From assembly GCA_013297625.1 (NCBI GenBank), contig JAAFHT010000014.1:1-36648 (forward strand): a stretch of DNA of 36,648 nt. Reading direction: 5' to 3'. The notes under the pieces were generated by a model. It did not search any database, was not told the DNA's origin, and worked only from the letters and a program-made list of their open reading frames with translations. Positions within the stretch are counted from its first letter, which is position 1. Each line of letters opens with the position of its first letter. A program made the position numbers and the translations under genes. Below are positions 1 through 36,648 of this stretch, in pieces. The stretch is from Actinomycetota bacterium (GTDB lineage: Bacteria > Actinomycetota > Actinomycetes > Actinomycetales > Microbacteriaceae).

Positions 1-434
1 TCGACCGTGACCTGCTGTTCTTCCATGCACTCGAGCAGAGCCGACTGCGTTTTGGGGCTCGCCCGGTTGATCTCATCGCCGATCACGATGTGGGCAAACA
101 CCGGACCCGGCGTGAACTCAAACGTGCCCAACTGCTGGCGAAACACGCTGACGCCCGTGATGTCCGCCGGCAATAGGTCGGGAGTGAATTGGATGCGATT
201 GACGGTGCCCGCGATGCACTTCGCGAGCGCGCGAGCCAGCATCGTCTTGCCGACGCCCGGCACGTCTTCGATGAGCAGGTGGCCTTCGGCGAGCAAGACG
301 GTGAGCGCGGCATCCACCGCATCGGGCTTGCCGTCGAGCACGCCGTTCATGGCGCGACGGATGCTCGCCCCGAGTTCTGCGAACTCCTCAGCGCTCAGCG
401 GCGCCGCTTCAGACATCGAGGTCATCATGCTCAT
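1..434 (-). CDS. MoxR-family AAA+ ATPase (3' end cut off by window edge)
   Basis: This is the N-terminal part of a MoxR-type AAA+ ATPase; the rest lies beyond base 1. The frame is open from 434 to the edge. Walker A (DVPGVGKT) is at about residues 57-64 and Walker B with the MoxR continuation ([17 protein letters not shown]) at about 119-135. MoxR ATPases act as chaperone-like cytoplasmic proteins and are usually followed by DUF58 and von Willebrand-factor genes, which would lie outside the window. Several in-frame ATGs (434, 428, 425, 416) compete; 434 is preferred because a CAGAGT hexamer lies 6 nt before it, matching the leaderless pattern seen elsewhere here. It follows cofE by 63 nt in the same direction, so co-transcription is possible but no functional link is shown. 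Confidence 0.9.
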
Positions 435-497
435 TGTTCGACTCTGCCACGCCTCGGTGCTGAGCGCTCTGAGAATCCCCTGACCGGCAGCACGCGC

Positions 498-1298
498 TCA
501 GGTGTGATTGATCGTTTGCACGCCCGCCGAAAAGCCCGCATCCCACGCTTCTTTGCTGCCCGTGGCGAAGAGGTCGTCGGCGGCAGGGCGCACGAGGCTG
601 CGCGCCCCGGGGGCCGCGTCGTCGAGCAGCCGGGCGAGCCCGCGCACTGCCGCGACGGGGATGCCGCTCGACTTACCCTTCACGAGATCAGCGGCCGCAG
701 CGATCTCGTCGCCGACGGCGGGCGCCGTCACTTCGAGCAGTTTGCCCGCCGCATCGCGCGTGCCCCGCAGGTCGTCGAGCAGTCGAACGCCACTCGAGCC
801 GATCGCCATGTCGGTCTGCCCTTCGCGCCACGCGCGCCCGGCCGTGTCGGTGATGATGACGCCGATCGGCGCCCCGACGCTCGCTTCGACGGCTGCGCGA
901 ATCGCGGCGGCGCTCGCATCGGGGTCGAGCGGCAGCAGCAACACGGTGCCGTCGGCGGTGTTGCTCGCGTCAACTCCGGCCGCCGCCATGATGAGGCCCA
1001 GGCGGTTCTCGACGATGCGCGTCGTGCCACCGTCAGCGCGGGCGCGCGTTGCCACCACCCGCACGGTCTCGTCGGTGATGGCTTGTTCGCGATCAGCAGC
1101 CTCGATGATGCGCCCCTCGGCCTTGCTCACGATCTTGCTCGTGACGGCGAGAATGTCGCCCGGCTCGACGCCCGCGGTGCGTGCGGCGTCAGCAATGAGT
1201 CGCGGCAGGTGATCGCCCGGCGCAATCTCGGGCAGGCCCGGGATGCCCCACACGCGCAGTTCTGCCCCAGCACTCTCGGCGGCGCGCGTTTCGGTCAC
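498..1298 (-). CDS. cofE: Coenzyme F420-0:L-glutamate ligase (CofE domain only)
   Basis: It adds glutamate residues to coenzyme F420-0 in a GTP-dependent reaction, building the polyglutamate tail of this deazaflavin. The 266-residue protein shows the family landmarks: the start [26 protein letters not shown] near residue 55, and [15 protein letters not shown] near residue 150. Its length fits a stand-alone CofE as in archaea. The mycobacterial homologue FbiB carries an extra C-terminal nitroreductase-like domain that reduces dehydro-F420; that domain is absent here, and the stop is followed by the MoxR gene. The start is GTG, 6 nt after CAGAAT. It lies 23 nt after the LLM oxidoreductase gene, so the two are probably one transcript. 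The fgd gene at 9143-10168 shows that F420 is used in this organism. Confidence 0.9.
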
Positions 1299-1321
1299 GC
1301 GCCCATTCTGCCCCGCCGCGC

Positions 1322-2323
1322 TCAGCGCGTGAGGCGCGGCAGCACCTCGCGGCCGAAGAGCTCGAGGAACGCGTCCTGGTTGCGACCCACGTTGTGCAGG
1401 TGGATGCGCGTGACGCCGAGGTCGAGGTAACGCTGGATGTTCGCGCGATGGGCATCCGGGTCACTCGAGATGAGCATCCGCTCGTCGAAGTCGTCGGGGC
1501 GCACGAGCTTGGCGATCTGTTCGAGGTCGTACGGCGAGCGAATGTCGCTCTTTGCGAATCGCATGCCCGCTTGCGGCCACTCGGCGAGAGCGTTGGCCAT
1601 CGCTTCGTCGTCGGTCGGCGCCCACGAGACGTGCAAGCGCAGCGCGTGCTGCCCGGCCTCGCGGCGGCGGCCGGCCTCGCGCGCCCCGTCGTCGAAGCGC
1701 TGCAGAAGTGTGGCGATCTTGTCGATCGGCACCGAGTCGATGAGCAGCCCGTCGGCTACTTGGCCTGCGCGGCGCGCGGTGACCGGCCCGGCCGTGGCGA
1801 TGAGCAGTGGGGGCGGCGACTCGGGGCTGGTCCACAGCCGAGTTGACTCGAGCTGGTACCAACGACCCTCGTGCTTGACGTCGCGCCCGGCAACGCCCGA
1901 GGCGAAGAGCTTCTTGATGATCGTCACGGCCTCGAACATGCGGTTGATGCGTTCGGCCGGCTCGGGCCAATACGTGCCGACGATGTGCTCACTGATGGCT
2001 TCACCGCTGCCGAGCGCCAGCCAGTGCCGTCCAGGGTAGAGGCTCGCAAGCGTTGCGGATGCTTGCGCCACGAGCGCCGGATGCCACCGGAATGTGGGCG
2101 CGAGGGCTCCGACCCCGAGCTCACCCGTCGTCTGCGCGCCGAGTGCCGACATGACGCCGTAGACGAACCCGGCCTCACCCTGCGTCGGCGTGAATGGTTG
2201 GGCAGCGTCGCCCGCGAGCGTGCCGCTGAAGCCATGCTGTTCGGCGAGCGCCGCGAGCCGCACGGCCTCGCTCGGCGCGAGCTGCTCGAGCGCCGCCGCG
2301 TATCCGATCGTGGGCTGCGTCAT
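1322..2323 (-). CDS. LLM-class F420-dependent oxidoreductase (TIGR03557-like)
   Basis: This 333-residue protein belongs to the luciferase-like flavin/F420 monooxygenase family. It has the Fgd-like order of segments: [19 protein letters not shown] at the start, [36 protein letters not shown], and [13 protein letters not shown]. Members of this subgroup use reduced F420 rather than FMN; the substrate cannot be read from the sequence. The start ATG at 2323 overlaps the stop of the upstream oxygenase gene as ATGA, so translation is probably coupled. Upstream extension of the frame is possible but would run into that gene and lacks family similarity. Its place directly before cofE supports F420 as cofactor. 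Confidence 0.85.
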
Positions 2324-3306
2324 GCCGTGGGGGTCACGCTCTTTGTCGTCTTGCCGGCGAGGTGCGGCCCGGCCATCACCGGTTCGTAGCGCGGCGCCTC
2401 GCCCTCGGCGAGGCACGAAGGCAAGCACTCGACGATGGTCGAGTAGTTGGCGTTGTGGAAGAACGGCATGCTCTGGCGGCGCTGGCTCGCGGCGGCGGTC
2501 GACCCGGCAGCAGCATCCGGATTCACGACACGGTGAAGGGTCGAGGTCCAGCGGTCGTTCGTCCAGCGGGCCATGAGGTCACCGATGTTGATGACGAGCG
2601 CCCCCTCAGCGGGCGGAATCGGCAGCCACGAGTCCGTCGCCCCGTCGTGCACTTCGAGGCCCGCCCGGCCGGCTTCTTGCCGCAAGATCGTGAGCGTGCC
2701 GTAGTCGGTGTGGGCGCCCGCGCGCAGCTGGCCGGGCTCGGGCGCGTGCGTCTGCTCGGGATAGTTGATGGCGCGCAAGGCGCTCGGGCTCGCGTCGATG
2801 TGCCGCGCGAAGAACTCGGCGGGCAGGTCGAGCCCGAGCGCGAACATGCTCATGAGCCGGTCGGCCAAGCGACCCATCTCGGCGTAGTACGCCTGCCACG
2901 CGCGCTGTAGCTCGGGCAGCGCGTCAGTCCACACGTTGGCCGTGAACAGCGCCGCCTCGGTCTCGTCCACGGCCACATGACCGGGGCGGATGCCCGGCCC
3001 CATGTTGAACGACTCTTTCAGGTCGCCCGGCGTCACGTCGCCACGCGAGGCCGCGAGCGACTCGCTGCGCATCGGAAAGTAGCCATAGAGCCCGCCCGGC
3101 GCGCGCTCGACCGCGAGCTTGTCGGCGAGCGGCAGATCGAAGAATGCGCGCGCGAGGTTCCACGCCGCGTCGGCCACCGCAGCGTCGACCCCGTGGTCGA
3201 CGACCTGGAAGAACCCGACCGTGCGCAGGGTCTCATCGAACTCGCGCCCGACCACCGCCGGGTCGCGGTCAAGACTGATGGTCGGAACAGCAATCGACGG
3301 CGTCAT
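2320..3306 (-). CDS. Isopenicillin N synthase-like Fe(II)/2-oxoglutarate oxygenase
   Basis: This is a double-stranded beta-helix non-haem iron oxygenase of the IPNS/flavonol-synthase family (328 residues). The iron ligands are visible as HTD (about H199 and D201) and H258 in STLHRVVNP; the co-substrate-binding RQS (about 277-279) is followed by MPFF. The N-terminal DIOX_N part carries VGFFQVVDHGV. Typical substrates are small metabolites; the real one is unknown. A GTG at 3312 is also in frame, but ATG 3306 sits 6 nt after TAGCGT, the leaderless spacing common in this window, and is preferred. The stop overlaps the next gene's start by 4 nt, tying it to the F420-dependent oxidoreductase. Confidence 0.87.
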   Translation of the reverse strand: MTPSIAVPTISLDRDPAVVGREFDETLRTVGFFQVVDHGVDAAVADAAWNLARAFFDLPLADKLAVERAPGGLYGYFPMRSESLAASRGDVTPGDLKESFNMGPGIRPGHVAVDETEAALFTANVWTDALPELQRAWQAYYAEMGRLADRLMSMFALGLDLPAEFFARHIDASPSALRAINYPEQTHAPEPGQLRAGAHTDYGTLTILRQEAGRAGLEVHDGATDSWLPIPPAEGALVINIGDLMARWTNDRWTSTLHRVVNPDAAAGSTAAASQRRQSMPFFHNANYSTIVECLPSCLAEGEAPRYEPVMAGPHLAGKTTKSVTPTA

Positions 3307-3374
3307 GGCCACACGCTACCCCCTCGATCAGCCCCTGCACATCGGGCGAGCACCACTCATCCAGGTGGCTCGCT

Positions 3375-3380
3375 TAGCGT
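3375..3380 (+). promoter_or_regulatory. Candidate -10 box for the DoxX-family gene
   Basis: TAGCGT stands 26 nt before the ATG at 3407. This would give a short leader containing the purine-rich GAAGAGAGA ribosome site. No convincing -35 box is visible. Confidence 0.35.
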
Positions 3381-3406
3381 CGATGTACCGACCGAAGAGA
3401 GACGCC

Positions 3407-3907
3407 ATGACGACGATTGCTGCCCTGCTCGAGAAGTTCGACCGCCTCGTCGTTTGGACGATGGATACCTTCGGCATCAAGTTCGCGCGCCTCGCCTTGG
3501 GCATCGTCTTCATCTGGTTCGGCGCACTCAAGATGATCGGCGACCTGAGCCCGGCCTACGACCTCGTGGCGGCAACGGTCTACTGGCTGACGCCCGAGAT
3601 CATCATTCCGCTCATCGGGCTGTGGGAGGTCGCGATCGGCGTCGCGTTCCTCTTCCCGCCGCTCACGCGCCTCGCACTGCTGTTGCTGATTCCGCAGATG
3701 CCCGCGACGTTCTTGCCGCTCGTGCTGCTGCCCGCCGTGACGTTCACGGTCGTCCCCTGGGGCCTGACGCTCGAGGGCCAGTACATCGTCAAGAACCTCG
3801 TCATCATCGCGTGCGCGCTCATCATCGGCGGCACGGCTCTGCGCAAAGACCGCAGCGACCGCGAGGCTCGCACGGGCGCCATTGAGGTGCCCGTGCACAC
3901 GAGCTAG
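3407..3907 (+). CDS. DoxX-family membrane protein
   Basis: A 166-residue integral membrane protein with about four hydrophobic segments: LALGIVFIWFGALKMIG, the IIIPLIGLWEVAIGVAFLF stretch, the LALLLLIP region, and LVIIACALIIGG near the C-terminus. The pattern FxWFGxLKMIG followed by GxWEVxIG is typical of the DoxX/DUF417 group, whose members are small membrane subunits linked to redox or thiol stress in some bacteria; the role here is unknown. ATG 3407 is chosen because it has a GAAGAGAGA ribosome site and marks the start of conserved sequence. Its last 4 nt overlap the end of the convergent YdeI/OmdA gene. Confidence 0.85.
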   Translation: MTTIAALLEKFDRLVVWTMDTFGIKFARLALGIVFIWFGALKMIGDLSPAYDLVAATVYWLTPEIIIPLIGLWEVAIGVAFLFPPLTRLALLLLIPQMPATFLPLVLLPAVTFTVVPWGLTLEGQYIVKNLVIIACALIIGGTALRKDRSDREARTGAIEVPVHTS

Positions 3908-4476
3908 ATGGGCGACTCGCCCCGTTCGAGCTGCTCGAGGTAGCCCGCGAGCTTGCGCGTGCGAGTCTCGGCCCGCACCACGCCGTCGAGTCGAAAAACG
4001 ATCGCGAATCGCGCGGTGGAGCTGATCGAGGCGAACGTTGCCGCGGCGGCGGGCGAGGCATCCAGAGCGGCCTGCAGGTCTGCGGGCACGACCATGCTTT
4101 TCTGACTGTAGGCGGCATCCCATCGACCGTCGGTCTTCGCGCGCTCGACTTGGGCAATGCCGGGCGGCCGCATGCGACCCGCCTCGGTCAAGCGCTCGAT
4201 GATGCCGACGTTGCGTTGCGACCACACCGAGCGCGGCCGCCGCGGCGTGAACACCTGCAGCGAGTAGTCGTCGTCGAGGCCGTAGATCTGCCCATCGATC
4301 CAGCCAAAGCACAGCGCCGATTCGAGCGCTTCGTCGTAGGTGATGCCCGGCGCAGTGGAGCGCTTCTTGCGCATCTTCAACCGAACTCCGGGGTGCTCGG
4401 GATGCGCCTCGAGCCACTCTTCCCAGAGCTCAACGCGCTCGAAGAGCATCACGGGCTTCTCGGAGTTCGCCACCAC
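3904..4476 (-). CDS. YdeI/OmpD-associated (OmdA) family protein
   Basis: A 190-residue cytoplasmic protein of the YdeI/OmdA family. Typical features are ELWEEWLEAHPEH near the start, the conserved ITYDEALESALCFGWIDGQ stretch, RSVWSQRNVG and the C-terminal part where RTRKLAGYLEQLERGESP sits. In other bacteria relatives have been linked to bacteriocin or peptide protection, but no firm biochemical function is known. The start is GTG 4476, six nt after TAGGCT; GTG 4473 directly follows and is an alternative. The gene converges with DoxX and overlaps it by 4 nt. Confidence 0.8.
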   Translation of the reverse strand: MVANSEKPVMLFERVELWEEWLEAHPEHPGVRLKMRKKRSTAPGITYDEALESALCFGWIDGQIYGLDDDYSLQVFTPRRPRSVWSQRNVGIIERLTEAGRMRPPGIAQVERAKTDGRWDAAYSQKSMVVPADLQAALDASPAAAATFASISSTARFAIVFRLDGVVRAETRTRKLAGYLEQLERGESPI

Positions 4477-4508
4477 AATCTCAGCCTAAATGGCGGCGAT
4501 TACGGCGC

Positions 4509-4544
4509 GTTTACGGCTTTGTTTACGGCTTTGTTTACGGCTTT
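4509..4544. repeat. Three perfect 12-bp tandem copies of GTTTACGGCTTT
   Basis: Copies lie at 4509-4520, 4521-4532 and 4533-4544. A degenerate piece (TTACGGCG) precedes them. The array fills the short space between the YdeI/OmdA start and the DUF4287 stop, and the last copy supplies the TAA stop of the DUF4287 gene. It is AT-richer than its surroundings and is not an inverted repeat, so it is not a terminator hairpin. Confidence 0.95.
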
Positions 4545-4822
4545 GTTGCCACGCCGTCGAGCCAGAGAACGGTGCTGGGGTCACTGTGGGTTCCGCCCGA
4601 GTTCACGTGCTTCGCGTCGATCACGGGGCCCTTCTTGATGACGTGCACGATCGCCATGGCGTGGCCGCGGCCGAGCCCGTAGTCGTCGGCGAGCCACTGC
4701 ACGATGACGCCGGCCTTGACGCTCGCATCGTCGTAGCCGCGCCCGACGGCTTCGTCGACGATCGCTCGCGGGGTCTTGCCCGTCTTGGCCTCGACGGCAT
4801 CGAGATAAGCCTGAAACGACAT
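4535..4822 (-). CDS. DUF4287 domain protein
   Basis: A 95-residue protein matching the DUF4287 pattern: MSFQAYLDAVEAKTGKTP, a middle part KAGVIVQWLADDYGLGRGHA and the following MAIVHVIKKGP. The function of the family is unknown; it is small, soluble and common in actinobacteria, sometimes with a DUF5655 domain that is not present here. A GGGAG ribosome site stands 5 nt before the ATG, and TAGGCT at 4855-4860 is a likely -10 box with a leader of about 30 nt. The stop codon lies within the 12-bp tandem repeat, so repeat copy number could alter the C-terminus. Confidence 0.85.
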   Translation of the reverse strand: MSFQAYLDAVEAKTGKTPRAIVDEAVGRGYDDASVKAGVIVQWLADDYGLGRGHAMAIVHVIKKGPVIDAKHVNSGGTHSDPSTVLWLDGVATKP

Positions 4823-4874
4823 GAGTGCTCCCTACAGTGACGACGACGCGTCTCAGCCTAGAACTCAGCAGGGG

Positions 4875-5879
4875 CTAGAGAGCAACGATGACCTTGCCGC
4901 GCGCGTGGCCCGCTTCGCCGTGAGCGAGGGCCTCGGTGATGCGGTCAACGGGGTACGCCTCGTCAACGACGACGCGCAGCGCACCCGTGGCCAACCAGTC
5001 GGCGAGCGTCTGCAGATCTGCCGTGTCGCGCTTCGCGAGAAACGAGGCGTAGGTGCGTCGCGAAAAGAGTGATGCGACAGCGAGCTTCGCGGGCGCGGCG
5101 AGCGGCGCGAGCCACTCGCCCTTCGGAGCCCCGCACGCCACGAGCAAGCCCGTCGGGGTCAGGATGCGCGCGAGGTCGCGCAACCGCCGGTTGCCGGCGA
5201 GCTCAAAGATGAGGTCAAACCGCGCGATGCCTCGCGTGACTTCGGTGGTCGTGTAGTCGATGACGTCATCGGCGCCGAGGCGCGCGACGAGCTCGAGGTT
5301 GCGCGAGCTCGTGACGGCCGTCACGTGCGCGCCGAGCAACTTGGCGATCTGCACCGCAAAGGTGCCGACTCCGCCCGAGGCTCCGATGATGAGCACGCGC
5401 GGGCGCATGGGCTCGACCTCGCCCGGGCCCCACGTGAGCGGGGCAACGAGGCCCCCGCGCCGCAGACCCTGCAGCGCCGTGATCGCCGCGACGCCTACCC
5501 CACCGGCGTCGGTCATCGAAAGGCCTGCCGGCTTCTTCGCGAGGCCCGAATCCCCCACGACCATGAGCTCGCTCCAGGCGCCCGACCCGAAGCCAAACAC
5601 CTCGTCACCCACCGCGAACCGCGTGACGCCCGCACCCACCGACTCGACGACGCCCGCGACGTCAGACCCCATGGCGTGGCCGCTCGGCTTGGGGGCGCGC
5701 AGGCCTCGCATCATCCGCACCACATAGGGCGTGCCGCGCAGCTCGTGCCGGTCGAGCGGGTTGATCGAGCTCGCGGCGACGCGCACGAGCACCTGGTTGT
5801 CGGCGGCGACGGGCGGCGGAGCATCCACGACCCGCAGCACCTCGGGGCCGCCATAGGTCGTTGCGACAACGGACTTCAT
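4875..5879 (-). CDS. NAD(P)-dependent MDR-family alcohol dehydrogenase / quinone oxidoreductase
   Basis: A 334-residue medium-chain dehydrogenase/reductase of the zinc-independent quinone-oxidoreductase type. The N-terminal GroES-like domain has SSINPLDRHELRG and GSDVAGVVESVGAGVTRFAVGDEVFG; the Rossmann nucleotide site is LIIGASGGVGTFAVQIAK near residue 165. No structural zinc cysteine cluster is visible. It probably reduces a small aldehyde, enone or quinone. ATG 5879 is preferred over the adjacent GTG 5882 because GAAAGG lies 6 nt before the ATG. It diverges from a TetR regulator with a near-perfect palindrome between them, so it is the likely target of that repressor. Confidence 0.87.
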   Translation of the reverse strand: MKSVVATTYGGPEVLRVVDAPPPVAADNQVLVRVAASSINPLDRHELRGTPYVVRMMRGLRAPKPSGHAMGSDVAGVVESVGAGVTRFAVGDEVFGFGSGAWSELMVVGDSGLAKKPAGLSMTDAGGVGVAAITALQGLRRGGLVAPLTWGPGEVEPMRPRVLIIGASGGVGTFAVQIAKLLGAHVTAVTSSRNLELVARLGADDVIDYTTTEVTRGIARFDLIFELAGNRRLRDLARILTPTGLLVACGAPKGEWLAPLAAPAKLAVASLFSRRTYASFLAKRDTADLQTLADWLATGALRVVVDEAYPVDRITEALAHGEAGHARGKVIVAL

Positions 5880-5897
5880 CACGTGCCTTTCGGTTGC

Positions 5898-5921
5898 TTA
5901 CGGTGTAAGCTTACGCCGTAA
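5898..5921. promoter_or_regulatory. 24-bp TetR-type operator between adh and tetR
   Basis: The half-sites are TTACGGTGTAAG and CTTACGCCGTAA, matching at 11 of 12 positions around an AAGCTT centre. The site overlaps candidate -10 boxes on both strands (TAAGCT toward adh, TAAACT at 5919-5924 toward tetR). Position, symmetry and the divergent TetR gene make it the probable operator for both promoters. Confidence 0.8.
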
Positions 5922-5957
5922 ACTATGCCACCGCGGCGACACTGTCAAGGAGAGACC

Positions 5958-6644
5958 ATGGCGCGAACTCGGGATGCCCTGACTCACGACCGCGTACTGC
6001 AGGCTGCCCTCGCCCTCGCCGACTCCGAAGGTCTCGAGGCGCTCAGCATGCGGCGACTCGGCAGCGAGTTGGGGGTGGAGGCGATGTCGCTGTACCGCCA
6101 CGTGCCCAATAAAAAAGCCCTGCTCGATGCCATGGTCGACTCGATCGTGCACGACTGGATCGACGACGAGGCCACCCCCGCAGCCGACTGGCGCAGGCAC
6201 ATCGGCGCGATCATGCACCGGGCGCACGCCACACTGCTCGCCCGCCCGTGGGCGGTCGAACTCGTGACCGTTCGCCCGCGCGTGGGCGACGGCCGCTTGC
6301 GCTACGCCGAGTCGATTACGACGGCTCTGCTCGAGGCGGGCTTCACCCCGCAGCTTGCGCACCACGGCCTGCACATTGTCGACGGCACGATCATGGGCTT
6401 CACCGCCCAACAAGCCCGCCGCCCCACCGCCGCGGCACTCGGCGACCGCGTGCAGGCGCTGTACAACGGCGACCTCACGGCTGACTACCCCGGCATCAGC
6501 GTCACCATTCGTGAGCACCACGATCACGACGAGGAGTACGCACTCATGGTCGATCTCGTGATCGACGGGCTGGCTCGCTTGCGCGACGGCAACGAGCCGC
6601 CGCGCACGGGGTCAGGCGCGAGTTACGTACTCTCGCTCGCCTGA
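5958..6644 (+). CDS. TetR-family transcriptional repressor (TetR_C_1 type)
   Basis: A 228-residue regulator. The N-terminal helix-turn-helix domain reads RVLQAALALADSEGLEALSM, then LGSELGVEAMSLYRHVPNKK; the longer C-terminal domain fits the tetracycline-repressor-like C-terminal class. ATG 5958 has a strong AAGGAGAGACC ribosome site; an upstream in-frame start is ruled out by this site and by the family N-terminus MARTR. It likely binds the 24-bp palindrome at 5898-5921 and controls both itself and the divergent dehydrogenase, with a small organic ligand as inducer. The inducer cannot be inferred. Confidence 0.9.
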   Translation: MARTRDALTHDRVLQAALALADSEGLEALSMRRLGSELGVEAMSLYRHVPNKKALLDAMVDSIVHDWIDDEATPAADWRRHIGAIMHRAHATLLARPWAVELVTVRPRVGDGRLRYAESITTALLEAGFTPQLAHHGLHIVDGTIMGFTAQQARRPTAAALGDRVQALYNGDLTADYPGISVTIREHHDHDEEYALMVDLVIDGLARLRDGNEPPRTGSGASYVLSLA

Positions 6645-6652
6645 ACGCCGGC

Positions 6653-7069
6653 CTACCGTCGTGAGAAGTAGGCGTTTGCGCGCGGCGTCCACAACCAGCT
6701 GAGCACGATCGCTGAAATCAGCACGCTGATGATGCCGACGAAGAGGCCGACGCCGCCCGTCGTGATGGCGAGAATCTGCGACACGATCGAGATACCGCGA
6801 ACGATCGTGAAGATCAGGCGTGACACACGGCTGCCGCGAAGCAGGCCCCCGGCCACAATCAAGACGATCACGCCCGACACGATGATGGTGATCGCCGTCA
6901 GCAATCCACCCGGTAGAGGGTTCGCCACGAGGGCTGCGCCGGTGGCGATCACGAGCAGCATCGAGCCGCCGATGATGTCGAAGATGCCGCCGATGTAGGC
7001 GAGCACTCCGATGAACGTCACCCCAGCGGGGCGGCGAGGGTCAACTGAAGACTGAGCGGGCTGCGTCAT
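6653..7069 (-). CDS. Small multi-pass membrane protein, function unknown
   Basis: A 138-residue protein with four hydrophobic segments after a short polar N-terminus (MTQPAQSSVDPRRPAG): GVLAYIGGIFDIIGGSMLLV, LLTAITIIVSGVIVLIVAGG, IVSQILAITTGGVGLFVG and ISVLISAIVLSWLW. I recognise no named family beyond a general resemblance to small actinobacterial integral membrane proteins. ATG 7069 stands 6 nt after TACAGT (7076-7081) and has no ribosome site, so the mRNA is probably leaderless. It converges with tetR. Confidence 0.75.
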   Translation of the reverse strand: MTQPAQSSVDPRRPAGVTFIGVLAYIGGIFDIIGGSMLLVIATGAALVANPLPGGLLTAITIIVSGVIVLIVAGGLLRGSRVSRLIFTIVRGISIVSQILAITTGGVGLFVGIISVLISAIVLSWLWTPRANAYFSRR

Positions 7070-7186
7070 GGGGCCACTGTAACGAAAAGGTGACAAACGC
7101 GACACGCCCGGGATTTCGGCTTGCACCGCGCGTTACGCCGCCACTAGGTTCGTCGAGCGCCACATGACGAAAGGAGGCCGACCGTA
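7070..7186. promoter_or_regulatory. Divergent promoter region with a plus-strand promoter
   Basis: On the plus strand TTGCAC (7121-7126) and TAGGTT (7145-7150) are spaced by 18 nt, a good promoter for the short-ORF locus. A seven-codon ORF (MTKGGRP, 7164-7187) ends in TAATG, where it touches the next start. On the minus strand TACAGT (7076-7081) serves the membrane protein. Confidence 0.5.
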
Positions 7187-7252
7187 ATGATTCGCTTTGC
7201 TCTGGGAATGATTCCCACCACCGCCGGCTTCGTCGGCGATCTCACCGCCTGA
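7187..7252 (+). CDS. Short ORF, 21 residues, with a perfect Shine-Dalgarno site
   Basis: A 21-codon ORF starting MIRFALGM and ending GFVGDLTA. It is preceded at 9 nt by AAAGGAGG (7170-7177), an exact anti-16S match and one of the strongest ribosome sites in the window, and by a good promoter. It may be a real small hydrophobic peptide or a leader peptide for the 53-residue ORF downstream. No run of one amino acid suggests attenuation. I recognise no family. Confidence 0.5.
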   Translation: MIRFALGMIPTTAGFVGDLTA

Positions 7253-7448
7253 TCAGGTTTCTGCGTATCTCGTAGCTCGCTGATCCGCCTCGGCGGCCGC
7301 GGCCCGGCACTTCGTGCTTTCGCACACCGTGTGCACCCGCGCGCCCGCTGCTCTCTCTGCCGCCACGAGCGGCACCACCCGTTACGGCTGACCGTCGACG
7401 CAACCGCGCGACGGTCACGCGTGACACCCGCAGTGAGGAACCATTGTC
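7253..7448 (+). promoter_or_regulatory. Structured non-coding spacer before a 53-residue ORF
   Basis: Inverted repeats are dense here: GCACAC/GTGTGC (7322-7334), GACCGTCG (7390-7397) with CGACGGTC (7409-7416), and the 12-bp palindrome GTCACGCGTGAC (7414-7425), which overlaps the second hairpin so the two cannot both form. They end just before the GAGGAA ribosome site (7435-7440). This looks like a folded leader RNA or an operator; no known riboswitch was recognised. Confidence 0.4.
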
Positions 7449-7610
7449 ATGACCACCATCACGGCCCCCGTGGCCCTGATCACGCCCGAACACCCGCCAC
7501 AACCCGCGCACTCTGACGACGACGAGCGTCGGGTTGGCACGGCGCTCGAGACCGAGCGCCGTGAACGCGCGATGCAGCGCTCGGCGCTGTTGATGCTGCC
7601 GCCGCGATGA
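7449..7610 (+). CDS. 53-residue charged protein, function unknown
   Basis: The ORF begins MTTITAPVALITPEHPPQP, has an acidic-basic middle (SDDDERRVG, then ETERRERAMQR) and ends ALLMLPPR. TGAGGAA lies 8 nt upstream of the ATG. Codon use is GC-rich at third positions, in keeping with real coding sequence. There is no membrane segment. It is probably expressed from the promoter at 7121-7150 together with the 21-residue ORF. No family recognised; a small regulatory or interaction protein is possible but only a guess. Confidence 0.55.
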   Translation: MTTITAPVALITPEHPPQPAHSDDDERRVGTALETERRERAMQRSALLMLPPR

Positions 7611-7650
7611 CGATCGAACGGATGCCCCGCGCACGTCGGGCGTCTGGGAG

Positions 7651-8322
7651 CTACCGCCCCCAGGCGCTCGGCGGTGCCGTCACCTCGGGTACGGGGTTGT
7701 ACGCCCAGTGCGCCCCCTGGTTGTACATGCCTGTCGCCCACCCGGAGAACCAAATCGCGCGCTCGACTTCTTCGGTCGGCGCCGACGCCCGGAGCGTCGC
7801 CACAATTTCGCTGTAGCGCGGCAGGGTGTTGAGGGCTTCGGCGGCGTTGGCCGCAGCATCCACCAGATCGACGTAGCGACCGGTGCCGCCTCCCCCACCC
7901 GAGCCCCAACCGTTGTTGAGCGGGTTGTTGCGCAAGTACCAGGTGTCGACGAAGTTCTCTTGACGCATCCACCGCGTCACGACCGTGACATTGCTCTCGG
8001 TGATCGGAAACTCGCCCCACAGCAACACGAGCTTGGCCCAGTCGTAATTGGTGCCCCCGGCGATGAACGTCTCGGGGCCCGGGGTAGCGCTGAAGTTGTG
8101 CCGTTCGGCCGGCGGCACGACCTCGGCCGCGGTCACCGTGGCGAGCGACTGGGCGTTTTCATCGATGTAGGCGGCAAACACGTCGGTCTGCGTGGGGGTC
8201 GAGAACCCCATCGTGACCATGATCACAAGGCCGGCGATCATCGAGACGAATACCGTGCGAACGGTCGACCACGAGTGCCGGCGGAAGGCCGGACGCGTCG
8301 AAACATGGCGATGCTTGGGCAT
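7651..8322 (-). CDS. Secreted/membrane-anchored protein, possibly lysozyme-like
   Basis: A 223-residue protein with a basic N-terminus (MPKHRHVSTRPAFRRHS) and one hydrophobic segment (VFVSMIAGLVIMVTMGF, about residues 29-45), then an exported domain. That domain contains WAKLVLLWGEF, RWMRQENFVDTWYLRNNPLN, a glycine run (GSGGGGGTG) and IWFSGWATGMYNQGAHW. The WMRQEN...NNPLN segment resembles peptidoglycan-active lysozyme-like domains of phage and cell-wall enzymes, with the Glu as possible catalytic residue; this is weak. ATG 8322 is chosen for the start of the basic signal-anchor. Its AGGGGG ribosome site lies inside one arm of a long hairpin (8333-8393). Confidence 0.65.
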   Translation of the reverse strand: MPKHRHVSTRPAFRRHSWSTVRTVFVSMIAGLVIMVTMGFSTPTQTDVFAAYIDENAQSLATVTAAEVVPPAERHNFSATPGPETFIAGGTNYDWAKLVLLWGEFPITESNVTVVTRWMRQENFVDTWYLRNNPLNNGWGSGGGGGTGRYVDLVDAAANAAEALNTLPRYSEIVATLRASAPTEEVERAIWFSGWATGMYNQGAHWAYNPVPEVTAPPSAWGR

Positions 8323-8332
8323 GAGTGTGAGA

Positions 8333-8393
8333 CCCCCTGGTACGTCTCGGTAACCGTTGTGCGGGCCGAGACCGTCTTCCAGGCTACCAGGGG
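8333..8393 (-). promoter_or_regulatory. Hairpin in the leader that covers the ribosome-binding site
   Basis: On the minus strand CCCCTGGTA (8393-8385) pairs with TACCAGGGG (8342-8334) and, inside it, GTCTCGG (8372-8366) pairs with CCGAGAC (8350-8344). A 12-nt bulge lies on the 5' side only. The AGGGGG ribosome site of the downstream gene is in the 3' outer arm, so the fold would block translation. It also stands just after the stop of the upstream gene, so a terminator role is an alternative, though no T-run follows. Confidence 0.6.
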
Positions 8394-8398
8394 TGTTG

Positions 8399-9061
8399 CT
8401 ATGCGCCGGGGATGCCGCCCGCCCGGGGCGGCGGCGGAGCATCCGGTGCCGCGTCAGCGGCCGCGTGCCGGCGCAAGAAGCCCATGAGGCTCAGGGCGTT
8501 GATCACCCCCTGTACGGTGCCCACGTCGACCTTTGCTTTGGCCGCGAGTTTGTCGATAACCATGAAGGCCGCCGCGCTCGTCTTGACCACCCGTCGTTCG
8601 TCGTCAGACATCGGCAGCATCGAGAAGTCGGGCCAGCGGTACAGGCGGTAGCGGTCGCCCGAGCGCAACCACGAGGCCCGGCCACCCTCGAACGCACGCG
8701 TGCCGATGAGCCACAGCAGAGGCTCGAGTGCCGCGCCGGCAAACGCCGGAGGGTGGTCGACGAAGTCGTCACCGGCGAACGCGGGCTCAGCATCCCGAAT
8801 CGCGCGCGTGCCAATGAGCACGGTCTCAGGGTTGTCAGGAAACTCGGTGAGCGGCGCGTTCCATTGGTAGACGTAGCCGCGCATGTCGATGAGCATCGGG
8901 TCGAAACCCGTCGGCTGCAACGACACGATCATGGGCGTGGGCATGCGGCGAACGGCGTGCACGGCCATCGCGGCGCCCGTCCACCCCGGCGGTGCCGGGG
9001 GCGGAGCTGACGGTGGCGGCGTTGCCAACACGGTTGTGTCGTGTTCTTGTTGGTCGGCCAT
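8399..9061 (-). CDS. Hypothetical protein with proline-rich ends
   Basis: A 220-residue soluble protein that I do not recognise. It has a Pro/Ala-rich N-terminal linker (residues 12-26), a core beginning VRRMPTPMIVSLQPTGFDP, and a Pro/Ala-rich tail. The motif LIGTRA occurs twice, at residues 82-87 and 118-123. The segment KVDVGTVQGVINALSLMGFLRR near the C-terminus is helical and could be a winged-helix-like unit. A GGGGGTGG stretch before the ATG may be the ribosome site, and TAGTGT further upstream the -10. It is followed by the secreted protein gene on the same strand. Confidence 0.7.
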   Translation of the reverse strand: MADQQEHDTTVLATPPPSAPPPAPPGWTGAAMAVHAVRRMPTPMIVSLQPTGFDPMLIDMRGYVYQWNAPLTEFPDNPETVLIGTRAIRDAEPAFAGDDFVDHPPAFAGAALEPLLWLIGTRAFEGGRASWLRSGDRYRLYRWPDFSMLPMSDDERRVVKTSAAAFMVIDKLAAKAKVDVGTVQGVINALSLMGFLRRHAAADAAPDAPPPPRAGGIPGA

Positions 9062-9142
9062 GGGCCACCACCCCCGTTGACTGAGGGCTCTGACACTACG
9101 GGCGGCACGTTCCGGTGCCGTTGCCCCTGTGTTCCGCTCGTG

Positions 9143-10168
9143 TTACGCGAGCGCCCGCAAACGCGGCGCGAGGTCGCGCTCGAACAGCTCAAGAAAGCGA
9201 CGCTGGTCGTGACCGGGAGCGTGGAACACGAGGTGGTTCATGCCGTAGCCGACGTACTTCGCGATCTCAGCGACCACCGTGTCGGGGTCGTTGCCGACGA
9301 TCCAGCGCTTGGCGATCTGCTCGATTGGCAGGGCATCCGCCGCCTTCTCCATCTCGATGGGGTCGGTGATGTCGTGCTTTTGCTCTTTGCTGAGCGAGAG
9401 CGGCGACCAGAATCGCGTGTTGTCGAGGGCAACGTCGAGGTCGGTGTCATACGAAAGTTTGATCTCGATCATGCGGTCGATGTCGTCGAACGAGCGCTCG
9501 GCCTTCTCAGCACCTTCTTTCACTGCGGGGATGAGCTCGTCAACGTACAACTCGACGCCCTTGCCCGAGGTGCAAATGAAGCCGTCACCGGCGCGACCCG
9601 CGTAGCGAGCCACGAACGGGCCCCCGGCGGCAATGTAGATGGGAATAGGCGTCTCGGGGCGGTCATAGATCGAGGCGTCGTGCGTCGAGTAGTACTCGCC
9701 GCGAAAGTTCACGCGGTCTTCGGTCCACAACTGACGCATGAGGTCGACGCTCTCGCGAAAACGCGCGAAGCGCTCTTTGAACTCGGGCCACTCTTGCTCG
9801 CCCGCGCCCGCGAAGCCCGTCGCGACCTCGTTGAGCGCCTCGCCCGTGCCGACGCCGAGAAAGATGCGGCCGGGATACATGACACCCATAGAGGCGAAGG
9901 CTTGGGCGAGTACCGCCGGGTTGTAGCGGAACGTCGGGGTCATGACCGAGGTGCCGATCCGGATGCTCGAGGTGCGCTCGCCGACCGCAGCCATCCACGT
10001 CAACGAGAACGGAGCATGCCCGCCCGTGTGTCGCCAGGGTTGAAAGTGGTCGCTTACCGCGACGGACTCCATGCCGTGGGCTTCAGCCGCGACGGCGATC
10101 TCGACGAGCTCGCGCGGGTCGAATTGCTCGGCCGAGGCCTTGTAGCCGAGGGTCAAGGGTCGCGTCAT
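9143..10168 (-). CDS. fgd: F420-dependent glucose-6-phosphate dehydrogenase
   Basis: It oxidises glucose-6-phosphate to 6-phosphogluconolactone and reduces coenzyme F420, providing reduced F420 for other enzymes. The 341-residue protein is close to mycobacterial Fgd1 throughout: [83 protein letters not shown] and [18 protein letters not shown]. Known functional positions are kept: E14, D40, H41, W45 and the Glu of [11 protein letters not shown] 10168 has a TGGAG ribosome site. It stands alone, 38 nt after the DUF4259 gene, and links functionally to cofE and the LLM oxidoreductase at the left end of the window. Confidence 0.96.
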
Positions 10169-10206
10169 GGGGATGCTCCAGTTTCTTGTAGCGAGAGGCG
10201 GTGGGG

Positions 10207-10614
10207 TCAGTCGGCGATCGCCGCGCGCAGTTGCTCAATCGAGGCAACCGCGGCATTGCGCCACTCGGCCAACTCGTCGTCGCCCGCTTCTTCCCAGAGC
10301 TCATAGAGCTCAGAGGCGTCGGGGCGCACGACGCGCTCGGCCGTGGTGAGAATCAGCTCGTAGGCAGCGTCGTCAAGCTGCGTCGCCAGCAGGCGCACGT
10401 CAACCTCGTCGAGCGCGGCGTCGGGGTCAACGATGCCGAGAGTGGCGAGCGCTACCTCGACGAGAGCGAGAGCAACCGCGCCCTCGGGCGCTTCTAGGTA
10501 GTCAGCCGCGACCGCCTCGCGCAGGTCATCCAACTCGAAAGAGCCCTCGACCAGTTCGGCGACGGCATCGAGTGCGTCGTCGTTTTCGAACGCTCCACTG
10601 CCCCATGCACCCAT
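10207..10614 (-). CDS. DUF4259 domain protein
   Basis: A 135-residue acidic cytoplasmic protein with the hallmark DUF4259 start [16 protein letters not shown]. The remainder is helical ([10 protein letters not shown], then [19 protein letters not shown], then LYELWEEAG). Function is unknown. The ATG is 6 nt after TAGGCT (10621-10626) and lacks a ribosome site, pointing to a leaderless mRNA. It may be co-transcribed with fgd downstream. Confidence 0.88.
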
Positions 10615-10713
10615 GCGGTCAGCCTAACCATTGGCATCGGCGCCCAGTCGGGTGTTCACTGTGGAGTGCCTGCGCATCGGCGCACGCACCGCCCCTGACA
10701 GAGACAAGGCCTC

Positions 10714-11385
10714 ATGCTCGACGCTCTCGCAGAATCGCTGCCGCTCGCGGTTGCGCTCGCCCTCAGCCCTCTCGCCATTGCCTCGGTGGTGCTCATGTTG
10801 CTCTCGGCCCGCCCCCGCGCGGCGAGCGTGGCGTTCTTCGTGGGCTTCGTGATCGCGATCATCGTGGTCACGACCGCGGGCTACCTCCTGGCGACGGTGC
10901 TGCCGCACCGAGGAGAAACCTCGATTTCAGCGCCCTACCTGCTCGGTGCACTGGGCATTGTTGCCGTCGTGCTCGCGGTGCGTCAGTGGCGAGCTCGCCC
11001 CAAGCCCGGCGACGAGCTCGAACTGCCCGGGTGGATGGCCAAAGTCGAGGGCATCACCACCTCATCGGCGTTCGTCATGGGCGCGTTCTTCGGCGGCATC
11101 AAGCCCAAGAACCTGCTGCTGAGCATCGGGCTCGGCGTGAGCCTTGAAGCGCTCACCCTCTCGAACGGTGAGGCCGCGATCGTCATTGGCATCGTGGCGT
11201 TCGTCGCGGCGATTCCGATTCTCGTGCCCGTCATCATCTCGCTTGTGGCGCTCGACCGACTCGCGGGTACGCTCGACCGTTTGCGCGCGTGGATGATGCA
11301 GCACAACGCCGCGATGGTCGGCACGATTCTGCTCATCGTGGGCGTGCTGCTCATCGGCCAGTCGGTGAGCACGCTTTTCGGGTAG
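10714..11385 (+). CDS. GAP/Sap-family (SfLAP, PF11139-like) membrane protein
   Basis: A 223-residue integral membrane protein with about six transmembrane segments, beginning LPLAVALALSPLAIASVVLM. The first segment pattern and the internal FVMGAFFGGIKPKNLLLSIG fit the GAP (sulfolipid-1-addressing, Sap) family. In mycobacteria relatives help move glycopeptidolipids or sulfolipids to the surface; the cargo here is unknown. The loop between segments 3 and 4 (RARPKPGDELELPGWMAKVE) is cytoplasmic and charged. ATG 10714 is the first in-frame start with only a weak ribosome site. It converges with coaD. Confidence 0.82.
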   Translation: MLDALAESLPLAVALALSPLAIASVVLMLLSARPRAASVAFFVGFVIAIIVVTTAGYLLATVLPHRGETSISAPYLLGALGIVAVVLAVRQWRARPKPGDELELPGWMAKVEGITTSSAFVMGAFFGGIKPKNLLLSIGLGVSLEALTLSNGEAAIVIGIVAFVAAIPILVPVIISLVALDRLAGTLDRLRAWMMQHNAAMVGTILLIVGVLLIGQSVSTLFG

Positions 11386-11406
11386 GGATACCCGCGGCGG
11401 GCATCC
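11386..11406. terminator. Possible bidirectional hairpin between GAP-family gene and coaD
   Basis: GGAT and CCCGC pair with GCGGG and ATCC across a very tight centre, in the 25-nt gap between two convergent genes. No T-run follows on either strand, so activity as an intrinsic terminator is uncertain. Confidence 0.3.
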
Positions 11407-11410
11407 GTCG

Positions 11411-11902
11411 TCAGTCGGTCTTCTGGCTCAGCAAGAACTCGGCGACAACGCGCGGCACGTAGGGAGCGACGTCTCCGCCGAGCGCGGAGACCTGCCGCAC
11501 GAGCGAGCTCGACACGTGAGCGTGCGCTGGGTCGGGAAGCATGAAGATGGTCTCGACCCCGGCGAGGTTGCGGTTGACAATGGCCATGGGCGTCTCGTAG
11601 GCCACATCAACCTGGCTGCGCACGCCCTTGACGAGCACGCTCGCGCCCACGTCGGTGCAGTAGTCGACGAGCAGACCAACGCTCCAGCTCGTGACGATGA
11701 TGCTCGGCGGCAGGGCTCGATCAGCGATCGCGTGCTCGATGAGCGTGACGCGCTGAGCAATGGGGAGCAGTGCTTGCTTCGCCGGGTTGTGCACGACGAC
11801 CACGTGCACCTCGTCAAAAATGCCCGAGGCGCGCTCGATGACATCGAGGTGACCCAGCGTGACGGGGTCGAACGACCCCGGAACAACAGCAATGGTGCTC
11901 AT
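11411..11902 (-). CDS. coaD: Phosphopantetheine adenylyltransferase
   Basis: It catalyses the penultimate step of coenzyme A synthesis, joining 4'-phosphopantetheine and ATP to give dephospho-CoA. The 163-residue length is normal. The nucleotidyltransferase signature [15 protein letters not shown] is at the start, and the C-terminal [15 protein letters not shown] carries the second ATP-binding motif (S/T-S-S-x-x-R). The ATG follows TAGGCT by 6 nt with no ribosome site, so it is probably leaderless. In many actinobacteria coaD lies next to rsmD and recG; here an endonuclease-family gene and recG stand just upstream on the same strand. Confidence 0.96.
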
Positions 11903-11925
11903 GGGGCAAGCCTAGCGAGCGCCGG

Positions 11926-12624
11926 TTACAGCGACGTTTCTGCGGGCTCGAGCGCCTTGGCGTACTTGGCGGTAACGAGAATCGGCAGGTGGTCAGATTG
12001 CCCCTGCGGCAGAGTGGTGACCTTCGTGATCGTGAGGCCGATCGACGTGGCGAAATCGAAGTGCCCGCGAAAGAACTTGTAGCGCGTGTAGGTGCGCGCA
12101 TCGCTCAGCGAGACTTCGTGGCCGGTCTCTTGCACGCTCGTTGAGAGGTGGTCTTTGAACACTGGGTAGTTGAAGTCGCCCACCATGAGCGTCGGCAGGG
12201 TCGACCCGAAGCTGTCGAGAGCCTCGTGTGCCGCCCGAATCTGCGTGCGTCGCAGTGAGTTGAGCGCCGTGAGCGGGGCAGCGTGAAAGCAGCCAATGAC
12301 GAGCTCTCGCTCGTGCTCGCGGTCGATGAGGTGCGTGCCCAGCAGCCGCTCGAGCGCGGGCTTGGCGATGATGTCGTGCAGCGAGCGCTTGAGCGCGAAG
12401 GCCTTGGTGCTGAGTGCTTCGAAGCGATCTTGGTTGTAGTAGATTGCGAGGCCGAGCCGGTTGAGCTTCGTTGCGTCGGCGAGCGTCAGGGCTCCGAGCT
12501 CGTGCGGCAGGTCGTCGGTGTCGACCTCTTGCAGGCACAGCAGGTTGGGCGTGTGGGTGTCGACCAGTTGTTCAAGCTCACCGCGTGCCGCGTGCTTGCG
12601 CAGGTTGTACGAGATGACTCTCAT
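11926..12624 (-). CDS. Endonuclease/exonuclease/phosphatase (EEP) family protein
   Basis: A 232-residue metal-dependent hydrolase. The family motifs are in order: MRVISYNLRK at the start, LCLQEVD (metal-binding Glu), GCFHAAPL, VGDFNYP (Asp/Asn) and SDHLPI (catalytic His) near the C-terminus. No signal peptide is visible, so it acts in the cytoplasm; the substrate may be DNA, a nucleotide or a phospholipid head group. ATG 12624 has a clear GGAGGA ribosome site. It is 46 nt after recG and may be in one transcript with it, which is weak support for a DNA role. Confidence 0.85.
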   Translation of the reverse strand: MRVISYNLRKHAARGELEQLVDTHTPNLLCLQEVDTDDLPHELGALTLADATKLNRLGLAIYYNQDRFEALSTKAFALKRSLHDIIAKPALERLLGTHLIDREHERELVIGCFHAAPLTALNSLRRTQIRAAHEALDSFGSTLPTLMVGDFNYPVFKDHLSTSVQETGHEVSLSDARTYTRYKFFRGHFDFATSIGLTITKVTTLPQGQSDHLPILVTAKYAKALEPAETSL

Positions 12625-12642
12625 GACCCCATCCTCCCCCGG

Positions 12643-12656
12643 CGCGGGTGCCCGCG
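12643..12656 (-). terminator. Small GC hairpin between recG and the EEP gene
   Basis: CGCGG and CCGCG form a short stem around a four-base loop just after the recG stop. There is no T-run; it could be a weak pause or nothing. Confidence 0.2.
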
Positions 12657-12670
12657 ACGAATCGGGCGCG

Positions 12671-14854
12671 CTAGTTCTTGGCCAAGAAGTCGCGCTCGGT
12701 CTCATCGAGTCGGCGATCGAGAGCCGCCTTGAGCGCCGGATGCTCGCTCAACGCCGCATCCCCCTCGAGCACCCCGGCCGCGGCCTCGCGTGCCTCGAGG
12801 ATGAGGTCACCGTCGGTGGCCACCCGCAGCAGCCGCAAGCTCGAACGCCCACCACTCTGGTTGGCGCCGAGCACGTCGCCCTCGCGCCGTAGCTCGAGGT
12901 CGACCTGCGCGAGCTCGAAACCGTCGAGCGTGGCCGCCACGGCCTCCACTCGCTCGCGCGCGAGACTGCCCTGCTGCGCGGCCGTCACGAACAAGCACAG
13001 CCCCGGCACGCCGCCGCGCCCTACGCGGCCCCGCAGCTGATGCAACTGGCTCACGCCAAAGCGATCGGCGTCGGCCACGACCATCGTCGAGGCGTTGGGA
13101 ACGTCGACGCCAACCTCGATGACGGTCGTGGCAACGAGCACGTCGATCTCGCCGCGCGCGAAGGCCTGCATCGTGGCGTCTTTCTCGTCGGTCGACATGC
13201 GGCCGTGCAGCGGCTCGACTCGGCGCCCCGCGAGCGCCGGGTGCGATCGCAGCAGGGGCGTCAGCTCGGCGACGGTTGCCGGGGGGCGGGCCACGGCATC
13301 CGTGTCGTCGGCGGAGCCGTCAGTCGCGTCGTCGGCCAGCGCGTCGGGGTCGTCTTCCGGCGTCGCGGCATCGATGGCGGGAACGACCACGAACCCCTGC
13401 CGGCCCTGCTCCAGCTCTTCGCCGAGCCGTGCCCACACGCGGTTCCACCAGCCGGGCTTATCGGCAAGCGGCACGACGTGGCTCACGATGGGGATGCGCC
13501 CCGCGGGCAGCGTCGCGATCGTCGATACGTCGAGGTCGCCGAAGACCGTCATGGCAACCGTGCGCGGAATCGGCGTCGCCGTGAGCACGAGCACGTGTGG
13601 CGGCAGGGCGCCCTTGCGGCGCAGACTCTCTCGCTGCTCAACGCCGAAGCGGTGCTGCTCGTCGACAACGACGAGTCCCAGGTCAGCAAACTGCACCTGG
13701 TCACCCAGCAGGGCGTGCGTGCCGATGACGATGCGGGATGCCCCACTAGCGATCGCCAACAGCGCCTTGCGCCGCTCGGGCTGCGACAGTTGCCCGGTCA
13801 ACAGCACGGGCCGTAGCCGCGCCGCGCGGTCAGGGCCCAGGGTCTGCACGATCGAGCGCAGATGCTGCGCCGCAAGCACCTCGGTGGGAGCGAGCAAGGC
13901 GCTCTGCCCGCCACTCTCGGCGACCGTGAGCATCGCGCGCACGGCGACGAGGGTCTTGCCCGACCCCACTTCGCCCTGCACGAGTCGGTTCATCGGCACC
14001 GACGCCGCGAGGTCGCGCGTGATCTCATCGCCCACGAGGCCCTGATCGTCGGTCAGGTTGAACGGCAATGCGGCGTCGAAGCCCGCGAGTTCGGGCCCGG
14101 GCATTCGCGGCGTCGCCGGCTGCTCGCGCAACGCTGCACGGCGCTGCAGCAGAGCCGCCTGCAGCAAGAAGGCCTCGTGAAACCGCAGGGTGTCGCGGGC
14201 GCGGCGCCATTGCTTGTCTTCCTCAGGCCGGTGAATGAACTGGTACGCCTGCCCGAGGTCGAGCAACTCGCGGTCGACCCGCACCTCGTGCGGCACCGGG
14301 TCATCGACGGGTGGCAGCGTGTCAAGCACGACGCTGAGGGCCTTCGCGATCTGCCAACTCGCCACGGTCGAGGTCGCCGGGTAGATCGGAATCGGCTGCA
14401 TTGCCCACTTCTTCGCCTCGGGCCCCGCGTCACGCTCGTCGCCGGCCTCGAAGAGTTCGTAGTCGGGGTGCGCGAGTTGGCGTGTGCCGCGGTACTCGCC
14501 GACCTTGCCCGCGAAAATGCCGCGCACCCCAGGCTTCAAGTCGTTCTTGCGCCACGCCTGGTTGAAAAACGTGAGCACGAGAATGCCCTTGCCGTCGGTG
14601 ATTCGCACCTCCAGAATCGAGCCTTTACGCTGCCGCATCGTGCGCTCGACAACCTCAATGACTTCGGCCACGATCGTCACGTTCTCGTCGATGGCCAAAT
14701 CACTCAGGGCGGTGAGCTCGCCACGGCGGGCGTAGCGCCGGGGAAAGTGGGTGAGCAGGTCACCGACGGTGAGCATCCCGAACGCCTTCTTGAGCGAGTT
14801 CGCGCTGCGATCGCCCAGCGCGCTGCTGAGCTTGGCGTCGAGCGGGCTGGTCAC
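12671..14854 (-). CDS. recG: ATP-dependent DNA helicase RecG
   Basis: RecG remodels stalled replication forks and branched DNA. The 727-residue protein has the N-terminal wedge/OB domain (LLTHFPRRYARRGELT, then ILEVRITDGKGILVLTFFNQ), Walker A GEVGSGKT at about 294-301, the DEQH box at about 398-401 (VVDEQHRFGVEQ), TATPIPRTVAMT and the motif VI region HQLRGRVGRG. An acidic, low-complexity insert (residues rich in Asp/Ala between the helicase motifs) is of a kind often variable in this protein. GTG 14854 is chosen because it gives the usual N-terminus and lies 7 nt after TACCGT (14862-14867). It diverges from rsmD. Confidence 0.96.
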   Translation of the reverse strand: MTSPLDAKLSSALGDRSANSLKKAFGMLTVGDLLTHFPRRYARRGELTALSDLAIDENVTIVAEVIEVVERTMRQRKGSILEVRITDGKGILVLTFFNQAWRKNDLKPGVRGIFAGKVGEYRGTRQLAHPDYELFEAGDERDAGPEAKKWAMQPIPIYPATSTVASWQIAKALSVVLDTLPPVDDPVPHEVRVDRELLDLGQAYQFIHRPEEDKQWRRARDTLRFHEAFLLQAALLQRRAALREQPATPRMPGPELAGFDAALPFNLTDDQGLVGDEITRDLAASVPMNRLVQGEVGSGKTLVAVRAMLTVAESGGQSALLAPTEVLAAQHLRSIVQTLGPDRAARLRPVLLTGQLSQPERRKALLAIASGASRIVIGTHALLGDQVQFADLGLVVVDEQHRFGVEQRESLRRKGALPPHVLVLTATPIPRTVAMTVFGDLDVSTIATLPAGRIPIVSHVVPLADKPGWWNRVWARLGEELEQGRQGFVVVPAIDAATPEDDPDALADDATDGSADDTDAVARPPATVAELTPLLRSHPALAGRRVEPLHGRMSTDEKDATMQAFARGEIDVLVATTVIEVGVDVPNASTMVVADADRFGVSQLHQLRGRVGRGGVPGLCLFVTAAQQGSLARERVEAVAATLDGFELAQVDLELRREGDVLGANQSGGRSSLRLLRVATDGDLILEAREAAAGVLEGDAALSEHPALKAALDRRLDETERDFLAKN

Positions 14855-14915
14855 GCTCTCAACGGTACTCGCGCGGCACGACGGCACGGGCCCGCGGCGC
14901 ACTAGCGTGGAGGCT
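14855..14915. promoter_or_regulatory. Back-to-back leaderless promoters for recG and rsmD
   Basis: TACCGT (14862-14867, minus) lies 7 nt before the recG GTG, and TAGCGT (14903-14908, plus) lies 7 nt before the rsmD GTG. Only 61 bp separate the two start codons, so RNA polymerase binding at the two sites may interfere. Confidence 0.55.
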
Positions 14916-15488
14916 GTGACACGCATCATCGCCGGGTTCGCGGGCTCGCTGACGCTCAAGGTTCCGAGCGCGGGCACCCGCCCCACGAGCGACCGCGTGC
15001 GCGAGGCGATCTTCAGTGCTCTCGAAGCCCGCGATGCGATCGCCGGGGCGCGCGTGCTCGACCTCTACGCCGGCTCGGGAGCCCTCGCGCTCGAAGCCAT
15101 CAGCCGCGGCGCCGCCTCGGCCGTGCTCGTCGAGAAGTCGTACGCGGCCGCTCAGGTGTGCAAGGCCAATGCAGCGCTCGTGCAGGGTCGGGCGGGGCGC
15201 GGCGAGCGACCGAACATCCAGGTGATCGGCAAAGCCGCGACCTCGTTCCTCTCGTCGGCGCTCGACGAGTTCGACCTCGTCTTTATCGACCCGCCGTATG
15301 AGGTGGGCGGGCTCGAACTCGACCACGTGCTCGAGGGCCTCGTGCCGCGATTGGCTCCGGATGCTGTGATCGCGCTCGAGCGCTCCTCGCGCTCCCCGGC
15401 TCCCGCCTGGCCCGCGGGGCTCGAGCTCGCGAAGACCTCGCGCTACGGCGAAACCACGATCTACTGGCTGGATCGCGCCGAACGGTAG
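14916..15488 (+). CDS. rsmD: 16S rRNA (guanine(966)-N2)-methyltransferase RsmD
   Basis: It methylates G966 of 16S rRNA using S-adenosylmethionine. The 190-residue protein begins TRIIAGFAGSLTLKVP and has RPTSDRVREAIFSAL, the SAM-binding VLDLYAGSGALALEAISRGA and the catalytic FIDPPYEVGG. GTG 14916 is chosen because RIIAG is the family N-terminus; GTG 14907 (three codons longer) cannot be excluded. A GGAGG lies only 2 nt before the start, too close for normal use, while TAGCGT is at the 7-nt leaderless distance. Its last 28 nt overlap the convergent beta-propeller gene. Confidence 0.93.
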   Translation: MTRIIAGFAGSLTLKVPSAGTRPTSDRVREAIFSALEARDAIAGARVLDLYAGSGALALEAISRGAASAVLVEKSYAAAQVCKANAALVQGRAGRGERPNIQVIGKAATSFLSSALDEFDLVFIDPPYEVGGLELDHVLEGLVPRLAPDAVIALERSSRSPAPAWPAGLELAKTSRYGETTIYWLDRAER

Positions 15489-16642
15489 CGAACACGCACG
15501 GCGACGGCGCCAAAGCCGAGCAGCAGCAGCAAGGCGGCGAGCAGCGCCGAGCCGAGCACGGGCGACGCGGGTGAGCCGGTGGCCGCGAGTTCCGGGGCCG
15601 CCGCACAGTCGATCGAGAAGGTTTGTGCGTTGCCCTGCGCGCCCCCTACGTAGGCCTCACACGCGTTGAAGAACATGATCTGCTCGGTGAAGTCCACCGC
15701 ATTGAACTCATATGCCGCAATGAACGCAAGTGTCTCGGCGTCGTACTCGTTGATGACGCCGGGAGCGCTCGACCCCATGTCGCTGAGGTACACCGAACGA
15801 CCATCCGGCGACACTGCGCAGTACGAGTAGGAGTTCAGGTCTTCTTCGGTGACTGCATTCGTCGCGACAATCGCGCCCGTGGCCGTCGAGACTCGAAAGA
15901 AGGTCGTCGCGTCTTGGTCGGGAAGGTACAGAGAAAGCCCGTCAGGCGACATGCACGAGCCGTTGCCCTCGAGCAGGCTCACATCGGTATACGAGTCAGA
16001 GACGGTGAGCGAGACGAGATCGATAACGTCAATCGACCCGTCCGAGTACACCGCGTACAAAGTCGAGCCATCGGGCGAGAGGTGGAGCTGCTCCACGATG
16101 GCTCCCGAAGGAAGGATCACAAGGGTATCGATCAGCAGTCCGGTGGAAGGGTCGACGACATACAGTTCATTGTCGATGTAGTCGTGGAGGTAAAGCCGGT
16201 CGCCGCTCGGCGACAGCGCAACCGTCAAGACTCGGGTGAATCCAGGATCAGTAATCCCGTCAACGACCGTCGCTGTCGCGATGTCGATGACCAAGACCTG
16301 CTGAGTCGCCGACGAGTTGTAGTTCGCCACGTAGGCGGTGAGTCCGTCAGGCGAGATCGCGACGCCCCCGGGCCCATCCACCAGGTTCAGCGGATCATCG
16401 ACGATTGTCGTCGTGTTGGCGACCGTATTGATGATGCGCACCTCGTTGTCGTCGTAGCCCGACATGACGATGTACGTTCCGTCAGGAGATGCGTCCCAGT
16501 AACTCGTGTTTGCCCACGTGAAGCTGATTGACTCCGCTCCCGGTCCGGCTGCTGTGGCGGGGGTAGCCACAAACACCGTTGACGCGAGGGCGAGAATCAC
16601 GCCAGCAATGGTCGAACGGCGGAGCAATGAAGACGAGCGCAT
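15461..16642 (-). CDS. Secreted YVTN-like beta-propeller with LAATG sorting signal
   Basis: A 393-residue surface protein. It has a signal peptide (basic RSSSLLRR, hydrophobic AGVILALASTVFVA, cleavage near ATPATAA), six SPDG/SPSG repeats each followed by a beta-strand (for example ISPDGLTAYVAN, LSPDGSTLYAVY, VSPDGRSVYLSD), and a C-terminal LAATG motif near residue 352, then a hydrophobic span and a basic tail (RVRYRSARSSQ). LAxTG is the recognition motif of class E sortases in high-GC actinobacteria. The protein is therefore probably joined to the wall. Its ligand is unknown. ATG 16642 has GGGAG 8 nt upstream. The 3' end overlaps rsmD by 28 nt. Codon use is less GC-biased than its neighbours. 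Confidence 0.88.
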   Translation of the reverse strand: MRSSSLLRRSTIAGVILALASTVFVATPATAAGPGAESISFTWANTSYWDASPDGTYIVMSGYDDNEVRIINTVANTTTIVDDPLNLVDGPGGVAISPDGLTAYVANYNSSATQQVLVIDIATATVVDGITDPGFTRVLTVALSPSGDRLYLHDYIDNELYVVDPSTGLLIDTLVILPSGAIVEQLHLSPDGSTLYAVYSDGSIDVIDLVSLTVSDSYTDVSLLEGNGSCMSPDGLSLYLPDQDATTFFRVSTATGAIVATNAVTEEDLNSYSYCAVSPDGRSVYLSDMGSSAPGVINEYDAETLAFIAAYEFNAVDFTEQIMFFNACEAYVGGAQGNAQTFSIDCAAAPELAATGSPASPVLGSALLAALLLLLGFGAVAVRVRYRSARSSQ

Positions 16643-16827
16643 GGCGAAACTCCCGAATATCAGTCGGGTTATATCTGAGCCTAGTTGACAGGCGGATGCT
16701 CGCCAAGCGGTGTCGCGCGGCAAACCCGCGACGAGTCCTCGCGCCCGCGACTTACTGTGGTCGTGTCACGTTGTGGGGGTTCTGCGTCATGAATAGTCAG
16801 AAGCCCGAAACAAAGGAGCGGTGACGG
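16643..16827. promoter_or_regulatory. Divergent intergenic region with short upstream ORFs
   Basis: On the plus strand TACTGT (16753-16758) is a candidate -10 box. A short reading frame from GTG 16763 ends in TGA, which overlaps ATG 16789 of an 11-codon ORF (MNSQKPETKER, stop 16822-16824), which itself ends 3 nt before the next gene. On the minus strand an AT-rich TATAAC stands before the beta-propeller gene. The function of the short ORFs is unknown. Confidence 0.4.
16789..16824 (+). CDS. Possible 11-residue upstream ORF
   Basis: MNSQKPETKER and a TGA stop lie just before ATG 16828 of the membrane protein; the GGAG ribosome site of that gene is inside this ORF. It has no convincing ribosome site of its own. 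It could couple translation, or be chance. Confidence 0.25.
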   Translation: MNSQKPETKER

Positions 16828-17523
16828 ATGCTGTCAGAACCTGAGCTGGACGACCGCTTGGCCAGAGCCAAGCGAGCCGACCTATCGGCACCCGAAGCGT
16901 TTCTCGACGCCATTCTCGCTGAGGCTGCGCAAGAACGACCGTCGACTCGCGCGCCTCGGAAGGCCGTCGTCATCGCGATCATCGGCACTCTCGTGGTCGG
17001 AGGCGCGACTCTCCCCGCCGCCGCCGAAGAGATCCAAACGTTTCTAGCCCAGGCTGACCTCGGCGCCCAAGGCGGAACCGAGGTAATTCCGTACTCGGAG
17101 TGGGTCAACCTCGGTGCGCCCGACTTCCCTGAATACCTGAGAGCGACATTGTGGACTGATGCCACGTTGCCTCCGGGAATGAGTCACGACGAACTGGTCG
17201 AGAAGATCATCGACAGGAAGCCAGAGGGCGGTGGCTACATGCAAGAGGTCGTGTTCCGGATGCAGTACGAGGTGATCGCGCACTGCGGATGGATGTCGGA
17301 GTGGCGACAGGCAATGCTGCGAGGAGACGGTAACGCGGCAAGGATCGCCGCGACGCAGCTCCAGGCAGCAACGACATGGCGCGGACTCGTCTCGACCGAC
17401 GGTGGCGGGATCATGGAGCAATACCGAGGGGTCGCGGACGCTGCCGCGTCGGGTGACGCCCGCACCGTAGCAGCCAGCCCCCGCCACCGCGAGTGCCAGA
17501 TCATGGGTGTGGAGTCCCGGTGA
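16828..17523 (+). CDS. Single-pass membrane protein coupled to an ECF sigma factor
   Basis: A 231-residue protein with a cytoplasmic N-terminal part of about 44 residues (LDDRLARAKRADLSAPEAFL), one transmembrane segment (KAVVIAIIGTLVVGGATLPA, about 45-64) and an outer domain with AHCGWMSEWRQ and a second Cys near the C-terminus. I recognise no named family. The topology and the GTGA overlap with the following sigma gene suggest a partner or anti-sigma-like protein, but no zinc-binding anti-sigma motif (HxxxCxxC) is present and the order is opposite to the usual sigma-then-anti-sigma. ATG 16828 has an AAAGGAG site 8-9 nt upstream. Confidence 0.7.
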   Translation: MLSEPELDDRLARAKRADLSAPEAFLDAILAEAAQERPSTRAPRKAVVIAIIGTLVVGGATLPAAAEEIQTFLAQADLGAQGGTEVIPYSEWVNLGAPDFPEYLRATLWTDATLPPGMSHDELVEKIIDRKPEGGGYMQEVVFRMQYEVIAHCGWMSEWRQAMLRGDGNAARIAATQLQAATTWRGLVSTDGGGIMEQYRGVADAAASGDARTVAASPRHRECQIMGVESR

Positions 17524-18071
17524 CGTCGCCCGTGACGGATGAGTCGCGTCGAGAAAGCGGCGCTTCCTCGACGGTCGACCCAGGGGACATGAAGCAGCTC
17601 TTGCGCGACCTGATGCCCGAGTTGCTTCGCTACTTTGGGCGCCGCGTGCCGAATGCGGAAGATGCTGCCGACTGCCTCGGCGAAACCATGATCGTTCTGT
17701 GGCGGCGACGTGAAGCGGTTCCGCTCGACCGAGAGTCGGCCCGGCGGTACGCCTACGGTGTTGCCGCGAATGTGCTTCGTGAGTCACAACGGGGCCGGGC
17801 ACGGCAGTTTGCTCTCGCCGAGCGCCTTGTCGCCGAATACGACCTCACTCGGGACGGTGTCGCCGACGGGGATACAGACAGCGACCTCGCTCGTGCACTG
17901 AGCGCCTTACGGCCGCTTGACCGTGAGCTCGTGCTCCTCGTCGCGTGGGAAGGGTTCGGCGTGGGCGTAGCCGGAGCGATTCTGGGGCTCAGTGATCAGG
18001 CATCACGTGCGCGGTACTCACGAGCGCGCGCACGCCTTCGTCGCGAGCTCGCCAGCCCCGGCGACGACTGA
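17520..18071 (+). CDS. ECF-type RNA polymerase sigma factor
   Basis: A 183-residue sigma-70-family protein. Region 2 is visible as LLRYFGRRVPNAEDAADCLG followed by ETMIVLWRRREAVP; region 4 as LRPLDRELVLLVAWEGFGV then AGAILGLSDQASRARYSRAR. There is no region 3, as in ECF factors. The start GTG 17520 overlaps the stop of the upstream membrane protein gene (GTGA), so the two are coupled in translation. It likely redirects transcription to a small regulon in response to a signal sensed at the membrane. No ECF promoter target could be identified. It ends 5 nt from the convergent thiL. Confidence 0.87.
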   Translation: MTSPVTDESRRESGASSTVDPGDMKQLLRDLMPELLRYFGRRVPNAEDAADCLGETMIVLWRRREAVPLDRESARRYAYGVAANVLRESQRGRARQFALAERLVAEYDLTRDGVADGDTDSDLARALSALRPLDRELVLLVAWEGFGVGVAGAILGLSDQASRARYSRARARLRRELASPGDD

Positions 18072-18076
18072 TCCGG

Positions 18077-19132
18077 TCAGCCGGCCTGCCCGCTCCACTC
18101 GGCGAACGGGTCCCAGCCGCCGCGCTCGTCGAACACGCGGCCGTCGACGAGCACCGCGGGCCCGTGGCGATCGGCCGCGACGACCCGGCCGATGACGCGA
18201 AATCCGCCGGGAAGAGCATCCACGGGCGGCGCCACGTCGGGCGGGAAGGTCGCCAGCAGCGCGTGGTCTTCTCCCCCGGTGAGCGCGAGCGACGCGGGCG
18301 CGGCCGGGTCGAGCCCGTGCGCGAGCGCGACCTCGCGCACCTGTGCGCTGTCGAGATCGAGTGAGACTCCGCTCGCGTGGGCGATACGGCGCGCGTCGAG
18401 GGCGAGGCCATCGCTCAGGTCGAGCATGGCGGAGGCTCCGCCGAGGGCGGCGGCGACGCCGTCCGCGATCGGCGGGTGCGGCGTGAGCTGGGCGGTGATG
18501 GGCACGGGATGCTCGGCGCGCAGCCGCAGCGCGGCAGCAGCATCCGGAGCCCCCGTCGCATCGACCGCACGCTCGAACAGCAGACGCAACCCATCGGAGG
18601 CCAACCCCAGCGAGCCGGAGACCGCGACCCAGTCGCCCGGCCGCGCGCCGGAGCGCGTCACGGGCTCGCGATCCTCGAGGTCACCGAACGCCGTGACGGC
18701 GATGGTGAGCACGTTCGACACACTGAGGTCTCCGCCAATGACTCCGCAGCCGGGCGCGAGCGCCTCGCATGCATCGCGCAGGCCCTCGGCGAGCGCCTCG
18801 AGCTCGGCGACCGGCGTCTCGGCGGGCGCGGCCAGGGCCACGACGAGGGCCGTGGGCCGCGCGCCCATCGCCGCAACGTCGCTGAGGTTCGTGGCCGCGG
18901 CCTTGAACCCGAGGTCGTGCATGGTCGACCACGCGGTGCGAAAGTCGGGGCCGTGAATCATCATGTCGGTCGTGATCACGACGCGGCCGTCGGCGGCGGC
19001 GAGCACAGCGGCGTCGTCGCCGGGGCCGAGCACGGTCGCATCGCTTTCCGGCAACAGCGGAATGATGCGCGCGAGCGCGGCAAGCTCACCGACTGACCCG
19101 AGGGTGTCGACAGGATGCGCGGCGCTGGTCAC
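18077..19132 (-). CDS. thiL: Thiamine-monophosphate kinase
   Basis: It phosphorylates thiamine monophosphate to the active cofactor thiamine diphosphate. The 351-residue protein shows the PurM/ThiL fold signatures: GPGDDAAVL near the start, VITTDMMIHGPDFR, DLGFKAAATNLSDVAAMGA, GVIGGDLS, DLSDGLALDARRIA and the C-terminal GGEDHALLATFP. The start is GTG 19132, 6 nt after TAGCGT, with no ribosome site. Its vicinity to a DUF3515 lipoprotein gene and ddl matches the actinobacterial gene order. No TPP riboswitch is visible upstream. Confidence 0.95.
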   Translation of the reverse strand: MTSAAHPVDTLGSVGELAALARIIPLLPESDATVLGPGDDAAVLAAADGRVVITTDMMIHGPDFRTAWSTMHDLGFKAAATNLSDVAAMGARPTALVVALAAPAETPVAELEALAEGLRDACEALAPGCGVIGGDLSVSNVLTIAVTAFGDLEDREPVTRSGARPGDWVAVSGSLGLASDGLRLLFERAVDATGAPDAAAALRLRAEHPVPITAQLTPHPPIADGVAAALGGASAMLDLSDGLALDARRIAHASGVSLDLDSAQVREVALAHGLDPAAPASLALTGGEDHALLATFPPDVAPPVDALPGGFRVIGRVVAADRHGPAVLVDGRVFDERGGWDPFAEWSGQAG

Positions 19133-19190
19133 GCGTCAACGCTAGTCGGCCCCACGCGCGCGAGCACTCTCACGCCGGTACTCTCGACCC

Positions 19191-19709
19191 ATGGCCACCT
19201 CACCCGAGCCCACCGCGCCCGACTCCTCCGCTTCGCCCTACGGCCCTGCTGACGGAGTCGAGCAGCTGTTCGGCGCAACAGCCGAGGCGCCCACCGCGCC
19301 CGCCGAACCCGCCACGCCCGAGGCGACTTTGGCATGGGTCGACCGCGGCCGGCGCATCCTGACCATCGCGACGTGGATCACGGCGGGCCTTTCGATCGCG
19401 CTCACGATCGGCATCGTCATTCTCGGGGTGCTCAACGTGGGCGCCGCCGATCTCGTGCCCGGAGAACTCACCGACACGCTCGTGTGGTCATCGATCTTCG
19501 CCGCCCCCATCTCGTTCACGATCGCGATGAACCTGCTGGTGTGGCGCGGGATGCTGCGGGCGCTGAGCCGCCGCACGCGCGGGCAGGCCATCGCGATCGT
19601 CATCGTCGTGTCGATCGCCCTCGCTTTCGCGAGCGTGCTGATCGTCACGGGCTTGCTGTTCGCGGGCTTCCTCGCGGGCATCACGTTCAGCGCGGGCAGC
19701 GGCTTCTAG
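19191..19709 (+). CDS. Membrane protein with proline-rich N-terminus
   Basis: A 172-residue protein with an acidic Pro/Ala-rich cytoplasmic tail of about 50 residues (rich in TAP, PAEP, ATPEA) and four hydrophobic segments: ILTIATWITAGLSIALTIGI, VWSSIFAAPISFTIAMNLLV and two more near the end. No family recognised. ATG 19191 follows TACTCT (19179-19184) by 6 nt and lacks a ribosome site, so the mRNA is probably leaderless. It lies between thiL and the DUF3515 gene. Confidence 0.75.
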   Translation: MATSPEPTAPDSSASPYGPADGVEQLFGATAEAPTAPAEPATPEATLAWVDRGRRILTIATWITAGLSIALTIGIVILGVLNVGAADLVPGELTDTLVWSSIFAAPISFTIAMNLLVWRGMLRALSRRTRGQAIAIVIVVSIALAFASVLIVTGLLFAGFLAGITFSAGSGF

Positions 19710-19771
19710 CCGCGCGGCCAGCCGCGCCGCTCGAAGCCGACGCCAACCTCTGCCGCGATAGCGTGGTGACG

Positions 19772-20308
19772 ATGTCGACACGCACCGTTCCCTTTCGCGC
19801 CCGCTGGGCATCCGTGGCCCTCATGGCGACCGCGGCCCTCGTGCTGAGCGGTTGCGCTGGCACGGTGCCGCTCGACCCCGGCCCCGATGCGAACAACCCC
19901 GAGTGCGCGGCGATCTCGGTGCGCGTGCCCGACACCATCAACGACCTCAACCGCCGCACGACGAACGCGCAAGCCACGGCCGCGTGGGGTGACCCGGCTG
20001 CGGTCATTTACCGCTGCGGCCTGCCCGAGCAGGGCCCGAGCGACCTGCCGTGCTTCGAGGTCGACGGCGTCGACTGGTTGCTCGACGAGTCGAACGCTCC
20101 CCGCTACGTCTTCACAACCTACGGCCGCACTCCTGTGACCGAAGTCATCGTCGACATCACTTACGTCGCGGGAGCCGACGCCGTTCGGGCGATCAGCCCC
20201 GCGGTCTCGTTCGTGGATGCTGATGCCCGGTGCCTCGCGGCCACCGACGTCTTCGGCGGCGGGTCGGTGGGCCCCACGGGCGAGCCCACCCCGACGCCGA
20301 CGCCCTAG
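19772..20308 (+). CDS. DUF3515 lipoprotein
   Basis: A 178-residue secreted lipoprotein. The signal peptide has a basic start (STRTVPFRARW) and the lipobox LSGCAG, followed by the DUF3515 hallmark LDPGPDANNPECAAISVRVP; later come the conserved YRCGLPE, CFEVDGVDWL and YGRTPVTEVIVDI. The mycobacterial member lies between ddl and thiL, as here, but the role of the family is unknown. ATG 19772 is 7 nt after TAGCGT (19759-19764); GTG 19763 and 19766 are in-frame alternatives. Its stop lies 6 nt from the convergent ddl stop. Confidence 0.9.
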   Translation: MSTRTVPFRARWASVALMATAALVLSGCAGTVPLDPGPDANNPECAAISVRVPDTINDLNRRTTNAQATAAWGDPAAVIYRCGLPEQGPSDLPCFEVDGVDWLLDESNAPRYVFTTYGRTPVTEVIVDITYVAGADAVRAISPAVSFVDADARCLAATDVFGGGSVGPTGEPTPTPTP

Positions 20309-20314
20309 GCAGAC

Positions 20315-21463
20315 CTACGCGCGGGGCCCGTCGAGCCCGACGAGCTTGCCCGCGATGCCGCCCGCTGCCCGCAGTGCGGCGCCGCCCCCGAATCCCGCTT
20401 GCGGAAACACGACACGGCGATCACGGGCTTCGGTCAGTGCGTCGAGCAGCACGGTCGCGGCAGGCTGCAGCGGCGCCCAGAGGTAGAGCGAGAGCGCACC
20501 GGGGATCGAGTTGACCTCGTTGACGAAGAGCTCGCCGGTCTTCTCGTCGAGCAGCAGGTCGACGCGCACAATGCTCGTGAGGCGCGTGACCTCGGCGACG
20601 CGCTCGGCCAGCTCGCGAGCCTTCGCGTGAACCGCGTCGGGCACGCTGGCCGGAAACTCGCGCGGAGCGCTCATGAAGCCCGCCTCGGCTCCGGCACCAC
20701 CCGCGAGGTACTTCTCGGCATACGAGTAGAGCGCGCTGCCCGCGTCGCCGCGCAGTGGCTTTTCGAGCGGCGTGATCTCGAGCGAGGGGTAGGTGCGAAA
20801 GGCAATGTTGAGGTCGACGAGCTCGGGGCGGTACGGCTCAACCACCGCGCCCGTGCGCAAGTGAACGCTCGTGGCGGCGAGCGCGCGCGCCGCATCCACG
20901 TCGTCAGCAATCTCGATGCCGATCGACGAGCCACCAAAGCGCGGCTTGACGATGTAGGGGCCCGCGAAGCTCGGCTCGACGATCGTCGACACGGCTTCAC
21001 GCGGTAATGAGGGGATGCCCGCGGCGTGCATGAGCCCACCGAACGCGAGCTTGTCCATACCGACGGCGCCCGCGAAGAGGGTGGAGCCCGTGGCGGGGAT
21101 TCCCATGAGCGAGAACACTGCCGCAGCACCGCCACCCTCGCCGACTCCGCCGTGCAGGCACAGCAGAGCGGCCTCGATCTCGAGGCGCTCGGCACCGAGG
21201 CGCTTGCGGCGATAGAGCCCGGGCTCGCCCGAGACGCGCGCCTCGAGCACGACCGAGTCGCGCGGAGCACCCTCGAGGTAGTCTTTCGCCTCGGTTGCGT
21301 CAGGAACGCGGTACCACTCCCCCGTGGGCGACCAGTAGATCGGCACGACGCTGTGGCCCGCGGCGGTGAGAACGCGCTCGGCCTGCAAGCCGGTCAGAAT
21401 CGAGATCTCGTGCTCGGGGCTCGGGCCGCCAAAAACGACGGCCCAGGGGGCAATACCAGCCAT
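20315..21463 (-). CDS. ddl: D-alanine--D-alanine ligase family protein
   Basis: This ATP-grasp enzyme of 382 residues has VVFGGPSPEHEISILTG at the N-terminus, LLCLHGGVGEGG, IVKPRFGGSSIGIEI (ATP-binding), and the C-terminal RVDLLLDEKTGELFVNEVNS followed by IPGALS. It probably forms D-alanyl-D-alanine for peptidoglycan. The last motif usually reads NEVNTMPG or similar; IPGALSLYLW is a divergent ending, so a related dipeptide ligase is possible. Its position next to the DUF3515 and thiL genes matches the conserved actinobacterial ddl locus. ATG 21463 has GAGGGA 5 nt upstream. It follows a MurF-like gene on the same strand by 68 nt. Confidence 0.85.
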   Translation of the reverse strand: MAGIAPWAVVFGGPSPEHEISILTGLQAERVLTAAGHSVVPIYWSPTGEWYRVPDATEAKDYLEGAPRDSVVLEARVSGEPGLYRRKRLGAERLEIEAALLCLHGGVGEGGGAAAVFSLMGIPATGSTLFAGAVGMDKLAFGGLMHAAGIPSLPREAVSTIVEPSFAGPYIVKPRFGGSSIGIEIADDVDAARALAATSVHLRTGAVVEPYRPELVDLNIAFRTYPSLEITPLEKPLRGDAGSALYSYAEKYLAGGAGAEAGFMSAPREFPASVPDAVHAKARELAERVAEVTRLTSIVRVDLLLDEKTGELFVNEVNSIPGALSLYLWAPLQPAATVLLDALTEARDRRVVFPQAGFGGGAALRAAGGIAGKLVGLDGPRA

Positions 21464-21531
21464 GATTCCCTCACGTGATCGAGTGCCGCGGCAGTCAGCC
21501 CTGAACGGCTCAGCTCTGCCCGGGCGGCCGA

Positions 21532-23148
21532 TCAGGGGTAGTGGTCGGGCAGATCGTTCTCGTAGAGGATAACGCCCCGGTCACCCGCAGCTTCGACCGC
21601 ACGAGCAACAGCGGCGTCACGCAGATCAACGGGGATCGCCCCCGGGGCGCCCACCGCGGCCGCGCTGGCATACCCGGCAAGCAAAGCCGAGCGGTTCGTT
21701 CGGGCGACCGCGAAGAGCAATCCGCCCGCCGTGGCAATGGCCGCACCAAAGGCGTGGTTGCGCTCTGCTTGCACGGGTCCGAGCTCAACCATGCCGGGCG
21801 TGACGACCACGAGCGGCCCTCCGCGTTCGGCGGCGAGGGATGCCGCGCCCTCAAGGGCGCGGAGCGCCCCCACCGGATTCGAGTTATAGGTGTCGTCGAT
21901 CACGAGCGCACCACTCGGAGCCTGCTGCACTTCAGCGCGATGCTGCGAGCCCGGAAGGTCGGCAAGGCGGGCCGCGATCGTGGCGACGGGAACATCCGCC
22001 GCGAGGGCAATCGCCGCCGCAACCGCCACGTTGACGGCGTGGCCCGTGTTCGAGACCGTGACGGATACGGGCTCGGCGCCAGGCCCGATCACCAGGCTGC
22101 TCGGCTCGCCCTCGCCGCCGGGAGTCAGCACGACGTCGGCCACGCCCCCCGCCACGCAACTGACCGTGACGACGCGCTTACCCTGCGCCGCGCACTGCTC
22201 GGCGAGAGCCTCGAGGCGTCGGTCGTCGATCGGCAGCACGACCGTGCCGGCGCGCTCGGTGATCTCAGCCTTGGCGCTGAAGATGACGTCGGTCGAGCCC
22301 ATGCGCTGCAAGTGCGCTTCACCGATGACCGTGATGGCCGCGATGTCGGGCGGAAAGTAGGTCGACAGTTCGCGAATCTCGCCGGGGCCGAAGATGCCCA
22401 TCTCGGCGACGAACACCTCGGTGCCCGGCACGAGCTTGTCATTGACGGCTCGCGAGAGCCCGAGGCGGTTATTGAAGGATGCGGGGCTCGCGACCGTCGT
22501 AAACGTCGCGCTCAGCAAGTGAGCCACGTAGTTCTTCGTGCTCGTCTTGCCGTAGGAGCCCGTGATCGCAATGACGCGTGGGCGCACTTGGGCGAGTCGC
22601 TTCTGCGCGGCCAGAACGAACTTCTTCGAGCCCGCCTTCTCGATCGGCGCGGTGATGGCGAGCGCCAGATCAGTCAGCGGCGCGCTCAGCAGCAGCGTGA
22701 GGGCAACCCCCGCCGGGCCGATGAGGGCCAGCAAGCCCATGCCAATCGCAAGGTGCAGCAGAATCCACACGAGCAGCAAGCGCTTGAGGCGACTCGTCAT
22801 CGCGAGTTTCGCCGAACGCCCGCGCATCGGGAGGCCTACGGGGAAGAAAGCGAGCAACACCACGGCGAAAGCCGTGAGCGATGCGCACAGTATGTGCCCC
22901 GACTTCGCGTCGTCACCGGGCACCACCAACGGCACCAAGAGTGCCGCCGCGGTTCCCGCCGCCGCCGTGAGAAAGACAACGAGCGAAATAGCCTCGGTCT
23001 GCACCCAGAGTTGTGCCATGCGCGAGACCGAGCCCGGCACATAGTGCTCACGTTGCGCCACGCGCACCCAGCGAGCCGCGATCGGCACCGCGGCCGCGGC
23101 GCCCACCAGCGCGATAGCGATGAGCGCGGGAAGGGGATCGATCGTCAT
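21532..23148 (-). CDS. MurF-like Mur ligase fused to an N-terminal membrane domain
   Basis: A 538-residue protein. Residues 1 to about 165 contain roughly four to five transmembrane segments (for example IAIALVGAAAAVPIAA, LVVFLTAAAGTAAALLVPLV, the LTAFAVVLLAFFPVG stretch and LVWILLHLAIGMGLLALIG). The rest is a Mur ligase: ITGSYGKTSTKNYVAHLL (ATP site near 197), VFVAEMGIFGPGEIREL, VIGEAHLQRMGS, and the MurF-type VIDDTYNSNPVGALRAL. The motifs agree with UDP-MurNAc-tripeptide:D-Ala-D-Ala ligase. MurF is normally soluble, so the membrane domain is unusual. The start overlaps the upstream hydrolase stop (ATGA) and ddl follows, so it sits in a D-Ala-D-Ala-using operon. Confidence 0.85.
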   Translation of the reverse strand: MTIDPLPALIAIALVGAAAAVPIAARWVRVAQREHYVPGSVSRMAQLWVQTEAISLVVFLTAAAGTAAALLVPLVVPGDDAKSGHILCASLTAFAVVLLAFFPVGLPMRGRSAKLAMTSRLKRLLLVWILLHLAIGMGLLALIGPAGVALTLLLSAPLTDLALAITAPIEKAGSKKFVLAAQKRLAQVRPRVIAITGSYGKTSTKNYVAHLLSATFTTVASPASFNNRLGLSRAVNDKLVPGTEVFVAEMGIFGPGEIRELSTYFPPDIAAITVIGEAHLQRMGSTDVIFSAKAEITERAGTVVLPIDDRRLEALAEQCAAQGKRVVTVSCVAGGVADVVLTPGGEGEPSSLVIGPGAEPVSVTVSNTGHAVNVAVAAAIALAADVPVATIAARLADLPGSQHRAEVQQAPSGALVIDDTYNSNPVGALRALEGAASLAAERGGPLVVVTPGMVELGPVQAERNHAFGAAIATAGGLLFAVARTNRSALLAGYASAAAVGAPGAIPVDLRDAAVARAVEAAGDRGVILYENDLPDHYP

Positions 23149-23900
23149 GCGGGTTTCTCCTGCTCGTGCGCCGCAAGCATGCCGAGTAGCTCTTCGCGCA
23201 CCGCAAGCTCGAGGTCGCCCGCGAGCAAGTGGGCGGTGCCGGGCACGACACGGAAGGGTGATCCGGCGCGCTCGGCCGCGACGCGACCCGCGTCGGTGGG
23301 CGCCGCCGTGTCGTGCTCACCCCACACGAAACGCAGGGGAACCGTGCCCTCGGCGAGCGCCGCGAGGTCGTCGTCGTACGACTCGTTCACGACGCGCACG
23401 AGAATGCCGCGCAACACTCCCTGGGCGGCGCGGTAGTCGGCTGAGCCGCGCTGGTTACGCAGGGCATCCATGCGGGCGTCGCTCAGCAGGCCGCGGCGGT
23501 TCGCCCAGCGCGCGAGCCGGTAGCTGAGCGGAGGTGCGGTCGGGGCCTGCAACTTCACGAGCGGCACGCCCGTGAGCACGAGCCCGGCAACAAGCTCGGG
23601 GCGACGCGCAGCGAGACGCACGGCCACCCGCCCACCGAACGAGTGACCCACGATGATGACGGGTGCGAACGCGGCAATCGCCTCGGCCACGAGGTCGGCA
23701 TAGTCATCCGTGCCCCAGGCGGTCTCGGGCGCGGGCGCCGGCCCAAACCCGGGCAAGTGGATGCTCACGGCATCGAGCCCCGACAGAATCGTCGCGAAGT
23801 CGGTACCGTCGCGCCCCCAGCCGTGCAGAGCGACGACGCGCGGTGGGGTCGACCCGTGCTTCTCGGCCAGAACACGGCCGCCGGCAAGGGAGGTGATCAC
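23145..23900 (-). CDS. Alpha/beta-fold hydrolase
   Basis: A 251-residue alpha/beta hydrolase. The oxyanion-region motif VVALHGWGRDGTDF is near residue 22, the nucleophile elbow is VGHSFGGRVA (Ser), the acid is in FVWGEHDTAAP (Asp) and the His in PGTAHLLAGDLE. This is a complete catalytic triad; the substrate is unknown. The start GTG 23900 is selected because it lies 7 nt after TAGGCT (23908-23913); a longer frame would run through the promoter. Its end overlaps the MurF-like gene by 4 nt, so it may process an envelope precursor, but this is inferred from position only. Confidence 0.85.
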   Translation of the reverse strand: MITSLAGGRVLAEKHGSTPPRVVALHGWGRDGTDFATILSGLDAVSIHLPGFGPAPAPETAWGTDDYADLVAEAIAAFAPVIIVGHSFGGRVAVRLAARRPELVAGLVLTGVPLVKLQAPTAPPLSYRLARWANRRGLLSDARMDALRNQRGSADYRAAQGVLRGILVRVVNESYDDDLAALAEGTVPLRFVWGEHDTAAPTDAGRVAAERAGSPFRVVPGTAHLLAGDLELAVREELLGMLAAHEQEKPA

Positions 23901-23957
23901 GAGAGCCAGCCTACCGAGCGGGCGCGCTCTCTCGAGCCTGCGGCTCGGCGGCAAACA

Positions 23958-25022
23958 TCACTCGGCCTGCGGCAGGTCTGAGTCGGTCGCGAGATGCGGA
24001 GCGAGCTCGCGCGGGTCGAGAGTGCCCTCGAGCACCCGCGCCACTTGCGCGACGATGGGCATCGAGACGTCTCGCGTCGCGGCGAGTTCGAGAATGGGGC
24101 CGACCGACGCCAAACCTTCGGCTGTCTGATTCATCTGGGCGATGACCTGCTCGAAGCCGTAGCCCTGACCCAAGAGCCGACCGGCGGTGTTGTTGCGCGA
24201 GAGCGGTGACTCGCACGTGGCGATGAGGTCGCCGAGGCCTGCGAGGCCAATCATGGTTTCGGGTCGCGCGCCAAACGCCACGGCAAAGGCGCTGAGCTCA
24301 ACGAGACCCCGAGTGATGATCGAGGCCTTCGTGTTTTCGCCGTAGCCCACGCCGTCGGCGATGCCCACGGCCACCGCGATGAGGTTCTTGAGCACGCCGC
24401 CGAACTCGGTGCCAATGACATCGGTGTTGACAAACGAGCGAAAGTAATCGTTCGACGACACGGTCGCGACCGCCACCGCTGTGTCGTGGCTCGCACTCGC
24501 CACGACCGCCGCGGTGGGCTCGCGCTTAGCGATCTCGAGCGCGAGGTTGGGGCCACTCACGACGGCGATGCGCTGGCGATCAACGCCCAGTTCTTGCTCG
24601 ATGACTTCGCTCATGCGCAAGCCGGTTCCGCGCTCGACGCCCTTCATGAGGCTCACAACGGGCACCTCGGGCGGCAAGATGTCGCGAATCGACGCGAGGT
24701 TGCTGCGCAGGGTTTGGCTCGGCACGGAGAGGTAGACCTGCTCGGCGCCCGCGAGCACGTGCTCGAGCGAATCATGCCCGCGCAGATTGCGCGGCAGGTT
24801 AATGCCCGGTAGGTAACCCGAGTTGCGGTGCGTCTCAGTGATCTCTTGAGCTACCTCGCGGCGGCGCGCCCAGATGAGCACGTCAGCGCCGCCATCGGCG
24901 AGCACCTTGGCAAACGTCGTGCCCCACGACCCGGCGCCGAGCACGGCGACGCGCTGAGCCGTGAGGTCGGCATCGGGCGAGGGCAACCGCACGGCCTCGG
25001 TGAGCGGCGGATGCTCGCTCAC
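23958..25022 (-). CDS. gpsA: Glycerol-3-phosphate dehydrogenase [NAD(P)+]
   Basis: It reduces dihydroxyacetone phosphate to sn-glycerol-3-phosphate, the backbone for phospholipids. The 354-residue protein has the nucleotide site VAVLGAGSWGTTFAKVLAD, then YLSVPSQTLRSNL, SGPNLALEIAKREPTA, the catalytic-lysine region GTEFGGVLKNLIAVAVG, GENTKASIITRGL and AGLGDLIATCESPLSRNN. The start GTG 25022 overlaps the plsC stop by 4 nt (GTGA), so the two are translationally coupled: one makes glycerol-3-phosphate and the other acylates the lipid made from it. The N-terminal extension of about 20 residues before the Rossmann motif is slightly long. Confidence 0.96.
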   Translation of the reverse strand: MSEHPPLTEAVRLPSPDADLTAQRVAVLGAGSWGTTFAKVLADGGADVLIWARRREVAQEITETHRNSGYLPGINLPRNLRGHDSLEHVLAGAEQVYLSVPSQTLRSNLASIRDILPPEVPVVSLMKGVERGTGLRMSEVIEQELGVDRQRIAVVSGPNLALEIAKREPTAAVVASASHDTAVAVATVSSNDYFRSFVNTDVIGTEFGGVLKNLIAVAVGIADGVGYGENTKASIITRGLVELSAFAVAFGARPETMIGLAGLGDLIATCESPLSRNNTAGRLLGQGYGFEQVIAQMNQTAEGLASVGPILELAATRDVSMPIVAQVARVLEGTLDPRELAPHLATDSDLPQAE

Positions 25023-25774
25023 AGTCGACCCGTCTCGCTCTGGCCGTGGTCGGCCGGGTTCCATCGCTCGGCCGGCGGTGTTTCGCCGCGCAGGTCGCCC
25101 AGCAACGCGGCGATGGCCGCCATGACGCGATCGGTGCCTTCGGCAAGAGTCGCTTGGTCGAGCGGACGCCCAACGAGGTCACTCAAGTCGACGGGGTCAC
25201 CGATCTTGCACGTCACGGTCTTGCGCGGAAAAAAGCTGATCTTTTTCGAGTAGCGCGCCATGATGTGCTGGGTTCCCCAGTGGGCGGCAGGAATGATGGG
25301 CACTCCGACTTGCAGCGCCATGCGCACGGCGCCGGTCTTGCCGCGCATGGGCCACAGGTCGGGGTCGCGCGTGAGGCTGCCCTCGGGGTAGATGATGACG
25401 GCGAGCTCGTTGTCGACGAGTTGCTGGGCAGCCTTGAGCGGGGCATCCAATCGCCCGCGCCCCTCGCGCTCGACGGGAATCTGCCCTGACCAGCGCAACA
25501 CGGCACCCAGCACGGGGTTCTTGAAGACGCTCGCCTTGGCCAAGAACCGCGGCACGCGCCCGAGCTTCCACATGAAGCGCCCCATGATGACGGGGTCGAT
25601 CTCACTGAAGTGGTTCGGCGCCAGAATGAACGCACCGGTCTTGGGCAGCTTCTCGCCGTCGATCACGGGGTAGCGGGCCATGAGCGTCAAGATCGGCAAC
25701 AGAGTGGCCGCGATCAGATGCCAGCCCAACGTCTTCTCGGATCGGCGCTTCGGCGTCTTTGCAGTTTCAGGCAC
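25019..25774 (-). CDS. plsC: 1-acyl-sn-glycerol-3-phosphate acyltransferase (PlsC family)
   Basis: A 251-residue membrane-associated acyltransferase that makes phosphatidic acid. Motif I is APNHFSEIDPV (NHxxxxD) near residue 53 and motif III is IIYPEGSLTRDPD near residue 127; a hydrophobic N-terminal stretch (LIAATLLPILTLMA) anchors it. The start is GTG 25774, 6 nt after TACCCT (25781-25786), with no ribosome site. It is the first gene of the plsC-gpsA pair and lies 26 nt after murA. Other PlsC-like acyltransferases share these motifs, so the exact acyl acceptor is inferred from context. Confidence 0.9.
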   Translation of the reverse strand: MPETAKTPKRRSEKTLGWHLIAATLLPILTLMARYPVIDGEKLPKTGAFILAPNHFSEIDPVIMGRFMWKLGRVPRFLAKASVFKNPVLGAVLRWSGQIPVEREGRGRLDAPLKAAQQLVDNELAVIIYPEGSLTRDPDLWPMRGKTGAVRMALQVGVPIIPAAHWGTQHIMARYSKKISFFPRKTVTCKIGDPVDLSDLVGRPLDQATLAEGTDRVMAAIAALLGDLRGETPPAERWNPADHGQSETGRL

Positions 25775-25800
25775 GGCTAAAGGGTAGTGCGTGAGGCGCC

Positions 25801-27165
25801 TCAGACCAGTTCAAAGTCGGCGCCGAGTGCCGTGAGCTTGTCGATGAAGAGCTCGTAGCCGCGGCTGATGATGCCCACGTTGCTGATCGTTGACGTGCCG
25901 GTGGCGGCGAGGCCCGCGATGAGGTGGCTGAAGCCGCCGCGCAAGTCGGGCACGCGAACGGATGCGCCGTGCAACGGCGTCGGCCCCGTCACGACAGCGG
26001 CTTGCTCGAGCGGGCGGCGCGGCACGCGGCGCGTGATCGACGCGAGGCCCGACTGGTGCACCACGATGTGGGCGCCCATCTCGTTGAGCGCCTCGGTGAA
26101 CCCAAAGCGGTTTTCGTACACGGTCTCGTGCACGACCGACTCGCCCTCGGCCTGCGTGAGCGCAACGATGAGCGGCTGCTGCCAGTCGGTCATGAAGCCC
26201 GGGTGCACGTCGGTCTCGATCATGACGGGCTTGAGCGGGGTGCCAGGGTGCCAAAAGCGAATGCCGTCTTCGAGCACCTCGAACTCGCCGCCGACCTTGC
26301 GGTAGACGTTGAGGAAGGTCATGAGCTCTTGCTGCTTCGCCCCGCCGACGGTGATGTCGCCCTTCGTTGCGAGTGCCGCGGCAGCCCAACTAGCCACCTC
26401 GTTGCGGTCGAAGATCGCCGTGTGCTGGTAGCCGTGTAGTTTCTCGACACCCTCGATGACGATGACCCGATTGGGCTCGACCGAGATGATCGCGCCCATC
26501 TTCTGCAGAATCGCAATGAGATCCATGATCTCGGGCTCGATCGCGGCGTTCTTGAGCTCCGTCGTGCCTTCGGCGCGCACGGCCGTCAGAAGCACCTGCT
26601 CGGTCGCGCCCACACTCGGGAAGGGCAGTTCGATGAGAGCACCCTTGAGCTTCTGAGGCGCCGTGAGGTGGATGCCCTCGTGCTTCTTGTCGACGATCGC
26701 CCCGAAAGCGCGCAAAGCGTTGAGGTGGAAGTCGATCGGCCGGTCGCCGATGCGGCAGCCGCCAAGGTCGGGAATGAACGCCTCGCCCAGCTGGTGCAGC
26801 AGTGGCCCGCAAAACAGAATGGGGATGCGGCTTGACCCGGCGTGGGCATCAATCTCAGCGAAGTGCGCGCTCACGACATTGCTGGGGTCGAGGCGCAAGA
26901 CGCCCTCACCCTCGCTCGTGATCTCGACACCGTGGGCGCGCAGCAAACCCGTGACGACGTGCACGTCGCTAATCTCGGGCACGCCTTTGAGCACGCTCGG
27001 GCCATCGGCGAGCAGCGCCGCCACCATGGCCTTCGTCACGAGGTTCTTGGCCCCGCGAACCTCGACGCGACCGTGCAGCGGCTTGCCGCCGTGGATGACG
27101 ATCGTGTCAGAAGCGAGGCCGACGCGCGCGGCGGCCTTTTGCGAGTCTTTCGAGAGCGAATTCAT
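25801..27165 (-). CDS. murA: UDP-N-acetylglucosamine 1-carboxyvinyltransferase
   Basis: It transfers enolpyruvate from phosphoenolpyruvate to UDP-GlcNAc, the first committed step of peptidoglycan synthesis. The 454-residue protein has VRGAKNLVTKAM near the start (catalytic Lys/Asn, K40-N41), GGCRIGDRPIDFHL with the active-site cysteine C137 (the fosfomycin-binding residue in sensitive enzymes), GATEQVLLTAVRAEG and the DVHPGFMTDWQQPL segment. ATG 27165 has GAGG 5 nt upstream. It follows leuD by only 30 nt, so it may be co-transcribed with leuCD although the pathways are unrelated. Confidence 0.95.
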   Translation of the reverse strand: MNSLSKDSQKAAARVGLASDTIVIHGGKPLHGRVEVRGAKNLVTKAMVAALLADGPSVLKGVPEISDVHVVTGLLRAHGVEITSEGEGVLRLDPSNVVSAHFAEIDAHAGSSRIPILFCGPLLHQLGEAFIPDLGGCRIGDRPIDFHLNALRAFGAIVDKKHEGIHLTAPQKLKGALIELPFPSVGATEQVLLTAVRAEGTTELKNAAIEPEIMDLIAILQKMGAIISVEPNRVIVIEGVEKLHGYQHTAIFDRNEVASWAAAALATKGDITVGGAKQQELMTFLNVYRKVGGEFEVLEDGIRFWHPGTPLKPVMIETDVHPGFMTDWQQPLIVALTQAEGESVVHETVYENRFGFTEALNEMGAHIVVHQSGLASITRRVPRRPLEQAAVVTGPTPLHGASVRVPDLRGGFSHLIAGLAATGTSTISNVGIISRGYELFIDKLTALGADFELV

Positions 27166-27195
27166 GTGACCTCAGGTGGTGGTATCTGTCGACCC

Positions 27196-27792
27196 TCAGC
27201 GGGTGGGAAGGGTCGTGGGGCGCCAGCTTTCACGGCGCGCTTCAAAGTCGGTGATTGCCTGTTCATCGCGCAAGGTCAGGCCGATGTCGTCGAGGCCTTC
27301 GAGCAGGCGCCAACGCGTGTAGTCGTCAATCTCGAACGGCACGGTGATATTCCCCACCGACACGGTGCGCTCGACGAGGTCGACCGTGGCATCCATGCCC
27401 GGGTTGGCTTCGAGCTCGGTCCAGAGAGTCTCGACTGTCGCTTCGTCGACGACGCCCACGAGCAGACCCTGCTTGCCGGCGTTGCCGCGGAAGATGTCGG
27501 CGAACTTTGGGCTGATGACCGCGGCGAAGCCGAAGTCGCGCAACGCCCAGACCGCGTGCTCACGGCTCGATCCGGTGCCGAAGTCAGAGCCGGCAATGAG
27601 GATGCGCGGGTTGGCGTATTCGGGTCGGTTGAGAATGAACTCGGGGTCTTGCCGCCACGCCGAGAAGAGCGCGTCGTCGTAGCCCGTCTTCGTCACTCGC
27701 TTGAGAAACACCGCGGGGATGATCTGGTCGGTGTCGACGTTGCTGCGGCGGAACGGAACCGCGACGCCCGTGATCGTGCTGACCTTTTCCAT
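27196..27792 (-). CDS. leuD: 3-isopropylmalate dehydratase small subunit
   Basis: The 198-residue small subunit of isopropylmalate isomerase (LeuCD) in leucine synthesis. Typical segments are [55 protein letters not shown] and the C-terminal [18 protein letters not shown]. It starts 3 nt after the leuC stop, without its own clear ribosome site, so translation is probably coupled to leuC. Confidence 0.97.
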
Positions 27793-27795
27793 GAT

Positions 27796-29274
27796 CTAGA
27801 CCGTCGCCCCTTCGATCGTGGAGAACCGAGGATCGACCTCGATACCGTCGGCCATGAGGTCGCTCACGCTCGAGAGCGTTCCGCGAATCGCCGTCGATGC
27901 GGCGACGAGCGGCGACACGAGGTGCGTGCGCCCGCCCTTGCCTTGCCGGCCTTCGAAGTTGCGGTTGCTCGTCGACGCGCAGCGCTGACCCGGCTGCAGC
28001 TGGTCGGGGTTCATGCCCAAGCACATCGAGCATCCGGCGAAGCGCCACTCGGCACCGAAGGCTTCGACGATCTTGTCGATGCCCTCCGCCTCGGCCTCAA
28101 GCCGCACGCGTGCCGAGCCGGGCACGACGATGACGTCAACACCCTCGGCCTTCTTCTGCCCCTTGATGATCGAAGCGAAGGCGCGCAAGTCGTCGAGTCG
28201 GCTGTTGGTGCACGAGCCCATGAAGACCACGTCGACCGGAATCTGCTTCATGGGCGTGCCCGGCGTCAGGTCCATGTATTCGAGCGCGCGCTCAGCGGCG
28301 GCGCGCTCGTTCGCGTCGATGATCGTCGCGGGGTCGGGAACCGACTGGCTGAGCGAAATGCCCTGGCCAGGGTTCGTGCCCCACGTGACGAAAGGCTCGA
28401 GCTCATTGGCGTCGAGGAAGACTTCGGCGTCGAAGACGGCGTCGTCATCGGTGGCGAGAGTGTTCCAGTAGGCCACGGCCGCATCCCAGTCGGCGCCCTC
28501 GGGAGCGTGGGCTCGGCCCTTCAGGTAGGCGTAGGTCGTCTCGTCGGGGGCGACCATTCCGGCGCGGGCGCCCGCCTCGATCGACATGTTGCAGATCGTC
28601 ATGCGGCCATCCATCGACAGCGCGCGGATGGCCGAGCCACGGTACTCGAGCACATAACCCTGGCCGCCGCCCGTGCCGATCTTGGCGATGACCGCGAGAA
28701 TGATGTCTTTCGCCGTCACGCCCGGCTTGAGCTCGCCCTCGACGGTGATGGCCATGGTCTTGAACGGCTGCAGCGGCAGCGTTTGCGTCGCGAGCACGTG
28801 CTCGACCTCGCTCGTGCCGATGCCAAAGGCCATGGCGCCGAACGCGCCGTGCGTGCTCGTGTGCGAGTCGCCGCACACAACCGTGATGCCCGGCTGGGTC
28901 AGCCCGAGCTGCGGGCCCACGACGTGCACGATGCCCTGCTCGATGTCGCCGAGCGAGTGCAAGCGAATGCCGAACTCTTTCGCGTTAGCGCGCAACGTCT
29001 CGATCTGGATGCGGCTCGTCGGCTCGACGATGGGCTTATCGATCGCGAGCGTCGGAGTGTTGTGGTCTTCGGTCGCGATCGTGAGGTCGGGGCGACGCAC
29101 GGGGCGGCCGGCCATCCGCAGCCCATCGAAGGCTTGCGGGCTCGTCACCTCGTGCACCAAGTGCAGGTCGATGTAGAGCAGATCGGGCTCGCCGTTCTCG
29201 CCCTTGGCGACGAGATGGGCATCCCAGACCTTTTCGGCCAGGGTGCGAGGGCGGTGGTGTGGCGTCTCGTTCAT
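27796..29274 (-). CDS. leuC: 3-isopropylmalate dehydratase large subunit
   Basis: The catalytic subunit (492 residues) that isomerises 2- and 3-isopropylmalate. It begins [12 protein letters not shown], has [20 protein letters not shown], and keeps the three 4Fe-4S cysteines in [14 protein letters not shown] and [16 protein letters not shown] 29274 is preceded by AAGGG at a rather long 13-nt distance. Part of that site can pair with a segment after the leader peptide stop, so leuC translation may be under attenuation control by the leucine leader (29354-29401). The operon continues with leuD and possibly murA. Confidence 0.97.
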
Positions 29275-29353
29275 GCTGGGGAAATCACCCTTCTAACAAG
29301 GAATGCGAAGCGGCCGCGCCAGAACTCCGCGACGAGGATGCGACCTGGGGTGA
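29275..29353 (-). promoter_or_regulatory. leuC leader with attenuator-like pairings
   Basis: Stem A joins CCGCGACGAG (29369-29360, in the last codons of the leader peptide) with CTCGTCGCGG (29336-29327), a perfect 10-bp match around a 23-nt loop. Segment ATCACCC (29354-29348), inside that loop, can pair with GGGTGAT (29290-29284), which overlaps the leuC ribosome site. No T-run follows, so control may act on translation or through Rho. Confidence 0.65.
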
Positions 29354-29401
29354 TCAGGACTCGTCGCGGCGACGAAGAAGAAGCCGCGTCTTGTGCCGCA
29401 T
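29354..29401 (-). CDS. leuL: Leucine leader peptide
   Basis: A 15-codon ORF encoding MRHKTRLLLRRRDES. It contains three consecutive CTT leucine codons, an uncommon leucine codon in this GC-rich DNA, at 29383-29375. It is upstream of leuCD on the same strand. Its ATG is 7 nt after TAGCCT, so it is probably the leaderless first ORF of the transcript. When leucyl-tRNA is short a ribosome would stall on the CTT run just before the 5' arm of stem A. Leucine leader peptides are known or predicted upstream of leu and ilv genes in several actinobacteria. Confidence 0.82.
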   Translation of the reverse strand: MRHKTRLLLRRRDES

Positions 29402-29408
29402 GCCGTTC

Positions 29409-29414
29409 AGGCTA
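29409..29414 (-). promoter_or_regulatory. -10 box of the leuL-leuCD transcript
   Basis: TAGCCT lies 7 nt before the leuL ATG and directly abuts the terC stop codon, so the -35 region is inside the terC coding sequence. No good -35 match is visible. Confidence 0.55.
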
Positions 29415-30470
29415 TCACTGGGCGGCAGGCGGCCCCGAAGGCACCTGCTCGTCGTCGTCGTCGGCCGGCGCCGCGAGGGCCGTCGGCAGATAGCGCTGCT
29501 GGATGCGCAGCTTGATGAGGCTCGCACCGACCGCAATGGCCATCGCACCGATGATGACACCGAGCGAGGTCCACGTGTCGATATCGGGAACCCACTCGAT
29601 GTGCTGGCCGCCGTTGATGAACGGCAGCTCGTTCTCGTGCATCGCGTGAAAGACCAGCTTGACGCCGATGAAGGCGAGGATGAACGCGATGCCGTACTTG
29701 AGGTACTCGAGCTTGTCGACGAGGTGACCCAGCAAGAAGTAGAGCTGGCGCAAACCCATGAGCGCGAACACGTTGGCGGTGAAGACGATGAACGGGCTCT
29801 GCGTGATGCCAAAGATGGCGGGAATCGAGTCGAGCGCGAAGATCAGGTCTGTTGTGCCGATGGCGATGAGCACGATGAGCAGAGGCGTGAACACCCGCTT
29901 GCCGTCAACCACGGTGCGAATCTTCATGCCGTGGTAGTCGTCGGTGATCGCGATGCGCTTGCGCAAGAACCGGATCAGCGCATTCTCGCGCGCCTCGTCG
30001 TCTTCGCGGCCCGAGAACGCCTGCTGAGCGGCAGTGATGAGCAAGAAAAGACCGAAGATGTAGAAGATCCAGCTGAAGTTCTCGATGAGCGTCGCGCCGA
30101 GCAAGATGAAAACGCCGCGGAACAGCAAAGCCAGAATGATGCCGATCATCAGCACCTCTTGCTGCATCTTCTTGGGCACCGCGAACTGGGCCATGATGAT
30201 GACGAAGACGAAGAGGTTGTCGATCGACAGGCTGTATTCGGTCAACCAGCCCGCGATGAACTCGCCGCCCGCATTCGGGCCCGCGACCGCGAACATGAGG
30301 CCCGCAAAGACGAGCGCGAGCGCCACATAAAAGCCGACCCACAGCGCCGACTCTCTGGGGCTCGGAATGTGCGGGCGCCGCACGACGAGTAACAGGTCAG
30401 CGATGAGGATGAGGCTGAGCACAATGAGCGAGGTGATTTCGAACCACGCGGGAATGACGAAGTCGCTCAC
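29415..30470 (-). CDS. TerC/Alx-family membrane protein
   Basis: A 351-residue integral membrane protein of the TerC family with about eight to nine transmembrane segments. The signature EYSLSIDNLFVFVIIMAQF is near residue 80 and the second signature LIFALDSIPAIFGITQSPF near 215; acidic residues in these are thought to bind metal. Relatives (Alx, MeeF/MeeY) export manganese or help metal loading of exported proteins. The C-terminal tail is acidic (PADDDDEQ). The start is GTG 30470 with AAAGG 6 nt upstream. The leuL promoter lies at its 3' end. I looked for a manganese riboswitch upstream and found none of full length. Confidence 0.92.
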   Translation of the reverse strand: MSDFVIPAWFEITSLIVLSLILIADLLLVVRRPHIPSPRESALWVGFYVALALVFAGLMFAVAGPNAGGEFIAGWLTEYSLSIDNLFVFVIIMAQFAVPKKMQQEVLMIGIILALLFRGVFILLGATLIENFSWIFYIFGLFLLITAAQQAFSGREDDEARENALIRFLRKRIAITDDYHGMKIRTVVDGKRVFTPLLIVLIAIGTTDLIFALDSIPAIFGITQSPFIVFTANVFALMGLRQLYFLLGHLVDKLEYLKYGIAFILAFIGVKLVFHAMHENELPFINGGQHIEWVPDIDTWTSLGVIIGAMAIAVGASLIKLRIQQRYLPTALAAPADDDDEQVPSGPPAAQ

Positions 30471-30536
30471 AGCGGCCTTTCGGTGAAGGGGACAGCGGGC
30501 TAGCCTACTCCCCGCCGCGGCCGTGCCCGTTCGGCG

Positions 30537-30923
30537 TCAGTCTTTCTCGATCGTGAGTGTCCAGGTGGCGTCGCCTTGCTCACCCTCGAGATCGATCGTC
30601 GTCGTGTCACGCGTATATGGCCCCGTCAGAGAAGCGGGCCCACTTTCGAAAGCGATCGCAATGGCGATTTGGCCGTTCTCCACGGTCCAACGGTCTGAGT
30701 CGTCGTCGTAGACACCGTCGTTGTAGGTCAGGCCTATCCCGCCGCCCTGCTGAAACTCGAAGCCCCACACGTCACCATCAGAGTCGGTGCCCGACCAGGT
30801 AGTGCCGACCAGCTCTTCGCCCGTTGAGGGATTGAGCACCTCAGAGATCTGCGCGCACCCCGCGGTGCCCACGACGAGAGCAAGAGCCAGCGAGACAGTA
30901 GCGAGAGCGCGCAGTCGAGTCAT
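30537..30923 (-). CDS. Small lipoprotein, function unknown
   Basis: A 128-residue secreted lipoprotein. The signal peptide is TRLRALATVSLALALVVG and the lipobox is GTAGC, with the lipidated Cys at about residue 23. The mature part (VGTTWSGTDSDGDVWGFEFQ, then GLTYNDGVYDD and TWTLTIEKD) has the alternating strands of a small beta-barrel such as a lipocalin-like or META-type fold, but I cannot name a family. ATG 30923 is 6 nt after TACGCT (30930-30935) and has no ribosome site. Confidence 0.78.
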   Translation of the reverse strand: MTRLRALATVSLALALVVGTAGCAQISEVLNPSTGEELVGTTWSGTDSDGDVWGFEFQQGGGIGLTYNDGVYDDDSDRWTVENGQIAIAIAFESGPASLTGPYTRDTTTIDLEGEQGDATWTLTIEKD

Positions 30924-30980
30924 GCCCCAAGCGTAGTGACTTGATCGTGGAGGCGACGAAGCGCCCCTTAGCGCGTTAAC

Positions 30981-31019
30981 CAACGAAACCGCCCAGATAA
31001 TTCTGGGCGGTTTCGGTTG
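30981..31019 (-). terminator. Intrinsic terminator of tRNA-Glu
   Basis: A 13-bp perfect stem, CGAAACCGCCCAG with CTGGGCGGTTTCG (arms 30984-30996 and 31003-31015), a six-base AT-rich loop and flanking bases that extend the pairing. It starts four bases after the tRNA 3' end on the minus strand and is followed by TTGGTTAAC. It is the strongest hairpin in the window. Confidence 0.88.
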
Positions 31020-31092
31020 TGACCCCAGCGGGATTCGAACCCGCGTTACCGCCGTGAGAGGGCGGCGTACTAGGCCGCTATACGATGGGGCC
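31020..31092 (-). tRNA. tRNA-Glu (anticodon CTC)
   Basis: A 73-nt gene. The acceptor stem is GGCCCCA/TGGGGTC with discriminator A; the anticodon stem CCGCC/GGCGG holds the loop CTCTCAC with anticodon CTC, reading GAG. The T arm contains GGTTCGAATCC. CCA is not encoded. A strong terminator follows immediately. Confidence 0.97.
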
Positions 31093-31177
31093 GCGTTCGC
31101 AACCACACGAGTATGCCACAGCGCGCACACCCCGGCAAAACGAGGGCCGGGGCAGGCGGGCAGGCTTCGGCCGGGGG

Positions 31178-32080
31178 TTAGGCGAGCACCCGCAGGGCGC
31201 CCGCATCCATCGTGATATCGACCGGCAGCGGCGCGATGCGCTCGCCATCGGCGTAGGCCACGACCCCGGCGGCCTCGATGCGCACCGATGATGCTCGGTG
31301 CACGACGACGCGCGGGTCGGTGATGTGAGTGCCGGCGAACACGCGCGGGTAGATGCGCAAGAACGCGAGGCGGCCGAGCGGGCGAACGAGAACGACATCA
31401 AAGAGTCCGTCGTCGAGCTGGGCGTCGGGGGCGACCTTCATTCCGCCGCCGAACGAGAGGTTGTTGGCGACCGCGACGAGCAAGGCGCGCTCGCGATGCT
31501 CGACGCCATCAAGAGTGAGCGTGTACTCGATCGGGCGCAGCTTGGCCAATTCGACGAGCAAGGCGATCGTGTAGCGGCTGCGGCCGCGCGGGCGCGTCAT
31601 GCGGTTGGCACGCTCATTGACGAGAGCGTCGAAACCCGCCGACAGGATGCACGCGAATCGAGCCCGCCCCTCAGCAAAGCCAATCGCGCCCGCGTCAATG
31701 ACTCGGGGCGGCCGCTGCAGGGCGTCAACGAGCGACTCGATCGCGGCTTCGGTATCGCCGATGGGTATGCCCAGGCCGCGAGCCATGTCATTGCCCGTGC
31801 CGCTCGGCACGAGGCCCAGAGGAACGCGCGAACCCTCGAGCGCGAGCACACCGAGGTTGATCATGCCGTCACCACCCACGACGACGAGGGCGTCGGGCTT
31901 CGACCGCACGGCCTCGCGCGTGGCGTCGAGCAGTTGAGCAAAGTCAGGCTCGATGAGGCTCGTGACGTCGTGGCCCAGCCCGCGAAGGGTGGTGACCACG
32001 GCGGGGCCGACTTCGCGGCCGCGGCCGAACGAGGCGTTGGGGTTGATGGCGACGACGATGCGCTTCGACGACGATGTCAT
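31178..32080 (-). CDS. Diacylglycerol/lipid kinase family protein (DgkB/YegS type)
   Basis: A 300-residue soluble lipid kinase of the DAGK catalytic family. It starts IVVAINPNASFGRGREVGP, has the nucleotide-binding ALVVVGGDGMINLGVLAL near residue 65 and LGLVPSGTGNDMARGLGI, then the C-terminal domain with NNLSFGGGMKVAPDAQLDD and VVAYADGERI. It probably phosphorylates diacylglycerol or another lipid, returning it to phospholipid synthesis. ATG 32080 is 6 nt after CATAAT (32087-32092) in the 20-nt gap behind the csoR-type gene, so it can be transcribed alone as well as from the repressor promoter. Confidence 0.92.
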   Translation of the reverse strand: MTSSSKRIVVAINPNASFGRGREVGPAVVTTLRGLGHDVTSLIEPDFAQLLDATREAVRSKPDALVVVGGDGMINLGVLALEGSRVPLGLVPSGTGNDMARGLGIPIGDTEAAIESLVDALQRPPRVIDAGAIGFAEGRARFACILSAGFDALVNERANRMTRPRGRSRYTIALLVELAKLRPIEYTLTLDGVEHRERALLVAVANNLSFGGGMKVAPDAQLDDGLFDVVLVRPLGRLAFLRIYPRVFAGTHITDPRVVVHRASSVRIEAAGVVAYADGERIAPLPVDITMDAGALRVLA

Positions 32081-32100
32081 GGGCTGATTATGACCGGGTT

Positions 32101-32382
32101 TCAGGTGCCGCGGTTCTGTTGCAGCTCATAGACCGCGATGAGCTCGGCCATCGCCTTTTCGCGCTCGTCGCCCCCCGCCTCGAACATGTCGGTGACGTGA
32201 GTGCGCAAGTGGTTTTCGACGAGCAGCTTATTGAGGCTGCGCAGGCTCTTCTGTACGGCGAGCGACTGCGTGATGATGTCGACGCAGTACTCGTCGGCCT
32301 CGATCATCTTCTCGATGCCGCGCAGTTGACCCTGCAAAATGCGAGAGCGATGCAAGGCCCGCTTCTTGATGTCGTCGATCAT
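32101..32382 (-). CDS. CsoR/RcnR/FrmR-family metal- or thiol-sensing repressor
   Basis: A 93-residue all-helical DUF156 regulator: RALHRSRILQGQLRGIEKMI, the Cys-bearing EYCVDIITQSLAVQKSLRSL and LLVENHLRTHV. The sensing positions read C33, H58 and H62. CsoR copper sensors have Cys-His-Cys; the Cys-His-His set here is like that of RcnR nickel/cobalt sensors, so the ligand is uncertain. The ATG is 6 nt after TATTTT, with no ribosome site. A 27-bp perfect inverted repeat covers its promoter, implying autoregulation. No copper or nickel exporter or chaperone gene is adjacent; the downstream gene is a lipid kinase and the divergent one an MBL hydrolase. Confidence 0.92.
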   Translation of the reverse strand: MIDDIKKRALHRSRILQGQLRGIEKMIEADEYCVDIITQSLAVQKSLRSLNKLLVENHLRTHVTDMFEAGGDEREKAMAELIAVYELQQNRGT

Positions 32383-32386
32383 GACG

Positions 32387-32413
32387 CCAAAATACCCCCC
32401 GGGGGTATTTTGG
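32387..32413. promoter_or_regulatory. 27-bp CsoR-family operator overlapping its own promoter
   Basis: Two perfect 13-nt arms, CCAAAATACCCCC and GGGGGTATTTTGG, flank one C. This G/C tract framed by TA is the known type of CsoR/RcnR-family site. On the minus strand it lies over TTGACC (32417-32412), the 17-nt spacer and TATTTT (32394-32389), so bound repressor would block RNA polymerase. It is also about 40 nt upstream of the divergent MBL gene. Confidence 0.9.
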
Positions 32414-32440
32414 TCAAGGCCGTTGCGCGTGGTCGCTGAC

Positions 32441-32446
32441 TACAGT
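32441..32446 (+). promoter_or_regulatory. -10 box of the MBL hydrolase gene
   Basis: TACAGT, 6 nt before the ATG at 32453, with no ribosome site between. The CsoR-type operator lies 27 nt further upstream. Confidence 0.6.
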
Positions 32447-32452
32447 GTGGCC

Positions 32453-33091
32453 ATGATCATCACGAAGCGCGAGCACGCGTGCCTGATCGTTGACCACGCG
32501 GGCTCGACGATCGTGATCGACCCCGGCAGCTTCACAGCCCCATTCTCCGTCAACGCACTCGCCGCGATCGTCGTGACCCACGAGCACGGCGACCACGTGA
32601 CGCGCGAGCACCTTGATCGGTTGCTCACTGCCGCGCCCGGCGCCGTTGAGCTTTTCGCCCCCGCCGGAGTCGCCGCCGCGCATCCTGACTACCACTGGCA
32701 GATCGTCGGCGACGGCGACTCGCGGGCCGCGGGGCCGTTCTCGCTCGCGTTCTCGGGCGCACAGCACGCCGAGATTCATCGCTCGATTCCGCTCGTCGAC
32801 AACGTGGGTGTCTTCGTCAACGAGACGCTCTACTACCCCGGCGACTCCTACACGGTGCCGGTTCAGACGGTACCGGTGCTCGCGGTTCCGGCGAGCGCTC
32901 CGTGGCTCAAGATCGGTGAGGTCATCGACTACCTCGATGCCGTGCGGCCGGCACGAGCCTTTCCGACGCACGAGCGCGCGAACTCTGATGCGGGCAACGC
33001 CATGGCGAATGCCCGCATCACCGCGGTCGTCGAGTCGCACGGCGGCAGTGTCACGGTGCTGCAGCCGGGCGACTCGATCGACGTGGGCTGA
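32453..33091 (+). CDS. MBL-fold metallo-hydrolase (UPF0173-like)
   Basis: A 212-residue metallo-beta-lactamase-fold protein. The metal-binding motif is VVTHEHGDHVTREHL near residue 42 (HxHxDH), with a further ligand Asp in YYPGDSYTVP and His in FPTHERANSD. It lacks a signal peptide. Relatives act on varied esters or phosphodiesters; the substrate is unknown. ATG 32453 is the first residue of the conserved MIITKREHACLIVDH start and lies 6 nt after TACAGT. Its promoter faces the CsoR-type repressor gene across one operator, so joint control is possible but unproven. Confidence 0.87.
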   Translation: MIITKREHACLIVDHAGSTIVIDPGSFTAPFSVNALAAIVVTHEHGDHVTREHLDRLLTAAPGAVELFAPAGVAAAHPDYHWQIVGDGDSRAAGPFSLAFSGAQHAEIHRSIPLVDNVGVFVNETLYYPGDSYTVPVQTVPVLAVPASAPWLKIGEVIDYLDAVRPARAFPTHERANSDAGNAMANARITAVVESHGGSVTVLQPGDSIDVG

Positions 33092-33098
33092 GGCTCGC

Positions 33099-34100
33099 CT
33101 AGCTGCCCGACCCGCCGCCGGAGGCGGCGACCGGCGTGCGACCGCGCCGCGATCCCGCGGCGAGCACCGCGAGCGCTGCGGCGAGGGATGCTGCGGCGAT
33201 GGTGGCCCCGATGATCAGCGTGAGAGCATCCGGAGCCACGATCGACTGGCCGCGCAGGGCCTGCACCGTCACGAGCGCGACGACACCGAGGTACGCACCC
33301 GCGCCCGTAAGCACAAGCCCACGCCGCACGAGAGCGTCACGCAGCAGAGGCACACGGCGAGCGCCGAACTCGAGCAGCAGGGCGAGCAACGGCAGAGCCT
33401 GCAGCGCGTGCATTCCGATGAAGTGCGGAATGCGGAGGTCGCCCGCGACGGTGCTCCAGCCCAGCAAGGGCAGTCCCGGGCCGCCGTCGGCCGAGCCGAC
33501 CGTGTGAGCGCCCGCGATGCCCTGCCAGTCATTGAGCTGATCGGCCGTCGGGCCCGTCATCAAGAACGCCAGGCCCATGCCGATGAGCGAGATGACGACT
33601 CCCGTGCGAATTGCTGCCTGACGTGCAGGGTCGGCTCCCGGATTGCGCCAGAGGGCCACGGCGGCGACGAAGGTGGCGACCCACAGGGTCGTGATGGCGA
33701 AGGCCATGATCGACCAGAGAGTCGTGGTCAGCGGCGTGGAGACGTTGAAGTGACTCGTGATGCCCGCGATTGCCGCACCCGTGATCACCACGAGCTCGAT
33801 CGCGAGCGTCACGGTGATGACCGTGCCCGCCCACCACGCGGCGCGTTGCCAGCGCGTGAAGTGGCCGATGATCCAGGCCCACGTGATGGCGTAGATCGTG
33901 CCCGAAATGGCGAACTTGAGCGGCTTTTCCCACAGGTTGACGCCGAGCAGCTCACGGTCGTCAACGAGCCAGCCGACGAACGTCACCACCGAAAGAACGG
34001 CGAGCAGTGCGCCGAGCACGAGCAAGGGTCGGTGCCACCGGCTCGGCGGCAAGTCAAGCCGCCAGTCAGCGGCGGTCGGGGCGGGGGTCGTCGTTGTCAT
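33099..34100 (-). CDS. Multi-pass membrane protein coupled to a MerR regulator
   Basis: A 333-residue protein with about eight transmembrane segments, including PLLVLGALLAVLSVVTFVGW, TVITVTLAIELVVITGAAIA and IPHFIGMHALQALPLLALLL. Histidines occur in HFTRW, SHFNV and HFIGMHA; a haem or metal role cannot be excluded. No family name is certain. The start overlaps the MerR stop by 4 nt (ATGA), so it is translated from the same mRNA and is probably what the regulator controls. A low-complexity SGGGSGS ends the protein. Confidence 0.72.
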   Translation of the reverse strand: MTTTTPAPTAADWRLDLPPSRWHRPLLVLGALLAVLSVVTFVGWLVDDRELLGVNLWEKPLKFAISGTIYAITWAWIIGHFTRWQRAAWWAGTVITVTLAIELVVITGAAIAGITSHFNVSTPLTTTLWSIMAFAITTLWVATFVAAVALWRNPGADPARQAAIRTGVVISLIGMGLAFLMTGPTADQLNDWQGIAGAHTVGSADGGPGLPLLGWSTVAGDLRIPHFIGMHALQALPLLALLLEFGARRVPLLRDALVRRGLVLTGAGAYLGVVALVTVQALRGQSIVAPDALTLIIGATIAAASLAAALAVLAAGSRRGRTPVAASGGGSGS

Positions 34101-34771
34101 CAGCTTTCCTCGGGGTTGTAGAGGTCACCAGGGGCGGGAGTGCCCTCCGGCAGGGGGTACCGGCGGAACGATTCCGTCTCTTGAGCGATGCGACGCAACC
34201 CCGCAAAGAGCGCGTCACCGAGAACGGTGCCGACGACGACCACGCTGGTCATCTGGGCCTCGTCGTGGGCGGATGCCACGGCCTCGAGATCAGCAGCGGC
34301 GACCAGATCTGCGGCCTGCGCATACTGCTCGAGCACAGCATCGGTAATGAGCTCGACGCCGAGCGCCGAATAGGTGTCGATGACGCGGGCGGCCATCGTC
34401 AGGCCGGGGTTGTACGGGTGGACGTTCCAGCCCTGACGGGCGCACAACGCAGCGATGCGCTGGGCACCGTCACCCCTTGACGCCGCTGGTGCCGCCGGCT
34501 GCGTGACGGCGCGCTGCGCGATGCCAAAGGTCGTGCTGAGTGGCACCGAGTCGTCATCGAGCGCGCCGACGACCGCAGAGGCTTGCGCCACGCTCAATCC
34601 CCCGACGTCGAGCAGAGCGCGCACGAGGCGCACGCGGGCAACGTGGGTCTCGTCGTACTGCGACTGGTTGGGGCTCGTGCGCTCGCCCGCGGGCAACAAG
34701 CCTTCGCGCAAGTAGAACTTGAGCGTCGGCACGGGTGTGCCGGTCGTAGCGCTGAGTTCGGACATCCTCAT
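34100..34771 (-). CDS. MerR-family transcriptional regulator
   Basis: A 223-residue regulator. The N-terminal winged helix reads MSELSATTGTPVPTLKFYLR followed by EGLLPAGERTSPNQSQYDE, then the second HTH region VRLVRALLDVGGLSVAQASA. The C-terminal part (about 110 residues, with ARQGWNVHPYNPG and VIDTYSALGVELIT) is a ligand-binding or dimer domain without a clear metal-cysteine set. The ATG at 34771 lies 7 nt after TAGTAT. The promoter has a 19-bp spacer with a palindrome, the form activated by MerR proteins, so the gene probably controls itself and the membrane protein that follows. Confidence 0.92.
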   Translation of the reverse strand: MRMSELSATTGTPVPTLKFYLREGLLPAGERTSPNQSQYDETHVARVRLVRALLDVGGLSVAQASAVVGALDDDSVPLSTTFGIAQRAVTQPAAPAASRGDGAQRIAALCARQGWNVHPYNPGLTMAARVIDTYSALGVELITDAVLEQYAQAADLVAAADLEAVASAHDEAQMTSVVVVGTVLGDALFAGLRRIAQETESFRRYPLPEGTPAPGDLYNPEES

Positions 34772-34778
34772 GAGATGG

Positions 34779-34809
34779 ATACTAACACTATCGATAGTGC
34801 TGGTGTCTA
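34779..34809 (-). promoter_or_regulatory. MerR-type promoter with 19-bp spacer and palindromic operator
   Basis: On the minus strand TAGACA (-35, 34809-34804) is followed by a 19-nt spacer and TAGTAT (-10, 34784-34779). The spacer holds the perfect 14-bp palindrome CACTATCGATAGTG (34799-34786). An overlong 19-20 bp spacer with central dyad is the hallmark of MerR-activated promoters. The transcript would begin at or near the merR ATG. Confidence 0.85.
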
Positions 34810-34858
34810 TATTTTCCTGGCTTTCCCGTAGTCCGGGCTTGCCTGGAAAGATCGAGCC

Positions 34859-35998
34859 ATGCGCCGCCGCATCGTCATCGCGCCCGACTCGTTCAAGGGC
34901 ACGCTTTCGGCGACGGATGCTGCGCTCGCGCTCGCCCGCGGCTGGCAGGCCGAGCGCCCCGATGACGAGGTGCTGCTCGTACCCCAGGCCGACGGCGGCG
35001 AGGGCACGCTCGACGCCATCGCGCAGGCGTCAGCCGGGGCGCAGTGGCGCACCTCCCGCGTTGCCGGACCCACCGGCGAGCCGCACGACGCCCGCTGGTT
35101 GCTGTTTCCGGGCCACCACGCCGTGCTCGAACTCGCGGAGTGTTGCGGTCTCACGCTGCTGCCACGCTCGTCCGCGGGCGAGCTCGAGCTCGCGCCGCTC
35201 ACGGCGTCGACTCGTGGCCTCGGCGAGGCCATCGCGGCCGCGCTCGACGCTGGCGCACGACAGGTGACGATCGCGCTCGGTGGCTCGGCCTCGACCGACG
35301 GAGGGCTGGCGGCGCTGAGCGCGCTCGGGCTATTGCAGCACGATGCGGCCGGCGACCCCTTGCCCGACGGGGGCGGTGCCCTCGCGCAGCTCGCCACTCT
35401 CGACCCCGCGGCACTGCGCGCAGCCCCCTCGGGTGGGGTGACCCTGCTCGCCGACACGACCGCCGTGCTCACGGGCCCCGGAGGCGCGGCCGCCGTGTTC
35501 GCGCCACAGAAAGGCGCAATAGCCGAGCAGGTGGCAACGCTCGACGCGGGCCTCGCGCACGCGGCCGCGATCGCGGGCGGCGACGAACACCTCCTCCCCG
35601 GCGCGGGCGCCGCGGGCGGTACGGCCTGGGGCTTCGCCCGGTACTGGGGCGCGCGCATTCAGTCGGGAGCCGACACCATCGCGGTGCTCACGGGGCTCGA
35701 CTCTGCACTCGAGGGGGCCGACCTCGTCATCACGGGCGAGGGCCACTTCGACGCCACGAGCCGTGCGGGAAAGGTCGTGGGTGGCGTGCTCGAGCGAGCA
35801 TCCGTCGCCGGGGTTTCCGTGGCGATCGTGGCGGGTCAGGCCGACGCCGTAGCGACACAGGATGCCGAGGCCCACGGCCTCGGTCGCGTGCTCACGCTCA
35901 CCGAGCTCGCCGGCTCACCCGACGCCGCGGTGAACGAGCCGGAGCGCTGGTTGCAGGCCGCAGCAACCGTGATCGCACGCGATCAGAAGCACAGATAA
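34859..35998 (+). CDS. glxK: Glycerate kinase
   Basis: It phosphorylates D-glycerate, feeding glyoxylate or serine breakdown products into glycolysis. The 379-residue protein has the family start IVIAPDSFKGTLSATDAA, VPQADGGEGTLDAI, ALGGSASTDGGLAALSALG and ITGEGHFDATSRAGKVVGGV, in the order of the GlxK/GarK class. Whether the product is 2- or 3-phosphoglycerate cannot be told. ATG 34859 has GGAAAG 8 nt upstream. It diverges from merR across an 87-nt region that includes the MerR operator, and its stop is 2 nt from the 3' end of the opposing tRNA-Gln. Confidence 0.93.
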   Translation: MRRRIVIAPDSFKGTLSATDAALALARGWQAERPDDEVLLVPQADGGEGTLDAIAQASAGAQWRTSRVAGPTGEPHDARWLLFPGHHAVLELAECCGLTLLPRSSAGELELAPLTASTRGLGEAIAAALDAGARQVTIALGGSASTDGGLAALSALGLLQHDAAGDPLPDGGGALAQLATLDPAALRAAPSGGVTLLADTTAVLTGPGGAAAVFAPQKGAIAEQVATLDAGLAHAAAIAGGDEHLLPGAGAAGGTAWGFARYWGARIQSGADTIAVLTGLDSALEGADLVITGEGHFDATSRAGKVVGGVLERASVAGVSVAIVAGQADAVATQDAEAHGLGRVLTLTELAGSPDAAVNEPERWLQAAATVIARDQKHR

Positions 35999-36000
35999 AG

Positions 36001-36072
36001 CTGGGGTGCCTGGACTCGAACCAAGAACAACTGAACCAGAATCAGCCGTGTTGCCAATTACACCACACCCCA
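36001..36072 (-). tRNA. tRNA-Gln (anticodon CTG)
   Basis: A 72-nt gene. The acceptor stem is TGGGGTG/CACCCCA with discriminator G; the anticodon stem GCTGA/TCAGT holds the loop TTCTGGT with anticodon CTG, reading CAG. The T arm has GGTTCGAGTCC. CCA is not encoded. No terminator is evident before the convergent glycerate kinase stop. Confidence 0.96.
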
Positions 36073-36125
36073 TCAGCGCGGCCGAGGCCGGGCTGGGTGA
36101 CCCGCGAGCGGGCCGAGTAGCGAGT

Positions 36126-36648
36126 TTACCCTACGGGCACGGCCACGACGTACGAGACAGTGCAGAACCCAGCGCCGAAGCACATGGCTTCGGCCGTGAT
36201 GGGCATGCCCGTCGTGAGGCCACGATTTGACCGCACCGTGACCGGCTCTCCGCTGTCGCGCGCTTCACTAATCGCTGCGGCGAGGCTGCCCGAGCTCGGC
36301 GCCCTGAAGCCGTAGTCAACCGAGCGCTCGGCGAGAAAAAGGTAGGTCTCGCGAAAGTCGCGGGCGCCACGTTCGTCAATGCGCACCGATTGCAGCTGGT
36401 CGCCTCCCGTGGTCACCGTGAACAGCGGGGTCGTGAAGAGCGCACCATTCGGCTCGTCGTCCGAGGCGATGAGCACGAGCCGATAGTCAAGGTCAGTGGC
36501 GTGTGGGCCGACGGTGAGCGAGCCATCAGCGGGCAGGCCCAGCGAGGTGGCATTGATGGGCGGTGAACTGAGATCGATGCGCGGCGTGCGCGCGGCTTCG
36601 ATGTATGCCAGACCTTCTTCGGTGAAGATCGACCAGTTGAGGTCGTTG
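36126..36648 (-). CDS. Hypothetical protein, C-terminal part (N-terminus beyond window)
   Basis: The frame is open from the right edge to a TAG at 36126, giving 173 residues of C-terminal sequence. It begins NDLNWSIFTEEGLAYIEAAR, later has LDYRLVLIASDDEPNGALF, FRETYLFLAERSVDYGFRAP and ends YVVAVPVG. Alternating hydrophobic strands suggest a beta-rich domain. No family recognised; the missing start prevents any statement on signal peptide or domain order. Confidence 0.65.
   Translation of the reverse strand, partial: NDLNWSIFTEEGLAYIEAARTPRIDLSSPPINATSLGLPADGSLTVGPHATDLDYRLVLIASDDEPNGALFTTPLFTVTTGGDQLQSVRIDERGARDFRETYLFLAERSVDYGFRAPSSGSLAAAISEARDSGEPVTVRSNRGLTTGMPITAEAMCFGAGFCTVSYVVAVPVG

Follow-up and report, generated by a model that had tools for sequence, protein, structure and literature searches.

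Leucine leaders described upstream of leuA and the locus upstream of leuC

The LEU element was described in Actinobacteria by Seliverstov et al. 2005 (PMC1262725), where it stands before leuA and, in one case, lies within a transposase gene. According to the same paper, which cites the experiments, mutations in the Leu codons of Streptomyces coelicolor leuA did not fit classical attenuation and a binding protein was proposed. In Streptomyces lividans, a leader peptide before leuA, LeuL1 (MRFGLLLLSCRGEGL), is reported to be leaderless as judged from RNA-seq and to lack a typical terminator (PMC8079986). In Corynebacterium glutamicum, the leuA leader peptide is encoded by a short ORF that contains a run of four Leu codons (PMC4046766 and PMC8709942). 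The genes leuCD themselves are described as being controlled by NdgR and its orthologs, whose genes are adjacent to leuCD (PMC4340878); NdgR/LtbR are IclR-type DNA-binding proteins that act on the same genes as the leader described here, which is in contrast an RNA. No report of a LEU-type leader at leuC was found in the open-licence literature. Leaderless polycysteine ORFs reportedly attenuate cys operons in mycobacteria, going by the title of a study by Canestrari from 2020. By that title, these ORFs are like the present leader in being leaderless and rich in the product amino acid of the operon, but the amino acid is cysteine and the genes are different.

The window (the whole stretch of DNA that was analysed, 36,648 nucleotides) carries upstream of leuC a leader that was assigned as a putative LEU element by its layout. 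The likeness comprised a run of Leu codons in a leader ORF (three CTT in the window), a conserved pseudoknot (helix GGTCGC/GCGGCC in the window; 0/5000 partner swaps as good), a base stem between the Leu run and the Shine-Dalgarno site that was found across relatives and was weak in the window (-6.5 kcal/mol), and the recognition of leuA leaders, both in the source genome and outside the family, by a covariance model (R1) made from leuC leaders. The published place of the element is leuA, whereas the copy in the window is at leuC; position by itself is not a defining feature, as the 2005 paper gives the transposase copy the same name. LeuL1 also serves leuA and its peptide is closely like those of the family leuA leaders (e.g., VRFGLLLLSCRDES of L114), whereas the leuC leader peptide of the window, MRHKTRLLLRRRDES, shares with it mainly the Leu run and the stem-encoded end. 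The C. glutamicum leader likewise serves leuA. Overall, the leader of the window is probably a LEU-element-type translational attenuator by leucine that serves leuCD, for which a leaderless start, ribosome stalling, the direction of control and a response to leucine are predicted.

Anatomy of the leader in the source genome

The features of the leader and of the genes behind it were located as follows:

29275-29414, minus strand: leader region upstream of leuC
29409-29414, minus strand: -10-like box TAGCCT, directly 3' of the terC TGA and 7 nt before the ORF start
29354-29401, minus strand: leader ORF MRHKTRLLLRRRDES followed by TGA, 15 codons, ATG at 29401 and TGA at 29356-29354, probably leaderless by its spacing
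29375-29383, minus strand: three CTT Leu codons CTTCTTCTT, regulatory codons and proposed anti-Shine-Dalgarno
29360-29369, minus strand: 5' arm CCGCGACGAG of a perfect 10-bp stem, beginning 5 nt past the CTT run
29327-29336, minus strand: 3' arm CTCGTCGCGG of the perfect 10-bp stem
29340-29345, minus strand: pseudoknot loop strand GGTCGC, which pairs with GCGGCC (position counted from motif positions)
29312-29317, minus strand: pseudoknot 3' strand GCGGCC, in a helix with GGTCGC
29288-29294, minus strand: AGAAGGG, likely ribosome-binding site of leuC
29348-29354, minus strand: ATCACCC, proposed in the sequence-only reading as the loop partner of GGGTGAT (29284-29290)
27796-29274, minus strand: leuC, large subunit of 3-isopropylmalate dehydratase (LeuC by NCBIfam)
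27196-27792, minus strand: leuD-like ORF, small subunit, 3 nt past leuC, named by position and sequence

The coordinates, the 15-codon ORF, the three CTT codons, the 10-bp stem and the 5-nt gap between them had been given in the sequence-only reading and were all exact on the minus strand, and the -10 box that it placed against the terC stop codon was found there as TAGCCT. Its statement that a U-run terminator is missing agreed with a simple consensus scan, which showed no terminator-like site in the leader; a sigma-70-like site was likewise absent from the leader in a simple consensus scan. A search of the window with Rfam 15 produced only tRNAs and chance-level matches and left the leader unmatched, while the leuA leaders L144, L145 and L188 had no Rfam 15 match at an E value of up to 0.1. 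The two tRNA genes of the window (RF00005) are on the minus strand at 31020-31092 and 36001-36072. The single-sequence fold of the leader was unremarkable with a z-score of -0.52, and the window contained 5 perfect inverted repeats of 10 bp with 12-30 nt in the loop, compared to 0-4 (mean 1.2) in 20 mononucleotide shuffles. The leader was placed above chance by the conservation of its layout before leuC in 97 of the 145 leuC-bearing Microbacteriaceae genomes sampled and not by structure alone.

Occurrence upstream of leuC in Microbacteriaceae

The model R1 was built from 43 leuC leaders, the rows of which were picked by a 5'-arm pattern and a CT-CT requirement with one duplicate dropped. The leader of the source genome is one of these rows and scored 64.6 bits. 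A pattern-free count was made on the leuC upstreams of 150 sampled Microbacteriaceae genomes, and leuC was present in 145. R1 matched upstream of leuC in 97 of the 145 (64/100 and 33/45) with a weakest score of 48.3 bits, a count that is not independent of the model since R1 consists of family leuC leaders, 25 of them from genomes counted, and near relatives match by construction. The other 48 genomes had no match at leuC. Among the best 80 of 596 named leuC loci, the leader was at leuC in 18, all of them within the 26 Microbacteriaceae rows; the 54 non-Microbacteriaceae loci were mostly sorted by record title and include several uncultured bins without a family name. The presence of the leader on the LeuC tree was patchy with 8 changes over 67 rows and many forks open, and either one gain with losses or several gains are possible.

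Eight Microbacteriaceae loci (L010, L011, L014, L017, L018, L022, L023 and L025) had leuC with neither the leader nor a divergent IclR-type gene. In addition, the Microbacteriaceae genomes G036, G046, G048, G060 and G080 each encode another LeuC-like protein, with 57-87% identity to the LeuC of the window.

Leader ORF and leucine codons

A Leu-rich ORF before leuC had been expected in relatives and was found in 95 of the 97 family leuC leaders, where the frame of the Leu run opens with a start codon 3-10 nt past a TANNNT box; the distance was 6 or 7 nt in 94. The ORF stop was inside the hairpin loop in all 97 leaders. At least two consecutive Leu codons were present in 96 of them and at least three in 84. 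In a smaller set, all 56 leuC leaders showed the -10-like box 5-8 nt before the ORF start, as did 95 of the 97. Leader ORFs varied in length from 10 to 18 codons without loss of frame. The combined leuC and leuA set comprised 113 gene-assigned leaders out of 116 found, the three without a gene being left out. An ORF of this layout was present in 113/113, whereas shuffling of the upstream sequences left on average 2.1 and at most 8 of the 113 with one. Box-to-start spacing in this set was 5-7 nt for the family leaders and 6-10 nt for the class leuA leaders, and such spacing points to a leaderless leader ORF. CTT accounted for 186 of the 368 Leu codons in the 95 leader ORFs and for 5 of the 146 Leu codons in leuC, leuD, murA and terC of the window. 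This codon choice alone is no proof of rare-codon sensing because CTT is also suited to pairing with ribosome sites of the GAAG type.

Stem, pseudoknot and pairing with the ribosome site

The stem of the source genome proved to be conserved, and a check for covariation showed 99.8% of stem cells paired in leader alignment A1 (pattern-selected rows), with two pairs that change on both sides. The arms were nearly invariant, as 6 of the 10 pairs never vary in the 43 rows, which were themselves selected by the 5'-arm pattern. The other pairings were examined with swap tests that compared own pairing partners with partners permuted between species, both in the 97 family leuC leaders and in 57 representatives below 80% identity. 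For the pseudoknot, in which the loop pairs with sequence downstream of the hairpin, 0/5000 swaps were as good as the own partners in the 97 leaders and 0/5000 in the representatives. The pseudoknot helices differ between species, such as CAGGC/GCCTG, CGGCC/GGCCG and ACCGACC/GGTCGGT (a comparison without its own control), and the 3' strand starts 10 or 11 nt past the stem in 62 of the 97 leaders. An earlier pseudoknot test with other windows was not significant in 56 leuC leaders (294/2000 by energy and 479/2000 by longest helix) and at leuA gave 0/2000 in 38 family leaders and 2/2000 in 19 class leaders; the later test of 97 leaders enlarged the set and narrowed the windows together, which means that the windows were altered between the two tests.

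Pairing of the Leu run with the ribosome site gave 0/5000 in the 97 leaders. When the ribosome site was placed by gene start, the result was 6/2000 for leuC (54 of 56 leaders), 1/2000 for family leuA (38 leaders) and 41/2000 for class leuA (19 leaders). The control pairing of the ORF 5' end with the downstream stretch gave 15/5000 in the 97 leaders, and in the second test 747, 1501 and 302 of 2000 for leuC, family leuA and class leuA, respectively; the control pairing of the 3' arm with the ribosome-binding site gave 768, 56 and 492 of 2000 in the same order. Since the control segments also show some preference for their own partners, kinship explains part of the pairing signal.

The sequence-only reading had paired the loop segment ATCACCC with GGGTGAT around the leuC ribosome site. 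This duplex is indeed strong in the source genome (8 bp, -12.6 kcal/mol), but the claim did not extend to relatives, in which swapped partners were often as good as their own (1456/5000 in the 97 leaders and 1117/5000 in the representatives; 1579, 1061 and 744 of 2000 for leuC, family leuA and class leuA). Sequence comparison showed that the segment pair is absent from the same-genus leaders L083 and L084. Overall, of the two candidate partners of the ribosome site, the Leu run was conserved better (2/5000 in the 57 representatives with the ORF 5' end control at 196/5000), and the 8-bp duplex may be due to chance or act as a second anti-Shine-Dalgarno particular to the source species. L083 and L084 have a GAAGAAGG-type site where the source genome has the duplex.

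Proposed mechanism and alternatives

In the proposed translational attenuation, transcription probably starts at or beside the leader AUG, and translation of the ORF would then need no Shine-Dalgarno site. With ample leucyl-tRNA, the ribosome would clear the CTT run, halt at the UGA in the hairpin loop and depart, after which the hairpin and the pseudoknot would form and the Leu run could pair with the leuC ribosome-binding site, leaving leuCD poorly translated. Under a shortage of leucyl-tRNA, the ribosome would stall on CTT and mask both the anti-Shine-Dalgarno and the 5' arm, and leuCD would be translated. Folding with a placed ribosome was computed as secondary structure without pseudoknots. 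Over 54 leuC leaders, the modelled unpaired fraction of the ribosome site averaged 0.29 when free, 0.53 with the ribosome on the second Leu codon and 0.34 with the ribosome on the stop; compared to the free state, the ribosome on the second Leu codon opened the modelled site in 49 of the 54. The corresponding modelled values were 0.27, 0.49 and 0.30 for 37 family leuA leaders and 0.26, 0.43 and 0.32 for 18 class leuA leaders. For the source genome, the modelled site was equally open with the ribosome on the Leu codon (0.53) and on the stop codon (0.52). Translational attenuation was favoured because of the modelled opening of the ribosome site and the missing terminator. Control of translation had been one of the options in the sequence-only reading and is likelier than classical transcription attenuation given the conserved ORF and stem and the lack of a terminator-like site. 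The pseudoknot, the pairing of the Leu run with the ribosome-binding site, the probable leaderless start, the leuA copy and the missing IclR-type gene were all absent from that account.

Classical ribosome-mediated terminator attenuation was rejected, as a simple consensus scan found no intrinsic terminator with a U run before leuC. A scheme in which the leader transcript is shortened when leucine is plentiful, by Rho-dependent or other transcription attenuation, would agree with the negative terminator scan and was also proposed for cys leaders without terminators (PMC1262725); it is considered quite improbable, and the preference of the Leu run and the ribosome site for their own partners would have no role in a Rho-type scheme. 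It is unlikely, too, that the leader serves to bind a regulatory protein that would recognise the shape of the pseudoknot, the Leu ORF being secondary. Seliverstov et al. (PMC1262725) put such binding forward for the leuA leaders, and the near invariance of the stem arms in the pattern-selected rows would suit it, but the in-frame Leu ORF, which ends in the loop and keeps its frame over 10-18 codons, argues that translation matters. Sequestration of the ribosome site by the loop segment ATCACCC, the scheme of the sequence-only reading, draws on the stability of the duplex in the source genome and appears highly improbable as the general mechanism, given that relatives showed no preference for their own partners and that the segment pair is missing in L083 and L084; the pairing could be an addition peculiar to the source species.

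Copies upstream of leuA and the neighbouring regulator gene

R1 matched two places in the source genome, the window and G000:C13:14293-14379 (84.2 bits), and the gene behind the latter encodes 2-isopropylmalate synthase (leuA). At least one R1 match was found in 144 of the 150 Microbacteriaceae genomes sampled. Of 197 genomes sampled from the class, 178 had a match, nine of these being Microbacteriaceae. For the non-family class loci L178-L198, leuA was behind the R1 match in 20/21, and no gene match was obtained before the end of L192.

A divergent IclR-type gene within 1.5 kb of leuC was present at 52 of the 54 loci outside Microbacteriaceae vs none of the 26 inside, as counted in the best 80 of the 596 named leuC loci, some with only a few hundred bases upstream. 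IclR-type protein matches at an E value of up to 1e-20 were found in 5/100 Microbacteriaceae genomes, the best among the matches listed being 41% identical, and a close NdgR/LtbR relative was not found among the Microbacteriaceae examined. NCBIfam matched the IclR-type gene only to differently named IclR models, at scores under the model cut-offs, and its designation as an NdgR/LtbR ortholog beside non-family leuC rests on place and family. Microbacteriaceae thus seem to have lost the NdgR/LtbR-type regulator beside leuCD. We lean slightly towards the fuller account in which the family lost this regulator and copied the leuA leader to leuCD; both steps would then be under a single RNA device whose regulatory codons are themselves the anti-Shine-Dalgarno. 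This looks like the replacement of a protein regulator by an RNA leader and would be datable on the species tree. For the LEU element, the occurrence of the leader at another gene, with 97 natural variants in the sample, shows that the kept parts are the stop position, the pseudoknot and the pairing of the Leu run with the ribosome site.

Weak R1 matches in L166-L169 (26-28 bits) were treated as noise, with no LeuA- or LeuC-like start behind them. Finally, a third leader copy was observed before a second LeuA-like gene in four of the Microbacteriaceae genomes examined (L160, L163, L164 and L165), at about 1501-1587, with scores of 54.8, 49.7, 44.9 and 30.8 bits, respectively.
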